Translations under genes and position numbers: made by a program
Notes under the pieces: generated by a model
Seen by the model: the letters and a program-made list of their open reading frames with translations, nothing else
Told to the model about the DNA's origin: nothing
Databases searched by the model: none
NCBI RefSeq assembly: GCF_947166265.1
Contig: NZ_CAMVDO010000010.1
Location: 1 to 64,000 of the forward strand
From: an uncultured Fibrobacter sp.
GTDB lineage: Bacteria; Fibrobacterota; Fibrobacteria; Fibrobacterales; Fibrobacteraceae
Length of the DNA stretch: 64,000 nucleotides
Direction of reading: 5' to 3'
Part shown: one piece after another, positions 1-64,000 of the stretch
Numbering within the stretch: position 1 is the first letter of the stretch
How the letters are laid out: every line of letters starts with the position of its first letter

Positions 1-1149
1 AACAGAAATCATTTGAGTGGACACTCCGCGCTGGGCCTTGACCTGAACAACATAATAGGTGCCGGGTTTCAAGCAAGACTTATCAAGATTTTTTGTTTTC
101 GCGACGAGAGTTCCATCTAGGGAATACACCCGAAACGACTCAGCCGAATTTTTCAAGCGGGTAGCCCCAACACGCGCACCGCCATAAATCGAGGAAGTCT
201 TGCGAAAGCCGGAATTCGCCTTGGACACGCGGGCGGCATCAAAGAAACGAACCATTTTGTACAAATTTTCATCCGAGTACATCACGCTTTCGCCATGGAC
301 GCCATCGGGGACTAGAACAAGTTCTGCCACTACGTTGTGAATCCGAAGGGAATCATAAAGTTCCTCGCTTTGTTCCTTATTCACCACCGGGTCTGCCGTT
401 CCATGGAATAAAATGACGGGTGGATCGTCTTCGCTGGCATAGTACGGAGAACTCGCCACAAGATATTTGTCCTTGTTGCCTTCGCGTTCGGCTCCGATGA
501 AAGCTCCTTCGAAGGTACCGTTCACACCGCCAATGGGATTCATGGTATAGATGTCGGTCGGGGGAGACCAAAGCGACGCCGCATCGATGCAACTGCTGAA
601 CGAGGTAAACTTGCCGAGGTTCCCCACCAAATCGACCGTCACCGTACCGGCCCTTCCCTCGGTCAGGCCGCAAGTTGTCGCCACCAAACTTGAAAGGTGC
701 CCACCCGACGAAAATCCAGACATGGCCACAAACGAAGTGTCTATCTTGAATCTCGCCGCGTTAGCGCGAATAAAGCGCACTGCGGCCTTGAGGTCGTGCA
801 ACTGCGCCGGATAAATGGCATCGCTTGAAGCTCGATGATTCAGCGTCACTACGGCATAGCCCGCATTAAGAAGCGTGGCACATATCGTATGCAAATCGGT
901 AAATTCCTTCATGTTGTTGAGGCCCCAGGCGCTACCGTAAGTGTGCAACACGACAGGGTACGAGTCTTTAATTTGTTTTGGAAGATAGACGTCCAGCATG
1001 TGGTAGACCATCCCGTCTCCCACGTAGTCCACATCGGAAAACTTTGCGGAGTATTCCAATTTGCCGGTAACGGTCTGATTACCGCTAAAGTTTTGGGCAA
1101 ATGCAGAAACGGCAAGCAACAGACATAACACCGCAAAGAACCATTTCAT
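1..1149 (-). CDS. Secreted alpha/beta hydrolase (esterase/lipase-like), 3' end beyond window
   Basis: Read from the ATG at 1149 the frame stays open to the window edge (about 383 codons). It opens with a signal peptide (MKWFFAVLCLLLAVSAFAQ). An alpha/beta-hydrolase body follows, with the nucleophile elbow GFSSGG (Ser nucleophile), a likely acid in HGTADPVV and a likely His in PDGVHGES. The usual oxyanion HGG motif is replaced by HTYGSAWG. The C-terminal part (FRVYSLDGTLVAKTKNL, then LKPGTYYVVQV) resembles the sorting-type beta domain found on many secreted Fibrobacter enzymes, so export by a type IX-like route is plausible but inferred. Substrate unknown; related families include carbohydrate and feruloyl esterases. 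The stop codon is not in the window. Confidence 0.85.
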   Translation of the reverse strand, partial: MKWFFAVLCLLLAVSAFAQNFSGNQTVTGKLEYSAKFSDVDYVGDGMVYHMLDVYLPKQIKDSYPVVLHTYGSAWGLNNMKEFTDLHTICATLLNAGYAVVTLNHRASSDAIYPAQLHDLKAAVRFIRANAARFKIDTSFVAMSGFSSGGHLSSLVATTCGLTEGRAGTVTVDLVGNLGKFTSFSSCIDAASLWSPPTDIYTMNPIGGVNGTFEGAFIGAEREGNKDKYLVASSPYYASEDDPPVILFHGTADPVVNKEQSEELYDSLRIHNVVAELVLVPDGVHGESVMYSDENLYKMVRFFDAARVSKANSGFRKTSSIYGGARVGATRLKNSAESFRVYSLDGTLVAKTKNLDKSCLKPGTYYVVQVKAQRGVSTQMISV

Positions 1150-1191
1150 GAATTCACCTTCCTGCACCTGAATTACCTACAAAATATAAAC

Positions 1192-1219
1192 AAAAAACCG
1201 CCCCGTTAAAGGAGCGGCA
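1192..1219 (-). terminator. Rho-independent terminator after dxr
   Basis: On the minus strand a CCGCTCC / GGGGCGG stem is followed by TTTTTTG. It lies just beyond the dxr stop and separates dxr from the hydrolase gene. Confidence 0.75.
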
Positions 1220-1246
1220 AGTAATTCTGTTGCACAAAATTACAAA

Positions 1247-2395
1247 TTACTTAATCAGGTCGAGCGTCAGGCGGCGAGCCTCGGCGTCGGCTTCAAGCAC
1301 CTGGTCGAGCGTCAGGTGACCGGTCACGTTCGGGGCACCGGCCATAATGGTTTCCACATGGCGCGGGATGTCGGTGAACTTGAGGTTACCCTTGAGGAAC
1401 GCATCCACGAGCACTTCGTTCGCAGCATTCATCATCGAAGGAACGATACCGCCACGGCGGCCCGCCTCGAACGCAAGGGCGAGGCAGCGGAACTTGTTGA
1501 AGTCCGGTTCGAAGAAGGTCAGTTTCGCGAGCGTCGGCAGGTCGATACGCTTGGTATCGAGCTGCAGGCGATCGGGCCACGTGAGCGCCACCTGAATCGG
1601 GATGCGCATGTCAGGAGCACCAAGCTGCGCCATCAGGGAGCCGTCGCGGAACTGCACCAGCGAATGTACCATGGACTGCGGGTGAACCACCACCTTGATC
1701 TGGTCGTACGGAATGTGGAACAGGAAATGAGCTTCGAGAACTTCGAGGCCCTTGTTCATCATAGAGGCGGAGTCGATGGTAATCTTCTTGCCCATGCTCC
1801 ACACCGGGTGATTTAGGGCGTCGGCCACGGTGATGTTTTCAAACTTTTCAATCGGCCATTCACGGAAGGGGCCGCCCGATGCCGTAATTTCGAGGAATTC
1901 GACTTCGTGTTCGCGCTTGCCGCCTTCGAGGCACTGGAAAATAGCGCTGTGTTCGGAATCAATCGGCGTAATGAAGGACTTCGGATTTTCAGCAAGCTTG
2001 TCCCAAATCACAGGGCCTGCCATGACCATGGTTTCTTTGTTGGCGAGAGCCACATGCTTGCCGTGTTCGATAGCGGTAATGGTCGGGAGGCAACCCACGG
2101 CGCCCATCAACGAGTTGATGATGATGTCAGCCTTCGGGTCGGCAGCAAGTTCGCACAGGCCTTCCATGCCGGCGAGCACCTTCATGCCGAGTTCCTTTTC
2201 GAGTTCCTTGGCGGCAGCCTCGTTGAACATGCACACGCGTTCCACCTTGTACTTGCGCACGATTTCGGCAACCTTCGCCACGCTGCTGTTTGCCGCAACG
2301 GCATAAAGATTGAAGATGTCGGAATGCTGGTGAATGACATCGACGCTAGAAGTACCGATAGAACCGGTCGCACCGAGAAGAACTACGTTTTTCAT
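1247..2395 (-). CDS. dxr: 1-deoxy-D-xylulose 5-phosphate reductoisomerase
   Basis: Cytoplasmic enzyme converting DXP to 2-C-methyl-D-erythritol 4-phosphate with NADPH, the committed step of the MEP isoprenoid pathway. The 382-residue length is normal for the family. Visible motifs are the N-terminal dinucleotide loop GATGSIG (8-14), the metal-binding DSEHS (146-150, Asp146 and Glu148), the SGGPFR loop and the MNKGLEVLEAH segment carrying a further metal-ligand Glu. It lies downstream of prmA on the same strand, but 149 bp with a palindromic repeat separate them, so co-transcription is uncertain. Confidence 0.97.
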   Translation of the reverse strand: MKNVVLLGATGSIGTSSVDVIHQHSDIFNLYAVAANSSVAKVAEIVRKYKVERVCMFNEAAAKELEKELGMKVLAGMEGLCELAADPKADIIINSLMGAVGCLPTITAIEHGKHVALANKETMVMAGPVIWDKLAENPKSFITPIDSEHSAIFQCLEGGKREHEVEFLEITASGGPFREWPIEKFENITVADALNHPVWSMGKKITIDSASMMNKGLEVLEAHFLFHIPYDQIKVVVHPQSMVHSLVQFRDGSLMAQLGAPDMRIPIQVALTWPDRLQLDTKRIDLPTLAKLTFFEPDFNKFRCLALAFEAGRRGGIVPSMMNAANEVLVDAFLKGNLKFTDIPRHVETIMAGAPNVTGHLTLDQVLEADAEARRLTLDLIK

Positions 2396-2448
2396 AAAAA
2401 GCCTCTTTTTTTATACAACACGAAAGATAAAAAAATGACATTCCGAAG

Positions 2449-2522
2449 ATTCCCGCCTTCGCGGGAATGACAGTCTACAATAGATCCTTTGACTTCGCCC
2501 TTCGGCAGGCTCAGGGACCTTA
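2449..2522. repeat. Composite palindromic intergenic repeat
   Basis: A perfect hairpin (ATTCCCGCC TTC GCGGGAAT-type, 2449-2468) is followed by a 'GATCC..TTCGAC..CTCAGGGACC'-type unit. Relatives occur at 5093, 22443, 36076, 40163, 63395 and inside feoB at 63876. No coding potential is seen here. Confidence 0.8.
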
Positions 2523-2544
2523 TTAAATTGCCGCCTCGGCTCAT

Positions 2545-3387
2545 TTAGGAGCGCGCGAGCACACTCCACCACTCTGTGCTAATTCGTTCTTCTTTGACTT
2601 TGAAGCCGGCTTCTTCGAACCACTTGAGGATATAATCCTTTTCGGTGAGAAGCTGTCCCGAGATAATCAGTTCACCGCCGGCGGCAAGCAGGTCTTCGAT
2701 GTCGTCGCGAAGCGGCCAGAGTTCGCTGCGGATCATGTTGCAGAGAATGACATCGAACTTCGCGCCATCCTTAAACGCATCCAGGAATCCGAGGATGCAG
2801 TCGCTTTCCTTAAAGCCGTTGCGTTCAAAGTTTTCGGCAATGCAGGGGATGGTGAGCGGGTCAATTTCAGTACCGACAGCGAGCTTTGCACCCAAGCGGC
2901 GGGCGTACATCGCGAGAATTCCCGTTCCCGTTCCAATGTCGAGCACCGTCTTGCCGTTGAAATCGACCGATTCCATAAGGGTGGCGCAGCTGCTAGTGGT
3001 ATCGTGTTCGCCAGTACCGAAAGCAGTTTTCGCCTCGAGTTCAAGCACCACGGCCTTCGGGTCGTCGGGAGTAAATTCCACCCAGGGCGGGCGCACCCAC
3101 AGATGCGGAGAAACAGACACGGGCTGGGCACGGTCACGCCACCACTTGTCCCAATCCTTAGCGGGTTCGTCACTCAGCGTAAAATGGTACTGCGGAAATT
3201 CATTTACGATACGGTCTCGTTCGGCCTTGTCACCGGTATAGAAACAGAAGTCCGTGCGGCCCTCTTCTTTCGGATCCAATTCTTCGAGCGTAGCCACACC
3301 TGCCTCGAAAAGCAGGTAGCTCGCGATTTCAAATTCTTCGGCGGGGCAGTAGCCCTCGGCCTTGTACCATGTATCGATTTTTTGCAT
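2545..3387 (-). CDS. prmA: Ribosomal protein L11 methyltransferase
   Basis: SAM-dependent methyltransferase that trimethylates ribosomal protein L11. The 280-residue protein has an N-terminal substrate-recognition part and a C-terminal Rossmann methyltransferase fold. Family hallmarks are GTGEHDTT (124-131), the SAM loop LDIGTGTG (149-156) and the CNMIRSELW segment, a variant of the usual N-I/L-x-x-x-L-like motif IV. The ATG at 3387 is chosen; there is no strong ribosome binding site directly before it. A two-hairpin leader lies immediately upstream (3410-3466). Confidence 0.92.
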   Translation of the reverse strand: MQKIDTWYKAEGYCPAEEFEIASYLLFEAGVATLEELDPKEEGRTDFCFYTGDKAERDRIVNEFPQYHFTLSDEPAKDWDKWWRDRAQPVSVSPHLWVRPPWVEFTPDDPKAVVLELEAKTAFGTGEHDTTSSCATLMESVDFNGKTVLDIGTGTGILAMYARRLGAKLAVGTEIDPLTIPCIAENFERNGFKESDCILGFLDAFKDGAKFDVILCNMIRSELWPLRDDIEDLLAAGGELIISGQLLTEKDYILKWFEEAGFKVKEERISTEWWSVLARS

Positions 3388-3409
3388 AGGCGAAATTTAA
3401 AAAGAAAGA

Positions 3410-3466
3410 GACTCGGCGCTCCCCCGCCGAGCCTCTTACCAAGCGAAAACACCTCTAACGCTTGGT
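3410..3466 (-). promoter_or_regulatory. Two-hairpin leader upstream of prmA (attenuator-like)
   Basis: Read on the minus strand, the first stem is ACCAAGCG / CGCTTGGT (3466-3459 with 3445-3438). A strong GAGGCTCGGCG / CGCCGAGTCTC stem followed by TTTCTTTTT comes next, ending about 20 nt before the prmA ATG. The second element looks like an intrinsic terminator inside the 5' leader. Whether it acts as an attenuator or ends a short RNA cannot be told from sequence. Confidence 0.45.
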
Positions 3467-3566
3467 TTAAGCTCCTTCTTGTAAATAAAGATATACAAGA
3501 AATTTCAAAAAAGTGAGAAAAATCACAAAAAAATTGCTCTAAGTTGGAACATTCCTATTTGGGTGA

Positions 3567-3594
3567 TTACATTTTCCGCTTTTCTACGTATATT
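3567..3594 (+). promoter_or_regulatory. Candidate promoter of the Fic gene
   Basis: TTACAT (3567-3572), a 16-nt spacer and TATATT (3589-3594). A start about 7 nt downstream would fall within a few bases of the ATG at 3604, and no Shine-Dalgarno sequence is seen, so the mRNA may be nearly leaderless. Confidence 0.4.
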
Positions 3595-3603
3595 TTGCGT
3601 TAA

Positions 3604-4611
3604 ATGATACCCTCCAAGCCGCTTTTTATTCACCAATACCCCGACTGGACCCAATTTCGCTACAATGCACAAAGCGTAATGGAAGCCCTGGGCCAAACGC
3701 GCCTGCAAGAAGGGCGGCTAATCGGTATCGCAGACCTTGCAGATGACCGCCAGACGGAAACGCAGATGCTCGCCCAGGACATCGTCGCAAGCTACGCCCT
3801 GGACGGCTACATGCTCAACCTGGAAACGGTCATCGACGAAATCGAAAAAAGGAACAGCGCCGAAGGCGAAATCCGCAACTGGATAGGCGCGCTTCAAAAC
3901 GCCCGACTCCCCCTTACCGAAGAAAGGCTGTTCGCATGGCATGCCGCCATCGGTCAGAACAAGGTAAAAAGTTTCAGGACAAAGGAAAATTCAGTGGAAA
4001 CCTTTACCGGGGTCGGCGCCGAAAGAATTCCGCTTGAAATGGGACGGTTCCTGAAATGGTTCGAATGTTCCAGCCAGGATGGGGCAATCAAGGCCGCCAT
4101 AGCGCACTTCTGGTTCTTGACTATCCGCCCCTTTGAAGACGGCAACGGCCGCATTGCAAGGGCCCTTTCGACAATGCTCCTTGCACGAAGCGAAAACACG
4201 AGCCGCTCGCTATTCACGCTTAACCTAGAAATTTTCGAACACCGCGAAGAATATCTTGCAATTCTCGCCCGGACCCAATCGGGAAACGGCGACCTTACCG
4301 AATGGATTCTGTGGTTCCTAAGAACCTTGCGGAACGCCATCGAAAAACGCGAAAGGGATCTTGAAGACACCTTCAAGAAAATGAGGTTCATACAAAAGAA
4401 TCAGCAGAAGGACCTCAAAGGTCGCGAACGGAAAATCGTAGAGGCCGTCTGGAATAAAGACCTTCCCGACATATTCTCGGTAAAGGAAATCGCAAGCCTT
4501 ACCGGTACTAGCCACGATTCCGCGCTCCGAGACATCCAGAACCTGATCAAAAAAGGCATCGTCCGCGCCGAAAGCAAGGGCGGTAGAAGCCAGAAATATT
4601 CGCTGGTCTAA
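3604..4611 (+). CDS. Fic family protein (DUF4172-type) with C-terminal winged helix; altered active site
   Basis: 335 residues. The N-terminal part (PDWTQFRYNAQ..., EGRLIG) matches the DUF4172-type extension, the Fic core covers about 100-250, and a C-terminal winged-helix DNA-binding domain follows (SVKEIASLTGTSHDSALRDIQ). Fic enzymes transfer AMP or related groups to a target hydroxyl using the loop HPFx[D/E]GNGR. Here the loop is RPFEDGNGR (175-183), with Arg at the catalytic His position. The segment SYALDG (63-68) aligns with the autoinhibitory [S/T]xxxE[G/N] motif, with Asp for Glu. Catalysis by the standard mechanism therefore looks impaired; the protein may be a regulator or have another chemistry (inference). 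Confidence 0.9.
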   Translation: MIPSKPLFIHQYPDWTQFRYNAQSVMEALGQTRLQEGRLIGIADLADDRQTETQMLAQDIVASYALDGYMLNLETVIDEIEKRNSAEGEIRNWIGALQNARLPLTEERLFAWHAAIGQNKVKSFRTKENSVETFTGVGAERIPLEMGRFLKWFECSSQDGAIKAAIAHFWFLTIRPFEDGNGRIARALSTMLLARSENTSRSLFTLNLEIFEHREEYLAILARTQSGNGDLTEWILWFLRTLRNAIEKRERDLEDTFKKMRFIQKNQQKDLKGRERKIVEAVWNKDLPDIFSVKEIASLTGTSHDSALRDIQNLIKKGIVRAESKGGRSQKYSLV

Positions 4612-4631
4612 ATTTTATCTATACTTACGAC

Positions 4632-5093
4632 ATGCACCCGTTAGACGCCAAGGCCCTGATCAAAAAGCTATCCCCCTTTATGGAGGAGGACTCGGAAGTA
4701 TTCCGCGAACTGGTCTCGTTTCTAGGGCAAGGGGCAAAAGTGGATGTGCACCACGGAGATCTTTCCAAGTTCCTCGGACACCGTCGCCTTTACCGAGTCA
4801 TACGCCTCAAAGGCGAAAGCTACAAGGACTGCGTCTATCAGCTAGTGGACAACTACCCCGAATCGATGGATGCGCTCGGAATGTTGCGTTACTACAAGGC
4901 GCCCGCAGGCCCCGTCCGCTGGGAAGAAGTGGAGGCCGCCGAAATCGCGATGGGTAACGAGCTTACCATGGCATCGTACGGATGGATGCCCGACGCCTGG
5001 ACTCTGTTCGAAAGAGGCGGCGACAATACGCAGGACAACGAAAGTGACGAGCACGAACTCGTCGCCATCCTTGCGTTCGATTTAGGGGAATAG
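4632..5093 (+). CDS. Hypothetical protein downstream of Fic
   Basis: 153 residues, not recognised. The product is acidic and soluble, without signal peptide or membrane segment, and has an Asp/Glu-rich tail (DNTQDNESDEHE). It starts 20 nt after the Fic stop on the same strand, so it may be co-transcribed, although a TATACT-like hexamer 6 nt before its ATG could give it its own start. No antitoxin-type motif is visible. Function unknown. Confidence 0.7.
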   Translation: MHPLDAKALIKKLSPFMEEDSEVFRELVSFLGQGAKVDVHHGDLSKFLGHRRLYRVIRLKGESYKDCVYQLVDNYPESMDALGMLRYYKAPAGPVRWEEVEAAEIAMGNELTMASYGWMPDAWTLFERGGDNTQDNESDEHELVAILAFDLGE

Positions 5094-5120
5094 ATCCTTC
5101 GACTTCGCTCAGGATGACAC
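5093..5120. repeat. Dispersed palindromic repeat (GATCCTTCGAC...CTCAGGATGACA type)
   Basis: The unit starts at the stop codon of the hypothetical gene and sits between two convergent genes. Its reverse translation gives the CHPERSRR-type peptide typical of spurious ORFs derived from such repeats. Confidence 0.75.
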
Positions 5121-5145
5121 ACTAGATTCGCTAAAACGGAGCGAA

Positions 5146-7284
5146 TTACGGTTTCAGGAATTCGAACAAGGTAATTCCCGGAAGTTTTGCCTTGCTACGA
5201 CTTTTCAGGTAATCGACAAGAGGAAGTTCCAGCACCTGTTTCTTGTATGCGGCATGGCGAAGTAGCGGTTTTTCCCCGTTACGGAACACGACAAAGCCCG
5301 TGTGGGTCGCGTCGAGGTTGTCCATATTCGCGACAAAGGCGACACCCGTTACCATGAGGGGCCCCTCGTAAGGCCTAGACGCCATCTCCACGGCACGGTC
5401 ATAGGGCAGGTAGCGCAACTCCATCGGAGCATCGGGAGATTCGTACTTAATCTTTTTCGCCTTGAAGAACGACTGTTTCGGCATCGTGCGGAAAACAACC
5501 GTATCCCCCTGGATTTTCATGGGGCGGGCAAACGTTCCTTCGCCCACCCAGTCGGCGAGCAGATAATGCTTGCGGTTCACGTAGCCAATGTTTCCACCCC
5601 TGTAGCGGATTTTCTGCAACGTGTTGAAAATTTCGTTTTCGTTCGGGGAAATCGCCATGGCAAGGGCGTGTTCCAGGTACGTCACGCAATCGACCGAGTC
5701 CATATAGACAAGCGGCTTATTTTCAATCGAGTCGAGGTAGCTTTCGCCCATGGGGCCAAGCTTGTAGGGCGTTCCCTTCATGATTCTCGAAAAATATTCA
5801 AGCCTTGCGGTAAGCCCCGCCACGTTCTGCGCCGAAAGCCACATCCGCTTCATTTTCATGAGCGATGCGTAATGGTCGTTCGTCTTATAAACTAGACGCG
5901 TCCACAAGGTGTCCAGGACATCCTTGAGTGTTGCATCCGGGTTTCTCCCCGTTTCGTTCAGATACATGGCAACGGCAAGCGTATCGCCATCGAGCGTATA
6001 GATGTAGCCCACCAGCCCGTGAACTTCACCGATAAAGCCCGTCTTGAAACGCGTAAGCCAGGGGTACGGCAAATCGAGCATGCGCTTGCCACCCGTACCG
6101 AGGCCAGGACCGGCAAAGCTGTTGATATAATACTTTCCCTTGGGGTGACGCGCCATCTTTGCAAGCAGCGCCGTTTCGGTCGAGGGTTTCACCTTGTTCT
6201 TGGGAGAAAGGCCGCAACCGTCCCAGATTTCGAAATCCGCCGTATCGATTCCGATTTCGCGCAGGAATTTCATCTCTGCTGCACGGCCCCCTTCGACACT
6301 TCCCTCGCCCATCTTTTGCGCGCCCAGGTTACGGAAAAGTGTTTCGGCATGCATATTCTGACTGCGCTGATTGATTTCGTCAAGGAAGCTCAGGAAAGGC
6401 GCCGCCGAATACGTGAACGACTTTATCTGTATTCCCTGCGGAACATTTTCCTGTTCGATAAAGGCAATGCCGCGTTCCTTGAGCGCATAGACGAAGGCCG
6501 CCTTGAAATAGGCAATCGGATTTCGCACGGGGAGCACCAACTGGCTAGAATCCACATTGATTCCAATCGCCCCGCCTATCGTAATTTCGGGTTTTGCCGA
6601 ATCGAGAGCCCACGTCCACTTGCGTTTTTTTCCGGGGACCGTCAACATTTCATTTTTCAAGACGACATAGCCCACATCGGGAAGAATCTCTGCACGAGCG
6701 GTATCGCCCACTTTCTCGCCCGGCTTAAAACGGATCATGGTGCAATTGTCGTTGAATCCGAGAGGCGCAATTTCGGCACCGTACCATGCGTCATAAAAAT
6801 TCTTGCGCCAATGTTCGGCACGCCACGGGCCCTTGTAGTAGCTCGAATCCAGGCGGATCATTCCCGATACGGAGTCGATTCCCAAAGCATGAATGGAATC
6901 CGCCATCGCATACAACATGTAAAACGGATCGGCGTAGTAACGGCCCGAAAAATTCGGATCACCGCCGCCACGAACATGGATAGTTCCGACAAACCTGGTA
7001 TGACGCAAGCTTCCGCTTAAGGACACCTCCGTCTTGGGCGCATAATCAAGCGGCAGGTAATGAATTGCGGTCGCCGTCGTCAAGGTTTTCAAAGTACTTG
7101 CAGGCGTGAACTTTTCCTTGCCGCGGATATTCCCCCACTCGGCGCCCGTTTTCACCGAACGAATCGACAGGCCGTAGCGCGAACCCGGAACAACCGAATC
7201 AACGTAAACCTGAAAAGAATCCAGTTGAAAGCCGGCAAAGCAAAATGCCGAGAATAGACAAATTAAGCAAATCAGTTTACGCAT
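5146..7284 (-). CDS. PBP4-type D-Ala-D-Ala carboxypeptidase/endopeptidase fused to a DUF1460-like amidase domain
   Basis: 712 residues with an N-terminal signal peptide. Residues about 20-460 form an S13 peptidase: STLK (63-66, Ser nucleophile with Lys), SQNMHAET (SxN motif) and KTGFIG (KTG motif). This class trims or cross-cleaves peptidoglycan peptides in the periplasm. Residues about 480-712 resemble DUF1460, a papain-like N-acetylmuramoyl-L-alanine amidase-like family, with the Cys in VDCVTYLEHA and the His in THTGFVV. The two domains normally occur as separate proteins, so this looks like a two-activity wall hydrolase. The frame is continuous and the first Met opens a good signal peptide. 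It ends 53 bp from the convergent hypothetical gene. Confidence 0.88.
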   Translation of the reverse strand: MRKLICLICLFSAFCFAGFQLDSFQVYVDSVVPGSRYGLSIRSVKTGAEWGNIRGKEKFTPASTLKTLTTATAIHYLPLDYAPKTEVSLSGSLRHTRFVGTIHVRGGGDPNFSGRYYADPFYMLYAMADSIHALGIDSVSGMIRLDSSYYKGPWRAEHWRKNFYDAWYGAEIAPLGFNDNCTMIRFKPGEKVGDTARAEILPDVGYVVLKNEMLTVPGKKRKWTWALDSAKPEITIGGAIGINVDSSQLVLPVRNPIAYFKAAFVYALKERGIAFIEQENVPQGIQIKSFTYSAAPFLSFLDEINQRSQNMHAETLFRNLGAQKMGEGSVEGGRAAEMKFLREIGIDTADFEIWDGCGLSPKNKVKPSTETALLAKMARHPKGKYYINSFAGPGLGTGGKRMLDLPYPWLTRFKTGFIGEVHGLVGYIYTLDGDTLAVAMYLNETGRNPDATLKDVLDTLWTRLVYKTNDHYASLMKMKRMWLSAQNVAGLTARLEYFSRIMKGTPYKLGPMGESYLDSIENKPLVYMDSVDCVTYLEHALAMAISPNENEIFNTLQKIRYRGGNIGYVNRKHYLLADWVGEGTFARPMKIQGDTVVFRTMPKQSFFKAKKIKYESPDAPMELRYLPYDRAVEMASRPYEGPLMVTGVAFVANMDNLDATHTGFVVFRNGEKPLLRHAAYKKQVLELPLVDYLKSRSKAKLPGITLFEFLKP

Positions 7285-7334
7285 ATCAAAATCAGCAAAG
7301 ATTGCTTCGCGCCCTGCAACAACATCGGAATCAT

Positions 7335-8909
7335 CTAATGCTTGCGGAAACGTATCAGAAAAACGATCAACAGAACAATCGCAATGACACCGAGCGAAAG
7401 CACCACAATCAGGCGAAGGCTGAACCGGGGGGAATCCTCGACGACGCTGACGCCCTTGTCGTATTTTTGTTCTTCGACAGGTTGCATCAAGGACATGCGA
7501 ATGCGTTCATTCACCACGGAGGTCTTTTCGCTACTTTCATACCCCAGGATGCGATTGATTTTCTGATGCGCATTAAGCACCAAGCGCGCCGTCACCTCGT
7601 TCACGTCAGATGCATTTTTCAACAAATTCGCCGCAATCGAGCTCACCATACCGTTCACCGTCATTTCGATTTCACTCCACTCGGGAATGTTCTGACAGCT
7701 ACGGCCATGATGTTCAAGCCCCTCGACCAGGTGACCGTAGCGGGCGTCCTGCATCCAGATACGGATAAGCCCCTTATCCGGCGGCAAAAAGCCGGTCTTT
7801 CTGGAATAGAAGTCGATATTGTCGGCACGGAGCATAAACAGGAACAGGTCCTGTGCGCGTTGCAACTTCGCCGGATTAGCATTTTTCGGAAGCGTGAGGT
7901 GGCTACCGCCCACGAACGTAAAGCTCCCTGCAGGACCGCTAGGCGTACTTACCGTCGTGAGCCCGTCTTTTGCAATCGGGCTATCCATAAGACCACCGAG
8001 GTCATTATCGAACTCCACCTTACGGATCAGTTCCGTCGTTCCAAAAATCAGCAGCTGTTCTGAGCGCACGAACCGGTCCGCACTCTGGCTGGAATTTTCC
8101 TTGAGGTTGTAAGGAGAAACGTCCTGATCGCGCAAAAGTTTCAGGTAATGGCGAAGCCCGACCAGGGTCGAAGAATCGGCCAAGGCGCTCCGGTAGCCAG
8201 TTTCCGTTTCAGCCACAAAGTCGCCACCAAAATTCCAGAGGAACGGGGACATCTGCTGATAGCCGGTCCAGTCGTCCTTGACGCCAAATTCAAAGGGAAC
8301 GACAGGAACTCCATGACGATTCACGACGTTCGCTTCGGCAACGGCCCGCAGAACCCCATAAAATTTAGGATAGGTATCAATTTCGCTGTCATGCAGTCCG
8401 AGTTCCAGCCATAGGCGCTCGTTTGCAAAGAACCCACGGACATCCAGGAACCAGGGAATCGCATAGAAAACAGAGTCGTGGCCTATATGGGCGGCCTTCA
8501 TCGCTTCCGGATAGAAGCGGCTCGTATCCACGACGTCCAACAAGTCAGACACAGGGGCAATCAGCCCCGCTTTCGCAAAGTACGGAACCCAGCTCGAACC
8601 CAGCTGAAGGACATCGGGAAAATCAGTGCCCGAGCCGGCCTCGGTCGCAAGCACCTTGTTCAGTTCGCTGAACGCGCTTCCCCAGTCGAGGAAACGGATC
8701 TTGACCGGGATGCCACTCTGGTGCGAGTACTTGCGCATCAGTTTCTGCAGCGTGGCCCCCGTGTTCATGTCCTGGTCCATTACCCACAGCACAAGCGTAT
8801 CGGCACCAGACGGCATGGCACGCAGTTCGGGAACGGCGTGTACCGGCACGGCCCCGCCCAAAGCGAGAACCGCCACAAAAACCGCAATGCCATAAATACG
8901 CTTGAACAT
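7335..8909 (-). CDS. Extracellular solute-binding protein with C-terminal membrane anchor
   Basis: 524 residues from the ATG at 8909, preferred over an upstream start at 8936 because AGAGAA precedes it and a clean signal peptide follows (MFKRIYGIAVFVAVLALGGAVPVHA). The body resembles family 1 ABC solute-binding proteins for sugars (LVLWVMDQDMNTG near the start, DFPDVLQLGSSWVPYFAKAGLIAPV). Unusually, it has no lipobox and ends in a membrane segment (LIVVLSLGVIAIVLLIVFLIRF) with a short basic tail, so it is probably held by its C terminus. No permease or ATPase genes adjoin it. It could be a binding component of a distant transporter or a sensor-like protein. Confidence 0.8.
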   Translation of the reverse strand: MFKRIYGIAVFVAVLALGGAVPVHAVPELRAMPSGADTLVLWVMDQDMNTGATLQKLMRKYSHQSGIPVKIRFLDWGSAFSELNKVLATEAGSGTDFPDVLQLGSSWVPYFAKAGLIAPVSDLLDVVDTSRFYPEAMKAAHIGHDSVFYAIPWFLDVRGFFANERLWLELGLHDSEIDTYPKFYGVLRAVAEANVVNRHGVPVVPFEFGVKDDWTGYQQMSPFLWNFGGDFVAETETGYRSALADSSTLVGLRHYLKLLRDQDVSPYNLKENSSQSADRFVRSEQLLIFGTTELIRKVEFDNDLGGLMDSPIAKDGLTTVSTPSGPAGSFTFVGGSHLTLPKNANPAKLQRAQDLFLFMLRADNIDFYSRKTGFLPPDKGLIRIWMQDARYGHLVEGLEHHGRSCQNIPEWSEIEMTVNGMVSSIAANLLKNASDVNEVTARLVLNAHQKINRILGYESSEKTSVVNERIRMSLMQPVEEQKYDKGVSVVEDSPRFSLRLIVVLSLGVIAIVLLIVFLIRFRKH

Positions 8910-8943
8910 AGTATTCTCTAAAATACAAATTAGCAACAGACTG

Positions 8944-10275
8944 CTAACGCGCTATTTTCAAAAAGTCCTCAAAATACTTCGGGTACGTCTTGTTGATGCA
9001 GGCCGGATCCATAATCTTGACCGGAACACCGCCCAGGGCAATCAAGCTAAAGCACATCGCCATGCGGTGATCGTTGTAGGTTTCGATAGTCGCCGGTTGC
9101 AGTTTTTCCGGAGGCGTCACCGTGATGGAATCCGTCGTCTCGCGGACATCGGCGCCCACCTTGCGGAGTTCTGCCGCCATGGCCGCAATGCGGTCCGTTT
9201 CCTTGACACGCCAGCTCGCAATGCCGCTGATTGTCATCGGGGCATCGGCAAACAATGCAAGGACCGCAACCGTCATCGCCGCATCGGGGATTTCGACGGC
9301 ATTGAATTCGCCAAGGCTCTTGAGCTTGCCGCCCGTTCCCGAGCACTCCGTCCAGTCGGGCCCCATAGTGATGTTTGCCCCCATTCTCTTGAGGACATCG
9401 ACAAAGGCAATATCGCCCTGACGGCATTCCGTACCGACACCCAACACACGCACCTTGCCGCCCGCAATGGCAGCGGCCGCCAGCGGATAGCTCGCGGAGC
9501 TTGCGTCGCCTTCGACCATGTAGTCGCCCGGGGACTTGTAGACTCCCTTGGGTACATAAAAGTCGACCAAATCCGCATGCTTCACCTCGATGCCAAAATG
9601 CTTCATGACATCAAGCGTCAAAAGGATATAGGGCGCAGAAATCAGTTCGCCCTCGACATGGATATGCAGCGGAGTTTCGGCGTAAGGAGCGCAAATCAGG
9701 AGCGCCGTAAGGTACTGGCTTGAAATGTTTCCGCGAACCGAAACGGAACCACCCTTGAGTCCGTGAGCGTTAATGCACACCGGCGGGAAGCCTTCCGTTT
9801 CCATGTAGTCGATATCGGCACCGAGCGCCCGGAGCGCATCGACCAGGTCGCGAATGGGGCGTTCCTTCATGCGTTCTTCGCCGCTCAGGTGGAATACTCC
9901 ACGACCAAGAGCAAGGGCCGCACACAGGGAGCGCATGGCCGTACCCGCATTACCCAGGTAAAGGCCCGCCACATATTGGTCATCTTCAATCAACATCGAC
10001 GGAGCGTCAATCGGCCCCGCATTACCTTCGATGACGGCCTCGGTAAAGTCCTCGGACATATCCGCCTTGATGCCAAGCGCCTTGAGCGCTTCGCCCATAT
10101 AGCGGGTATCGTCGCTCTTCAACAAGTTATGCAGACGGGTGGTACCTTCGGCAAGTGCAGAAACCAGAAGCACACGATTCGTGATGCTCTTGGAACCAGG
10201 GACGCGAAGTTCACCGTTATAAGACGTCAAAGCAGGAATCTGAATATGACTGGGGCGAAAAAAAGGTGTATCCAT
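8944..10275 (-). CDS. aroA: 3-phosphoshikimate 1-carboxyvinyltransferase (EPSP synthase)
   Basis: Joins shikimate 3-phosphate and PEP to give EPSP in the shikimate pathway (cytoplasm). The 443-residue length is typical. Motifs are PGSKSITNR (26-34), GNAGTAMR (108-115), the GDASSASYPLAAA segment, RVKETDRI and YNDHRMAMC. It is separated by about 34 nt from the solute-binding gene downstream and is divergent from the thioesterase gene, with a 49-bp AT-rich region between. Confidence 0.96.
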   Translation of the reverse strand: MDTPFFRPSHIQIPALTSYNGELRVPGSKSITNRVLLVSALAEGTTRLHNLLKSDDTRYMGEALKALGIKADMSEDFTEAVIEGNAGPIDAPSMLIEDDQYVAGLYLGNAGTAMRSLCAALALGRGVFHLSGEERMKERPIRDLVDALRALGADIDYMETEGFPPVCINAHGLKGGSVSVRGNISSQYLTALLICAPYAETPLHIHVEGELISAPYILLTLDVMKHFGIEVKHADLVDFYVPKGVYKSPGDYMVEGDASSASYPLAAAAIAGGKVRVLGVGTECRQGDIAFVDVLKRMGANITMGPDWTECSGTGGKLKSLGEFNAVEIPDAAMTVAVLALFADAPMTISGIASWRVKETDRIAAMAAELRKVGADVRETTDSITVTPPEKLQPATIETYNDHRMAMCFSLIALGGVPVKIMDPACINKTYPKYFEDFLKIAR

Positions 10276-10324
10276 ATTTGTAAATTTATAAATTAAAAAA
10301 GGAAATAGATAAACGGAGCACTAA

Positions 10325-11086
10325 ATGATGAGCGAAATCACAGACCTCAAATTCACCGTCCGCTTTTCGGACTGCGACGAACACGGCAGACTCAAGTTGT
10401 CGCGCCTTTTCCAGTTCATGGAAGAAGCGGCGATCGCCGATGCCGAAAGAAACGGATTTGGGCTCTGGCAAATGATGAAGGCCGGCTACACCTCCGCCAT
10501 TACGCGAATGAAAGTCCGCATCAACCACACGCCGCTCATGGGAGAATCGCTAAGCGTCTCGACCTGGATCAAGGAAATCTACAAGGACAAGGTGGTCCTC
10601 AAGGACTACGCCGTCATCGATAGCCAGGGAAACGCCCTCGCCGAAGGGACATCTTCATGGATTCTGGTGAACCTGAAAACCGGCTACGCCGAGAACCCTT
10701 CCCGAAGCCCCTACCCCTTCCCGGTGCAGCTCGAAAAAAGCGCTCTTCCCGAAATGCTCCAGGTACTGCCCATGGGCGAAGATCCGCGATTAGTTTATAC
10801 AGAACAAGCGCGCAACAGCGACCTCGACGTGAACCACCACGTGAATCACTGCCGCTACGTGGACTGGATCATGGACTGCCTGGACAAGCGGGAAATCAAG
10901 GAACGCGGCATCCGCTCGCTGCAGCTGAATTTCGTAAACCAGGTGCCGCTCGGCGCGAACGTGAACATCATCCGTTTCAAGGACACGAACCACCACGCGG
11001 TATTCTTCGGCATGAACGCCGATATGGAAAAGAGCCCCACCACGAACCGCTGCCATTTCCAGGCCCGCGTGGGATTCAGGGAATAA
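10325..11086 (+). CDS. Acyl-ACP thioesterase
   Basis: 253 residues with two hotdog domains. The N-terminal VRFSDCDEHGRLKLSRLFQFMEE and the second-domain NSDLDVNHHVNHCRYVDW match the bacterial acyl-ACP thioesterase family (PF01643 type), which releases fatty acids from acyl carrier protein. The second motif carries the Asn/His residues expected near the active site. ATG at 10325 follows a GGAG-like site (10316-10319). It is convergent with the metallo-hydrolase gene. Confidence 0.88.
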   Translation: MMSEITDLKFTVRFSDCDEHGRLKLSRLFQFMEEAAIADAERNGFGLWQMMKAGYTSAITRMKVRINHTPLMGESLSVSTWIKEIYKDKVVLKDYAVIDSQGNALAEGTSSWILVNLKTGYAENPSRSPYPFPVQLEKSALPEMLQVLPMGEDPRLVYTEQARNSDLDVNHHVNHCRYVDWIMDCLDKREIKERGIRSLQLNFVNQVPLGANVNIIRFKDTNHHAVFFGMNADMEKSPTTNRCHFQARVGFRE

Positions 11087-11108
11087 TAAGGGCATTATCC
11101 CGCGGCCC

Positions 11109-12062
11109 TTAGGGAAGGACCACCCCGATTCCAGGCCGCATTTCAAACGAGAAACTCCCGTGCAGGTCGGTGCGGAATACCGCGGCGGAATCGCCTATCA
11201 CATAGTAGAGCTTCTGCAAGACATCTGCTTTCGGGTGACCGTAGCGGTTGTTTTTTCCGACGCCGATTGCCGCATACTGCGGCGACACCTGCGAAAGGAA
11301 GCGGAGCGTATTGCTCCCCGCCGAACCGTGGTGCGCCACCTGCAGCAGATTCGCCGACAGACTCGGCGAAAGTTCCAGCAGCCGATTTTCTCCCACGGAA
11401 TCCAAATCGCCAGTCAGCAGGAGCGAAGGCCGTTCCGAAATACCGTTCCCTTCAACCGCATCACCCACCGAAAAAGGGGTGCGCCCCTCACCAGTAACAG
11501 CAACCTTCAGCACCACGCTCGCCCGATTCTCGCCAAAGCGACCATAGCCGACAGGCCAGAGGCTTTCTAGCACTACCCCGTCCGCAAGCCACACCGTATC
11601 GCCTCGGACAAGCGTATCAACCGGAATTTTAAACTGCCGGGCTATACGCAGAATACTGTCGGGTACCACCCCCGCCGCCGTGTCCGGCCCCACAAACAGG
11701 CGCCCCACCCATAGGCGATGCGCCGCAAGCGCTGAACCCATTTCCATGAAACCACCCGCATGGTCCCTATGCCCATGACTCACCAGCACCCAGGAAAGCG
11801 AATCCACGCCACGGGCCGCAAGCGTGTCCACCAACCCCGCAGAATCCGGCCCGGTGTCGTACAGGGCGTAGCGACCATCGCATTCCAGCAACACGGCAAG
11901 CCCCTGCCCCACATCCAAAAAAGTCACCCGCAAAGGCGCCGGCTCCTCCCCACCGGAATCAGCAGAACAACAGGCCAGAGCGCACACCAGAGCAATCCAA
12001 AACGCGGCGCAAGCCAAGGTCCACACGAAAACCCATAAGTTTTTCTTTTTACAAGACTCCAT
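11109..12062 (-). CDS. ComEC-like metallo-beta-lactamase-fold lipoprotein
   Basis: 317 residues. After a short cytosolic basic stretch there is a hydrophobic segment with a possible lipobox (ALACC, Cys about 31). The rest is a metallo-beta-lactamase fold with TFLDVGQGLAVLLE, the metal motif SHGHRDH (95-101) and QVAHHGSAGSN, which are typical of the hydrolase domain found at the end of ComEC/Rec2. Here it stands alone without the ComEC channel. Probable activity is phosphodiesterase or nuclease at the cell surface or periplasm; substrate unknown. Confidence 0.82.
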   Translation of the reverse strand: MESCKKKNLWVFVWTLACAAFWIALVCALACCSADSGGEEPAPLRVTFLDVGQGLAVLLECDGRYALYDTGPDSAGLVDTLAARGVDSLSWVLVSHGHRDHAGGFMEMGSALAAHRLWVGRLFVGPDTAAGVVPDSILRIARQFKIPVDTLVRGDTVWLADGVVLESLWPVGYGRFGENRASVVLKVAVTGEGRTPFSVGDAVEGNGISERPSLLLTGDLDSVGENRLLELSPSLSANLLQVAHHGSAGSNTLRFLSQVSPQYAAIGVGKNNRYGHPKADVLQKLYYVIGDSAAVFRTDLHGSFSFEMRPGIGVVLP

Positions 12063-12197
12063 AACGCTAAAACTCCATTTTTCAAGGGATTCTCTTTAAT
12101 ACACGTATTTTTCAGAAAAATTATCCCTTTTGACGCCTTCGGCATCCGTGGCTGCGGTTAGATTATTACTATATTTACACCTAACCCGAGGTTTTTT

Positions 12198-12563
12198 ATG
12201 CAATTACCCAAGTACAAGAAGAAAAAGCGTATCAAGCTGAAAGTCTGCCAAGAACCCGGCTGCGGCCGCGAATTCTGGGGTCACCCGATCGCCAAGTACT
12301 GCGAATTGCACCGCGATATCAAGCAGCGCCAGAAGCAGAAGAAGGACGTGGACAACATCGAGTCCAAGAACATCATCTTCCGCCACAACTACACCGAATC
12401 CATGGACCTCACCTTCAAGTGCTGTCTCGAAGGCTGCAACGAAACCTTCAGCATCCGCGTGTTCCCGAAACAGTACATCTACCCCCGTTTCTGCGAAGAA
12501 CACCGCAACGATTTCAAGCGCGCAAACTACCTTCGAATCATCTCGAAGATGAAAAACGACTAA
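12198..12563 (+). CDS. Small double zinc-ribbon-like protein
   Basis: 121 residues, very basic at the N terminus (KYKKKKRIKLK). Two related Cys/His units are seen: CQEPGCGREFWGHPIAKYCELH (12-33 region) and CCLEGCNETFSI...RFCEEH, each with a C-x4-C...C-x2-H pattern suitable for zinc. The gene has a GAGG site before its ATG and is followed directly by a terminator and tRNA-His. Nucleic-acid binding is a reasonable guess. I do not recognise a named family. Confidence 0.72.
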   Translation: MQLPKYKKKKRIKLKVCQEPGCGREFWGHPIAKYCELHRDIKQRQKQKKDVDNIESKNIIFRHNYTESMDLTFKCCLEGCNETFSIRVFPKQYIYPRFCEEHRNDFKRANYLRIISKMKND

Positions 12564-12593
12564 AAAAGGCGCATTTTTCAAAAAAAATGTGGA

Positions 12594-12623
12594 GCCACCC
12601 TTGAAATTTAGGGTGGCTTTTTT
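12594..12623 (+). terminator. Terminator after the zinc-ribbon gene, overlapping the tRNA-His promoter
   Basis: GCCACCC (12594-12600), loop TTGAAATTTA, GGGTGGC (12611-12617), then a run of T. The loop carries TTGAAA and the T-tract runs into TATATT. Confidence 0.8.
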
Positions 12624-12628
12624 ATATT
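12601..12628 (+). promoter_or_regulatory. Candidate tRNA-His promoter
   Basis: TTGAAA (12601-12606), 16-nt spacer, TATATT (12623-12628). The extended form TATATTTG with an upstream TTG also fits a Bacteroidota-like -7/-33 pattern. A start about 12635 would lie 9 nt before the tRNA. Confidence 0.5.
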
Positions 12629-12643
12629 TGGGCTCACACTCAT

Positions 12644-12718
12644 GGTGGGTGTAGCTCAATTGGTTAGAGTCCCAGATTGTGATTCTGGATGTTGTCGGTT
12701 CGAGTCCGGTCACCCACC
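12644..12718 (+). tRNA. tRNA-His (GTG)
   Basis: Acceptor GTGGGTG pairs with CACCCAC. There is an extra 5' G (12644) opposite C73 (12718), the hallmark of tRNA-His. The anticodon loop TTGTGAT (GTG at 12679-12681) sits on the CCAGA/TCTGG stem, and the T loop is TTCGAGT. CCA is not encoded. Confidence 0.97.
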
Positions 12719-12724
12719 CTTAAA

Positions 12725-12752
12725 AAGACCTCGCGAAAGCGGGGTCTTTTTT
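12725..12752 (+). terminator. Terminator after tRNA-His
   Basis: Stem GACCTCGC / GCGGGGTC with a GAAA-type loop, followed by TTTTTT. Confidence 0.75.
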
Positions 12753-12815
12753 CTCCTCCTAACAAATTTTTGCTAGTGGGGGAAGAATCCCCCTGTCTTC
12801 GGCCTCGCCTCATTG

Positions 12816-15137
12816 CTAGTCCTTCACGCAACGCACCGATTCCATACCTTTCTTGGCTGTCGTACCGACTGCAGGTTCCGACGGGTAAAGGCTCATATTG
12901 CGGGCATTGTAGACATTGAATTCGGTAGAACTGAAAAAGCCTGTTCCGCGGCCCAATCCCCAAAAGCCCGATTCCGTCGTCTTGCCTCCAGAAGCAATTG
13001 CTGAAAAGCCGGTGGAGTTATCCGCATGGAACTGCGCCGTCATAAAGTGATCGTACCACCCCACAGGAGACATCAACTTTCTACTAGCAGAATCGAGTCC
13101 ACCAACCGCATCAATCAACTTATTGAATTCCTCTGCCGAAGGCAGATGCCAACCCTCAGGACAGATTCCACGAACAGGGTATGTCGGCGTACAGGTTTTG
13201 TTGTAGCCACAACCCTTGCCATGGTCACTCCACGTTCCCGCGCTATCCATGGCGGTACTCCAATAGTACAAACGACCAAACAGTTCGCAATATGAAGCGG
13301 TATCGTTAAAGCAAGCGCTCCCCTCCGACGCGTAGTTTAAATTTTCGGCCATCCAAACCAGGTCACCGATTTGCACCGTCTTGTAAGTTTGCGCGTCACG
13401 GGAATCAACAAGAGTGCCATATTGAATGTCCGGATTCAAGTAAGCTTCCTTGGGAACGCTCAAGTCAAAGACAAAAGTGCTACCGGAGTCAGCTTCTGTC
13501 CAAGGAACCCAACTCGAAGATGACGAAGACACCGCAGAGCTACTGCTGGATTCCGGAACACTTCCGTCATCATCCATGACGCAGCGGACAGAATTCTCGT
13601 AGAACTTGTAGTAGCTGTAGAAATGAGCTTCGTCTCTGTAATCCAATAAGACGCTATACGAGCTGTTTTCACTGTATTCCGTAGATGTCAAGAAGTATGC
13701 ACCTTTGCCAAAGCCTTCGTAATGTACATCATAGCGATGAGAGCCGGCAGGGAGTGCCGAGAATCCAAAATCATCCGTACCATCGGCATCATAATCCCAA
13801 CTGGAAGAATCCTTGAGCACATTACCAGCAACCGATGAACCCCCGACTTCGGTGAACAGGGTTTCCCACTCCGCTTTAGTCGGCAAGTGCCAACCACTGG
13901 GACAGACTCCACGTACAGGGTATGTCGGTGAGCACGTAGAACCCATGCCGCAGCCCTTGCCGTTCGTACTCCATTTTCCCATGCTGTCCATCGCGACACC
14001 CCACGGATACAAGCGACCATACTTTGCACAATATTCAGCAGAGTCGTTATAGCAGCGGCTACCGTCTGCTTCATAGTTCAGGTTTTCCGCCATCCACACT
14101 TGATTACCGATTTTTAAGGTCTTGTAAACCTTGCCATCGCGGGAATCCGTCATTTCACCATAATCAATATTCGGATTCAGATAAGGGTCAACGCGACTAC
14201 TACTGGATCCCCTCCCTTCGGTCGAGGATGACGAAGAGGGGAGGTTTCCGCTCGAGGCAGGAACGACATCGTTTCCGAAGACTTCCACATACTTTTCGAA
14301 TGCAGGTACCACGTCGGCGTAGCCCCAGCTTTCGATATTCTTGCGAATCGAATCGAGCGTTCCGTCGGTCGTAGCGGCAACCTGCCATTTTTCAATCGTA
14401 GCCTTCGTTTTATCATCATTCCACTCGCCGGTTTCCGCGAACGAATCTGCGAACTTTTCGATGCGCTTTGCAAGGCCCGCATCATCCGTTTCTGCCAACA
14501 TCAACACGCTCACGGCAAGGAGCGCCGCGTTACCGTCTCCATTTTCAAAGATAGTCAGGTCTTCGGAATTGTCGAAGTCGCCCGCAATACTGAACGCCGC
14601 AAGAACTTCCTTCTCGGCCAGCGCCTTCGCATCCGCAAACGTCTTGCCTTCTTCGTTTACGAGGTGCATTACGCGTTCGTATTCCAGCTCAGTAAGCACG
14701 TTAATGTTCACGCTTTCGCGATCCCTCAGGTCGGTCAATGCATGGAGCGTAATCTCGCTCGCCGACTCCTTGCCGGTAATTTCGCTGCGATATTTACCCG
14801 TCACAGCAAACACCGCACACGATGCAGAGAGCGTCACATCGTCAACAGCAAAGTCGCCCTTGTCGCTCTTGACGGCACCATCAAAAACTTCGCCCGTATA
14901 ATTCAGAGTCTTGCAGTCGATTCCCTGCACCGTCACCGCAGAGCCCTTCACGAACGGTCCCTTCTGCGCGGTGCCCGCCACGTTCAAGTCCTTGATCGCG
15001 GTGATGCCCTCTGACTCCTCACTCGTACCGGCGGTATCCTTGCCATCGGAACAGGCCACCATAAAAAACGACCCGAGCGCAAACGCTGGCAGAATCCATT
15101 TCTTCATACTTAGAACCTTTTTATTAAACATGTTCAT
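12816..15137 (-). CDS. FISUMP (TIGR02145-type) lipoprotein with two major paralogous domains
   Basis: 773 residues. A lipoprotein signal (LPAFALGSFFMVAC) precedes a KGPF beta-type domain (VAGTAQKGPFVKGSAVTV) and a helical domain (AALLAVSVLMLAETDD...GEWNDDKTKATIEKW...VVPAFEKYVEVF). A Ser-rich linker leads to two Fibrobacter major paralogous domains, each with DYGEMTDSRDGKVYKT / QYGTLVDSRDAQTYKT, QVWMAENLNY, TYPVRG(V/I)CP(S/E)GWHLP and VRCV(M/K)D near the end. Surface display or carbohydrate binding is presumed for the family; the role is unproven. The first ATG (15137-15135) overlaps the stop of the upstream regulator as ATGA, so translation is probably coupled. An internal ATG at 15107 is an alternative start. 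A repeat-like stretch lies in the linker (14213-14238). Confidence 0.9.
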   Translation of the reverse strand: MNMFNKKVLSMKKWILPAFALGSFFMVACSDGKDTAGTSEESEGITAIKDLNVAGTAQKGPFVKGSAVTVQGIDCKTLNYTGEVFDGAVKSDKGDFAVDDVTLSASCAVFAVTGKYRSEITGKESASEITLHALTDLRDRESVNINVLTELEYERVMHLVNEEGKTFADAKALAEKEVLAAFSIAGDFDNSEDLTIFENGDGNAALLAVSVLMLAETDDAGLAKRIEKFADSFAETGEWNDDKTKATIEKWQVAATTDGTLDSIRKNIESWGYADVVPAFEKYVEVFGNDVVPASSGNLPSSSSSTEGRGSSSSRVDPYLNPNIDYGEMTDSRDGKVYKTLKIGNQVWMAENLNYEADGSRCYNDSAEYCAKYGRLYPWGVAMDSMGKWSTNGKGCGMGSTCSPTYPVRGVCPSGWHLPTKAEWETLFTEVGGSSVAGNVLKDSSSWDYDADGTDDFGFSALPAGSHRYDVHYEGFGKGAYFLTSTEYSENSSYSVLLDYRDEAHFYSYYKFYENSVRCVMDDDGSVPESSSSSAVSSSSSSWVPWTEADSGSTFVFDLSVPKEAYLNPDIQYGTLVDSRDAQTYKTVQIGDLVWMAENLNYASEGSACFNDTASYCELFGRLYYWSTAMDSAGTWSDHGKGCGYNKTCTPTYPVRGICPEGWHLPSAEEFNKLIDAVGGLDSASRKLMSPVGWYDHFMTAQFHADNSTGFSAIASGGKTTESGFWGLGRGTGFFSSTEFNVYNARNMSLYPSEPAVGTTAKKGMESVRCVKD

Positions 15138-15994
15138 TCTCCTTTACCCGATGTGTACTTGCTACGATTTAAATTTTCTGACAGCGGAAACAGCTGCATG
15201 TTCAAACGGCAGACTTTTTCCACGTTCTTGTCGGCCGAGACAATCGACACGATGCGCTTGCGGCATTCTATAAGTTCTTCAATGACCTTCTCGTAGCTTT
15301 CGGCAGTCATACCCATGGTAACGCCGCTAAAGTGACGTTCCGAAATAGGCACGTCGTCTAAAGACTCTAGCGCAAATTCGCCCATCTGGCGTAGCAGGGA
15401 ATGAACCGCCACCGAAACCACCTTCAGGCGACCAGTGGAAAGAGAATGGTTCGTCTGATGATACAAGCCCTTGATATCCTTTATCAAGAAACCCGCACTG
15501 GTCAGAAAGCGAAGACTGTTGCTCACATCGGCTGCAGAAATAGGGAAACGGCAGGCTTTCGCGATTTCGTGCGGTTTTGCCCCGGGCATTGCCACGGCCA
15601 ATTCACGGACCACGGAATGTTTCCACGTTTCATAGAAGGTGTACATTTCGCTGCCCAAAATTTTCACATGATGTGCCGAACTCAATGCATCCATTTCTTC
15701 GAAGCATTTTTTCTTTTCGCGGTCTGTTTTTGCGTTTTCGTATCGAACCATCAAAACGAAGTAGTCGAACTCAAACCCCAGCAACCCCATTGCCAAGGCA
15801 GTCTTCTTGGCACCTTCCTCCACCAAGCGGGTCTTGCCATCGCAAACCAACTTCAAATAAGATCCCGAGGCAAAACCAGCTAGCCTCGCAAACTCGCGCC
15901 ATGTAAATGCAGAACAACGTTTCCTTTCGGTGTAGTAGTCCTGAATATATTGGCGATAATCTTTATATTCAACAATCGATTTCATATCACTCAT
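15134..15994 (-). CDS. TIGR02147-family protein, likely regulatory partner of the FISUMP gene
   Basis: 286 residues, soluble, no signal. The N terminus VEYKDYRQYIQDYYTERKR...FTWREFARLAGFASGSYLKLVCDGKTRL is characteristic of the TIGR02147 family known from Fibrobacter and relatives; its helix-turn-helix-like WREFARLAGFASGSYLKLV suggests DNA binding. The C-terminal half is helical. It overlaps the downstream FISUMP lipoprotein by 4 nt. An inverted repeat just before its start holds the likely ribosome binding site (see separate entry), so self-control is plausible. Confidence 0.88.
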   Translation of the reverse strand: MSDMKSIVEYKDYRQYIQDYYTERKRCSAFTWREFARLAGFASGSYLKLVCDGKTRLVEEGAKKTALAMGLLGFEFDYFVLMVRYENAKTDREKKKCFEEMDALSSAHHVKILGSEMYTFYETWKHSVVRELAVAMPGAKPHEIAKACRFPISAADVSNSLRFLTSAGFLIKDIKGLYHQTNHSLSTGRLKVVSVAVHSLLRQMGEFALESLDDVPISERHFSGVTMGMTAESYEKVIEELIECRKRIVSIVSADKNVEKVCRLNMQLFPLSENLNRSKYTSGKGE

Positions 15995-15996
15995 AA

Positions 15997-16016
15997 AATA
16001 GATAATCCTATCTATT
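15997..16016 (-). promoter_or_regulatory. Inverted repeat at the start of the TIGR02147 gene
   Basis: Perfect 8-bp arms AATAGATA and TATCTATT around a GGAT loop, ending 2 nt before the ATG (15994). The loop supplies the only purine-rich candidate ribosome binding site (AGGA). It may be an operator for the encoded regulator or an RNA hairpin controlling initiation. Confidence 0.5.
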
Positions 16017-16130
16017 CATGCAACAATTTTTAAAAAACAAAAATGTCGTTTTTAAGTAAATTTAAGCACTTTTTGTTTTACGCTAAAGAAATTTCAATTT
16101 TATAAAACAAAATACGGAATATATAAAACA

Positions 16131-16160
16131 AAAAGGGCTAGGTTTTTCCTAGCCCTTCCT
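16131..16160 (-). terminator. Terminator after the first GLUG-repeat gene
   Basis: Minus strand: AGGGCTAGG, short A-rich loop, CCTAGCCCT, then TTTTTG, 15 nt beyond the stop codon. Confidence 0.8.
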
Positions 16161-16174
16161 GCCCTTAAAACAAG

Positions 16175-18667
16175 TTAAACGCCTTTCAGCACGACCTTCC
16201 TGTAGACAGAGGAAAGCCCGTCCTGAACACGGACAACATAGATCCCGCTCTTCAATCCGTTCAACGGGACATTTGAACTTGCGAGTCCCCTCTTGACGAC
16301 TTCACCTTTTAAGTTCACTATCTGGAATTTTGCCTGAGCGCTTGTTCCATAAAAGTGGAGATTCTTCCCTGAAACAACCATTCTCACATCGAGAGGCTTG
16401 TCCAAGACCGGCGCCGCAGTCCGTTCCTCTTCTTCATACTGTTCACAAGACATCCAATTATTATTGTAGCATTGATCAAATTCAGGCTCCTTTACCGTTT
16501 TCGCGTCACCCTTGCAAGTCCCCCTGGGACCGAATTCAAACAGCCGAAGGGTTCCTTCAACCGCAACGGAATCGACAATATCAAGATAAATATCCTTATC
16601 ATAATTACAGGGCTTGACTTCATCTGTATCACTTGGATTATAATATTTAAAATTTCCAAGCGACGTTTCAACCGTAGAAACTTTGCTTGTCTTAGGCAAA
16701 ACGGCGCTACAGAACCCAACACGAATCACGATATCATGGTCAGACATATAGGTTGTGCAGAACCCTTTCGCCTTGGACACGACCGAATCCCGACCTATTG
16801 CTTCGTCTCCCTTATCCAGATGAATAGTGATTTTCATATCTTTTTTTGCCAAGTCTTTTTTAATTCGATACTTGTAACCTAAATAGCCTAGGCTATCCAT
16901 CGTTTCCCTGAAAGAAGGGTAGGGCGTCCGCACAACAGCCGCACTGCCAAGAGAAACACGGGGTTCCTCCGACGTTTCGCAAAACGATCCCGTTATAGAC
17001 TGGCATGCTTTATACTTATACGGAGTATAATTTATCCCATCAAACCATAAGTCCTTGTTCGCTATTCGGGTTTGAATGACGGTGCCACTATTAAAGCCCG
17101 CAATCTTATTCACTTCAGTCACTTCATCGCCATTATAGACGTTTTCAAAGAAACACTCACTAATAGTCCCATCGTTACTACCGGCCAAAGCCGCATCATG
17201 ACGAAATTTAGCGTCCGAATTGAAATAAGAATCCTTTATAATGAGATTCTTGACGACCCCAGTCGATTCAATCGATTCAAACAACCCAACAGACTTATAG
17301 CTCGCAATATGAACCCGATCTTTTGTCGTATACAACCCGGAAATAGAATGGAACTGTCCATCCAGGGTTCCAGCGAAAGCTACGGGAGAATCCCAGGAAA
17401 AAAATTTGCACTCGGTCCCATTCTTTAGGCATTCATCAGAAGTAACATTCCTGTTGAACACCAGGTCCTTGAGAAGAACCGCTTTCAAGGTCTTATCTCC
17501 AGGAGAAACCCTTGCGAACCATACAAGCTGTTCCTCATTTTCGATCTGGTACACGCCATTCTTGATTTTAGGAGCATAATCCCTTAATACGGGATGCTTT
17601 TCCCCCTGCTCCCAGATATCTACAAAATAACCATCATTGTTGAGCAAATCGACAATGGTTCCATCCGTAAAGGCAGACTCATCAACAATGGTTCCATAAT
17701 TCGGATATTCAACGTACCCGTCAGGTTTTTCATTGACCGCAATACTGTAGGAATTCCTTATTTGCAGATCAGCCGTATCTATGATATTAGTAAACCCGCT
17801 TTGATACCATCCTTGAACCTGCCCCACGTTGAAACTGTTTTCTATAACAATGTTGAAAAAAGACGTTCCGACTAGTCCGCCCACCGAACTGCCTTTCACA
17901 GATCCTGTATTGTAACATTGATATATAGCTCCATAAGTAGAGCGGATTCCACCCCCAGTTTTTTCGCTATAGACAGTTCCCGTATTGTAACATTGTTCCG
18001 CCATCACAAGACCAATTCCAGCAACTTCATCTTCTCCCCAAACATAGCCATCGTTATGGCAACGAAACGCGTCATCAGCGCTTCCCGCGATTCCACCAAC
18101 CACTTCCGATCCAACAACCACACCAGAAAATGAACTGTTGTATATGTTGCCCCCTCTTCCAGATATACCACCGACGTGACTGCCTCCCTTGATGTATGAA
18201 TCGGCAATATTCAGGTTTTTGATGATTCCACCCCCATATGAAACATATCCAAAAAAGCCCGCCGGATAGGAAAAAGCGTCTACGTAAAGTCCACTTACCG
18301 TATGCCCCTGCCCATCAAAGATGCCATGAAACCGCGTACTTTCGGAGCCAATAGGATTCCATTTTTGAAGAGAGCATGTTCCGCCATCTTTTGCACACTT
18401 GAGAGTTGGGGGGACGTCATCCTCTTCTCCAAATTCAACTTCGTCCATCACGTTCTTGTTGATTGTAATATCGTTTTCAAGTTTTGCACAGGTAATCTGG
18501 TCCAATTTTTTTTCCTCACCAGAATTCACCTGTTTTGCAAAGCCATAAAGTTCTTCAACCGTTGAAATCGAGTAGCATCCGTCCGCGTCCTTTTGGGGAA
18601 CGGTTGGCGAAATTGCCGACACAGCGTAAGTAGCAAACAGCAGCCCCAATAAAACTGAACCCTTCAT
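16175..18667 (-). CDS. Secreted GLUG-repeat surface protein with C-terminal sorting-like domain
   Basis: 830 residues from the ATG at 18667, chosen over 18727 because GGAGG lies 5 nt upstream and a signal peptide follows (MKGSVLLGLLFATYAVSA). The mature protein begins with DADGCYSISTVEELYGFAKQVN, shared with its neighbour, then GIFDGQGHTVSGLY and GLUG-type beta-helix repeats (VGGISGRGGNIYNSSFSG, VVGGIAGSADDA, GGLVGTSFFN). A second CYxI-like start (GVYQIENEEQLVWFARV) begins another repeat block. The C terminus (FQIVNLKGEVVKRG...LKSGIYVVRVQD...YRKVVLKG) resembles the type IX sorting-type domain. Likely an adhesin or cell-surface polymer-binding protein. Confidence 0.85.
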   Translation of the reverse strand: MKGSVLLGLLFATYAVSAISPTVPQKDADGCYSISTVEELYGFAKQVNSGEEKKLDQITCAKLENDITINKNVMDEVEFGEEDDVPPTLKCAKDGGTCSLQKWNPIGSESTRFHGIFDGQGHTVSGLYVDAFSYPAGFFGYVSYGGGIIKNLNIADSYIKGGSHVGGISGRGGNIYNSSFSGVVVGSEVVGGIAGSADDAFRCHNDGYVWGEDEVAGIGLVMAEQCYNTGTVYSEKTGGGIRSTYGAIYQCYNTGSVKGSSVGGLVGTSFFNIVIENSFNVGQVQGWYQSGFTNIIDTADLQIRNSYSIAVNEKPDGYVEYPNYGTIVDESAFTDGTIVDLLNNDGYFVDIWEQGEKHPVLRDYAPKIKNGVYQIENEEQLVWFARVSPGDKTLKAVLLKDLVFNRNVTSDECLKNGTECKFFSWDSPVAFAGTLDGQFHSISGLYTTKDRVHIASYKSVGLFESIESTGVVKNLIIKDSYFNSDAKFRHDAALAGSNDGTISECFFENVYNGDEVTEVNKIAGFNSGTVIQTRIANKDLWFDGINYTPYKYKACQSITGSFCETSEEPRVSLGSAAVVRTPYPSFRETMDSLGYLGYKYRIKKDLAKKDMKITIHLDKGDEAIGRDSVVSKAKGFCTTYMSDHDIVIRVGFCSAVLPKTSKVSTVETSLGNFKYYNPSDTDEVKPCNYDKDIYLDIVDSVAVEGTLRLFEFGPRGTCKGDAKTVKEPEFDQCYNNNWMSCEQYEEEERTAAPVLDKPLDVRMVVSGKNLHFYGTSAQAKFQIVNLKGEVVKRGLASSNVPLNGLKSGIYVVRVQDGLSSVYRKVVLKGV

Positions 18668-18761
18668 AAAACCTCCACAAATCCATTTAGATTTATTTAT
18701 CCAAAATATTCTATGCAAATATAACAAAATGCTAATTCTATAGATTTCTGTACCGGAGAAC

Positions 18762-18788
18762 AGAAAAGCTCCGACTTTGTCGGAGCGA
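18762..18788 (-). terminator. Terminator after the second GLUG-repeat gene
   Basis: Minus strand: GCTCCGAC, AAA loop, GTCGGAGC, then TTTT. It lies 21 nt beyond the stop. Confidence 0.8.
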
Positions 18789-18808
18789 TTCCAAATGACT
18801 CACAAAAA

Positions 18809-21800
18809 TTATTTTATGGAAACCCGCTGCACCTGGGAACCGATGCGCACCAGGTAATTGCCAGCGGAATTCACCGGGATTGCAAAGTTCTTGCTATAGA
18901 TATTCCCCTTACGGAGCACATGTCCCTGCATATCGAACAACGTATAGGAGCGGGCCGATTCAGAGGCGCCCGACACCAGAATTTCACGACCAACAGTCGT
19001 CAGCATGAACTGCGGTGCCTGCGCAACGGGCGCCAAGCCGTCCTTTCCGCCCTTCTTGCTAGAGCTGCTAGACTTGCCAGAAGAACTCGACTTCGCGCTG
19101 CTCGAAGAACTGGGAGGCACCCAATCAAAGTGAGCGACAATCGTCGTATCACTCACCACCTTGAACTTAAGAACCGGATTCGTATTATTCTCGTCATCTG
19201 CCCAGTAAGCGAACTTGTAGCTATCAGCGGGCCGCGCTTCGACAGAAACCTTTTCTCCGTACTCATACACCTTGCCGTCTTTCAAGCCGACAATTTTTCC
19301 GCGACCAATCACGTCAACCTTCACAATCACTTCAAAGCGGAGCTTTTCCCACTTGGCATAGAAATCCAAAGAGTCCGTAGCCTCTTTCGTAATAGACTTC
19401 ACCGGCTCGCCACTTAGAGCGGAATCCGCATACCAGCCCAAGAAATCAAAGCCAGCCCGTTTCACCGTATCGGGAAGCACGGTCTCGATTCCCTGCATGT
19501 AACTCGTAAAATAAGTTGACGTATCACCGTCGAAAGTATGGAAGTTCACGGCATGTTCAATACCGCTATAATTCTTGACGATGCCGGAGAAATTCGGATA
19601 CTCGTCCACACCAACATCTTGCCCCCAAATGGCACCGCCTTTTCCACCGTGCAGCAACCGCGCCACGGTACCATTCCTGAACATTCCCATCGCCAAAGAC
19701 GTTCCGCAGCATCCCTCTTCTTCCTCATTTTTAGGATAATAGGAATTTTCCACGGTCATATTGTCTTCTGCGTAACAAACCAAATCATATACCAGTTCAT
19801 CTTCAGTTATATCAAAGACCGGACCGACATTGTAACTATTGACAATGGTCAAAGAATTCTTGTCCTCATAGTGTTTCCAGCCAACAAGACCTCCACCACA
19901 ATAGCCCCCCATCATTCCACTTTTATACTCGACGTGCCCAGCATTATAGCAGTTTTCGATATAGAGGTTTGTCACCCCGAAGCTACCCCCGACAAGGCCG
20001 CCCGCAGCGCCTCGCCAAGAATTGCCGTCATAACCATGCACGGTAGACGTACTGTAGCAATAGGCGATTTCAACATCACCCTGTTCCCAATATTCATAAG
20101 GAAGAATCTTGCCCACAAGGGCTCCAACAGAGCCTCTCGCCGCAAAGAAGGATTTCTCGATTCCAAGATTCCTGATAGCCACATTTTCGTAATTCACATT
20201 TTTATCTACCGTTCCGAAAAATCCAGAGCCTTCCCGATCTTCATCCAGGGTGTCGTTAAAGTACAGTCCCGAAACGGAATGGAACTTACCATCGAACACG
20301 CCATTGAATTCCATCATGGGCGTCCATTCCAGAAACAGGTCCTTCTCAGCTTCGTGCAGCACACCGTTTTCGTCAATCACATTCTGATTTACCACAATGT
20401 CCTTTGCGAGGGACGCACAGGCAGAAGTATTCTGTTCAAATCCGTCCGTACCGTTCACAATAGCGGCAAAACCGTATAGCTCCATGGCCGTCTTGATGAC
20501 ATAGCAACCATCGGTATCTTTCGACGGAGTTTCTTTCTGAAGCCACTTGGCGTAAAACACCTTGTCACCGGTTTCTTCGGCAGTAATCTCGGTCACGCGA
20601 TTACCGCTATAATTGCTTTTGGCATACCACCCGGCAAAAACATAACCGTCGCGCAAGACCTTATGCGTAAGCGTCAAGCCCGTCCCTTCTACATACGATT
20701 TCGCAGCACTGGTATCGACAGCACCGCCGACAGTGTTATACGTAATCTTACGAATCTTGGAAAGTTTCGCCCACAATTCCCTGTCCCCTTCGGAATCGGC
20801 CAAAATATTCGTCACGGCATCACCCGTCAAATCCTCATTTTCGAACCATCCTTCAAAAAGGTAGCCATCACGATAAGCGTCCGGAAGTCTGAAATCGTAT
20901 CCGGGAACATACTTGTCCGGATACACCAAGGGATCGCCCCTGTAGGTATGCAGAATCAACCCTGCCATCGCATTAGACGACATTCCCGTAATACCATCCT
21001 TGAAAACGGGAGACGGATCTATTCCCACATCCTGTCCCCATACGGTCCCGTCAAAGTCACTCACCCTATAAGTATAATTGCGCAACATATAGGCAACGGT
21101 CCCATTTTCAAACAGCTCGGCAGGAGCCGCATTACCGACAGAATCCATTTTTGTCCATTCCGTTTCCACATAAAACACGTTTTCCATCGCAGATGTTAAA
21201 GCCTTGTAGGACATCCCTTTGAAACTGCCTATCAAAGAACTTTGATATGGACTAATCCGGGGAACTTCTATCTGGAAAGTACTGTAAGCCCCTGCTATAT
21301 AGCGACAAGAGCTTACATAACCGAAAAGGCCACCAACGATTCCGATACCAGATACTGCTCCCTTGTTATAGCAATTCATTACAATAGCTCCCCCTAGACT
21401 TCCGACAATGCCACCAGCGACGTGATTTCCATTCACAACAGAAGCTTCATTAAAACTGTTTGCAACAGTGATACTTCCAGAAGTCGAGCCCACAATACCG
21501 CCTGCGGTATCGCCCACCACTTCACCATAATTTTTTCCATTCAAGATCTTCGCCCAGCCGTTCATCCGGCCGACAATTCCTCCTGCTCTATCAGGCTTTC
21601 CACTTATACGCATTTTACTAGAACAGTTTTCAACAATAACCGGTTGGTCCTTCAATGTCGCATACTCTACCGAAATAATTCCGACAATGCCGCCCATATC
21701 GTTAGTTTCCCCAACAACAAGGCCAGAGGCGCTACAATTCCTAATAGTCGCATGTCCGGCTACATAACCTACAATTCCACCCACATTCTCGTAGAAGCTT

Positions 21801-22390
21801 TCCGTTTCGATTCTCACATGACTTGAACAGTTTTCGATAAGGACATTCGCCCCGATGTCTGTATGCCACACATCATGCTTATTATCATTAATCGCTCCGA
21901 CAATCGCACCGGCATGACTTTTCGCTCGGAAAAAAGAACCCACTATTCCCAGATTCCGAACCACAATCGTACGGTCTTCATCACCATTCCCCAACCCCGT
22001 GAAAAAACCTACGACGTTCCATTCATATTCAAGGTTATGGTAGTCACGATAAAGGCCCGAAATCGTATGCCCCTGGCCATCAAAGGTTCCCGCAAACAAG
22101 TCTATCGGATTCCACACAACAAAGTTCGCCGTATCCGCGACATTGAGCGAATCGTCTTCCGTCAAGACACCCTCGTTCACGACGATATCGGCAGTGAGCT
22201 TTGCGCACCCCGTAAAATACGAGTTCACATCATTCACGAGCGAGGCAAAGCCGTACAGTTCCTCGGCACTGGAAATCTCGTAGCAGCCGCCCACAAGGGC
22301 GGGCGTTTTAGGAGTAATCGTCTTTGCCGCATTTGCAAGCGAAGCCAAAAAAACGACAAGGGCAAGCAGGATTTCCTTTTTAATGGACAC
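18809..22390 (-). CDS. Large secreted GLUG/InlB-repeat surface protein
   Basis: 1193 residues starting at GTG (22390), with AAGGAG 7-8 nt upstream. Signal peptide MSIKKEILLALVVFLASLANA. Two CYEI/CYVI modules (CYEISSAEELYGFASLVND and CYVIKTAMELYGFAAIVNG) each lead into FDGQGHTISGLY / FDGKFHSVSGLY and GLUG-type repeats. Listeria-Bacteroides (InlB B-type) repeats follow each block: GYLFEGWFENEDLTGD, GYVFAGWYAKSNYSGN, GFDFLGWYADSALSGE. A Ser/Lys linker (SSSSAKSSSSGKSSSSS) precedes the C-terminal sorting-like domain (YTLFDMQGHVLRKG...AGNYLVRI). The protein is a tandem paralog of the 830-residue neighbour and is probably a cell-surface adhesin. Confidence 0.87.
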   Translation of the reverse strand: MSIKKEILLALVVFLASLANAAKTITPKTPALVGGCYEISSAEELYGFASLVNDVNSYFTGCAKLTADIVVNEGVLTEDDSLNVADTANFVVWNPIDLFAGTFDGQGHTISGLYRDYHNLEYEWNVVGFFTGLGNGDEDRTIVVRNLGIVGSFFRAKSHAGAIVGAINDNKHDVWHTDIGANVLIENCSSHVRIETESFYENVGGIVGYVAGHATIRNCSASGLVVGETNDMGGIVGIISVEYATLKDQPVIVENCSSKMRISGKPDRAGGIVGRMNGWAKILNGKNYGEVVGDTAGGIVGSTSGSITVANSFNEASVVNGNHVAGGIVGSLGGAIVMNCYNKGAVSGIGIVGGLFGYVSSCRYIAGAYSTFQIEVPRISPYQSSLIGSFKGMSYKALTSAMENVFYVETEWTKMDSVGNAAPAELFENGTVAYMLRNYTYRVSDFDGTVWGQDVGIDPSPVFKDGITGMSSNAMAGLILHTYRGDPLVYPDKYVPGYDFRLPDAYRDGYLFEGWFENEDLTGDAVTNILADSEGDRELWAKLSKIRKITYNTVGGAVDTSAAKSYVEGTGLTLTHKVLRDGYVFAGWYAKSNYSGNRVTEITAEETGDKVFYAKWLQKETPSKDTDGCYVIKTAMELYGFAAIVNGTDGFEQNTSACASLAKDIVVNQNVIDENGVLHEAEKDLFLEWTPMMEFNGVFDGKFHSVSGLYFNDTLDEDREGSGFFGTVDKNVNYENVAIRNLGIEKSFFAARGSVGALVGKILPYEYWEQGDVEIAYCYSTSTVHGYDGNSWRGAAGGLVGGSFGVTNLYIENCYNAGHVEYKSGMMGGYCGGGLVGWKHYEDKNSLTIVNSYNVGPVFDITEDELVYDLVCYAEDNMTVENSYYPKNEEEEGCCGTSLAMGMFRNGTVARLLHGGKGGAIWGQDVGVDEYPNFSGIVKNYSGIEHAVNFHTFDGDTSTYFTSYMQGIETVLPDTVKRAGFDFLGWYADSALSGEPVKSITKEATDSLDFYAKWEKLRFEVIVKVDVIGRGKIVGLKDGKVYEYGEKVSVEARPADSYKFAYWADDENNTNPVLKFKVVSDTTIVAHFDWVPPSSSSSAKSSSSGKSSSSSKKGGKDGLAPVAQAPQFMLTTVGREILVSGASESARSYTLFDMQGHVLRKGNIYSKNFAIPVNSAGNYLVRIGSQVQRVSIK

Positions 22391-22442
22391 AGCATTTCTC
22401 CTTTTAGGGGCTATTAAGATAAATATAGGTATAAAAAAGGAG

Positions 22443-22486
22443 ATCCCCGCCTTCGCGGGGATGACAAGATGGGCGCGGGGATGACT
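22443..22486. repeat. Palindromic intergenic repeat
   Basis: ATCCCCGCC TTC GGCGGGGAT-type hairpin (22443-22462) followed by a partial second copy of GCGGGGATGAC. It is the same family as 2449-2468. Confidence 0.75.
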
Positions 22487-22491
22487 GAGTG

Positions 22492-22590
22492 AAAAAAGGA
22501 ACCCCCGGCATTGCCGAGGGTATCCTTTGATTTGCTTTTGTCGCGACTCTTACCCGTGAGCAACAAAGCCCTCGGGTGTTAACCGAGGGC
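22492..22590 (-). terminator. Two terminators downstream of the decarboxylase beta-subunit gene
   Basis: On the minus strand the first hairpin GCCCTCGG / CCGAGGGC is followed by TTTGTT (22566-22590). A second, ACCCTCGGC / GCCGGGGGT followed by TCCTTTTTT, lies at 22494-22526. Together they end the three-gene operon. Confidence 0.7.
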
Positions 22591-22647
22591 GGTTGCGAGA
22601 GCGAGCGCTCTGGGTACGTACTTAGTAGATTGGGCGCGAGCGGTCTC

Positions 22648-23808
22648 TTAGCTCAAGCGGCTAATCATGTAACCGGCGCAGACTGCGGTACCGATCACGC
22701 CAGCCACGTTCGGGCCCATAGCGTGCATCAGCAAGAAGTTCTGCGGGTCATACTTGGCACCTTCCACCTGAGAAACACGGGCGGCCATCGGCACGGCGGA
22801 CACGCCAGCAGAACCGATAAGCGGATTCACAGGGTTATTGGGAGTGCACTTGTTCATGATCTTGGCAAGGAAGAGGCCTGCAGCGGTCGAGAAACCGAAG
22901 GCCACCACACCCATAGCGATAATCATGAGGGTCTGCGGACGCAAGAAGATGTCGGCAGACATCGTGAGGCCCACGGAAGTACCGAGGAAGATCGTCACGA
23001 TGTTCATGAGTTCGTTGGAGGAGGTCTTCACCAAGCGTTCGACAACACCGGCTTCCTTGAAGATGTTACCAAGCATGAGCATGATGATAAGAGCAGAAGC
23101 ATCGGGCACCACGAGGATGCACACGATCATCACCATCACGGCAAACACGATGCGTTCGGCCTTGGACACCTTGCGCAGAGCCTTCATACGGATCTTGCGT
23201 TCCTTGTCGTTAGTCATGAGGCGCATGATAGGCGGCTGGATCAGCGGAACGAGGGCCATGTAAGTGTAAGCTGCCACGGCGATAGGTCCGATGAGGTGCT
23301 TTGCTAATTTGTTTGCAGTAAAGATGGAGGTCGGACCATCAGCACCGCCGATGATACCGATAGAGGCTGCTTCACCGAGAGTAAAGCCACCGAAAGCCAC
23401 GGCGCAGAACATGGTCGCAAACACGCCGAACTGAGCGCCACCGCCGAGGAGCAGTGTACGCGGGTTAGCGATAAGCGGTCCGAAGTCCGTCATGGCACCC
23501 ACGCCCAAGAAGATGATGGGCGGGAAGAGTTCCAGGTGGATACCCTGGCTGATGTAGTAATAGAGGCCAGCCGTCGGGGTAAACATACCTTCGATGCTCC
23601 AGCCACCATCGTAGAATCCCGCACTCGGGATGTTCACCGCCAGTGCGCCGAGCGAAATCGGCAAGAGCAGCAGCGGCTCATACTTTTTGACAATCGCCAA
23701 GTACATCAGGACGAAACTCACGATCCACATAACCACCATAGACGGGGTGACGTATGCGAATCCGGTGTCGCCTGCGAACTCAACGACCGAATTTAAAAGA
23801 GAACTCAT
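22648..23808 (-). CDS. Sodium-translocating decarboxylase, beta subunit (OadB/MmdB-like)
   Basis: 386 residues, strongly hydrophobic with roughly nine to eleven membrane segments. It carries the family signature [10 protein letters not shown] (154-163), whose Asp is part of the Na+/CO2 site in oxaloacetate and methylmalonyl-CoA decarboxylases. It would couple decarboxylation of carboxybiotin to Na+ export across the inner membrane. GAGG precedes the ATG. It follows the biotin-carrier gene by 13 nt, with a gamma-like subunit upstream. The catalytic alpha (carboxyltransferase) subunit is not in the window, so substrate choice (oxaloacetate or methylmalonyl-CoA) cannot be fixed; the CoA-transferase nearby favours methylmalonyl-CoA (inference). 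Confidence 0.93.
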
Positions 23809-23821
23809 TTATCTGTACCTC

Positions 23822-24181
23822 TTAGGCGATGGTCATGAGAGTCTGGCCGTCGACGACAGTGTCGGTTTCCTTGACGGCAATGGAGTTCACGGTGCCGGCG
23901 CACGGAGCGACGACCGGGTTTTCCATCTTGAGAGCTTCGATGATAGCCACTTCCTGGTTGGCAGCAACGGTGTCGCCGACCTTGACCTTCAGTTTGAACA
24001 CGGAGCCAGCGAGCGGGCTCTTGACTTCGGTACCACCAGCAACAGCAGGAGCGGCGGCAGGTGCCGGAGCGGCAGCGGGAGCTGCAACAGGAGCAGCGGC
24101 AACGGCTGCATTGGAATCAAGAACTTCTACTTCGACATCGTAGGTCTTGCCTTCGAAACTGATACGGACGGTTTTCTTCAT
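23822..24181 (-). CDS. Biotin carboxyl carrier subunit of the Na+ decarboxylase
   Basis: 119 residues: a short N-terminal domain (KKTVRISFEGKTYDVEVEVL), an Ala/Pro-rich flexible hinge (about 25-48) and a biotinyl/lipoyl domain. The biotinylation site is EALKMEN (82-88, Lys85) instead of the usual A-M-K-M; Leu for Met at that position is tolerated in some carriers. It carries CO2 from the alpha subunit to the membrane beta subunit. It lies between the gamma-like and beta genes in one operon. Confidence 0.92.
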   Translation of the reverse strand: MKKTVRISFEGKTYDVEVEVLDSNAAVAAAPVAAPAAAPAPAAAPAVAGGTEVKSPLAGSVFKLKVKVGDTVAANQEVAIIEALKMENPVVAPCAGTVNSIAVKETDTVVDGQTLMTIA

Positions 24182-24228
24182 TTTGATTTTTCCTGGCTTA
24201 AAAGCCTGTTGAGTTTTAAAAGTTTACC

Positions 24229-25083
24229 TTACTTGACGATCGTCCAAGCAGGAGAATTAATGTTTCTGTAAGCAGTCACGCGGCAGGGCTGACCGATAGC
24301 CTGGGTCGCCGCTGCGGTCACGAGGGCGAGGAACTGGTCGTTGCTCATGCCCGGGTGTTCTTCGAGGGCTGCCACGGCGGCAATGCCGAGGAAAGCCTGG
24401 AGCTGCTTGTTGGTGAAGCCCGGATGCACGCTCTTGGCGTTCGGATCCCAGTCGCAGTGGGCAGGTCCGATAGTTACCGGAGCTGCGGCGGCGGGAGCGG
24501 TGGCCGGGGCAGCCTTAACTGCAGGTGCCGGAGCCTTGTCCTTGTTGAGGCCGAGCTTTGCCATGATAAAGTTCATGAGGTAGCAGAGCACCGTGAGGCC
24601 CACGATCACCACCATCACCACGATAAGACCGGTAGCCTGGAATTCGATCAGGGAGCCGATACCGAAGGTGTCGGAGTCGCCCTTACAACCCTGTTCGGTC
24701 GAGAATTCGCCCTTGCAGTAGGTCGAGCCCAGCTTGGCCTTGGCGATGGGCAACACCTTGTGGCCGCCGGCGTTTTCGATAGAATCGCGAACGTCGCGTG
24801 CAAGAACTGCCTGATCGTAGGTCTTATAGAGAACCGAATGGTTACCAGCGTGGTTTTCCACGATCTTGTAAACCATGTCGTCATTCATACCCGGCATAGA
24901 AAGCTGCGCCTGAACCTGGGCGGCATCGGAGGGGAGCATGAGTCCGAGCTGTTCGTCGAACTTGCCCTTCACCTTTGCTTCAGGTTGCGGTGCAACAAGA
25001 GCCGGCTGCTGCACTTCTTCAGCCGGGGCTGCGGCGGGAGCCACTTCCTGAGCTTCGGGTGCATTGGTCTGTGTTTCGTTCAT
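24229..25083 (-). CDS. Sodium pump decarboxylase gamma/delta-like membrane subunit, with unusual N- and C-terminal extensions
   Basis: 284 residues. The core is a single membrane segment (LIEFQATGLIVVMVVIVGLTVLCYLMNFIMAKLG) as in OadG/MmdD proteins, which anchor the complex. Unlike the usual ~80-100-residue subunit it has a long Pro/Ala/Glu-rich N terminus, a globular part before the membrane span (VYKIVENHAGNHSVLYKTYDQAVLARDVRDSIENAGGHKVLP) with two Cys (YCKGEFSTEQGCKGD), an Ala/Pro hinge, and a C-terminal domain (NKQLQAFLGIAAVAALEEHPGMSNDQFLALVTAAA) ending in AYRNINSPAWTIVK. First gene of the operon. Confidence 0.82.
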   Translation of the reverse strand: MNETQTNAPEAQEVAPAAAPAEEVQQPALVAPQPEAKVKGKFDEQLGLMLPSDAAQVQAQLSMPGMNDDMVYKIVENHAGNHSVLYKTYDQAVLARDVRDSIENAGGHKVLPIAKAKLGSTYCKGEFSTEQGCKGDSDTFGIGSLIEFQATGLIVVMVVIVGLTVLCYLMNFIMAKLGLNKDKAPAPAVKAAPATAPAAAAPVTIGPAHCDWDPNAKSVHPGFTNKQLQAFLGIAAVAALEEHPGMSNDQFLALVTAAATQAIGQPCRVTAYRNINSPAWTIVK

Positions 25084-25142
25084 ATTGGATTCAATCCATT
25101 CTTTTGGGTTTCTGTTTTGTAAAAATCAGCGGTGTAAATTTA

Positions 25143-25170
25143 GAAAAAAGCGGCACAAATCAAGTGCCGC
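25143..25170 (-). terminator. Terminator after the histidine-phosphatase gene pair
   Basis: Minus strand: GCGGCACTTG / CAAATGTGCCGC-type stem followed by TTTTTT, just after the 25177 stop. Confidence 0.75.
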
Positions 25171-25176
25171 ACAGTC

Positions 25177-26733
25177 CTACATCACCCCGGATTCGAGGCC
25201 CTTTACGGGGACATAACGCACCGAGCCGTCGGGGGATACAATCATGGCGACTCCGGCCATGTAGTTCACCCATTTCCATTTTTCGTAATACTTCACGTTC
25301 GCATGCCCGTTTGTCGTGTAGGCGAGAAGCGGCACCACCAAGAAATCGTGCGTACACATGACATTGACGCGCTTCATGCTCGGAAGATTTAGCAGAATAT
25401 TGTACTGGATCAGTTCCTCGCTGCGGGCTTCGAGATCGTAGAAGGCATCCGAGTAGGCTCCGGTAAACGCGTACTTGGAATAAACCATCCAGCCACCGCC
25501 ATCGGATTCCATGTAACTGTCGACCTTCGAGACATCTTTCGCATACCAGTCACCGACCATATACGACAACACGTCGAGACTGTAATTCGATTGACCTTTT
25601 CCCTGCGCAATGTTTTCGCAGGTTTCCATGGTGCGGGTATAGCCCGAATAGCCGTAATAGAAATCTTCCTTGCCCACTGCCGCAAGACGCGCACCCAAAT
25701 CGCGGGCATACTTTTTCCCGTTGTCGGTGAGGTGCCCGGTGGGCCCCGTATCATCGGTGCGTTCGCTATGGCGGATAACGAACACCACCTTTTCGTCGGC
25801 TTTCAGGTTCGCATAGACTTCAACCAGGTCGGTAAAGCCGTCGGCTTCTTGCGGGGTCGCCACACGCCATGCACCGGAATCGTAAATGTAGTAGTTGTCA
25901 TGAATCACGCGGCCTTCGCGGATTTCCCTGTCGTATGCACCTGGGCCAAAACCCGCGGTATCCTTTTCCATGGGCTGCGCCACGCGCCACTCCTTGGAAT
26001 TCACGTCGCAGATAAAGCGTACCTTCGAATGGTCCGCATGTTCGTAGTCATTGGCATAGTAGGCGCTCTGCCCCTGATTCACATAGGTGACCTTTCCCGC
26101 ATTCGCATTGGAACAGGTTTCAAAACCATACGCAACAGGAATGAAGGCCCGCATATACCTTTCAAAGTTCGGGACGTTGCCGCCAAAAGCGCTCGTTACG
26201 TTATTTCGAATTTCACCATACCGCCAATTGCTATCCAGTCCAACGACCCAGTCGGCAATCTTGATTTTTAAGCTGGGGTCATTCCACGCACCGTCCCCTT
26301 TCAGGTCTTCGCCCAGGTTGCGAATAATGTTTAGCGTTTCGTCCTTGCTTGCACGGTTCTGCACCATCGACGACACGGCAAGCAGTACCGCAGCGGAATC
26401 CATCGTAAACTGCGCAGAGTCAATTCCAAAGGCCGCAAGCGTCTCTTTTTTCGCCTGTACCAGGGCCACATTTTCGTCCACATGGTTCATCAGGAGCTGT
26501 TCCACGCGCGGCTCAGACAAAAGATCCAGTATACCGACCTCGCTAGAATCGAGGGCGGTGCGTTCCGCAAGAATCTCATAGACATAAAGAGGCGCACGAA
26601 CCGTATCTACAACCGCCGGAGTATCGGGGTCATCTGCAGAATTTCCGTTTACGGCACCGCCACTGCTATCGGAGCTGCACCCCGCCAAAAGGAGTATCAG
26701 CACGACAGCCCAAAAATCCATCACCTTTTTCAT
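25177..26733 (-). CDS. Histidine-phosphatase-domain lipoprotein (shorter paralog)
   Basis: 518 residues from the ATG at 26733, 23 nt after the stop of its paralog. The longer upstream reading (26946) is antisense-like overlap and lacks a signal. Lipoprotein signal with LLLLAGC. Residues about 40-220 contain the ALLAVS helical domain (AAVLLAVSSMVQNRASKDE...GDGAWNDPSLKIKIADW...NVPNFERYMRAF), but the KGPF beta domain is missing. A Cys-containing module (VRFICDVNSKEWR...GFGPGAYDREIREG...SGAWRVATPQEADGFTDL) follows, then a histidine-phosphatase domain with the catalytic RHSERTDD (about 320) and the second His in THDFLVV. A periplasmic or surface phosphatase is likely; substrate unknown. Confidence 0.85.
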   Translation of the reverse strand: MKKVMDFWAVVLILLLAGCSSDSSGGAVNGNSADDPDTPAVVDTVRAPLYVYEILAERTALDSSEVGILDLLSEPRVEQLLMNHVDENVALVQAKKETLAAFGIDSAQFTMDSAAVLLAVSSMVQNRASKDETLNIIRNLGEDLKGDGAWNDPSLKIKIADWVVGLDSNWRYGEIRNNVTSAFGGNVPNFERYMRAFIPVAYGFETCSNANAGKVTYVNQGQSAYYANDYEHADHSKVRFICDVNSKEWRVAQPMEKDTAGFGPGAYDREIREGRVIHDNYYIYDSGAWRVATPQEADGFTDLVEVYANLKADEKVVFVIRHSERTDDTGPTGHLTDNGKKYARDLGARLAAVGKEDFYYGYSGYTRTMETCENIAQGKGQSNYSLDVLSYMVGDWYAKDVSKVDSYMESDGGGWMVYSKYAFTGAYSDAFYDLEARSEELIQYNILLNLPSMKRVNVMCTHDFLVVPLLAYTTNGHANVKYYEKWKWVNYMAGVAMIVSPDGSVRYVPVKGLESGVM

Positions 26734-26756
26734 TTTTTTTCTTCTTGTCTTCAGGG

Positions 26757-29087
26757 CTACATCGTCATCGTTCCCGATTCGAGGCCCTTCACCGGGACAT
26801 AGCGCATATTTCCCTTTGTATCCAGAATAATCGCGATTCCCGCGAGGTAATTCGCCCATTGCTTGGTATCGAAATAGCGCAGGTTCACTTTCTTGTTCGT
26901 GCAGTACGCCGTCAAGGGCACCACGAACGTATCGTGCGAAATCCACACCCCCACGCGACTTACTTTAGCAAATTCCGGCTTCACGATTTCCTGCAAGAAT
27001 TCCTCGCTGCGGTCCTCGAAATCATAGAAGGCATCGGCGAATGCCCCCTTATAGGCGTATGCGGAGTTCACGACCCAGCCGCCACCGTTGTTGCTCTTGT
27101 ACTGCTTGTACTTGTCCTCGTCCTTGACGTACCATTCACCGTCCAGATCTTCGAGGGTATATTCCGTATAGCTTGCGCCGGCCCCCTTGGCAATATTCTC
27201 GCACGTTTCCTTGCTGCGCGTATAGGTCGAGTTCGCAAAGAAAATCGATTCGCCCTTAAATACTTCGCCTACGGACTGGGACTGCTTTTTACCGTCATCC
27301 GTCAAGTGCCCATTCTTACTCGTATCATCGGTACGCTTGGCATGGCGCAATACAAAAATGACCTTTTCACCCGCAGAGAGTTTCTTAAGCACCTCTTCCA
27401 GATCGACAAATTCCTGAATGTCGTCATCCGTCGCAGCGCGCCACTTGCCCTGGTCGTAAACATAGTACTTGTCCGTATTGATTTTGCCCGTTTTGATCTG
27501 GCCCTCGTAATCTCCCTTGCCAAAACCGTACGTATCCTTTTCAAGATCAGTCGCGGCACGCCACTCATGCGTTTCGGCATCGCAGATAAAGCGCACCGTT
27601 GGTCCCGGCTGGTCATAGCCCGAAACAAAGTAGGCACTCAGGCTATTGTTCACAAAGCGAACGGAATCCGCATTATAGGCGTTACATTCTCCAAAATTAT
27701 AGACCTTCGTCCAGAAATGCTTCAAGTGCTTTTCGAATTCAGGAACATCGCCCAAATGCCACGAGGCAATATTGTTCCTGATAATCGCATACGAACCGCT
27801 CGTATCGAGTTCCATGAGCCAGTCCGCCAAGTCCGCCTTCGCATTGTTGTCGTCCCAGTTGCCGTTTCCCTTGATGCGTTCGGCGATATCACCTGCATAC
27901 TGGAGCATCTCGCTCCCCGAACCCTTACGCTGCATCATGATCGATACCGCAAGCAAGGCTCCGCTGTATTCGTCTCCATCGAAAAGGCCAATGTCCTCGG
28001 CAAAGCGACCGTCCGTCGTCAGCGTCTGTTGCTGCTGTCCAAAATTACCCCAGCCGAAACCGTTTCCACCCCCGTTACCGCCCTCATCTGAAGAGCCCAA
28101 CTGGATTTCGAAAGACGCTAGGATATCACGCAGGGCCTGCGCCTTGACCGCACGGATCGGCTGATTGTTGCCGCTGTTTTCCACAAGCTTCAGTACGCGA
28201 GGAGCCTCCATGTGAGTGAGCATATTCACGTTCACCGAATCCTTCTCCGTCACGTCTACCACGGCCTCCAGCGTGACAACCGACGCCGACAATCCGCTGG
28301 TCAGTTCGTTCCTGAAAAATCCGCTCGTCTGAACACGCAGATAAGGCGAAACGAAATCGACACTATCGAAACTGAAATTTCCATTGGCATCCAAAATGCA
28401 GGTCTTGTGGGAACGCTTGGAATCGGCCAAATGCTGAGTACTATCCAGTTCAATCAGTTTCACCGAGGTGCCATAACGGAAGGGACCCTTTTCGGCAACA
28501 CCGACAACGCGCGCCCCTACCATGCGGGGTTCCGCCGTATCGACTGCAGCCGTATTGACCGTACCGCCGCCAAAATTGCCCCACGGGAACTGGGAATTAC
28601 TGTTCGATGAATTTTCCTCCTCTTCGTCCACCTCGCCTACAACAAGCACCCCGTTGCGACAAGACACCGTAGACGTTTCTACGGCGGATTCAAAATCCAC
28701 CCATTTTTCGCCAAGGCAGAAATACATCGCATTTTCACTTTCGACCATGAAGGATTCCCCTTCGTTTGCCGAAGTACATTTGGGTAAGTCAGAAACGTCC
28801 GAAACGACGGTCGTATCTACAATCAGGGAATCTTCTATTACCGGAACCGAGCCCACCGAGGAGCTCGACTGCGATGTCGAGGAGTGCCCCTTACCGCTAC
28901 TCGAAACGGGTCGGCCCAGAGAGTCCAGAATCACGACTCCGCTCGAACCATTTTCCGAAAAGGAGTCCGACGACCATTCGGCATTTCCTTCCTGTTCAGG
29001 ATCATCCGACGACGTGGAACTACCTGAACACGCCGTAAGGGTGCATACGGCCATAAAAAAGACAATACTCAAAAAATGGCGATCCAT
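26757..29087 (-). CDS. Histidine-phosphatase-domain lipoprotein (longer paralog)
   Basis: 776 residues from the ATG at 29087 (GGA 10 nt upstream); the TTG at 29099 is a weaker alternative. Lipobox TLTAC. After a Ser-rich linker come a small Cys module (CTSANEGESFMVESENAMYFCLGEKW), the KGPF beta domain (VVGVAEKGPFRYGTSVKLIE), the ALLAVS helical domain (GALLAVSIMMQRKG...GNGNWDDNNAKADLADW...DVPEFEKHLKHF), the RFICD/EWRAAT module and a histidine-phosphatase domain (VLRHAKRTDDTSKNGHLTDDGK, about 580; second His in SHDTFVV). It is the tandem paralog of the 518-residue protein downstream and is probably co-transcribed with it. Confidence 0.87.
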   Translation of the reverse strand: MDRHFLSIVFFMAVCTLTACSGSSTSSDDPEQEGNAEWSSDSFSENGSSGVVILDSLGRPVSSSGKGHSSTSQSSSSVGSVPVIEDSLIVDTTVVSDVSDLPKCTSANEGESFMVESENAMYFCLGEKWVDFESAVETSTVSCRNGVLVVGEVDEEEENSSNSNSQFPWGNFGGGTVNTAAVDTAEPRMVGARVVGVAEKGPFRYGTSVKLIELDSTQHLADSKRSHKTCILDANGNFSFDSVDFVSPYLRVQTSGFFRNELTSGLSASVVTLEAVVDVTEKDSVNVNMLTHMEAPRVLKLVENSGNNQPIRAVKAQALRDILASFEIQLGSSDEGGNGGGNGFGWGNFGQQQQTLTTDGRFAEDIGLFDGDEYSGALLAVSIMMQRKGSGSEMLQYAGDIAERIKGNGNWDDNNAKADLADWLMELDTSGSYAIIRNNIASWHLGDVPEFEKHLKHFWTKVYNFGECNAYNADSVRFVNNSLSAYFVSGYDQPGPTVRFICDAETHEWRAATDLEKDTYGFGKGDYEGQIKTGKINTDKYYVYDQGKWRAATDDDIQEFVDLEEVLKKLSAGEKVIFVLRHAKRTDDTSKNGHLTDDGKKQSQSVGEVFKGESIFFANSTYTRSKETCENIAKGAGASYTEYTLEDLDGEWYVKDEDKYKQYKSNNGGGWVVNSAYAYKGAFADAFYDFEDRSEEFLQEIVKPEFAKVSRVGVWISHDTFVVPLTAYCTNKKVNLRYFDTKQWANYLAGIAIILDTKGNMRYVPVKGLESGTMTM

Positions 29088-29118
29088 TCGTCGTTCCAAT
29101 ATTTCTTATGCAATATAA

Positions 29119-29149
29119 TAAAGGAGATTCCCGGTCAAACCGGGAACGG
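29119..29149 (-). repeat. Palindromic repeat / possible terminator after the CoA-transferase gene
   Basis: Arms TTCCCGGT and ACCGGGAA (29128-29146) within the 91-bp gap. On the minus strand it is followed by a T-containing stretch, so it could end the CoA-transferase transcript. Confidence 0.55.
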
Positions 29150-29178
29150 CTAACAAATGGGCCGAATTCGGACAATAA

Positions 29179-30666
29179 TTAGAGCATCTTGCCGGTTTCG
29201 AGGAACCGGCGGTGCATTTCGAAGGCGCGTTCCAACGCAATCGGCATGTGAACGCCCTTGGCATGCTTCAGGCTATATTCCAAAAAGTCCGTCAGGGGTT
29301 CGCGGAAATCGGGATGGGCGCAGTTCCTGATAATCAGGCGCGCACGTTCCTCGGCAGCAAGCCCACGCAAGTCGGCAAGTCCCTGCTCCGTCACGAAAAT
29401 CATCGTGTCATGGTCCGTCTGGTCCACATGGCTCACGTAAGGCACAATCGAGCTGATGGCGCCATTCTTTGCGACCGAGGGCGTCAGGAAAAATCCGAGG
29501 GCACAGTTCCTTGCAAAGTCCGCCGCACCGCCGATTCCGTTCATCATCGAAGAACCCGAAACCAGGCTGCTGTTCACGTTGCCGAAGATATCGGCTTCGA
29601 GCGCCGTGTTCATCGAAATAACGCCCACGCGACGAATCACATCGGGGCTATTGCTCACTTCCTGCTGGCGAAGCACCAGGTGCTTTTTCCATTCGGCGCT
29701 ATTCTCGACAAATTCCTTCTGCGCATTTTCAGACAAAGTAAGAGCCGTTCCCGAAGCGACACCGAGCTTTCCCTTTTTCAGCAGCGGGAATACGGCTTCC
29801 TGAATGACTTCGGTGTAGAGGTCGATGGTTCCAAGGCGGGTATCGTCGGACATGGCGCTCAATACGGCATTCGCGACCTTGCCCACGCCACTCTGGAACG
29901 CAAGCCCCTTGGGGAGTCTGCCCTTGCGTTCTTCGAAACAGATAAAGTCTAGAATGCGTTCGCCAATATTCCTGGAAACTTCGTCGGGTTCCACAAACGG
30001 GTTCACTTCGTCAAGACGAGAAGTCTCGACGACGGCAACGACCTTATTCACATCAATCTTGACAAATTCTCCGCCGACACGGTCGCCTGCGCTATAGATG
30101 GGGAGCGGCTTTGCATGCGGCGGGAGTTCCGGAAGCGCCGTATCGTGGATTCCCATGAAGGAATCCCCCAGACGCGTATTCAGTTCCAGGATAATCTTCG
30201 GCGCCATCTCCAGGTAAGTCACCGAGTTTCCGCCCGAAGTCGAAAGGCATACGCGACCGTCGCCCAGTATCGCAGAAACTTCGATAATGGCGACCGTCGG
30301 CGCAGGCACCGCACCGGTACGCACCAAGTAACCCATCTTGCCGAGGTGTGCGTCAATGTACTTGATTTCGCCCGCGTTAATCGCCTTGCGAAGACTCGGA
30401 TTGCTCTGGTAAGGCATCCTGAGGCTCACCGCACCCGCACGCGCAAGAGCGCCGTCGCAGCTGTCGCCCGTAGAGGCTCCCGAAAAAAGCGTAATCTTGA
30501 AAGGTTTCCCTTCGGCGTGAAGTTTCTCGGCACGCGCGGCCAAAGCCGTTGGCACTTCCTTAGGGTAGCCCGCCAAGGTAAAGCCGGAAACTCCCAGCAC
30601 ATCGCCATCGTTAATCATCGCCGCGGCATCGGCCGCCGAGCACTTCTTCGAGTCAATCCAATTCAT
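29179..30666 (-). CDS. Acetyl-CoA hydrolase/CoA-transferase family protein (succinate:acyl-CoA transferase-like)
   Basis: 495 residues, cytoplasmic. Matches the class I CoA-transferase family of acetyl-CoA hydrolases and succinyl-CoA:acetate or propionyl-CoA:succinate transferases, with GVSGFTLAGYPKEVP near the N terminus, the FQSGVGKVANAV segment, and GIGGAADFARN followed by EQGLADLRGL. Such enzymes move CoA between succinate and acetate or propionate. It lies near the Na+ decarboxylase operon, consistent with succinate/propionate metabolism (inference). Substrates cannot be fixed from sequence. Confidence 0.9.
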   Translation of the reverse strand: MNWIDSKKCSAADAAAMINDGDVLGVSGFTLAGYPKEVPTALAARAEKLHAEGKPFKITLFSGASTGDSCDGALARAGAVSLRMPYQSNPSLRKAINAGEIKYIDAHLGKMGYLVRTGAVPAPTVAIIEVSAILGDGRVCLSTSGGNSVTYLEMAPKIILELNTRLGDSFMGIHDTALPELPPHAKPLPIYSAGDRVGGEFVKIDVNKVVAVVETSRLDEVNPFVEPDEVSRNIGERILDFICFEERKGRLPKGLAFQSGVGKVANAVLSAMSDDTRLGTIDLYTEVIQEAVFPLLKKGKLGVASGTALTLSENAQKEFVENSAEWKKHLVLRQQEVSNSPDVIRRVGVISMNTALEADIFGNVNSSLVSGSSMMNGIGGAADFARNCALGFFLTPSVAKNGAISSIVPYVSHVDQTDHDTMIFVTEQGLADLRGLAAEERARLIIRNCAHPDFREPLTDFLEYSLKHAKGVHMPIALERAFEMHRRFLETGKML

Positions 30667-30689
30667 AGCGGCTTAAAAATAAATAAAAG

Positions 30690-30780
30690 TGGCTAGTGGT
30701 TGGTGACTAGTGGTTAGGAATGTAACAAGGACATTCAACATCCCTGTTTACTAACCACTGTTTACTGTCTACTATTTTCT
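30690..30780. repeat. Dispersed intergenic repeat (CTAACCACT...TACTGTCTAC type)
   Basis: Contains GTGGTTAG and CTAACCACT arms and TTTACTGTCTACT. Similar text is found at 34797-34845 inside the ABC transporter operon. No gene is seen. Confidence 0.6.
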
Positions 30781-30792
30781 ATTTTCCTCTTC

Positions 30793-31203
30793 GTGAAGCA
30801 TTTCATCAAATACAACTTGATCGGCGTCATGAACACGCTCATCACCTTGGCCTCGGTCTGGGTGATGCACCAGCTACTCGACTGGAACCTAGAACTTTCC
30901 AACTTCCTCGGTTTCATCTTCGGCGCCATCAACAGTTACCTGATGAACCGCCTCTGGAATTTCAAGAGCAAGAACCGCAAGCGCACCGAAGTCATCCGAT
31001 TCATCATCGTCTTTATTGCCGCCTACCTGCTCAACCTCGCCACCCTCGAAGCATGCGTTTACGCTCTCGACACCACCTGGTGCAAAAGTTTCACCGACTT
31101 TATTTCGCAGTACATGAAGCCCAGCTTCTTCGCAAACATCATCGCGAACGGCGTCTACGTCATCGCAAGCTTCACCCTCTACAAGAAATGGGTGTTCAAG
31201 TAG
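30793..31203 (+). CDS. GtrA-family membrane protein
   Basis: 136 residues with four membrane segments. The opening KHFIKYNLIGVMNTLITLASVWVMHQLL and LGFIFGAINSYLMNRLWNFK are typical of GtrA/DPMS-like proteins, which are thought to flip or position polyprenyl-linked sugars. GTG at 30793 is used because the family motif before the first internal ATG is needed; no good ribosome binding site is visible. It stands alone, flanked by repeats. Confidence 0.88.
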   Translation: MKHFIKYNLIGVMNTLITLASVWVMHQLLDWNLELSNFLGFIFGAINSYLMNRLWNFKSKNRKRTEVIRFIIVFIAAYLLNLATLEACVYALDTTWCKSFTDFISQYMKPSFFANIIANGVYVIASFTLYKKWVFK

Positions 31204-31258
31204 AAGAGAGTAGATAGACGAAAGACGAGAGATTACTCACAACAAATGTTTATGCGTA

Positions 31259-31329
31259 AAAGATTGGTTTGCTAAGCGAGCATTCGTCAGCCGAAGGCTG
31301 ATGCCGTGCGAGTGTGCAAACCAATCTTT
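31259..31329. repeat. Long inverted repeat around a dispersed repeat unit
   Basis: Perfect 14-bp arms AAAGATTGGTTTGC (31259-31272) and GCAAACCAATCTTT (31316-31329). The 43-bp interior contains GCTAAGCGAGCATTCGTCAG, close to the reverse complement of 63201-63233. Confidence 0.65.
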
Positions 31330-31401
31330 GGAGCCGTCAATAACAGTTAATGATTGAAAGTTCTCATACTTTGTTCCTCGTTCTTCGTTGTTCGCATATA
31401 C

Positions 31402-31437
31402 AAAAAGACGCTCGCTTTTTTGCGAGCGTCTTTTTAA
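31402..31437. terminator. Bidirectional terminator between gtrA-like and ompA-like genes
   Basis: AAAAAGACGCTCGC / GCGAGCGTCTTTTT palindrome with a T-rich loop. It fits termination in both directions. Confidence 0.8.
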
Positions 31438-31454
31438 CTTAAGTCAACCGAAGA

Positions 31455-33731
31455 TTAGAGCTGGAACGGAACCAGTTCCACGCGACGGTTCTGAGCACGA
31501 CCCTTCTTGGTCTTGTTGTCAGCAATCGGCTTGTCCGGTCCGTAACCAACGGCACGGACGCGGTCTTCTTCGATACCCTTCTGCAGGAAGTAATCCACCA
31601 CGGCCTGAGCGCGAGACTGAGACAGCTTCTTGTTGGTTTCAGCAGAACCAGTGTTATCGGTATGGCCCTGGACTTCAAGGTGAGCGACCTTGATCTTCTT
31701 CATCAAGGCGATGATGTCGTCCAGAGTCTTGTAGCTCGACTTGGTGAGCTTTGCGGAACCGGTCTGGAACTGGATACCCTTCTTCAACTGTTCAAGGTCT
31801 TCCTTCTTGTTGACCGGGCAACCCTTCTTGTCGATTTCGATACCCGGCAAGGTGTTCGGGCACTTGTCCTGGAAATCAGGAACGCCGTCACCGTCGGTAT
31901 CCATCGGGCAACCCACGGTATCCACCGGAGCGCCTGCCGGAGTCTTCGGGCACTTGTCAAGAGCATCAGGTACGCCGTCCTTGTCTTCGTCGGCACTGCA
32001 ACCCGTAGAGTCTACAGGCACGCCAGCCGGAGTGTTCGGGCACTGGTCAATACCATCAGCAACGCCATCCTTGTCGAAGTCGAGCGGGCAGCCGTTGTTA
32101 TCTACATTCAAGCCTTCCGGAGTATTCGGGCACTGGTCGGTACCATCAGGTACGCCATCCTTGTCGGCATCGGCCGGGCAACCAGTAGAATCCACCGCTA
32201 CACCCTGCTTGGTGTTCGGGCACTGGTCGAGAGCGTCGGGAATTCCGTCGCCGTCAAAGTCGCCTTCGCAACCGTCGGCATTCACCTGGGCGCCTTCACG
32301 GGTATCCGGGCACTTATCAACACCGTCATACACGCCGTCCTTGTCGCTATCCATCGGGCAACCGACAGAGTCAACCTTCACACCAGCCGGAGTGTTCGGG
32401 CACTTGTCAAGAGCATCGGGGATACTATCCTTGTCAAAGTCAGGTTCGCAACCGGTAGAATCGACAGCGGCACCTTCGCGAGTGGCGGGGCACTTGTCAA
32501 GTCCATCGTAAATACCATCCTTGTCTTCGTCCATCGGGCAGCCGACCGTATCAATCGTTGCACCTTCCGGAGTATTCGGGCACTGGTCAAGACCATCGAT
32601 CATGCCATCCTTGTCGGAGTCGATCGGGCAACCCAGGGAGTCAACCGTTGCGACTTCCGGAGTATGGGCGCACTGGTCCTTATCGTTAGGAACGCCATCC
32701 TTGTCTTCGTCCTTGTCCTTGTTGGCACCGAGACGCCAGATAAGGGCTGCGGTACCGGCAATCGTCGGAGTCGGAGCATAGCCGTAGCTGAACTTAGCGT
32801 CATGATCATTCTCGTAGTAGACGATATGGCATTCGTTGCAATCCATTTCTTCCTTACCATCGTAACCGAGGTTACCCAGGGTACGGATAGCAAGATCCAC
32901 GCCCATAGCAAAGTCGATATGCCACGGCAGGTGGAAACGGAGACCCGGAGTGAGTCGCATCGGGTCATCCATCGGATCGCGGCGGTACTTGCCGGTTTCA
33001 ACACGCATTTCGCCGGAGAATTCCACAAAGGCTTCCAACCAGTCGGTAGCGATGTAGTTCACGCCGGTACCATAGACCAGGGTGCTCTGTCCGTCGCCGG
33101 CATATACAAATCCAGCATGGGTGTTCCACACGACCGGCACCCCAAGTGCGCCGAAGTTCAATGTGAAGATCAAAGTTCCACCGACGTTCACTTCACCAGA
33201 AGTATACGGATCGGTCACTTCACCGTCTTCGCTCAAATACCAGGCATGGCGGGGACGAACACCGCGAGCCTTGGCGCCAGTCGGAACATAGAGGTCAACC
33301 ATGGCGGCCATTGCAAACAGGCTGCTTTCTTCACCGACCACATTGGCCTTTAACCAGACATCCAGGTCACCCTGTCTAAATGCCCAAAGTCCGCTTTCGC
33401 CCTTGCCACGCAGGTTTGCATGGTCATAGTTCAGCGGAAGCGAAATACCGAGGTCCAAGAAATCCAGGAGACCCACGGCCGCATGGACGTTACCGGCCCA
33501 GGTACCAGCCCATTCATGGAAATTCTTAGTTTGTCCATTCTCCTGAACTTGACCGCCACGAGACAGAGACCAGGAATCGTAGGAAACATCGCCACCGGTA
33601 CCGATTTCGACGCCCCACTGGCCAAGCGTGTAGGCATTGTGTTGATGAATACCGGAGGTTCCGCCCATAAGCCCGGACTGGGCAAAGGCGAGGCCTCCCG
33701 CGACTAGCGATAAAGCAATGATTTTTTTCAT
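31455..33731 (-). CDS. OmpA-family outer-membrane protein with ten TSP3 calcium-binding repeats
   Basis: 758 residues. Signal peptide MKKIIALSLVAGGLAFA; residues about 20-340 form a beta-rich N-terminal barrel. Ten 30-residue thrombospondin type 3 repeats follow, of the form DxDKDGxxDxxDxCPxTxxGxxVDxxGCP (about 345-645), which should bind calcium and form a stiff linker. The C-terminal OmpA domain has LEVQGHTDNTGSAETN and RVRAVGYG...GRAQNRRVEL for binding peptidoglycan. It is a structural link between outer membrane and wall. A TTGTCA-16-TACATT promoter lies 80-110 bp upstream. Confidence 0.93.
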   Translation of the reverse strand: MKKIIALSLVAGGLAFAQSGLMGGTSGIHQHNAYTLGQWGVEIGTGGDVSYDSWSLSRGGQVQENGQTKNFHEWAGTWAGNVHAAVGLLDFLDLGISLPLNYDHANLRGKGESGLWAFRQGDLDVWLKANVVGEESSLFAMAAMVDLYVPTGAKARGVRPRHAWYLSEDGEVTDPYTSGEVNVGGTLIFTLNFGALGVPVVWNTHAGFVYAGDGQSTLVYGTGVNYIATDWLEAFVEFSGEMRVETGKYRRDPMDDPMRLTPGLRFHLPWHIDFAMGVDLAIRTLGNLGYDGKEEMDCNECHIVYYENDHDAKFSYGYAPTPTIAGTAALIWRLGANKDKDEDKDGVPNDKDQCAHTPEVATVDSLGCPIDSDKDGMIDGLDQCPNTPEGATIDTVGCPMDEDKDGIYDGLDKCPATREGAAVDSTGCEPDFDKDSIPDALDKCPNTPAGVKVDSVGCPMDSDKDGVYDGVDKCPDTREGAQVNADGCEGDFDGDGIPDALDQCPNTKQGVAVDSTGCPADADKDGVPDGTDQCPNTPEGLNVDNNGCPLDFDKDGVADGIDQCPNTPAGVPVDSTGCSADEDKDGVPDALDKCPKTPAGAPVDTVGCPMDTDGDGVPDFQDKCPNTLPGIEIDKKGCPVNKKEDLEQLKKGIQFQTGSAKLTKSSYKTLDDIIALMKKIKVAHLEVQGHTDNTGSAETNKKLSQSRAQAVVDYFLQKGIEEDRVRAVGYGPDKPIADNKTKKGRAQNRRVELVPFQL
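31827..32724 (-). repeat. 90-bp tandem coding repeats (TSP3)
   Basis: Ten diverged 90-bp units encoding the TSP3 repeats of the OmpA-like protein. Recurrent GTGTTCGGGCACT(T/G)GTC marks each unit. Confidence 0.85.
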
Positions 33732-33812
33732 TGTATCCCTCTTTGATAAAACACTTCCGCAACAAAAACATCCAAACCTTGTTACGGAATGCCTTTATTA
33801 CATTTGTCTTGC

Positions 33813-33840
33813 AATGTAGCATTTTTGAAAGTTTTGACAA
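33813..33840 (-). promoter_or_regulatory. Candidate promoter of the OmpA-like gene
   Basis: Minus strand TTGTCA (33840-33835), 16-nt spacer, TACATT (33818-33813). The leader is about 75 nt long. Confidence 0.4.
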
Positions 33841-33937
33841 ACATGTGATAAATTTCACACCCTAAAACCGCCCCAAAACAGTGCAAAAACTGTAAAATTG
33901 CAACCAAAAGTCATTGATAGTCATCAAATTAGTGATT

Positions 33938-34687
33938 ATGAACCCGATTTTATCTATCCAGAACATCCGCCGAGACTTTAAGATGGGCGACGAGACCGTC
34001 CACGCCCTGCGTGGGGTGTCCTTCGACATATACCCCGGTGAGTTCGTGACCATCATGGGAACCTCCGGTTCGGGCAAGTCAACCATGCTGAACATTTTGG
34101 GCTGCATGGACAAGCCGACTTCCGGGCAGTACATACTGGACGGGCAGCATACCGAAAAACTGAAGCGCGACGCCCTCGCCAAAATCCGCAGCAAAAAACT
34201 CGGATTCGTTTTCCAAAGCTACAACTTGCTCAGCCGAACCACGGCCATCGAAAACGTGGAACTTCCCTTATTATATAATTCCAGCGTATCTGCCGCAGAA
34301 CGGCACCGCCGCGCTATCGAAGCGTTAAAAATGGTCGGACTCGAAAGTCGCATGAACCACTTGCCGAACCAGCTTTCGGGTGGCCAGCAGCAACGAGTGG
34401 CCATCGCGCGCGCCCTGGTGAACGATCCGGTGATTATCCTTGCCGACGAAGCGACCGGAAACCTGGACACCCGCACCAGCTACGAAATCATGATGATTTT
34501 CCAGGAGCTGAACCGCCAGGGAAAAACCATCGCCTTCGTGACGCATGAACCCGACATCGCGACCTTCAGCGGGCGCACCATTACACTCCGCGACGGGCTC
34601 TTGAAAAAGGACGTGAAGAACGAGAACGTACAAGACGCCAAAGCCGCATTTGAAGCGTTACCACCACCGGAGGTATTTGAGGAATGA
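33938..34687 (+). CDS. MacB/LolD-type ABC transporter ATPase
   Basis: 249 residues from the ATG at 33938; a TTG at 33914 would add only eight residues. Walker [10 protein letters not shown] (41-49), signature LSGGQQQR, Walker [14 protein letters not shown] and switch His in FVTHE. This group powers FtsX-like permeases for lipoprotein, peptide or macrolide export. The matching permease follows after a 158-bp gap that holds repeats. No membrane-fusion protein gene is next to it. Confidence 0.93.
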
Positions 34688-34845
34688 GGTCGCACCTACG
34701 GTGCTTTGAGCAACGAGGTCGCGCTTTGCGCTCTGAGCATTTCAAAAAAGAGCCCCATACCTCAAAGGGAGCGTAGCGACCGACCTCACACCTCATATCT
34801 AACCACTTCCTACTGTCTACTTCTAACTTCCTACTGTCTACTACC
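34688..34845. repeat. Repeat-filled gap inside the ABC transporter gene pair
   Basis: Holds GAGGTCGCACCTACGGTGCT (an inverted relative lies at 43700-43725), a CTCAAAGGGAGCGTAGCGACCGACCTC segment, and two copies of TTCCTACTGTCTACT just before the permease ATG. No ORF is supported. Confidence 0.65.
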
Positions 34846-36051
34846 ATGTCCCCACTAACTCTCATAAAAATCTCCCTCCGAGCATTGCTCCGTAACCGCA
34901 TGCGAACCTTCCTTTCGGTGCTCGGCATCGTGATCGGTGTCGCGGCGGTAATCGCCATGGTCGCCATGGGCGAAGGCTCCCGCATTTCCATCAAGGAGCA
35001 AATGACCGCGATGGGTTCGAACGCCATCATCATCATGCCGAACCGCGACCGCCGCGGCGGTGTGCAGATGGAATCTTCCGAATCGCTTGAAGAAGCCGAC
35101 GTGATTGCCATCCGCGAAAACGCCACCTACATTGACGGCGTTTCTCCGATGATGACGGTCGGCGGGCAGGCGATTGTCGGCAACAACAACTCTCCCACGA
35201 CCCTGAGCGGAATTTCCGCCGACTATCTCAAAATCCGCAACTACGAAATCGAAGACGGAGTGATGTTCGACGATGTGACAGACCGCATGTCCAAAGTCTG
35301 CGTCATCGGACAGACCGTCGTGAAAAACTTGTTCCCCGAAGGCGACCCCATCGGCAAGACGATTCGTTACAAGAACATTCCCCTGAAGGTGATTGGAACC
35401 TTGAAGGCGAAAGGCTCCGGCGATTTTGGGCAGGATAACGATGATGTCATTTTCACGCCCTACCAGACGGTGATGAAACGTTTCTCGGCAACCACAAACA
35501 TCCGCCAGATTTTTGCAAACTCCATTGGCGAAGGGTACGCCGAAAAGGCGACCGAAGAAATCATGGGCATCCTCAAGGAACGTCGCAGCTGGACCAAGCC
35601 CGTCGACCCCTTCCGCGTGTTTACACAAGAAGAAATGATCCAGACCATCACGAGTACCTCCGACATGATTTCCCTGGTGCTCACGATCATTGCAGGAATT
35701 AGCTTGTTTGTAGGCGGCATTGGAATCATGAACATCATGTACGTATCCGTCACGGAGCGCACCAAGGAAATCGGCCTCCGCATGGCGATTGGCGCCCGCG
35801 GGCGTGACATCATGTTCCAGTTTCTGTTCGAATCGGTCATCATCAGCCTGCTCGGCGGCATTATCGGAATTGCACTCGGCATCGCCGCTTCCGAAATCGT
35901 AAAAATCGCCTTCAACATGCCCATGAGCGTTTCGTTCACAAGCGTCGTCGTAAGCTTTGCCGTGTGCTTTGCGACAGGCGTATTCTTTGGCTGGTACCCC
36001 GCCCGCAAGGCTAGCCGACTCGACCCGATAGAAGCACTCCGGTTCGAATAG
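34846..36051 (+). CDS. MacB-type ABC transporter permease (FtsX domain)
   Basis: 401 residues. An N-terminal membrane segment (MRTFLSVLGIVIGVAAVIAMVAMGEG) is followed by a large periplasmic MacB-PCD domain (ISIKEQMTAMGSNAIIIMPNRDRRGG) and three C-terminal FtsX membrane segments, including GGIGIMNIMYVSVTERTKEI and GLRMAIGARGRDIMFQFLFES. It pairs with the ATPase just upstream to form a half-size MacB-like transporter in which ATPase and permease are separate chains. Exported substrate unknown. Confidence 0.93.
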   Translation: MSPLTLIKISLRALLRNRMRTFLSVLGIVIGVAAVIAMVAMGEGSRISIKEQMTAMGSNAIIIMPNRDRRGGVQMESSESLEEADVIAIRENATYIDGVSPMMTVGGQAIVGNNNSPTTLSGISADYLKIRNYEIEDGVMFDDVTDRMSKVCVIGQTVVKNLFPEGDPIGKTIRYKNIPLKVIGTLKAKGSGDFGQDNDDVIFTPYQTVMKRFSATTNIRQIFANSIGEGYAEKATEEIMGILKERRSWTKPVDPFRVFTQEEMIQTITSTSDMISLVLTIIAGISLFVGGIGIMNIMYVSVTERTKEIGLRMAIGARGRDIMFQFLFESVIISLLGGIIGIALGIAASEIVKIAFNMPMSVSFTSVVVSFAVCFATGVFFGWYPARKASRLDPIEALRFE

Positions 36052-36075
36052 CAACTTCATTTGCTACCTTAGCCT

Positions 36076-36112
36076 GTCATGCCCGTCCCGGATTAAATCC
36101 GGGATAAACTCC
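36076..36112. repeat. Dispersed palindromic repeat
   Basis: TCCCGGATT / AATCCGGGA arms (36087-36105) within the GTCATGCCC-type unit, between the permease and the cellulase gene. Confidence 0.65.
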
Positions 36113-36139
36113 AGCGGGCGCCTCCTTTTCATACGGCAC

Positions 36140-36168
36140 TTGAAACACTCATAGACTTTTCGTATAAT
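36140..36168 (+). promoter_or_regulatory. Promoter of the GH9 cellulase gene
   Basis: TTGAAA (36140-36145), 17-nt spacer, TATAAT (36163-36168): a near-consensus sigma-70 promoter. GGAGG (36186-36190) is 5 nt before the ATG. Confidence 0.7.
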
Positions 36169-36195
36169 TACCTTACGATCCTCTCGGAGGTAATT

Positions 36196-39100
36196 ATGAA
36201 GAAAAAAATTCAGCCGCTCGCAATCGCCTCTGCCCTTGCATTTTCAGCGACGGCCGCAATGGCGGCCACCACGCCTTATGACCTGATTCGCCCGACGTGG
36301 CCCCTGAGTTGGGATTCGACGGCGTTCGATAAGTTCGACGCAACCGTCACCAAGAGGATTGGCGTTTTAGATATTCCCGCCACTCCCGAAAGTTTCAAGG
36401 CGGGCGAACTGATGCCCGACACCTTGGACCAGGCCTACTTCGATGCCATTAACACCCACATTTCGCCCATCCGCGTAAACCAGGCCGGATACCTAGAAAG
36501 CGACCAGGAGCGTCAATTCTACTACGTAGGAACAGCGACAAACTTCGAAGTGGTCGATGCCAATGGAAAATCGTTCAAGACCAAAATCACGGGAACCTTT
36601 ACCTCTAGTAGAATAAAAACCTGGAGCGACTGGACCATTATCGCAGGCACCAATGCCGCAACAAACGACCAAAAGCGTTACCAAGTTGATTTCACGGGAC
36701 CAACAGGAATTATCCAAATCGGAAACATTCCGCAGTCCGTACCGACTGACAAGCGCCTGCGCATCAAGGTCGGCCAAGATGTCTCGAGCACCTTCATTGT
36801 TAGCGACGACGTTTACACGATGGCGAAAGATGCCACGCTCAAGTTCTTCGGCATTCAACGTAGCGGCAACTCCGAATCCTGGTTTCACGGCCCGAGCCAC
36901 GTCAAGGACGGTGCAGGCAAAGTCGTTTTAGGCGATAGTTACTCACCCAAGGAATCAGATGCTAAACTTTCATCTAAAGCGGGCGACCTACAAGGCGGCT
37001 GGTACGACTGCGGTGACCACCTGAAGGAATCGCAGACACTGGCATTTTCATTCATGACTCTCGCCGTGATGTCGGCCACCAACCCCTCCAAGGACGTAGA
37101 CCACTACGCCTATAACCACGCCGAATTTGTAAAAACCGACAATATTCCCGACGTTTTACGCGAGGCAAAACACGGTGCAGACTTTTTCCTGAGGGCATAC
37201 CGCGTAGCAGACGGCGTCATTGATGACATGCCTGTTTCCGTAGGTAGCTTCGGCAGCGACCATGGTTTTTGGGGACGCCCCGAAGTTCAGGACTATGTGA
37301 CGACAAGCTATCGCGGAGGCCCCGAAGATCGCAGCATTCGCCTCGGTGAACTCGGTTCCAACATCGCAGGTGAAATCGTTGCAGGTCTTGCCATCTTGAG
37401 CAAGGACTACGCCAAGTACGACAAGGACTTCGCGGACAGTTGCTTGATGGTCGCCGAAAAGATGTACGACTTTGCCAAGAGCCTCGCCCAGGGTAAGTCA
37501 ACATACGATGGCAAGAAGCCTTTCAAGAACAACACAAAAGCTGCAGGTTGGAGTACCCCCGCCTATAACGGCAACAACGAATTTTACGACGACCTGGCCC
37601 TCGCTTCGGTAGCACTCCTGTACGCCACCGGCAAGGAAGAATACGCCGACGATATGATTCGCACCAAGAACCTGGTGACTGGGCAAGAATATATGGACGG
37701 TGCAGGAGCCTTTGAAGGAGGCTGGTTTGTCACGAATGACAAGGGCTTTCTGAAGAACGGAAAGAACACGAGCTGGGCAAACTCCTACGCATACGCGACC
37801 TACGCCCTGTACAAGCTGATTCTTGCAGACAAGAAGAAGGCAACCAAGACTTACGGCCTTACCGAAACGGAATGGCTGAACGCAGTGGAAGACTGCATTA
37901 CGAGCATGATCCTGAACCTTGAGGATATGTCCGGAGATGGTTCCGCTTCCATAGCGTTGCCGAGCATTCCCGGTGGCCAGGGCCCGGCTTGGAAAGTGAG
38001 AGGTTCCTTAACATTTGACCACATTTGGTATGCCATGATGACGGACCAGACCTGGATTTTCAACCGTTATCAAGCGGGCAACATCTTTGAAGTTCTTGCG
38101 TACGCCGATGTCGCAGCCGATATCGAAAAGCAGGGAATCGAGCTTCCAATTATGGGCACCCCAAACTGGAAGGCCGAAGAAATGAAACAACTCGGTATTA
38201 ACCAGCTGAACTATATGTTCGGTGTGAACCCATGGGACATCTCCTTCGTGTATGGCGTGGGTGACAAGAACGACGCTCACCCGCATCACCGTGCCGCAAA
38301 CCCTGAAGGCAGAAATACGGCGGCCCATAACTACAAGTATGTCAGCCCCACCGGAGCACTATTTGGAGGCATCACCCCCAGCGAAGAGAATTCCCTAGTT
38401 CCCGACAACATGAGTTGGGAAGACTATCATTTGTCTGAAACCTGCCTCGACGCTTCGGCCACGCTCCTTTCAGCCCTCACCATTGTAAGTAACGGCGGTA
38501 GCAACTACTACGAAAAGAAGTGCGACAACTGCAAGACAGAGGATGCAACCCCCTTCCCCGAAATCGGAGCCTACGCCACTGCGTATCATTACGACTGGGG
38601 CGACCTGGAAGCATTCAGCATTCACATTCCAAATTCATCTATGAGTAAGCTAGACAGCGTTGTTGTCTACATCTATTTTGAAGCTACTGAAGACGAAGTC
38701 AATGATGGCGACATCGCCTTCGATATGGACCTTTGTACGGAATACGACATCGCTACATACAGCCACCCGTGCGAAAATAACGAACAGGTAAGAAAAGATC
38801 TCCGCAAACGTGAATATGAAAAAATCGAGGGGACGTACAACAAAAAGAAAAAGACTTACACCTGGGCTGTTCCGCTGGACATAGGAACCGTTGAAGTCGG
38901 ATCTAGGCTCCGTATTGATCTAGTCGCCATCACGGCCGTTTCCGAAAACGACACGAGCAAGGTGCGCTACCCTGCAAAAATCAAGGCTACGGATAGCTGG
39001 AGCTTTACCACACACAAGGCAAGCGACGACGCTCCGGCCTACGAAGGCGCTCCTGACTGGGACAAGGAACGCGGTGATATTCAGGAAGCCCCCAAGGCCC

Positions 39101-39429
39101 CGTACATCGTCATCCGCAGCAAGGGCAAGCTCTTGTGGGGTTACGGCCCCGGCAACACCACTGACGATCGCGTAGGCATCGTAAAGGTAGCCCAAAAGCC
39201 CAGCGCCCAGATGCAGCTCAGCCGCAACACGCTCTTTGTGCAGGCAAGCGCCCAGGGAACCAAGACACTCAAGATTTTCGACGTCCTCGGGAACTTGCTC
39301 CTAGCGCAAACCTTTAATGGATCGTCTACCGAAGTGAACCTCGCAAATCTCCCGCACCGCGGCGCCATGATAGCAAGACTCACGTCAGAAGGCAAGCTCC
39401 TTGCCACCAAGGCGATTAAAATCAAGTAA
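36196..39429 (+). CDS. Secreted glycoside hydrolase family 9 (endoglucanase)
   Basis: 1077 residues with signal peptide (ASALAFSATAAMAA). An N-terminal extension precedes an Ig-like CelD_N-type domain (about 95-220: PIRVNQAGYLESDQERQFYYVG). The GH9 barrel (about 235-775) has GGWYDCGDHLKESQ with the catalytic base Asp, PHHRAANPEGRN and the region with the likely acid Glu in HLSETCLDASATLL. A beta-sandwich segment and a C-terminal sorting-like domain (KTLKIFDVLGNLLLAQTF...RGAMIARLTSEGK) follow. It should cut cellulose internally at the cell surface or outside the cell. Confidence 0.92.
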   Translation: MKKKIQPLAIASALAFSATAAMAATTPYDLIRPTWPLSWDSTAFDKFDATVTKRIGVLDIPATPESFKAGELMPDTLDQAYFDAINTHISPIRVNQAGYLESDQERQFYYVGTATNFEVVDANGKSFKTKITGTFTSSRIKTWSDWTIIAGTNAATNDQKRYQVDFTGPTGIIQIGNIPQSVPTDKRLRIKVGQDVSSTFIVSDDVYTMAKDATLKFFGIQRSGNSESWFHGPSHVKDGAGKVVLGDSYSPKESDAKLSSKAGDLQGGWYDCGDHLKESQTLAFSFMTLAVMSATNPSKDVDHYAYNHAEFVKTDNIPDVLREAKHGADFFLRAYRVADGVIDDMPVSVGSFGSDHGFWGRPEVQDYVTTSYRGGPEDRSIRLGELGSNIAGEIVAGLAILSKDYAKYDKDFADSCLMVAEKMYDFAKSLAQGKSTYDGKKPFKNNTKAAGWSTPAYNGNNEFYDDLALASVALLYATGKEEYADDMIRTKNLVTGQEYMDGAGAFEGGWFVTNDKGFLKNGKNTSWANSYAYATYALYKLILADKKKATKTYGLTETEWLNAVEDCITSMILNLEDMSGDGSASIALPSIPGGQGPAWKVRGSLTFDHIWYAMMTDQTWIFNRYQAGNIFEVLAYADVAADIEKQGIELPIMGTPNWKAEEMKQLGINQLNYMFGVNPWDISFVYGVGDKNDAHPHHRAANPEGRNTAAHNYKYVSPTGALFGGITPSEENSLVPDNMSWEDYHLSETCLDASATLLSALTIVSNGGSNYYEKKCDNCKTEDATPFPEIGAYATAYHYDWGDLEAFSIHIPNSSMSKLDSVVVYIYFEATEDEVNDGDIAFDMDLCTEYDIATYSHPCENNEQVRKDLRKREYEKIEGTYNKKKKTYTWAVPLDIGTVEVGSRLRIDLVAITAVSENDTSKVRYPAKIKATDSWSFTTHKASDDAPAYEGAPDWDKERGDIQEAPKAPYIVIRSKGKLLWGYGPGNTTDDRVGIVKVAQKPSAQMQLSRNTLFVQASAQGTKTLKIFDVLGNLLLAQTFNGSSTEVNLANLPHRGAMIARLTSEGKLLATKAIKIK

Positions 39430-39446
39430 GCGCATTACATGTCATG

Positions 39447-39478
39447 AAAAAGTCGGCCCGCAAAGCCGACTTTTTTTG
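39447..39478 (+). terminator. Terminator after the GH9 gene
   Basis: AAAGTCGGC / GCCGACTTT stem with a CCGCAAA loop, followed by TTTTTT. Confidence 0.85.
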
Positions 39479-39524
39479 TTTTTTCGTTGTACACATTTGA
39501 GTTTTTTTCATATATATTTAGGGT

Positions 39525-40154
39525 ATGAATCTGCTTGAATTTTTACAACCGATGCCGGTCGTGGGCATTCTCCGCGACATTCCCCAGGGCGCAGAAGAAG
39601 CCTGCATAAAGACCGCTGCCGAATGTGGACTCAAGGCGATCGAAGTCACCATGAACACCGCAAACGCCGAAGCAATCATCGCAGACCTGAAGGCCGCCGC
39701 TAAGCCTTACGGCATTGCCGTAGGTGCAGGGACAGTCCGCCACGGAAGCGACCTCGACAAGGCCATTGCCGCAGGCGCCGAATTTATCGTGACGCCCAAC
39801 ACCCGTAACGAAATCATCCGCCTCTCGGCCACGGCACGCATCCCGATTATTCCGGGCGCATTAACCCCGACCGAAGTGCAGAAAGCATACGACCTGGGCG
39901 CCACCGCCGTGAAGATTTTCCCGGTGAACTGTGTAGGCGGTCCCGAATACATCAAGGCGCTGCGAGGCCCGTTCCGCGACATTCCGCTGATGGCATGTGG
40001 CGGAGTGAACGCCGAAAACGTAAAGTCCTACCTCAAGGCAGGAGCAAATCTTGTTTCGTTCGGTGCAAGCATCTACGACCCGAAACTTATGGCCGCAGGC
40101 GACTGGAAGACGATCGCAGATAAGTTAAAGGCCCTACTCGCTGCAATTAAGTAG
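39525..40154 (+). CDS. eda: 2-dehydro-3-deoxy-phosphogluconate (KDPG/KHG) aldolase
   Basis: 209 residues, cytoplasmic. Splits KDPG into pyruvate and glyceraldehyde 3-phosphate (Entner-Doudoroff and sugar-acid breakdown). Class I aldolase with Schiff-base Lys130 in TAVKIFPVN, Glu40 in IEVTMNT and the GAGTV phosphate loop. No 6-phosphogluconate dehydratase gene is nearby, so it may serve uronate metabolism. No Shine-Dalgarno is placed correctly; TATATT lies 6 nt before the ATG, so the transcript may be leaderless. Confidence 0.94.
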   Translation: MNLLEFLQPMPVVGILRDIPQGAEEACIKTAAECGLKAIEVTMNTANAEAIIADLKAAAKPYGIAVGAGTVRHGSDLDKAIAAGAEFIVTPNTRNEIIRLSATARIPIIPGALTPTEVQKAYDLGATAVKIFPVNCVGGPEYIKALRGPFRDIPLMACGGVNAENVKSYLKAGANLVSFGASIYDPKLMAAGDWKTIADKLKALLAAIK

Positions 40155-40162
40155 CAAGCCCC

Positions 40163-40256
40163 CCCCTGGATCCCGTCGGTCCTTCGGACCTCCAGGATGA
40201 CGTCTACTAAAGATCCTTCGATTCCGAGCCTTACGGCTCTCCACTCAGGATGACAC
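40163..40256. repeat. Cluster of dispersed palindromic repeats
   Basis: CTGGATCCC...GGTCCTTCGGACC...CCAGGATGACG followed by GATCCTTCGATTCCGAGCC...GGCTC...CTCAGGATGACACG. Two related units lie between convergent genes. Confidence 0.75.
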
Positions 40257-40263
40257 GTTCGTG

Positions 40264-41127
40264 TCACTTCTTCCGCATTTCCTGCTTCATCTTGTACATG
40301 GAAACGTCGGCGCTGTGCAGCATGTCATCCATCTCCTTGTAGTCTTCGCTGGAGTGCGCAATACCGTAAGCAAAGGAAGCCTGCTTATCGACAATCGTGA
40401 TTTCGGAAACGGCCTTCTGCATACGTTCCGCACAAACGATAGCGCCCTTCTTATCCGTTTCAGGACAAATGACCATAAACTCGTCGCCACCCATACGGAA
40501 AAGTAGGTCCGTTTCGCGCAACATGTTCTTTACGGTACTTGACACCGAACGCAGGAGCAGGTCGCCCGCCTGATGGCCGTACTTGTCGTTTGTCGCTTTC
40601 AGGCTGTTCAAGTCGAAATAGATAACGGCAAACTGCGTCCCGTAACGCTTGGAACGCGAGAACCATTCGCGGAGCGAGAACACGCCATGGCGACGGTTAA
40701 AGCAGCCGGTCATATCGTCTGTCAAGGAGATATCCCTCAAGTTACGGAGGGAACGGGCAAGGCGAATATGCACGTTCACACGCGCCAAAAGAATTTCGGG
40801 AACAGCGCTCTTGCTTACAAAATCAGAAGCGCCCGACTGGAAACCCTTGGTGACGCTGTCAGAATCTTCGCGACTCGTCAAGAACACCACCGGAAGGTCA
40901 TCGAGCGCATAGCGCTGGCGGATTCTCAGGCAAACTTCGTAACCGTTCATGTCCGGCATGTTGATATCCAGGAGAACCAGGTCTACAGCGTTTTCGTTCA
41001 GATAGTCCAAGGCCTCTTCACCAGACGCCTTGCAAATAACCTTGTAGCCAACCTGCGTCAACAGTTCGGTTGTTTTTTCCAAAACTTCGGCATTGTCGTC
41101 AACAATCAGGATTTTTTCTTCGACCAT
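40264..41127 (-). CDS. Response regulator with GGDEF diguanylate cyclase domain
   Basis: 287 residues from the ATG at 41127 (AGGAG upstream); an ATG at 41172 would add an implausible Cys-rich stretch. Receiver domain (1-120) with phospho-acceptor Asp54 in LVLLDINMP. The GGDEF domain (about 135-287) has an intact GGDEF (213-217) and an inhibitory I-site RETD five residues before it, as in active, product-inhibited cyclases. It makes cyclic di-GMP in response to a histidine kinase that is not in the window. Confidence 0.95.
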   Translation of the reverse strand: MVEEKILIVDDNAEVLEKTTELLTQVGYKVICKASGEEALDYLNENAVDLVLLDINMPDMNGYEVCLRIRQRYALDDLPVVFLTSREDSDSVTKGFQSGASDFVSKSAVPEILLARVNVHIRLARSLRNLRDISLTDDMTGCFNRRHGVFSLREWFSRSKRYGTQFAVIYFDLNSLKATNDKYGHQAGDLLLRSVSSTVKNMLRETDLLFRMGGDEFMVICPETDKKGAIVCAERMQKAVSEITIVDKQASFAYGIAHSSEDYKEMDDMLHSADVSMYKMKQEMRKK

Positions 41128-41247
41128 TCCGCGGATCTCCTTTAATTCAGGCTGCATACAAGCGCATGCCACGCCTTCGTAATCTTAAAATAATATAATA
41201 TTACGTACGCGTCTATAAACGCAGGGGTCGACAGCACCGCAACCGGC

Positions 41248-42069
41248 TCAAATTTGGAGGAATTCCAGCGCCGGGGCCTCTTTAATCAGACCGAGTCCGG
41301 CCGCATGTTCAAAAAAGAGCGAAAGGGAGTGCTTGCGTTCATCGGTAAAACGGTAGTCCAGCGCCGGATAATAATTCTCGATAACATCACGCGGCAAATC
41401 CACAGGGTAACGCGCAAGCCAGTGGTCCAGCGCCCTCGACGGATTCTCCCTAAACTTTTCGATGCTTTCGCGGGTCGCCTGCATATAGCGGATTAGACTT
41501 TGTCTTAGGTCATCTTCCAAAGCGCGCTTCGAAATGATCCATGCACCAAAAACGAACGGCACGTGCTGCCAGTCCTGCCACAAGGCTCCCAAATCGTACC
41601 CAAAAGCAAAACGATGGCGTTCGTTTTCTTCCAAGGCCTGGTCCCCGATCAACAGGCAGGCGTCATCGGAGGGTTCATACGCCCCCGTCACATAGACCGG
41701 CGTAACCCCGAAACGTTCCTTCAAGAGGACCTTCAAGAGGTTCACCGACGTCATGCTCTGCCCCGTCAGGCGCACCGTACACCCGTTCAAATCCTCGATA
41801 GCGCACTTTGCAAACAACTTAACGGAACGGACTTCAAACGAGCACGAGGTACAAATGTCCGAAGCAAGCACAAAGGCGCCCGGTTTCTGCGCAAACGTGA
41901 TGGAAGAGGCCGGCGACAAATGAATGGAACCATCCTTAAGCCCCCTACAATGCGCACTCGGAGGACCGTCCACAAATTCCACGTCGGTAAGACGGGACTC
42001 GCGTCCGAGGACGTCATGAAAAAACGGCGCACAGACTAAAAAAGGGATACGTCCAACTCGTAAAGCCAT
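41248..42069 (-). CDS. mqnA: Chorismate dehydratase of the futalosine menaquinone pathway (MqnA-like)
   Basis: 273 residues, no signal peptide. The N terminus LRVGRIPFLVCAPFF, followed by LKDGSIHLSPASSITFAQ and the SMTSVNLLKVLL segment, fits MqnA, which turns chorismate into 3-enolpyruvylbenzoate. The related MqnD has a different N terminus. No other futalosine gene is adjacent, so the assignment rests on sequence alone. The start has no clear ribosome binding site. Confidence 0.8.
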   Translation of the reverse strand: MALRVGRIPFLVCAPFFHDVLGRESRLTDVEFVDGPPSAHCRGLKDGSIHLSPASSITFAQKPGAFVLASDICTSCSFEVRSVKLFAKCAIEDLNGCTVRLTGQSMTSVNLLKVLLKERFGVTPVYVTGAYEPSDDACLLIGDQALEENERHRFAFGYDLGALWQDWQHVPFVFGAWIISKRALEDDLRQSLIRYMQATRESIEKFRENPSRALDHWLARYPVDLPRDVIENYYPALDYRFTDERKHSLSLFFEHAAGLGLIKEAPALEFLQI

Positions 42070-42153
42070 GTAAAAAAGTTAATTTTTCCCCACGACCTGC
42101 AACAGGGTCTAGAACCAAATAACAGATGAATAACCGAAAATGGCTAAGGTATA

Positions 42154-42444
42154 ATGGCTGTATTTCATGTAAAGAAGACTTCGCTCGGCGACGACCAGAC
42201 TTCCCTGGTGTTCAAGGGCAAGATTGTTGAAGGCCCCATTAGCAAGGGCATGACTGTAGAAATCCCCGTCACGCAAGAGGCGGTGGTGAAGATGAGGATT
42301 TACGATGTCGTCCTGTTCGAAAAGCAGAAGGACGAATCGAAAAAGGTCGGACTGGTGGTCGATTTCAAGGACTTGCCCGATGACATGGAAGTCATCATGA
42401 GCCTGAACATCGCCGAAGAAGACCTCACGATTGTAAACGAGTAA
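42154..42444 (+). CDS. Small hypothetical beta-rich protein
   Basis: 96 residues, acidic, soluble, no signal. The pattern VFKGKIVEGPISKGMTVEIP recalls a small beta-barrel such as domain 2 of translational GTPases, but this is only a fold guess. AAGG lies 4 nt before the ATG. It precedes the GH5 gene by 35 nt on the same strand, so the two may be co-expressed. Function unknown. Confidence 0.7.
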   Translation: MAVFHVKKTSLGDDQTSLVFKGKIVEGPISKGMTVEIPVTQEAVVKMRIYDVVLFEKQKDESKKVGLVVDFKDLPDDMEVIMSLNIAEEDLTIVNE

Positions 42445-42479
42445 GGCAATTCAGCCTTTTCGCACACACAGGTGACACA

Positions 42480-43553
42480 ATGATTAAAGAAAGACTGCGG
42501 GGAGTAAATTTGGGTGGCTGGTTCAGTCAGGTAGACTGCATCCAGGAAAAAGATCCCGTCGGTTTTCCAGGGATCATTGAACACATCAAGACATTCCTCG
42601 GCGTAAGCGATTTCAAGCGCATCCGCGGTGCGGGGTTCAACCACGTACGCCTGCCGGTGGACTACTTCAACCTCTTTGACGAAGGTTCACTCAAGCCGAA
42701 AGACGAGGTGTTCACGCTCCTCGACAAGGCCATCAAGGACATCCAGGCATGCGACCTCGACGTGATCCTCGACTTGCACAAGTGCCCGGGACACGACTTT
42801 CATCTGGGTTCGTACCAGGAACAGCCCTTCTTCGTGAGCGCCGACGCCCGCAAGGATACTGCCAAGGTATGGTCCTTCATGGCGGAACGCTACAGCGGCG
42901 AGCAGCGCGTGATGATGGAACTCCTGAACGAACCCGCCGCGGCAGATTCCCTTGTTTGGGACAAAGTAAAGGACGAAATTTTCTGGGCGATCCGCAAGCA
43001 TGCCCCGAAGAACACCATCGTGGTAGGGAGCAACAAGTGGAACAGCGCCCGCGAGTTCAAGTACCTGACTCCGCTCGACGACGACAACGCCATCTATAGT
43101 TTCCACACCTACACGCCGGTGACGTTTACGCACCAGGGTGCCGAATGGATCCGCGACCCGTTCTTCAAGATTGAACGCCCGTGGCCGGGCGACTATGCCG
43201 CCCCCGAGCAGGGCGGCGCCACGCGCCTCGACGTGGAGTACGGCAAGTGGGACAAGGCGCGCCTCCAGGAGAGCATCCAGAACGCGCTCGATTTCCGTGC
43301 AAAGTACGACCTGCCGGTCGCCTGCAACGAGTTCGGCGTGTACGTGCAAGTCGCCCGACAGTACCAGCTCGCGTGGATGAAGGACTTCATGGAAATCCTC
43401 CGCGACGCGGACGTGGGCTACAGCTACTGGAACTACAAGAACCTCGACTTCGGCCTTGTCTCCAAGGGCGAGTCGCTGCACCAGAGCCTCAAGCAGTACG
43501 ACAATCCGGAAAGACTCGACAACGAGCTGATGGAACTGCTCGCCAAGGGGTAG
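42480..43553 (+). CDS. Cytoplasmic glycoside hydrolase family 5
   Basis: 357 residues without signal peptide. A TIM-barrel of family 5: LRGVNLGGWF start, HVRLPVDYF, catalytic acid Glu151 in ELLNEPAA, conserved HTYTP and the nucleophile Glu284 in ACNEFGVY. The lack of an export signal suggests it acts on imported oligosaccharides such as cellodextrins or mixed-linkage glucans. GC at third positions is higher than in the neighbouring genes. No transporter lies next to it. Confidence 0.92.
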   Translation: MIKERLRGVNLGGWFSQVDCIQEKDPVGFPGIIEHIKTFLGVSDFKRIRGAGFNHVRLPVDYFNLFDEGSLKPKDEVFTLLDKAIKDIQACDLDVILDLHKCPGHDFHLGSYQEQPFFVSADARKDTAKVWSFMAERYSGEQRVMMELLNEPAAADSLVWDKVKDEIFWAIRKHAPKNTIVVGSNKWNSAREFKYLTPLDDDNAIYSFHTYTPVTFTHQGAEWIRDPFFKIERPWPGDYAAPEQGGATRLDVEYGKWDKARLQESIQNALDFRAKYDLPVACNEFGVYVQVARQYQLAWMKDFMEILRDADVGYSYWNYKNLDFGLVSKGESLHQSLKQYDNPERLDNELMELLAKG

Positions 43554-43610
43554 TGAGCTCGCCTAGCTCTGAGGTGTGAGCACGGCACTAACGTGCCTCT
43601 GAGAAAAAAT

Positions 43611-43665
43611 TGCCTGGCAATCGCCAGGCTTTTCTTATAAAAAAGCCCCTGTTCAGGGCTTTGAA
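43611..43665. terminator. Convergent terminator pair between GH5 and dksA-like genes
   Basis: Plus-strand GCCTGGC / GCCAGGC followed by TTTTCTT (43611-43636) ends the GH5 gene. Minus-strand AGCCCTG / CAGGGGCT followed by TTTTTT (43637-43665) ends the dksA-like gene. Confidence 0.75.
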
Positions 43666-43689
43666 ATTTTCATGTACACCTCGTTACTC

Positions 43690-43727
43690 AAAGCTCATTG
43701 CCCAGAGCACCGCAGGTGCGATCTCTA
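43690..43727. repeat. Dispersed repeat next to the dksA-like gene
   Basis: Contains AGAGCACCGCAGGTGCGATCT, an inverted relative of 34685-34710 with small differences. Confidence 0.5.
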
Positions 43728-44198
43728 TTACTTTCCGGCGGCTTTCTTCTGCATTTCGCGGCGCTGGGCTTCGGCAAGCATACGGGCCATTTCAAGGCGG
43801 CTGTCTTCCTTTTCCTTGCGCTTGGTTTCTTCCTTGCAGTTCACGCACTTGGTCGCAGTCGGGACCGCAATCAGGCGGGCCTTCGGAATGAGTTCGCCAC
43901 AGACCTTGCAGATACCGAAGGTACCCTTCTTGATACGCTTGAGCGCCTCTTCCAGGTACACCAGGTACTTACCCTCGCGGGCCGCCAGGGAAAAGTTCGT
44001 TTCGAGGGCGTTGTAGTCGGTCGCGAGGTCTGCGCTGTTGGATTCGCCACCTTCGCCCGCCTGGGCCTGGTTCTTGAAGGATTCCGTCTTGTCAAAGTCG
44101 CTCTGCGCCGTGACAATCTGGCGGCGTTTTTCGATCAACATATCTTCGAAGAACTTGAGGTCTTCGTCACTCATCTTCACAGGTTTCTTTTCAGCCAT
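43728..44198 (-). CDS. DksA/TraR-family zinc-finger protein
   Basis: 156 residues. A coiled-coil N-terminal half (DEDLKFFEDMLIEKRRQIVTAQSDFDK) precedes a C4 zinc finger (CKVCGELIP...CVNC) near 100-125, as in the DksA/TraR family that binds the RNA polymerase secondary channel. The acidic tip (GEGGESNSADLATD) is a variant of the DksA tip. The long Lys/Glu-rich tail is unusual. It ends the minus-strand cluster that begins with the Lpt genes. Confidence 0.9.
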   Translation of the reverse strand: MAEKKPVKMSDEDLKFFEDMLIEKRRQIVTAQSDFDKTESFKNQAQAGEGGESNSADLATDYNALETNFSLAAREGKYLVYLEEALKRIKKGTFGICKVCGELIPKARLIAVPTATKCVNCKEETKRKEKEDSRLEMARMLAEAQRREMQKKAAGK

Positions 44199-44282
44199 GG
44201 GTTACTCCTTGGTTGGAATTAAATTCTTTTGTATCAATAAACTGATAAATAACTTTTTTTTTCGAAAAAGGGTAAACTTTTT

Positions 44283-45200
44283 TTAAAAAATATCAATATT
44301 TATGACCAGGCCACCCTTTATGACGTCTTTTAGCAGGGAATCGACGTCCTTTAGCAGCTTATCGAGTTCCTTATTGAACTGAGCATTCTTGTCGAGTAGG
44401 AGTCCGGCGGAATTGTCCCCTTGCGCAAGCTTATTCATGATGTCGGTACTCTGGTCCTTCAGTTCCATGACCTTGGAGAGCAATTTCTGTGCGCGGTCCA
44501 GAAGAACGTCCACGTCGTTAAGCTTGGCCCCCGCCCTAGACGACACACCTTCCAGCGCGGACTTGGCCTGCAAGAGCGAATTGTCGCACTTTTCGAGCAG
44601 GGCGTCGACTTCGCCCTTCCATTCGGACATATTGCCCTTGGTAAGCTTTACCAAGCGGTCGGCCTTTGTCGATACACGGTTAAGGCGCATGGCCGCAGAC
44701 CCGTCGGAAAGGGTATCCAAAAAGGCGCGGACCGTATCGCGGATTTCACCCAGGTCGTCAAGGACGGACGAAATTTTACGGCTAACGCCCGACATGCCCT
44801 CGTCAAAGTGCCCGAACAGCGTGTCGCCGTCTGCGACCCGTTCGGGGCTGTCACCCGTAAGAATGCACATTTCACGTTCACCCATCAGGCCCGAGTTGAT
44901 GAGCCTGAAGGCGGAATTCTTGGGAATCACCGTATTGGCAAGCACCTCGACCGTCACATAGACAGCCTCTTCCGTGAGTTCGACCTTGATGATCTTTCCG
45001 CACGAAATGCCGCGTACCTCGACGCGGTTTCCGGGAGAAAGCGTACCGACGGCATCGTAGGAAACGACAAAGCGGTACCGTGCATGGTATGGGCTTGCCG
45101 GATGATAGAAATACCAGGCGCAGCAGCATGCGCCCGCAAGAATGACAAAAACAACAAAAGGCAGCAGGTTCTCTTTGATGAGCCTCGTGAATCTATTCAT
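44283..45200 (-). CDS. MlaD-like MCE-domain protein
   Basis: 305 residues: a single N-terminal membrane anchor (LLPFVVFVILAGACCCAWYF), an MCE domain (RFVVSYDAVGTLSPGNRVEVRGISCGKIIKVEL...AFRLINSGLMGEREMCIL), then long helical coils. Such proteins bind lipids and take part in phospholipid movement between membranes. Permease and ATPase partners (MlaE, MlaF) are not in the window. Its start overlaps the hprK stop by 8 nt, so the two are coupled. Confidence 0.88.
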   Translation of the reverse strand: MNRFTRLIKENLLPFVVFVILAGACCCAWYFYHPASPYHARYRFVVSYDAVGTLSPGNRVEVRGISCGKIIKVELTEEAVYVTVEVLANTVIPKNSAFRLINSGLMGEREMCILTGDSPERVADGDTLFGHFDEGMSGVSRKISSVLDDLGEIRDTVRAFLDTLSDGSAAMRLNRVSTKADRLVKLTKGNMSEWKGEVDALLEKCDNSLLQAKSALEGVSSRAGAKLNDVDVLLDRAQKLLSKVMELKDQSTDIMNKLAQGDNSAGLLLDKNAQFNKELDKLLKDVDSLLKDVIKGGLVINIDIF

Positions 45201-46224
45201 AGTAAGACCAATTCTGATTGTCGAAATCTAACAAATCATCGACATACTCACCCTTGGCCTTCGCCTTAATCTTTTGCATTAAGGCCTCGTTGAAGTCCTG
45301 TGCCACGTTCTGACCGCTGTATTTCATCAGGGTATTCATGGCAATGACCTCGGAAATGACGGTAAGGTTCTTGCCCGGCGCCACAGGAATCACGACCTTC
45401 GGGATTTTCACCCCCATGATTTCTTCTTCCTGCTCGTTGAGCCCCGTACGGTCATAACCGCCATCGCGCTGCCACTGCTGCAGCTCCACGATGGTTTCAA
45501 TCTTTTTCACCTTGCGAATTGCGTGGATACCGAACATGGAGCGGATATCGAGAATACCCACGCCTCGGATTTCCATGTGGTGCTTGATCAGGGGATCGGG
45601 GCGTCCGATAATCGCTCGTCCCACATTGCTGATGTGAACCACGTCGTCGGCCACCATACGGTGCCCGCTTTCCACGAGGTCCAGCACACATTCCGACTTG
45701 CCCACGTTGCTGTCGCCGATATAGAGCATACCCACGCCATAAACGTCCACGAGGCTGCCGTGAATCACGGCATGGGGCGCAAAGAACTCTTCCAAGATGC
45801 GTTGCGCAATCTTGTTGAACTCGTAGGTGTGGAGCGTCGTCGAGAACAGCGGAATATTCAGCCGTTCGCACATGTCCCGAAGTTCCGGGTGCGGCATCTG
45901 CGAATGCGTCACCACCCACATCGGGGCCTTGTATACAGACAAGTTTTCAAAAACTTTTGCGCGGCCCTCGTGACCAATCGATTCGAGATAGTTCCATTCG
46001 GTATGCCCTACCACCTGGATCTGCTGCGAACTGTAAACCTTGGTGAAGCCCGCCATGGCAAGACCCGGCCTGTGGATGCCGCTTTCGGCAATGGGGGCGT
46101 CCAGCGCAGATTCCGGGGAATGGCAGGCCATCTGGAGGTCCTTGCCATAATGCAAAAAAAAGTCCCGCACCAGGAGACGTTCCCGGTGCAGGATCTTGAT
46201 GTCTTTCAATCTAGACTCAGCCAC
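45193..46224 (-). CDS. hprK: HPr kinase/phosphorylase
   Basis: 343 residues. The N-terminal domain is followed by the catalytic domain with P-loop GDSNVGKSE (170-178), HRMVADDVVHI, the HprK signature EIRGVGILDIRSMFG and a C-terminal region with NEQEEEIMGVKIPKVVIPV. It phosphorylates or dephosphorylates HPr at Ser for carbon control. No HPr or other PTS gene is in the window. It sits directly after hpf in the conserved rpoN-region cluster. Confidence 0.93.
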   Translation of the reverse strand: MAESRLKDIKILHRERLLVRDFFLHYGKDLQMACHSPESALDAPIAESGIHRPGLAMAGFTKVYSSQQIQVVGHTEWNYLESIGHEGRAKVFENLSVYKAPMWVVTHSQMPHPELRDMCERLNIPLFSTTLHTYEFNKIAQRILEEFFAPHAVIHGSLVDVYGVGMLYIGDSNVGKSECVLDLVESGHRMVADDVVHISNVGRAIIGRPDPLIKHHMEIRGVGILDIRSMFGIHAIRKVKKIETIVELQQWQRDGGYDRTGLNEQEEEIMGVKIPKVVIPVAPGKNLTVISEVIAMNTLMKYSGQNVAQDFNEALMQKIKAKAKGEYVDDLLDFDNQNWSYYE

Positions 46225-46237
46225 GATTCTTTACCGG

Positions 46238-46555
46238 TTATACGACTTCGGATACGGGCTGGGCACGATGATCGTTCTGCTTGTCGTTTGCCTTCTTGAG
46301 CTGCACCTTGATGCGTTCAAGCGTCACATCGACGGCCTTGCCCATATTTTCTTCATCGGCGGAAGCAACCACCTGCGCACCGGTAATATTCACAGTAATT
46401 TCACAATGGCGCTGATGTTCAACTTCGTGGTCAAGAATAACGGAGGCACTGGTGATATTCGGGTAGAAACGGGCCAATTTGTCCATTTCTTCTTGAATGC
46501 GATCCTGAAGTCCGGCAGAAGCGTTAAAATGACGAGCAGAGAACTGAATATCCAT
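46238..46555 (-). CDS. hpf: Ribosome hibernation-promoting factor (short form)
   Basis: 105 residues, a size matching the short HPF/YfiA class. MDIQFSARHFNASAGLQDRIQEEMDKLARFYPNI with later VVASADEENMGKAVDVTLERIKVQLKKA is typical. It binds the 30S subunit and blocks translation in stationary cells. AAGGAGG lies a few nt before its ATG. Position between rpoN and hprK is the usual bacterial arrangement. Confidence 0.92.
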   Translation of the reverse strand: MDIQFSARHFNASAGLQDRIQEEMDKLARFYPNITSASVILDHEVEHQRHCEITVNITGAQVVASADEENMGKAVDVTLERIKVQLKKANDKQNDHRAQPVSEVV

Positions 46556-46711
46556 GATATAACCTCCTTAGAAAGGGTTCTTATTTTATCGAGGGGCTTC
46601 CTGCCCCCACGTTTAGTGTATATACATCTTTTTTTGTTCAAAAACAAAGACTTTTTAAAAAAAAAGTCATTTTTTTTTATTCCAAGTTGGAATATTCGCT
46701 AAAAAAATGGC

Positions 46712-48364
46712 CTAAATGACCTGTTTTCGCTTGCTTGCGGGCAAAATATGCAGCTCGTTTTCGCGGTACTTGGCAACGGTACGCCTTGCAACCTGGATTC
46801 CCTGCTCCATCAGCTTGTCCGTAATCGCCTGGTCCGAAAGCGGCTTTTTCTTGTCTTCGGCGTCGATCAGCTTCTTGATGGCGTCCAGAATGGTCGCCGA
46901 ACTGAGCGACTCGGCCTCCGAGGACTCGCTCTGAACCGCCTGCTTGACTCCAGACGTGAAAAACTGCTTGAGTTCGAAGATTCCGTAAGGGGTGTCGACG
47001 TACTTCCCGTTGACGGAACGGTTCACGGTGCTCACGTCGCGCTTGATATCGTCGGCAATGTCCTGCTGCACCATGGGCTTGAGGAACGCGGGACCCTTGG
47101 TAAAGAAATCCTTCTGGCGCGCGAAGATAGCACGCATCACCTTCTCGATGGTCGAGGAACGGTCATCGATCGTCTTGATAAACTCCGTCGCCTTTTTCAG
47201 GTGATCCTTGACATAGTCGCGATCCGCCTTGGAAGCGTTCTTGTCGGTCAAGATGGCCTGGTAGGTCTGATTAATGCGGAGCCTTTTCTGGATAGGAGAA
47301 CGGATCGACTCCACCTCGCGCCTGCCATGACGTTCCACGATCTTGAGATCGGGACTCACCATGTGCTCACGGGAATTCGACAGCTGGAATCCGGGATGCG
47401 GATTGAGACGCGCAAAGCTTGCCACGGCACGCTGGACATCGTCGGTCGCAACCCCCAGAGCCTTTCCGATCTTTGCATAACGGAGCGCAAGCAGGTCCTC
47501 GTAGCATTTTTCAAGAATCTGTATCCCGAGGGGCGGAAAATCGGGAATCGCGTACGCCTGAATCAAGAAACATTCGCGCTGGTTACGGGCGCCGATTCCG
47601 CGCGGGTTGAACCCCTGCAGCACATGGACAGCCTCGCGCACCGGAAGCGAGCAATCCTCCAGGGAAATTTCGTCATGGAGCATCGACTCGATTTCGTTAA
47701 TCAGCGGGTCGTTCGACGGACGCACCGGAAGCTCATCGGAGGAAACCACCTGCAGAAAGCCGTTCTCGTCGAGAGAATCGATCAGATATTCCACCAGGGA
47801 ACGGAATTTCTTTTCGGAGCAGTTGCTCTGGAGAAGCTGCTCCAGCTGTTCGCGTGTGCCCGACCAGAGCAGGAGCTGGTCTCGCAGCTTGTCCTGAAGG
47901 CTCTTGCCGTTATCCTTGATGGGACGGTCCCACTCGTCGTCGGCATCGCCACCCGATGCATTCAAGTCCTTGAAAGGGGCGTCCTCGTTCATGGAGCCGT
48001 CCTTCAGGTACTGTTCGTAGTTGATGTCTTCGCCATCGGAGCCGTCGAGAAGGCGGCTGTCGCCTACGGCGCTGTCTTCGAGCGAAGAGTAGTCGGCGGA
48101 ATCGTAATCGTCGTAATTGTCCGGACGCTCGTCCTTGAGTTCCGCGCCGGAATCGGGAAGTTCGTCGTCGTGTACTTCGCGTTCCTCGATAGGGGCGGAG
48201 TCATCCAGCTCCAACAGCGGATTGCTCTCCAGTTCTTCCTTGATGGCGGTATCGAGTTCCAGGGAATTCTTCTGCAGAATGGCGACAAACTGCCGAAGCT
48301 GGGGCGACAAAGTCTGCTCCAGACGCTGAGAAGTACCAAGTTGCAAACCGAAATCCATAGGCAT
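46712..48364 (-). CDS. rpoN: RNA polymerase sigma-54 factor
   Basis: 550 residues. Region I is the Gln/Leu-rich start (LGTSQRLEQTLSPQLRQFVAILQKNSLELDTAI), followed by an acidic region II (about 50-160), the core-binding region and the C-terminal RpoN box ARRTVAKYRENE (about 524-535), which recognises the -24 element. It recognises -24/-12 promoters and needs an enhancer-binding ATPase. The window holds a clear matching promoter before gltB (62979-62994). It is flanked by lptB and hpf. Confidence 0.95.
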   Translation of the reverse strand: MPMDFGLQLGTSQRLEQTLSPQLRQFVAILQKNSLELDTAIKEELESNPLLELDDSAPIEEREVHDDELPDSGAELKDERPDNYDDYDSADYSSLEDSAVGDSRLLDGSDGEDINYEQYLKDGSMNEDAPFKDLNASGGDADDEWDRPIKDNGKSLQDKLRDQLLLWSGTREQLEQLLQSNCSEKKFRSLVEYLIDSLDENGFLQVVSSDELPVRPSNDPLINEIESMLHDEISLEDCSLPVREAVHVLQGFNPRGIGARNQRECFLIQAYAIPDFPPLGIQILEKCYEDLLALRYAKIGKALGVATDDVQRAVASFARLNPHPGFQLSNSREHMVSPDLKIVERHGRREVESIRSPIQKRLRINQTYQAILTDKNASKADRDYVKDHLKKATEFIKTIDDRSSTIEKVMRAIFARQKDFFTKGPAFLKPMVQQDIADDIKRDVSTVNRSVNGKYVDTPYGIFELKQFFTSGVKQAVQSESSEAESLSSATILDAIKKLIDAEDKKKPLSDQAITDKLMEQGIQVARRTVAKYRENELHILPASKRKQVI

Positions 48365-48535
48365 TTTTAGACGAGAGAGGAGAGAGGAGAGACGAAAGAA
48401 AGATGAGGAATAAGGGAAGCACCTATCACAGCTTTAGCCAAATACATATCATTAATAAACTTATTTTTCATATTTAAAAACCTTTCGTCTCTAGTCTGTA
48501 GCGAAGCCGTAGGCGAAGCGTTCTCTCGTCTATCC
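48362..48535. repeat. Repeat-rich gap upstream of rpoN
   Basis: Two blocks of GAGAGACGAAAG-type sequence in opposite orientations (48362-48410 and 48480-48535), with TAGCGAAGCCGTAGGCGAAGCG in the second. The second runs into the lptB stop. A related copy occurs at 31203-31235. No gene is seen in the 165 bp. Confidence 0.55.
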
Positions 48536-49267
48536 CAGGCTGAAGCTGTCTCCTAGGTAAATGCGGCGGGCTTCGGGGTCGTTCGCCAAGTATTCCGAAG
48601 AACCTTCCGTAAGCACCTGGCTCTTGTACATGATATAGGCACGGTCGGTAATCGAGAGCGTCTCGCGCACGTTGTGGTCTGTGATGAGAACGCCCATGCC
48701 CCGTTCCTTGAGGCCCGAAATAATGGACTGGATGTCGGCCACGGCAATCGGGTCGATACCGGCAAAGGGTTCGTCGAGCAACAGGAAGGACGGGTCGCTT
48801 GCGAGGGCGCGCGCAATTTCCAAGCGGCGGCGTTCACCGCCCGAGCAACTCATGGACTTGGTCTTGCGGATATGCGTAATCTTGAATTCCTCGAGCAGTT
48901 CCTCGAGGCGCCTCTTGCGTTCGGAACGCTTCATGTTCTGCGTCTCAAGAATCGCCATGATGTTGTCTTCAACAGAAAGCTTGCGAAAAATGGAAGCTTC
49001 CTGCGGCAGGTAGCCGATGCCGAGGCGCGCACGCTTGTACATGGGCTTGTCGGTCATCTCGATGTCATCGAGGAAAATGTGCCCCGATTCCGGGCGTACC
49101 ATTCCCACAATCATATAGAACGAGGTCGTCTTGCCGGCACCGTTCGGGCCGAGCAGTCCTACGATTTCGCCCTGCGATACGCGGATGGACACGTCGCTTA
49201 CGACCTGGCGACCGCCATAGACCTTTCTCAGGTGTTCCGTACGTATGGTACTCACTAAGTTCTTCAA
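48530..49267 (-). CDS. lptB: LPS export ABC transporter ATPase
   Basis: 245 residues. Walker [10 protein letters not shown] (40-48), Q-loop [11 protein letters not shown], signature [16 protein letters not shown], Walker [14 protein letters not shown] and switch His in ITDHNVRET. It drives lipopolysaccharide extraction with LptFG (not present here). It is preceded by OstA-like and LptC genes, giving the standard Lpt order. Confidence 0.95.
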
Positions 49268-49315
49268 AATCTATTCTCTTCTTTCTTGCGACCTTCGGCC
49301 AATACAGTTACCAAT

Positions 49316-50845
49316 TTACAAATCTTTCGGCGCAGATTTAGACTGTTCTCGCGCTTTTTTCATCATTTCCAATCTGCGGCTCATCTTTTCGTTCTCTTTC
49401 TTTTCACCCTTGTTATTTTCACGGGTTTCCGACTTTTTATCGGAGTCCTTCTTTAGAGTCGAATCGGGCTTCTTGTCTACTTGTTTCTTGTCCGCTTCTT
49501 TCTTATCGTTCTTTTTCTGCTTTTTGTCAACATCCTTCTTGTCACCAGTTTCGGTTGCCTTGGTCGCAGCCGCCGCATTGAGCGAATCCAGCAGGGCCTT
49601 CTTGTTGCGTTCCGTCTTTTCCATGTCGATGTAGCGGCCACTCGCCATGGTGCCGCCGCCAAGGAGCCTAAGCGACTTCACCGCGTTCTTCTGGGCGTCG
49701 AAGAGAATGTGAATCGTATCGCCCGCCGCCTCGTTCTTGCCCGCGACGGAACGATCCTTCTTCACGTAAAAATAGGTGCTCTGCGCCTTGCCCGAAACAA
49801 CCGCCTTGTCCATCTTGCCCTGGTTGAAGTACAGGTCGAGGCGGTCGCCATCCATCAGGTTACGGTAGTCCTTGAGGTCATCTTCGTAAAAGAATCCACG
49901 TGCATTCAGGTTCACGTAGAGCCGTTCGATCTTATCGTTGTTGAATTCCGCATATAACGTATCGCCGAAGGCCTCGGTCACATGACCGGGGGCGTTTTTC
50001 TTGGCCTCTTCCTGTTGTACGCCGTGCGCGTTCCGAATCACTAGAGCAGACTTTAGCGACTTTCCTGCAGAATCCAGTTTCAGGAAAATGGAGTCACCCG
50101 TCAGGTGGTAGTTCTTCATGTCGCAGGTCGGATGCCCCTTCATGGAAAGCCAGTTGTTCTTATGGTCAAAAAAGCCTGAATCACAAGTGACGACCATGTC
50201 GTTTTGAGTCAAGCGTACGCCCGTCATCGAAAGCCAGTCGTTCTTGCGGTCGAAATACCCCGTATCGCCCGTAATGATCATATCCTTCTTGGCAATGCGC
50301 ACGTCGCCGTAGGCTTCGGCAAAGGCGTCCTTCTTGTTGTAGATAATGCGCTTCGCCGAAATCGCGAGCGTATCGACCGTTCCGTCTTTCTGAGTTTCGT
50401 ACTGGTAAAGATTCGGCTTTTGCGGCATGGTGAGGATTTCCTTTTCGCGGTCGTATTCCAGGTATTCGCCCGTAAAAAGATACGAGTTCGCCGAATCCCC
50501 CGCATGCACGTCGTTTGTCGCCGTCGCAAGGCCTATCTTTTTCTGGTACAGTCCGTTCTGCGCAATGATGTAGCCCGAAGGGTGCGTAAACTGGAAACCG
50601 CCGCTGCACTGCACGCTTTCCATGGACTTATTCCAGAAAGCCCGCTGCGTACGGAACTGGATACTGTCATGAACAAAATGGACACGCCCCTGCAACAGAA
50701 GCGTTCCGCGCTTTCTCGCCACGGCAAGGCTGTCGGCATGCCGCATAATCAAGGGTGACGTCTGCGCCACCGCACCTGTCGCAAGGAAAACGACCATCAG
50801 TACAGGCAGGAATCTTTTCAGCACCGGAAAGAGGGAGAACGTCAT
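49316..50845 (-). CDS. OstA/LptA-like periplasmic protein with Lys-rich tail
   Basis: 509 residues with signal peptide (MTFSLFPVLKRFLPVLMVVFLATGAVA). It has several OstA-type beta repeats (LLLQGRVHFVHDSIQF, AEAYGDVRIAKKDMIITGDTGYF, MTGVRLTQNDMVVTCDSGFFD), as in LptA and the N domain of LptD. It is longer than typical LptA, and the last 90 residues are Lys/Asp/Glu-rich (DKKDVDKKQKKNDKKEADKK). Its start overlaps lptC by 4 nt. A bridge for lipopolysaccharide across the periplasm is the likely role. Confidence 0.88.
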   Translation of the reverse strand: MTFSLFPVLKRFLPVLMVVFLATGAVAQTSPLIMRHADSLAVARKRGTLLLQGRVHFVHDSIQFRTQRAFWNKSMESVQCSGGFQFTHPSGYIIAQNGLYQKKIGLATATNDVHAGDSANSYLFTGEYLEYDREKEILTMPQKPNLYQYETQKDGTVDTLAISAKRIIYNKKDAFAEAYGDVRIAKKDMIITGDTGYFDRKNDWLSMTGVRLTQNDMVVTCDSGFFDHKNNWLSMKGHPTCDMKNYHLTGDSIFLKLDSAGKSLKSALVIRNAHGVQQEEAKKNAPGHVTEAFGDTLYAEFNNDKIERLYVNLNARGFFYEDDLKDYRNLMDGDRLDLYFNQGKMDKAVVSGKAQSTYFYVKKDRSVAGKNEAAGDTIHILFDAQKNAVKSLRLLGGGTMASGRYIDMEKTERNKKALLDSLNAAAATKATETGDKKDVDKKQKKNDKKEADKKQVDKKPDSTLKKDSDKKSETRENNKGEKKENEKMSRRLEMMKKAREQSKSAPKDL

Positions 50846-51654
50846 TTAGCGTCCCTCGATTTTGCCTTCACGCGTTCGCCCCTTTTTTTGATTTTTTCGA
50901 CAAGAGTCTTTTCGTTCTTTTCGACTGCGGAATCCGGTTTCGGCGTTACCGCAGGGGGCGTAACGGAGCTTGTCGCGTTCGGGGTAGCAGCACTCGGAGA
51001 GGGTGTGACACCCTTGGTCTGCATAGGAGCAGCCGGCGCCGGGGACGCAGCCTGGACACTATCACGCGTCTCGATTTCCTTCGCCTCTTTCTTGTCTTCG
51101 TCCTTCAGGCGCCTTGCGGCATCCTGGAAAATGCCAGTCACGTTCGAAAGAATCCGCCAGTTGTCCATGTGGGCATCGCTCACGAAACCCTGTCCCTGCA
51201 ACACGTCGCCTTCTTCGCTCACCACACGGACATAGCTTTCGGTCGTCACCAGGTTGTCCCGCTTGTTCCAGATAAGCGAATCGGAACGCACCGAGGCACC
51301 CTTGGGGGTCAGCGCATACACGTGCCCGTAGGCATACACGTAAGTGAACTTCAAGTCCATACGTCCCGAATCCGCACGCAGGAACGCAGTACGTTCCCCG
51401 AGGGAATCGTAGATATCCACCAGCACCGGACGCACGAAAACGACTTCCTTGTCGCCCCAGCGTTCCAGATAGGCGGTCTTCAGTTTCCAGGAAAGGACAC
51501 CCTTGTCGTAGCTGTCCATGAGGGTCGTGTCGGTAAAGAGCATTTCTGGGCGCTCCACCTGAAGCCACGGCTTTTCCTCTTCGATATCTTCGCAGGCCGA
51601 AAGCAGAACGCACAGCACAAAAAGGACCGATGCAAGTACCAGTCCTTCAATCAT
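50842..51654 (-). CDS. lptC: LptC-like lipoprotein
   Basis: 270 residues from the ATG at 51654, chosen because it gives a clean lipoprotein signal (MIEGLVLASVLFVLCVLLSAC); a TTG at 51687 is an alternative. The LptC-type domain spans about 30-190 (ERPEMLFTDTTLMDSYDKGVLSWKLKTAYLE...VFVRPVLVDIYDSLGERTAFLRADSGRMD). A Pro/Ala linker and Lys-rich end follow. It would pass lipopolysaccharide from LptB2FG to the OstA-like protein. The family normally has a membrane anchor, so the lipobox is a variant. Confidence 0.85.
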   Translation of the reverse strand: MIEGLVLASVLFVLCVLLSACEDIEEEKPWLQVERPEMLFTDTTLMDSYDKGVLSWKLKTAYLERWGDKEVVFVRPVLVDIYDSLGERTAFLRADSGRMDLKFTYVYAYGHVYALTPKGASVRSDSLIWNKRDNLVTTESYVRVVSEEGDVLQGQGFVSDAHMDNWRILSNVTGIFQDAARRLKDEDKKEAKEIETRDSVQAASPAPAAPMQTKGVTPSPSAATPNATSSVTPPAVTPKPDSAVEKNEKTLVEKIKKRGERVKAKSRDAK

Positions 51655-51721
51655 TTGTCTATGCAAAAATCGTGCCACGAAGGTCAATTTAGAAAATACA
51701 CGACAAGGCGTAGTTTCCTTT

Positions 51722-52060
51722 TTAGCCCTGGCCGGCCTCGAGCTTGCTGATTTCGCCAGCCTGCTTGTCGCAGATATTCTTCAAGTTCTCGATTTCGGCG
51801 TCCTTCTTTGCCACCTGGTCCTTGAGGTCTTCACACTGGGCGGCGTACGTCTGCTTGGCCTCGGTCTGGGTCTTAAGGTCGTTCAGAAGGCTGTCGGCAG
51901 AGCTGCGGAGGCTCTGTACCGTATTTTCGGCATCCTTGAGGGCGGCGTCGCATTCGCAAGAATCGTCCTCGTCGGCACAAAGGGTTTTAATCTTCTTGGA
52001 AGCGGCAATAGCGGCGATGGCACCCACGGCAAGACCAGCAAAGAAACTAGATGCTTTCAT
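51722..52060 (-). CDS. Small coiled-coil protein with N-terminal membrane segment
   Basis: 112 residues from the ATG at 52060 (AAGGAG 6 nt upstream); longer readings are unlikely. A single hydrophobic segment (SFFAGLAVGAIAAIAASKK) resembles the N terminus of YtxH-like proteins. An acidic Cys-containing stretch (CADEDDSCECDAALKD) and a coiled coil (EAKQTYAAQCEDLKDQVAKKDAEIENLKNICDKQ) follow. Function unknown. It lies between tRNA-Ser and lptC and may be transcribed with the Lpt genes. Confidence 0.75.
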   Translation of the reverse strand: MKASSFFAGLAVGAIAAIAASKKIKTLCADEDDSCECDAALKDAENTVQSLRSSADSLLNDLKTQTEAKQTYAAQCEDLKDQVAKKDAEIENLKNICDKQAGEISKLEAGQG

Positions 52061-52148
52061 TTTAAACTCCTTGAGGTAAAACTTTCTCTCATAATATATA
52101 ATTTGAAATGAGTAAAAATGCAAAAAAAATCGTTTTTTAGAGAAGCAA

Positions 52149-52180
52149 AAGACCCCCAGGATTGCTCCTAGGGGTCTTTG
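52149..52180 (-). terminator. Terminator after tRNA-Ser
   Basis: Minus strand: AGACCCCTAGG / CCTGGGGGTCT with GAGCAAT loop, followed by TTTTG. Confidence 0.8.
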
Positions 52181-52183
52181 CAG

Positions 52184-52272
52184 CGGGAAGAGCGAGATTC
52201 GAACTCGCGATAGGATTAAGTCCTATACGTCCTTAGCAGGGACGCGCCTTCGGCCAGCTCGGCCATCTTCCC
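52184..52272 (-). tRNA. tRNA-Ser (GCT)
   Basis: Acceptor GGGAAGA / TCTTCCC with discriminator G at 52184. The anticodon stem CGTCC/GGACG carries loop CTGCTAA with GCT. A long variable arm (TAGGACTTAATCCTA) is typical of class II tRNA-Ser. T loop TTCGAAT. CCA is not encoded. Confidence 0.96.
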
Positions 52273-52409
52273 ATCTTGGGGACACAAATTTTAGATAAAA
52301 ATCGGCAAAATTTCAAGGGTAAAGCGTCAAAAACCCCAAATTTAGCTCCAAAATGCCACATTTTTTTACATTCGGCGGAGCAAAAATCCAAAATTTCTAC
52401 ATTTCGGGC

Positions 52410-55400
52410 ATGCGATTTTTCTCTAAACTGTTCAAAATCGTGGCCGCCTTCGCGTTGGTCGGCCTCATCTGTTGCATCCCCGCCTACATCGTCGTCTTCA
52501 AGATCCTCCCGACCCAGGATCCGGACAACCAGTTCAACCGATCCACCATATTGCAGGTTCTTTCGGGCGAGACCCGCGTCTACTACAACGACGGCGATAA
52601 ACTCCTGGGCGCCTTTTTCGATGCCAACCACCGCGTTTACGTGCCCTACGGCGACATCCCCACGAATATCGTGAACGCCCTGATCGCCGCCGAAGACGCC
52701 GGCTACTGGAACCACGACGGCTTCAGCATCTACGGATTCACCCGCGCCATGGTTTCCAACCTGAAAAGCGGCCACATGCGCCAAGGCGGTTCTACCCTTA
52801 CGCAACAGACCGTCAAGAACATTTTTGGCCGCGAAGAAAGGAGCATCAAGGAAAAAGGCAAGGAGCTTATCAACGCGCTCCGCATGGAAAAGCACTTCAG
52901 CAAGGAAGAAATCCTCGAATTCTACCTGAACCAGTTCCACGTTTCGGGCACCGGAAAGGGTGTCGCCATCGCAGCGCAGTACTTTTTTAACAAGGAACTC
53001 AAGGACCTGACGCTTGCCGAATGCGCCTTTATCGCTGGCTCGGTGAAAGGCCCCTTCAACTACGACCCGTTTATCCAGCGCAGCACCGAGCGCCGTGAAA
53101 TGGCACTTGCCCGTGGCAAGGAACGCCTGGAATACGTGCTCGGACGCATGGTCGAAGAAAAGTACATTTCGCAAGAGGACATGAACGCAGCCCTTGCAAA
53201 GCCGCTCGAATTCAATCACGGCAACTTCCGCTTTAGCGTAAGCACCATGCTCGACCGCATCGAAGAAAAGCTCGACGGCGAATATTTCCAGAAAAAGTTC
53301 GAAGCCGAAGGAATCGAGGACTGGAGAAAGGCTCAGCTCTCGATCACCACGACCCTGGACGAAAGAAGCCAGGACGCCGCGAAGACCGCTCTCCAGGCAA
53401 ACATCAGCGGACTCCAGATGCAGCTAGGCGGTTTCGTCCTTCCGAAGGCGCAGTTTGCTAACCGTGCCCAGAACGCACGCAAGGGCGACTACCTGTATGG
53501 CACCGTAGACAGCATCATGGTCGACGAGAAGGGTTCCCTGAAATCGATCCTGCTCGGATTCGGGCAGCTCAAGGGAATGGTTTCCGAAGCGGCCGTCAAG
53601 GACTTCGCGAAAAAGGCCGGCGGCGACGTGAACAAGATTCTCGCCCCGCAGCTCAAGAAAGGCGCCATTCTCCTCGTGAGCGTGATGGACGACAAGACCG
53701 TCGATGGTTTCGCCCCCTGCCAGATTGAAACGGAACCCGTGCTTCAGGGAGGGCTTTTCGCCATCCAGAACGGAAACGTGATTGCAAGCCAGGGCGGATT
53801 CCACAACACCGGATTCGACCGCAGCTTCAAGGCGGTGCGCCAGCTGGGTTCCAGTTGGAAACCGATTCTTTACGCTCTTGCGCTCAAGCACCACTGGAAC
53901 TACTTGGACATGCTCGAAAACGACTTCAACGTTTTCCAGTTCACAAACCAGTTCTACTTCCCGCGTCCCGACCACAAGAACAAGGGCGATATCGTAAGCA
54001 TCGCCTGGGCAACGACCCGTTCCGAAAACATCGCAAGCATCTGGCTTCTGGAACACCTGCTCGACAAGCTTTCGCCCGAGGAATTCAACGAGGTTGCCGC
54101 CGCAAATGGCTACGCCCGTACCGAAGAGGAAGACACCAAGAAATACTTCGAGCGTCTACGCGACAAGTTCGGTCTGATTCTCAAGGAAGACATCAAGCGC
54201 GAAATCGAATTCACCAAGGCCCGCGACGCCCTCGCCGAACGCTACAAGAACGAAGGCAAGGAAGAAAAGGCGATGGACGTGCTGAACCTGCGCTACGGAA
54301 CCTACAGCGACCTCGCGATCAAGCAGGCTAAAAAGGATTCGAAGATTATTGGGTTCATCAATCACAACTACAAACGCTACGCCGAAATCCTGCGCGACCG
54401 CCAGGCCAAGGAACTCGACCCGACCATCGAACTCCCGCCGCTTGACTCGGTGGTGCTGCACCACCACTTTACGCTCGCCGACATGAAGCGACTTTCGACG
54501 ATGATTGAACCGGTGGACAGCGAAGTGGATTACCTCGATGCCGAACATCTGCGTTACTGGCCAGACTTTAGGCGTTCACTTTCGTTCGCGGAATACGCAC
54601 GGTTCGCAAAAGAAATCGGCATCCGTCAGAAGCTGCAGAAGGTGTTCAGCATGCCGCTTGGCGTGAACGACATTACGCTCGCCGAAATTTCAACCGCCTA
54701 CCAGACGATGCTTACCGGCAAGGTGTTCAAGTGCCTGGACGGCGACTGGACCGAGCCCTGCTTTATCAAGGAAATCAAGAACCGCGACGGCAAGGTGATC
54801 TTTAGGAACAAGGTCGAAAGCAAGGTGGTGCTCGGTGATACGATTACCTCGCAGATGGCGGTGATGCTCCATTCCGTGTTCGTGAACGGAACGGCCCGCA
54901 GCCAGTACACCCACATGACCGTGACCTCGCCCGACCAGTCCGTGACGCTGCGCTACCCCGCTCTCGGAAAGACCGGTACCACCAACGATTACAGGAACGT
55001 GGCGTTCATGGGCGCACTCCCCACCTACGTGGAAACGAAGAACGGTATTTCGACGGACTCCGTGGTCGCCATCGGAAGCTACGTCGGTTTCGATGACAAC
55101 AAGCCGCTGAAATCCGGACGTACGCGTATTGCAGGCGCAAGCGGCGGCCTTCCGCAATGGGCTGACTTCGCGAAGAAGGAAATAGAAATCCTCGGCATTC
55201 CCGAAAAGATTGACTTCCTCGACATTTCGATGCTTGCCGCAGGCGAAGTGCCGTTGGTGCTCCCCAACGAACGTGGCCAGCTGACCGTTGACCCGATGAG
55301 CGGAAACGTGATGGCAGGCGCAGGTGCCGAACAGGGCAGACCGCTCCCGTGGATTGACGTGCCGGGATTTACACCGCCGCAGGTGCAGAGCGCCGCCGCA

Positions 55401-55814
55401 GAAACAGCCGCCGAAAACGGAATCATGGTAAGCCTCCCGATGCCTGCAACGGAAGCGGCTCCGGCAGAACAGGCTGCACCGGCGGAAGGTTCCGGCGCCC
55501 CGCAGACAACCGCCGCAGAAACCGCGAATGCAGTGGTCCCTGCAACAGAAGCGACCGCACCGAATGCTGCTCCGGCTAGTGCCACGGCCGAAAACGCGAC
55601 CAATGCCGCTGTTGAAGCCGCACCTGCAACCATCCCACCAGCCACAGCCGCGACGACAGCGGCTCCCACGAGCGCTCCGGCTACAACGCAGCCCGCCGCT
55701 CAACCCACACAGCCCGCTCAACCGAAGGCAGCCGCAATGCCCAAGGATGACGACTGGGACTTGCCGGATGGCTTTGACAGCAAGAACGCCTTCGTTCCCA
55801 TTGAAGCGGAATAG
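52410..55814 (+). CDS. Class A penicillin-binding protein (glycosyltransferase/transpeptidase) with long low-complexity tail
   Basis: 1134 residues from the ATG at 52410, just before the cytosolic stub and membrane anchor (MRFFSKLFKIVAAFALVGLICCIPAYIVV). GT51 domain: IAAEDAGYWNHDGFS with catalytic Glu, RQGGSTLTQQTVKN. Transpeptidase: SSWK (Ser nucleophile), SENIAS as the SxN motif, KTGTTNDYRN. A large insert (about 560-700) separates the SxN and KTG motifs. The last 180 residues are Ala/Pro/Thr-rich. It builds peptidoglycan in the inner membrane facing the periplasm. The ribosome binding site is weak; TACATT lies 6 nt before the ATG. Confidence 0.92.
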   Translation: MRFFSKLFKIVAAFALVGLICCIPAYIVVFKILPTQDPDNQFNRSTILQVLSGETRVYYNDGDKLLGAFFDANHRVYVPYGDIPTNIVNALIAAEDAGYWNHDGFSIYGFTRAMVSNLKSGHMRQGGSTLTQQTVKNIFGREERSIKEKGKELINALRMEKHFSKEEILEFYLNQFHVSGTGKGVAIAAQYFFNKELKDLTLAECAFIAGSVKGPFNYDPFIQRSTERREMALARGKERLEYVLGRMVEEKYISQEDMNAALAKPLEFNHGNFRFSVSTMLDRIEEKLDGEYFQKKFEAEGIEDWRKAQLSITTTLDERSQDAAKTALQANISGLQMQLGGFVLPKAQFANRAQNARKGDYLYGTVDSIMVDEKGSLKSILLGFGQLKGMVSEAAVKDFAKKAGGDVNKILAPQLKKGAILLVSVMDDKTVDGFAPCQIETEPVLQGGLFAIQNGNVIASQGGFHNTGFDRSFKAVRQLGSSWKPILYALALKHHWNYLDMLENDFNVFQFTNQFYFPRPDHKNKGDIVSIAWATTRSENIASIWLLEHLLDKLSPEEFNEVAAANGYARTEEEDTKKYFERLRDKFGLILKEDIKREIEFTKARDALAERYKNEGKEEKAMDVLNLRYGTYSDLAIKQAKKDSKIIGFINHNYKRYAEILRDRQAKELDPTIELPPLDSVVLHHHFTLADMKRLSTMIEPVDSEVDYLDAEHLRYWPDFRRSLSFAEYARFAKEIGIRQKLQKVFSMPLGVNDITLAEISTAYQTMLTGKVFKCLDGDWTEPCFIKEIKNRDGKVIFRNKVESKVVLGDTITSQMAVMLHSVFVNGTARSQYTHMTVTSPDQSVTLRYPALGKTGTTNDYRNVAFMGALPTYVETKNGISTDSVVAIGSYVGFDDNKPLKSGRTRIAGASGGLPQWADFAKKEIEILGIPEKIDFLDISMLAAGEVPLVLPNERGQLTVDPMSGNVMAGAGAEQGRPLPWIDVPGFTPPQVQSAAAETAAENGIMVSLPMPATEAAPAEQAAPAEGSGAPQTTAAETANAVVPATEATAPNAAPASATAENATNAAVEAAPATIPPATAATTAAPTSAPATTQPAAQPTQPAQPKAAAMPKDDDWDLPDGFDSKNAFVPIEAE

Positions 55815-55828
55815 TGACAAACGAAATT

Positions 55829-57061
55829 ATGAATAATAAATTTTTTGGTATTCACTCTTTATTGGTAGCAGGTGCTTTTGCACTGACGGCGTGCGTGGGA
55901 AACGCTCCCGCACCCGAAACAAATCCGCAGACAGAAACGGAGAAGAACCCTGGCAACGTCATTGAGCTTGAACAGGCCAACGCACCGAAAGACTCCGACC
56001 AGGCCGCAACAGCATCAAAGTCTCTCGGCGACAACGGACAAAGCGAAGTCTACTTCAATTCGCAGGCGCTCGACAGCCACCGTCTGAATACACCGGAAAA
56101 CATTCCGACGGCAAGCACCGAGACGAGACCCGTCGCAAGCACCGACAAGACGCCAACAGACCCGTACACGGAAATTCCCGCGCTCATCCAGAGCATCTTC
56201 GACTACGCCGACACCCTGTACAAGGCCGGTTTCACGGATTCCGCGACGGCCTACCTGGAACGTTTCCGCGTCATCAAGCCCCTGTGGGCGCAGTGGGAAA
56301 CGAAGGCGGATTCCATGCTGAACGAATTCGGCAAGACCCGCGCCGAAAAGGCAAAGGCGTTCGAGCCGATGGTTTTCCAAATTCAGAACATGAACCGCGC
56401 AAACGCAAACTATGACCTTGTCGCAGAAACTGCAGACAGCCTGATTGCGCTTGCTCCGGGAGATTCCCTGACGCAGTGGGCCAAAATGCAGAAGGAAACC
56501 GCCTACAAGAATACGCTTGCCAAGGCGAAAAAGGAATATGACGCCATCAAGGCGCTCGCCGACAACCAGGCGCAATTTGCCGAAGCCGAAAAGCAGGCAG
56601 TGACGCTGCAGATGCGTTACCGCGATTTCGAAGAGGCTCTCCAGATTCAGGCACTAATTGACCACATCAAGGAACTTGCCCAGGCAAACGACGCCGCAGC
56701 GGCAAAATACTGGGAATCGAACGACCCCGCAAAGGCTCTCGCCAAGGCAGACACCCTAATGCAAAAGGAAAAGTTCGCCGAAGCCAAGGAACTTTTGAAC
56801 AAACTAAAATCCAGCAAGTTGCGTAAGGAAGCGAACGAACGCTACGTGAAACTCGCAGACGCCTTCTGCACCAAGCAGCGCAAGGCGACTAGCCAGACAT
56901 TCGCCAAGGCGCAAAAGCAGAAAGACAGCGCAAAGAAGAAAAAGCTACTGCAAGAATCAATCGCCCCGCTGGACAAATGCCTTGCCGAATACCCCGACAA
57001 TCCGCAAAAGCAGAAGGTCATCGAAAACAAGCAGTTCCTGGAAAAGGAAATGGCGAAGTAA
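55829..57061 (+). CDS. Helical lipoprotein downstream of the class A PBP
   Basis: 410 residues from the ATG at 55829; a GTG at 55814 overlapping the PBP stop is also possible. Lipobox FALTAC gives a lipoprotein. A Ser/Thr/Pro-rich spacer leads to helical repeats rich in Ala/Lys (about 120-400), suggesting TPR-like or coiled structure (AKYWESNDPAKALAKADTLMQKEKFAEAKELLNKL). No named family is recognised. Its position suggests a partner or activator of the PBP (inference). Confidence 0.78.
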   Translation: MNNKFFGIHSLLVAGAFALTACVGNAPAPETNPQTETEKNPGNVIELEQANAPKDSDQAATASKSLGDNGQSEVYFNSQALDSHRLNTPENIPTASTETRPVASTDKTPTDPYTEIPALIQSIFDYADTLYKAGFTDSATAYLERFRVIKPLWAQWETKADSMLNEFGKTRAEKAKAFEPMVFQIQNMNRANANYDLVAETADSLIALAPGDSLTQWAKMQKETAYKNTLAKAKKEYDAIKALADNQAQFAEAEKQAVTLQMRYRDFEEALQIQALIDHIKELAQANDAAAAKYWESNDPAKALAKADTLMQKEKFAEAKELLNKLKSSKLRKEANERYVKLADAFCTKQRKATSQTFAKAQKQKDSAKKKKLLQESIAPLDKCLAEYPDNPQKQKVIENKQFLEKEMAK

Positions 57062-57081
57062 CCTTAAAAAATTGGATAACG

Positions 57082-57110
57082 AAAAACCCGCATCAGAGAT
57101 GCGGGTTTTT
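57082..57110 (+). terminator. Terminator after the PBP-lipoprotein pair
   Basis: AAAACCCGCATC / GATGCGGGTTTTT with a short loop. It is symmetric and may also serve the convergent gltD. Confidence 0.85.
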
Positions 57111-57154
57111 CTAGTAGGACTAGAGTCTCTTTTCTTTAGATCTATGGCGCAATA

Positions 57155-58516
57155 CTAAAGAGAAGCAACTTTTGCCTTTGCATCGGCCATGGCGCGGACC
57201 ACAAGGGACGCGCCATTTGCACAGTCACCGACAGCGTAAATGTGACGAGCGGGGTCCGGAATGATCGCGGTACGCGGTGTCAGCTGGAGACCCAGATCGT
57301 TCACGATGCCTTCGGCCGGAACCCCAGTGAAGCCCATGGCGAGCACAACCAAATCGGTTTCGATGACTTCGGTAGAATTCGGAACTTCGTTCGGCTTGAG
57401 CGGGCGGCCCTGCGGGGACATTTCCCATTCCACGCGGACAGCTTCGACGCCTGCGACGCGGCCATCTTTCACGATGAACTGCTTGGAAGATACATTCCAG
57501 CGGCGTTCACCGCCTTCGTGCTGAGCATAGCTAGTACGCAGCATGTACGGCCAATCCGGCCACGGAGTGGACGGAGAACGTTCCTCGGGCGGCTTAGGCA
57601 TAAATTCCACCTGGAGCACGCTTTCGCACCCTTCGCGGATCGCCTTGCCCACACAGTCGTTACCCGTATCGCCACCGCCAATCACCAGGACCTTGCGGCC
57701 CTTGGCGCTGAACTTTTCAGGATTCGTTTCGCCGGGTTTGTTTGCGCCATGCAAGAAATCGAGTGCGAGGAAGATACCTTCGGCTTCGCGGCCCGGGATT
57801 TTCAGGTCACGAGCATTCGGCGTACCGATGGCGAGGAAGACTTCGTCAAAATTCTTGTGGATGTATTCGGCCGAGATATCCTTACCGATTTCGGTGCTGC
57901 AAACGAACTTGATGCCCGCTTCTTCGAGGAGCTTGACGCGGCGATCGATGACCGACTTGTCGAGTTTCCAGTTCGGAATACCGTAACGCAGGAGGCCGCC
58001 CACCTTTTCACGTTTTTCGTAAACGGTAACGGCGTAGCCCTTGCGGCGGAGCGCTTCGGCAGCAAAGAGACCTGCAGGACCCGAGCCGATGACCGCGGCA
58101 GTCTTGCCGTTCCATTCGGCAGCGGGGAGCGTTACGCGGCCCTCTTCGAAGGCGGTTTCGATGATATACTTTTCAATCTGACGAACCATGACGGGGTCGT
58201 TATGCACATTGCCCGTACAAGCGGATTCACAAAGGGCGGGGCAAACGCGGCCCGTAAATTCGGGGAAGAACGCCGTCTTGCTGATAACGTTGTAGGCGCG
58301 TTCCGCATTCCCTGCAGCGACAGCCGCATTGAATTCGGGCACCAGGTTACCGAGCGGACAACCCGCACCGTGACAGAACGGGATTCCACAACTATGGCAG
58401 CGTGACCCCTGCTGTACGATTTCTAGTGAAGTCAAGCGACGTTCGACTTCATTATTGTCCTTAATTCGCTCTTCGACAGGGCGGTAAACATCTGCGATTC
58501 TTTTAATTTCTTGCAT
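57155..58516 (-). CDS. gltD: Glutamate synthase small subunit
   Basis: 453 residues. The N-terminal iron-sulfur region has Cys in CHSCGIPFCHGAGCPLGNLVPE and CPALCESACTGN. FAD-binding GSGPAGLFAAEALRRKGY and NAD(P)H-binding VIGGGDTGNDCVG Rossmann motifs follow. It feeds electrons from NAD(P)H to the large subunit. GAGG precedes the ATG, 7 nt after the gltB stop, so the two form one operon. Confidence 0.96.
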   Translation of the reverse strand: MQEIKRIADVYRPVEERIKDNNEVERRLTSLEIVQQGSRCHSCGIPFCHGAGCPLGNLVPEFNAAVAAGNAERAYNVISKTAFFPEFTGRVCPALCESACTGNVHNDPVMVRQIEKYIIETAFEEGRVTLPAAEWNGKTAAVIGSGPAGLFAAEALRRKGYAVTVYEKREKVGGLLRYGIPNWKLDKSVIDRRVKLLEEAGIKFVCSTEIGKDISAEYIHKNFDEVFLAIGTPNARDLKIPGREAEGIFLALDFLHGANKPGETNPEKFSAKGRKVLVIGGGDTGNDCVGKAIREGCESVLQVEFMPKPPEERSPSTPWPDWPYMLRTSYAQHEGGERRWNVSSKQFIVKDGRVAGVEAVRVEWEMSPQGRPLKPNEVPNSTEVIETDLVVLAMGFTGVPAEGIVNDLGLQLTPRTAIIPDPARHIYAVGDCANGASLVVRAMADAKAKVASL

Positions 58517-58523
58517 ATAAACC

Positions 58524-61500
58524 TCAGCCCTTCTTTGCCAATGCGTTCCTGTAGTCGACCGGGAAGATCTTCACGAACTTCGGACGTTCGCTGTTCCAAT
58601 TTTCAAGGATGCGCTTACCCTTTTCGCTACCCGTTGCCTGAACGTGCTGTTCAATAAAGTCAATGAGTTCGCGTTCGCTGTCGGTACCGGCAAGCACGCT
58701 TTCAAGGTCCACAGAGCCTACGTTGCAACTCAGGTCGAAGTGACCCGTTTCGTCGTACACGTAAGCAAAGCCACCTGTCATACCTGCGGCGAAGTTCACG
58801 CCCACGCGACCGAGCACGACCACGCGGCCACCCGTCATGTATTCGCAACCGTGGTCACCCACGCCTTCGCTGACAAGGAGCATACCGGAGTTACGGATAC
58901 CGAAGCGTTCGCCGGCAAGACCGTTAATGAACACCTTACCGCTGGTACCACCGTAACCGATCACGTTACCGGCAATGACGTTGTCTTCGGCCTTGAAAGT
59001 GGCGTTGTGCGGCGGGCGCACGATAATCTTACCACCCGAGAGACCCTTGCCCATAAAGTCGTTGGCTTCGCCTTCCAAATCGAGCGTGACGCCCGGAGCA
59101 AGGAAAGCACCGAAGCTCTGGCCCGCAACACCCTGAAGGTGAATGCGGATGGTATCTTCGGGAAGGCCCTTCACGCCAAAGTGTTCGTCCACTTCGCCGG
59201 AAAGTTCCGTACCCACCGTACGGTCGGTGTTGTGCACCACCGTGCAGAGTTCCACGGCAGTACCCTTTTCGAGGGTTTCCTTGACAAACGGCAAGAGTTC
59301 GCGGCGGTCGAAGTTGACCAGTTCTTCCTTGACATAGTTCTTGTCGTAAGACTTGACGCCGCCCTTGACGGTTTCGAAAATCTTGGAGAAGTCGAGGTTC
59401 TTCGCCTTGTAGAAGGCGATGGCGGAATCCTTTTCGAGGAGGTCGCTACGGCCGCAGGCTTCTTCGAGAGAGCGGAGGCCGAGGCTTGCGAGGATTTCGC
59501 GGACTTCGTCGGCGATGAAGAACAAGAAGTTTTCGACGTATTCCGGCTTGCCTGCAAAGCGCTTGCGGAAGTCGGCATCCTGCGTTGCAATACCCATGGG
59601 GCACTGGTTCGTATGGCACTTGCGGTCCATCACGCAGCCAAGGCTAACGAGCAGGTTCGTAGCAAAGCCGAATTCTTCGGCACCGAGGAGCGCTGCCACC
59701 ACAATGTCGCGGCCCGTCTTGAGCTGGCCATCGACCTGGAGCTTGATACGACCGCGCAAGTCGTTGAGCACAAGGGTCTGCTCCGCTTCGGCAATACCGA
59801 GTTCCCACGGAAGGCCGGCATGCTTGATAGAAGTCAGCGGAGATGCACCCGTACCGCCATCGTGGCCAGAAATGAGCACCACGTCGGCATGAGCCTTGGC
59901 AACACCGGCAGCAACCGTACCCACACCCACTTCGGACACGAGCTTCACAGAAACACGAGCCTTCGGGTTGGAGTTACGTAGGTCGTAAATGAGCTGTGCC
60001 AAGTCTTCGATAGAGTAAATATCGTGGTGCGGCGGAGGAGAAATCAGCGACACATTCGGCGTACTGTGACGGATGCGAGCCACAAAGTCGTTCACCTTGT
60101 GAGCCGGCAGCTGGCCACCTTCACCGGGCTTTGCACCCTGAGCCATCTTGATCTGCAAATCCTTTGCGTGGCGCAGGTAATCAATCGTGACACCAAAACG
60201 GCCAGAAGCAATCTGACGAATAGCAGAGCTACGGATATCACCATTAGGAGCCGGAGTATCACGATCCGGGTCTTCACCACCTTCACCACAGTTGCTCATG
60301 GCACCGATGCGGTTCATGGCGATAGCAATGGTTTCGTGAGCTTCGGGACTCAAAGAACCAAGGCTCATAGCGCCTGCCACAAAGTGCTTGACAATGGATT
60401 CGCGACTTTCGACTTCGGAAATATCGATCGGAGTTGCATCCTTGAACTTGAAGAGGCCGCGGAGCGTTGCCTGACGTTCAGACTGATCGTTAATGAGCTT
60501 GCTGTAAACCTTGAACTTTTCGTAGTCGCCGCCCTGCACAGCCTGACGGAATGCGGCCAAGGACTGCGGAGTCCACAAGTGCTTTTCGCCTTCTTTGCGG
60601 TAAGCGTACTGACCACCAGACTGAAGCACCTTGCTTGCGTCGGCAAAGGCAATCTTCTGGCGTTCCCCCACTTCTGCGGCGATTTCTTCGAGGCCGATAC
60701 CTTCGATGCGACTTGCAGTACCCGGCAGGAACTTTTCAATCAGTTCCTTGTTCAGGCCGACAGCTTCGAAAATCTGTGCGCTGCGGTAGCTACGGAGGGT
60801 AGAAATACCCATCTTCGACATAATCTTGAGGAGGCCCTTATCGACAGCCTTCACATAGTTGGCGGCAGCCGTCACCGGGTCCACATCGAGGTCACCGTTG
60901 TGGCACATGTTGGTAATGCTCTGGAAGGCAAGATACGGGTTGATGACCGTAGCACCGAAACCGAGCAACAATGCAAAGTGCATGACTTCGCGGACTTCGC
61001 CGGACTGCACCACCAAACCGATTTCAGGACGCACACCGGCTTCCACAAGGGCACGGTTCACGCTGGCCGTGGCAAGCAAGCTCGGAATAGGCACGTAACC
61101 CCAATCGATGTTCTTGTCGGTCAGAACGATGATGTCGAAACCGTCATTCACGGCACGCACGGCATCGCCAGCGAGGTTCTGCAAGGCAGCTTCGAGGACT
61201 TCCCCGTTGCCACCGAGCGGGAACTGCATCTTGAGTTCCTTGGCCTTGAAGGCCTTGTCGCCGATGTTTTCAAAGCGGCGAATTTCATCTTCGGTCACGA
61301 TCGGGCGCGGAATCTTAATGAGGTGCGCCTGTTCTGGAGTTTCTTCGAGGATGTTACCGTGGTTACCGATGTAAGTCGTAAGGCTCATCACCAATTCTTC
61401 ACGAATCGGGTCAATCGGCGGGTTCGTCACCTGGGCAAAGAGCTGCTTGAAGTAGTTGAACAGCGGCTGCGGCTTGTCAGAAAGCACGGCGAGAGCGGCG

Positions 61501-62942
61501 TCGTTACCCATAGAACCGATAGGTTCTGCACCGTTCTTGGCCATGGGCTGCAAAATGATGGAGAGGTCTTCGGCAGAGTAACCGAAACGCTTCTGCTGCA
61601 CCAGAATATCGTCAGGAACGTCGGCCGGGTTAATTTCGCTAAAGAGTCCACGAACGCTCATCTTGTTTTCGGCAACCCAGCGGCGATACGGCTTGCTACG
61701 GGCCACGTAAGCCTTCATTTCGGCGTTCTTCAAGATGTGGTGATTTTCGAGATCGAGGTAGATGATTTCACCGGGCTTGAGGCGGCCCTTTTCTTCGACT
61801 TCGTCGTCCTGCAAATCAAGCACACCCGTTTCAGAAGCCATCACGAAAAGACCGTCTTTACACAAAGTGTAACGTGCCGGACGAAGGCCGTTACGGTCAA
61901 GGATTGCACCGGCGTTCACACCATCAGAGAAAGCGACGGCGGCAGGGCCATCCCACGGTTCCATGAGCATGGATTCGTATTCAAAGAAACCACGCACGTC
62001 GCGGCCCAGGTAATGCTTCTGGCCCCAAGCCTGCGGCAGGAGCATCATCATCGCATGCGGGAGGCTACGGCCCGCTGCGACGAGGAGCTCAAACATATTA
62101 TCAAGGCTAGCAGAGTCGCTCTGGCCCGGCATAATGAGCGGCAAGAGCTTCGGCAAATCGTCACCGATGACTTCGCTCTTCAGGAGCGGTTCACGGGCAC
62201 GCAGGCTGTTCAGGTTACCGCGCAGGGTGTTGATTTCACCGTTGTGAGCGAGGTAGCGGAACGGGTGAGCGAGCGGCCAAGTCGGGAACGTGTTGGTAGA
62301 ATAACGCTGGTGAACGAGAGCGAGCGGGCTTTCGAAATCGAGGTCGTTTAGGTCCTTGTAGAAACCTTCGATTTGGCTTGCAAGCAACAGGCCCTTGTAA
62401 ACGATGCTCTTGCGGCTGCAGCTGCAAACATACACACCCTTGCAGGTCTTTTCGACCAGGCGGCGCACCACATAAAGCTTGATATCGAATTCTTCGTTGG
62501 TCTTGAACTTGGAGCCGTCAAAGAACACCTGACGAATGTGCGGCAAGGTTTCGCGAGCCGTGTGACCGATCGTAGCGGGGTTCACCGGAACTTCGCGGAA
62601 CTGGATAACATCGACACCTTCAGATTCAGCAACACGCTTGATTTCGGCATCCAGGGCATCGGCGGCAAGCGTATTTTCGACAAAGTACATCGCCACGCCG
62701 TAACGGGCCGGAAGCGTCGGGTAAAGCTTGCGGAAAAACTTATGCGGCATAGAAAGCAAAAGGCCAGCGCCGTCACCCGTTTCCGGGTCGCCACCAGCCG
62801 CACCGCGATGCATGAGCCTTTTCAAGACCGTAATACCCTGCAGCACTATCTGGTGCGAGGCAACATTATTAATATTGGCAACCAGACCGACACCGCAGGC
62901 GTCGTGTTCGTTGGCCGGATCATAAAGTGCTTGAGCGTTCAT
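58524..62942 (-). CDS. gltB: Glutamate synthase large subunit
   Basis: 1472 residues. The class II glutaminase begins after a short propeptide at Cys16 (DACGVGLVA). The central and FMN domains contain SGHDGGTGASPL, and the 3Fe-4S cluster Cys lie in CVMDRKCHTNQCPMG. The C-terminal glutamate-synthase beta-helix has GGRVVVLGRVGVNFAAGMTGG. It makes two glutamates from glutamine and 2-oxoglutarate. A sigma-54 promoter precedes it (62979-62994), so expression probably follows nitrogen status. Confidence 0.97.
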   Translation of the reverse strand: MNAQALYDPANEHDACGVGLVANINNVASHQIVLQGITVLKRLMHRGAAGGDPETGDGAGLLLSMPHKFFRKLYPTLPARYGVAMYFVENTLAADALDAEIKRVAESEGVDVIQFREVPVNPATIGHTARETLPHIRQVFFDGSKFKTNEEFDIKLYVVRRLVEKTCKGVYVCSCSRKSIVYKGLLLASQIEGFYKDLNDLDFESPLALVHQRYSTNTFPTWPLAHPFRYLAHNGEINTLRGNLNSLRAREPLLKSEVIGDDLPKLLPLIMPGQSDSASLDNMFELLVAAGRSLPHAMMMLLPQAWGQKHYLGRDVRGFFEYESMLMEPWDGPAAVAFSDGVNAGAILDRNGLRPARYTLCKDGLFVMASETGVLDLQDDEVEEKGRLKPGEIIYLDLENHHILKNAEMKAYVARSKPYRRWVAENKMSVRGLFSEINPADVPDDILVQQKRFGYSAEDLSIILQPMAKNGAEPIGSMGNDAALAVLSDKPQPLFNYFKQLFAQVTNPPIDPIREELVMSLTTYIGNHGNILEETPEQAHLIKIPRPIVTEDEIRRFENIGDKAFKAKELKMQFPLGGNGEVLEAALQNLAGDAVRAVNDGFDIIVLTDKNIDWGYVPIPSLLATASVNRALVEAGVRPEIGLVVQSGEVREVMHFALLLGFGATVINPYLAFQSITNMCHNGDLDVDPVTAAANYVKAVDKGLLKIMSKMGISTLRSYRSAQIFEAVGLNKELIEKFLPGTASRIEGIGLEEIAAEVGERQKIAFADASKVLQSGGQYAYRKEGEKHLWTPQSLAAFRQAVQGGDYEKFKVYSKLINDQSERQATLRGLFKFKDATPIDISEVESRESIVKHFVAGAMSLGSLSPEAHETIAIAMNRIGAMSNCGEGGEDPDRDTPAPNGDIRSSAIRQIASGRFGVTIDYLRHAKDLQIKMAQGAKPGEGGQLPAHKVNDFVARIRHSTPNVSLISPPPHHDIYSIEDLAQLIYDLRNSNPKARVSVKLVSEVGVGTVAAGVAKAHADVVLISGHDGGTGASPLTSIKHAGLPWELGIAEAEQTLVLNDLRGRIKLQVDGQLKTGRDIVVAALLGAEEFGFATNLLVSLGCVMDRKCHTNQCPMGIATQDADFRKRFAGKPEYVENFLFFIADEVREILASLGLRSLEEACGRSDLLEKDSAIAFYKAKNLDFSKIFETVKGGVKSYDKNYVKEELVNFDRRELLPFVKETLEKGTAVELCTVVHNTDRTVGTELSGEVDEHFGVKGLPEDTIRIHLQGVAGQSFGAFLAPGVTLDLEGEANDFMGKGLSGGKIIVRPPHNATFKAEDNVIAGNVIGYGGTSGKVFINGLAGERFGIRNSGMLLVSEGVGDHGCEYMTGGRVVVLGRVGVNFAAGMTGGFAYVYDETGHFDLSCNVGSVDLESVLAGTDSERELIDFIEQHVQATGSEKGKRILENWNSERPKFVKIFPVDYRNALAKKG

Positions 62943-62978
62943 AAAAAATCCTTGTTATTACTTTTTGCGCTCCGTATT

Positions 62979-62994
62979 TGCAAAATCCGTGCCA
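62979..62994 (-). promoter_or_regulatory. Sigma-54 (-24/-12) promoter of gltBD
   Basis: Minus strand TGGCACG (62994-62988), N4 GATT, TTGCA (62983-62979): an exact fit to the TGGCACG-N4-TTGCW consensus. It lies 37-52 nt before the gltB ATG, leaving a leader of about 27 nt with AAGGAT as ribosome binding site. Confidence 0.85.
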
Positions 62995-63193
62995 AATGGA
63001 CAAAACCACCCGTCAATTATTGAAAAAGCGGTCAAAAATGTAAAACAAAAGCTGAATTGCAAAATTCAGCCAAATTTCAAATTTCAAAAAATGTAAAGAA
63101 TTACGTTTGATTTACAAATTTCGTAAACGATGAAAGGGAGAAGACTCTCCCTCACTCCAGCCACGGCTCAGCCTGCTCCGCACGCAAACATGG

Positions 63194-63337
63194 CCTCAGC
63201 CTTCGGCTGATGAATGTTCGCTTAGCGGCCAGGCAATCGCCGCGTCTGCCGTTACCCTCTCGCCTAGGGGGCCCACCCCCTAAGACCCCGTAAACGAGAG
63301 TCACAACCACGCTCGCATGGCAATGAGCGAGCGTCAT
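63194..63337. repeat. Repeat cluster upstream of gltB
   Basis: The TCAGCCTTCGGCTGATGAAT unit is a near copy in inverted orientation of 31269-31300 (about two mismatches over 31 nt). It is followed by two hairpins. GACTCTC (63150) and GAGAGTC (63296) mark the outer ends. Confidence 0.6.
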
Positions 63338-63394
63338 GGATTTCTGCAAAACTCACAAAGGTCCCTGAGTGGTAACAAACACACCAACCGATAA

Positions 63395-63423
63395 GGTCCC
63401 TGAGCCTGCCGAAGGGCCTTATT
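63395..63423. repeat. Palindromic repeat overlapping the feoB stop codon
   Basis: GGTCCCTGAGCCTGCCGAAG unit runs into the TAA of feoB (63421-63419), so the last feoB codons abut the repeat. Confidence 0.65.
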
Positions 63424-64000
63424 CGAACACTTTCTTTTTGCGTTGGTCGCGGCCGATGGCGATAAGCGCGACGACCACTCCGGCGAGGAGTACCACCGAG
63501 GTCAAAATCAACGCGACGGAATGTCCGCAGGTCACCTGAAAGAACAACACCGATAAACTCCAGCCGATGACCGTCTGGAGCACCATCATGAGCGTTCCGT
63601 AAAAACGCCCAAGTTCGCGAAAGGCGGTTCCCATGGCGGCAAGGCACGGCACATAGAGCAATATAAACAGCAGGTAGGCCAGCACCTGGAAACGCCCCAG
63701 GTTGAAATGCGCCTGCATCGTCTTGTACGCGCCTTCGTTTCCGGCACCTTCAGATTCTTCAATCGCAGCTTTGACGCCCAGCGGGTTCGCGATCGAGGTA
63801 AAGACTTCTACAAGATTCGTGGGAACACTCACGAGAGCGTCTTTTACCGTCGATTTCAGGCTAAACGACGATTCAGGTCCCTGAGCTTGTCGAAGGGCCG
63901 CGTTCTCTTCAGTAACAGCACCGTCCGTCCCCTCAATGGCATACAGCGAATTGAGCGTTCCGACAATAGCCTCCTTCGCAAAGAGTCCCGTAAAGAGCGC
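63419..64000 (-). CDS. feoB: Ferrous iron transporter FeoB, C-terminal part
   Basis: The frame is open from the window edge (codon boundary at 64000) to the TAA at 63419; a shorter reading from 63832 is only an internal Met. The visible part begins ALFTGLFAKEAIVGTLNSLYA, the conserved late FeoB membrane segment, and includes FQVLAYLLFILLYVPCLAAMG and VIGWSLSVLFFQVT. The N-terminal G domain lies outside. The residues ALRQAQGPESS (from 63903 down) are encoded by a dispersed palindromic repeat lying in frame in a loop. Confidence 0.88.
   Translation of the reverse strand, partial: ALFTGLFAKEAIVGTLNSLYAIEGTDGAVTEENAALRQAQGPESSFSLKSTVKDALVSVPTNLVEVFTSIANPLGVKAAIEESEGAGNEGAYKTMQAHFNLGRFQVLAYLLFILLYVPCLAAMGTAFRELGRFYGTLMMVLQTVIGWSLSVLFFQVTCGHSVALILTSVVLLAGVVVALIAIGRDQRKKKVFE
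63876..63899. repeat. Dispersed palindromic repeat inside feoB
   Basis: GGTCCCTGAGCTTGTCGAAG plus GGCC. It matches the intergenic units at 2500-2520 and 63395-63419 and keeps the feoB frame open. Confidence 0.75.

Follow-up and report, generated by a model that had tools for sequence, protein, structure and literature searches.

A DUF4172-Fic protein of Fibrobacter without the catalytic histidine is a probable DNA-looping regulator of its own gene and of an aldolase gene

We analyzed a 64,000-nucleotide stretch of genomic DNA (the window) from an uncultured Fibrobacter sp., in which one gene encodes a DUF4172-Fic protein with arginine at the position of the catalytic histidine. The product is likely a dead DUF4172-Fic-wHTH protein that has been repurposed as a DNA-looping transcription regulator of its own gene and of a gene for an aldolase. 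The gene, its motifs, and the adjacent elements are located in Table 1.

Table 1. Positions in the window of the pseudo-Fic gene, its motifs, its operator-like site, and the neighboring gene
Feature	Position	Strand	Basis
prmA (ribosomal protein L11 methyltransferase)	2545..3387	-	Pfam PrmA (E 1.1e-48), synteny
Operator-like palindrome TTTCTACGTA-tattt-TGCGTTAAAT, covering the promoter (TATATT) and the start codon	3581..3605	.	Matrix trained on canonical sites
Putative pseudo-Fic regulator gene, 335 aa; DUF4172, Fic, and C-terminal winged helix	3604..4611	+	Pfam, AF2, fold match
Degenerate inhibitory motif SYALDG, residues 63-68; Asp67 for inhibitory Glu	3790..3807	+	Alignment
Fic loop RPFEDGNGR; Arg175 codon CGC (4126-4128) for catalytic His	4126..4152	+	Codon read, clade-wide loss
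C-terminal winged helix, residues 273-335, wing GGRS	4420..4608	+	Alignment, model helices
Predicted recognition helix SHDSALRDIQ from residue 303	4510-4551	+	Clade conservation

Pfam assigned DUF4172 to residues 8 to 82 (E = 9.5e-14) and Fic to residues 103 to 193 (E = 1.8e-15), and with the C-terminal wHTH the protein has the domain order of CbFic2. The AF2 model (pLDDT 93.4, pTM 0.88) adopts the Fic fold and contains the helices of the winged helix; its top Foldseek match in the PDB is CbFic2 (8CIL; E = 1e-20, TMq 0.70), which is the best sequence match as well. In a survey of the Fibrobacterota, protein relatives (E <= 1e-10) are present in 95 of the family's 111 genomes, and most of the 80 genomes of the genus are among these 95. 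The loci of 111 distinct homologs were compared, comprising 28 canonical genes, 82 genes without His (the pseudo-Fic clade), and one gene, L088, with His plus Asp; the canonical and His-less sets are fully separate.

The palindrome in the gene's own promoter has the form ACGCA-N5-TGCGT and is the sole match without mismatch when the whole genome is scanned with this pattern; in the upstream alignment of close orthologs, an invariant TTCTACGTATATTTTGCGT element lies against the start codon. Inverted-repeat scans of canonical DUF4172-Fic promoters yielded ATTCnnCGCA-N4/5-TGCGnnGAAT, and an operator matrix trained on the canonical sites and the L088 site detects the site in the window. This matrix also found sites in 37 of 79 promoters of Arg-bearing genes at shuffle p <= 0.01 (100 shuffles each, hence a floor of 0.01), compared with an expectation of less than one, and most strict sites in 927 kb of locus DNA are located upstream of fic starts at a distance of at most about 70 bp. 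In about half of the genes of the clade, no site is recognizable in the gene's own promoter, and many of these genes are tight against prmA.

Other elements flank the gene. The palindrome TCCAAsTTGGAACATTCCAAsTTGGA (window 3537-3564) is found upstream of fic in close orthologs, and at least five further sites occur in this genome, with none for the reversed control; it is probably the operator of another regulator. The inward TTGGAA palindrome at 3539-3562 was rejected as the pseudo-Fic operator, having several other sites in this genome and not being seen in most other promoters of the clade. The prmA gene is the divergent neighbor of pseudo-Fic in most close Fibrobacter loci, and the hairpins between the two genes (CCAAGCG...CGCTTGG, then a GC-rich stem plus a T run; window 3406-3466, minus strand) are conserved in most of the closest orthologous loci and look like a prmA leader attenuator or a small RNA. 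Rfam gave nothing above the gathering score in the region upstream of the pseudo-Fic gene. Directly downstream of fic lies a 153-residue open reading frame (window 4632-5093), which has no Pfam or NCBIfam match and is not conserved at orthologous loci.

The presumed reading surface of the protein is nearly constant. In the pseudo-Fic clade, the recognition helix S303-H304-D305-x-A-L-R309 (SHD[ST]ALRD) and the wing G327-R328-S329-Y332 are about 99% fixed, with S303, H304, D305, R309, G327, R328, and Y332 each at 99%. His304 occurs together with A before CGCA in 64/64 cases in this clade, and A also precedes CGCA in 5/5 half-sites of canonical genes with His304, while the other canonical genes have C at this position in 25 of 32 half-sites. 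For the canonical genes alone, the covariation of residue and base has a Fisher p of 0.0006, to be read with the sequences not being independent. Such protein-DNA covariation fits direct reading of the site by the helix of the Fic protein. A canonical clade with Pro for Asp305 has AATCTTATCA palindromes of the same geometry. Five canonical genes (L107, L108, L111, L114, and L115) combine an xPTA recognition helix with AATCTTATCA...TGATAAGATT-type palindromes 5' of fic, an apparent switch of DNA specificity.

Scanning the genus with the ACGCA-N5-TGCGT pattern gave sites well above the reversed control, among them recurring pairs about 150 to 180 bp apart. The paired sites lie upstream of one constant gene, which encodes a DRE-TIM aldolase (PF00682) whose closest PDB match is 3DXI (a putative aldolase), followed by 4-hydroxy-2-oxovalerate aldolases; in this genome (G000:C5) they are at -297 and -118 relative to the start of the aldolase gene, 179 bp apart. 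With a matrix trained on pseudo-Fic promoters, aldolase loci left out, the pair was found upstream of the aldolase in 75 of 78 clade genomes and at least one site in 77 of 78, compared with 0/18 in genomes without pseudo-Fic (96 regions in total); the 78 include the incomplete bins G037 and G047, where the sites are present and pseudo-Fic was not found. Because the Fisher value of this association (1.4e-18) ignores shared ancestry, the divergent adjacency of the two genes and the base-residue covariation weigh more. In the sister genera g5, g6, and g11, pseudo-Fic and the aldolase gene are divergent neighbors, separated by gaps of 164 to 342 bp, and the pair of sites is located in the common interval. 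One lipoprotein gene lies between the aldolase and pseudo-Fic in G097, and G041 has no sites at the aldolase gene, with the pair near a GH9 gene instead.

A wider regulon comprising GH9, Fib_succ_major lipoprotein, and M6 protease genes was considered and rejected, as these neighbors vary by genome whereas the aldolase is constant. Genomes G043, G045, G069, and G076 each contain 10 to 17 ACGCA-N5-TGCGT palindromes, many of them perfect, near varied genes; these extra sites may reflect a larger regulon or a family of repeats. The repeated hairpin AATCACGCACTTCGTGCGTTAAT of G029, G030, and G038 fits the pattern, yet it is a separate repeat present at many loci.

The center-to-center spacing of the paired sites is quantized. 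It falls into seven clusters with means of 127.8, 148.3, 159.7, 169.8, 180.4, 191.0, and 200.5 bp and none between, besides one outlier pair 52 bp apart in the L088 genome, and the clusters are separated by about one or two helical turns (~10.5 bp). The vector strength near 10.6 bp is 0.88 for all pairs and 0.77 for the 21 distinct spacings, the latter being equalled in 0 of 4,000 random sets. The target gene is preceded by two candidate operators in helical phase, the signature to be expected if both were bridged on the same face of the DNA. The sequence-only reading had suggested a DNA-bound regulator from the winged helix, a proposal now supported by the predicted operator, the target gene, and the helical phasing.

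It is unlikely that a different factor reads the palindromes and that the pseudo-Fic gene is just one of its targets. Other genes, too, have such sites nearby, a few genomes contain large numbers of them, and many pseudo-Fic promoters are devoid of one; however, sites of the same geometry are found at canonical DUF4172-Fic-wHTH promoters phylum-wide, the bases of the sites track the reading residues of the Fic protein itself, and pseudo-Fic is the divergent neighbor of the aldolase in three genera.

The preferred reader of the sites, the pseudo-Fic protein, is most likely a Fic-fold protein that is catalytically dead, as predicted from its residues. Both substitutions first noticed in the single sequence, Arg for the catalytic His in RPFEDGNGR and the altered inhibitory motif SYALDG, were confirmed. 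At position 175, the 82 pseudo-Fic orthologs have 79 Arg, 2 Ser, and 1 Cys, with His in 0/82; Asp occupies position 67 in 80 of 82, and the (S/T)xxxE(G/N) motif of class II Fic proteins, which have an N-terminal inhibitory helix, is not matched. All 28 canonical DUF4172-Fic relatives from this phylum have both His and the inhibitory Glu. Residues of the catalytic site, the flap, and the inhibitory motif that do not vary among the 28 canonical genes are changed or relaxed in the 82: the target-docking flap of the canonical genes, His133 with its MQVVSG/VHYEAP frame, is missing, loss or relaxation also affects Arg202 and Ser207 (the latter being mostly Asn), and the loop itself is relaxed, with Asp179 retained as Asp in 66%, Gly180 replaced by Ala in 56%, and Arg183 kept in 77%. 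The earlier remark that the other loop residues are kept thus applies to the window's close relatives but fails at these three positions across the clade. Pro176, Phe177, Asn181, Gly182, and Arg186 are retained, the last three being nearly invariant, and the positions of DUF4172 helix 1 are retained as well.

These patterns make it quite unlikely that the Arg protein has remained an enzyme whose chemistry has changed (transfer of another nucleotide or group, or hydrolysis) and that DNA binding serves only to place or control it, as in CbFic2. The near-invariant Asn181, Gly182, and Arg186 and an Arg175 that is 96% fixed would suit such an enzyme, and CbFic2 is itself a DNA-regulated enzyme (PMC10628234). 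However, Ser or Cys replaces Arg in three orthologs, so that a catalytic role for Arg175 is unlikely; the loop acid for Mg, Gly180, Arg183, the VHYEAP flap, Arg202, and Ser207 erode; and His and the inhibitory Glu vanish together. The different chemistry envisaged by the sequence-only reading is disfavored because of the residues at site 175 and this erosion.

In a tree built without the motif columns, the 82 His-less genes form one clade (SH-aLRT 92); the clade is recovered with 57 diverse rows, motif columns again omitted (bootstrap 99, SH-aLRT 94), and L088 falls outside it. Judged from these trees, the loss of His is a single clade-wide event, which excludes an assembly error. Nearly every genome of the cellulose-degrading Fibrobacter has the gene, and 14 pairs within the clade have dN/dS values of 0.055 to 0.18, by which the gene is under purifying selection and decay is excluded. 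That it is a decaying remnant, or that Arg is an assembly error, is hardly credible: the catalytic residue is gone and many of the genomes are metagenome bins, but the frame is open in tens of independent assemblies, dN/dS is about 0.1, and Arg is fixed in sequences down to ~40% identity. The view that the changes are not random decay is therefore borne out, and the alignment of orthologs, in which the whole orthologous clade is without His, refutes a strain-specific mutation or error. L088 (genus g5) keeps His, already has Asp67, has Lys for the loop Asp and CCGCA sites of the canonical type, and has the aldolase as its divergent neighbor; the coupling to the aldolase may therefore predate the loss of His, an order that depends on a single long-branch sequence. 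Within Fibrobacter, the gene for the regulator would have been relocated, to a place beside prmA in most close relatives of the window gene, while the sites remained at the aldolase.

The mechanism that we infer begins with direct binding of a dimer, which would read ACGCA-N5-TGCGT via its winged helices (recognition helix S-H-D-[S/T]-A-L-R-D). Occupation of the single site over its own promoter and start codon would result in autoregulation, whereas the two aldolase sites, separated by a whole number of helical turns, would be bridged into a DNA loop controlling the aldolase; the sign of regulation would most likely be repression. The Arg-bearing anion pocket of the Fic domain may have been taken over as a sensor of a small anionic ligand, one that the aldolase perhaps consumes or makes. 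With Asn181, Gly182, and Arg186 alongside the Arg, the pocket looks suited to an anion, so that our foremost guess is a sensor for a metabolite that carries a phosphate or carboxyl group; a pocket formed by these three residues would also be compatible with nucleotide binding without AMP transfer, as was suggested initially. Tentatively, the clade may represent a family of Fic-derived, ligand-responsive regulators in which the sensor pocket, on binding an aldolase-related acid or a nucleotide, opens or closes the phased loop over the aldolase promoter.

HTH-Fic proteins are widespread. Regulators of the NrtR type fuse an enzyme-like Nudix domain to a wHTH, and their ligand is known; the pseudo-Fic protein as proposed here would likewise combine a former enzyme domain as sensor with DNA binding, but with a Fic instead of a Nudix fold. 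Looping repressors of the LacI/DeoR type use two operators in helical phase at one promoter, an operator phasing like that described above, although the protein families are unrelated. CbFic2 of Coxiella burnetii, which shares the DUF4172-Fic-wHTH order and is the best match by sequence and fold, reportedly binds DNA and dimerizes via DUF4172 helix 1, and is an AMP transferase and remover whose activity is regulated by DNA binding (PMC10628234). It keeps HPFDDGNGR and TSAIEG and is active, whereas the pseudo-Fic clade has lost His and the inhibitory Glu; for pseudo-Fic, in turn, the genome sequence itself points to a specific candidate operator and a target gene. CccR, from Yersinia pseudotuberculosis, resembles pseudo-Fic in combining Fic and HTH with a palindrome in its own promoter, exerting negative autoregulation at palindromes near the -35/-10 boxes, but it is an active, T6SS-delivered AMP transferase with His-dependent toxicity (PMC9755527). 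In contrast, pseudo-Fic is without His, is chromosomal in nearly the whole genus, and has phased site pairs at a metabolic gene. Bartonella Fic domains including BepC, with a departed signature motif and a non-enzymatic role (PMC8401265), are another case of a non-canonical Fic domain kept for such a role; they are host-targeted effectors without a wHTH, however, and BepC retains the motif His (H146). In the literature searched, no description of a His-less DUF4172-Fic regulator was found.

If this reading is correct, an enzyme was discarded lineage-wide across the genus, while its ability to recognize DNA was retained and directed to a metabolic target, which would show a route from post-translational modifier to transcription factor. 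The operator, the reading code, the phased pair, and the intermediate (His kept, Glu already Asp, aldolase already adjacent) render every step directly testable. In addition, the palindrome provides a candidate specific DNA site for DUF4172-Fic-wHTH proteins, active ones included.
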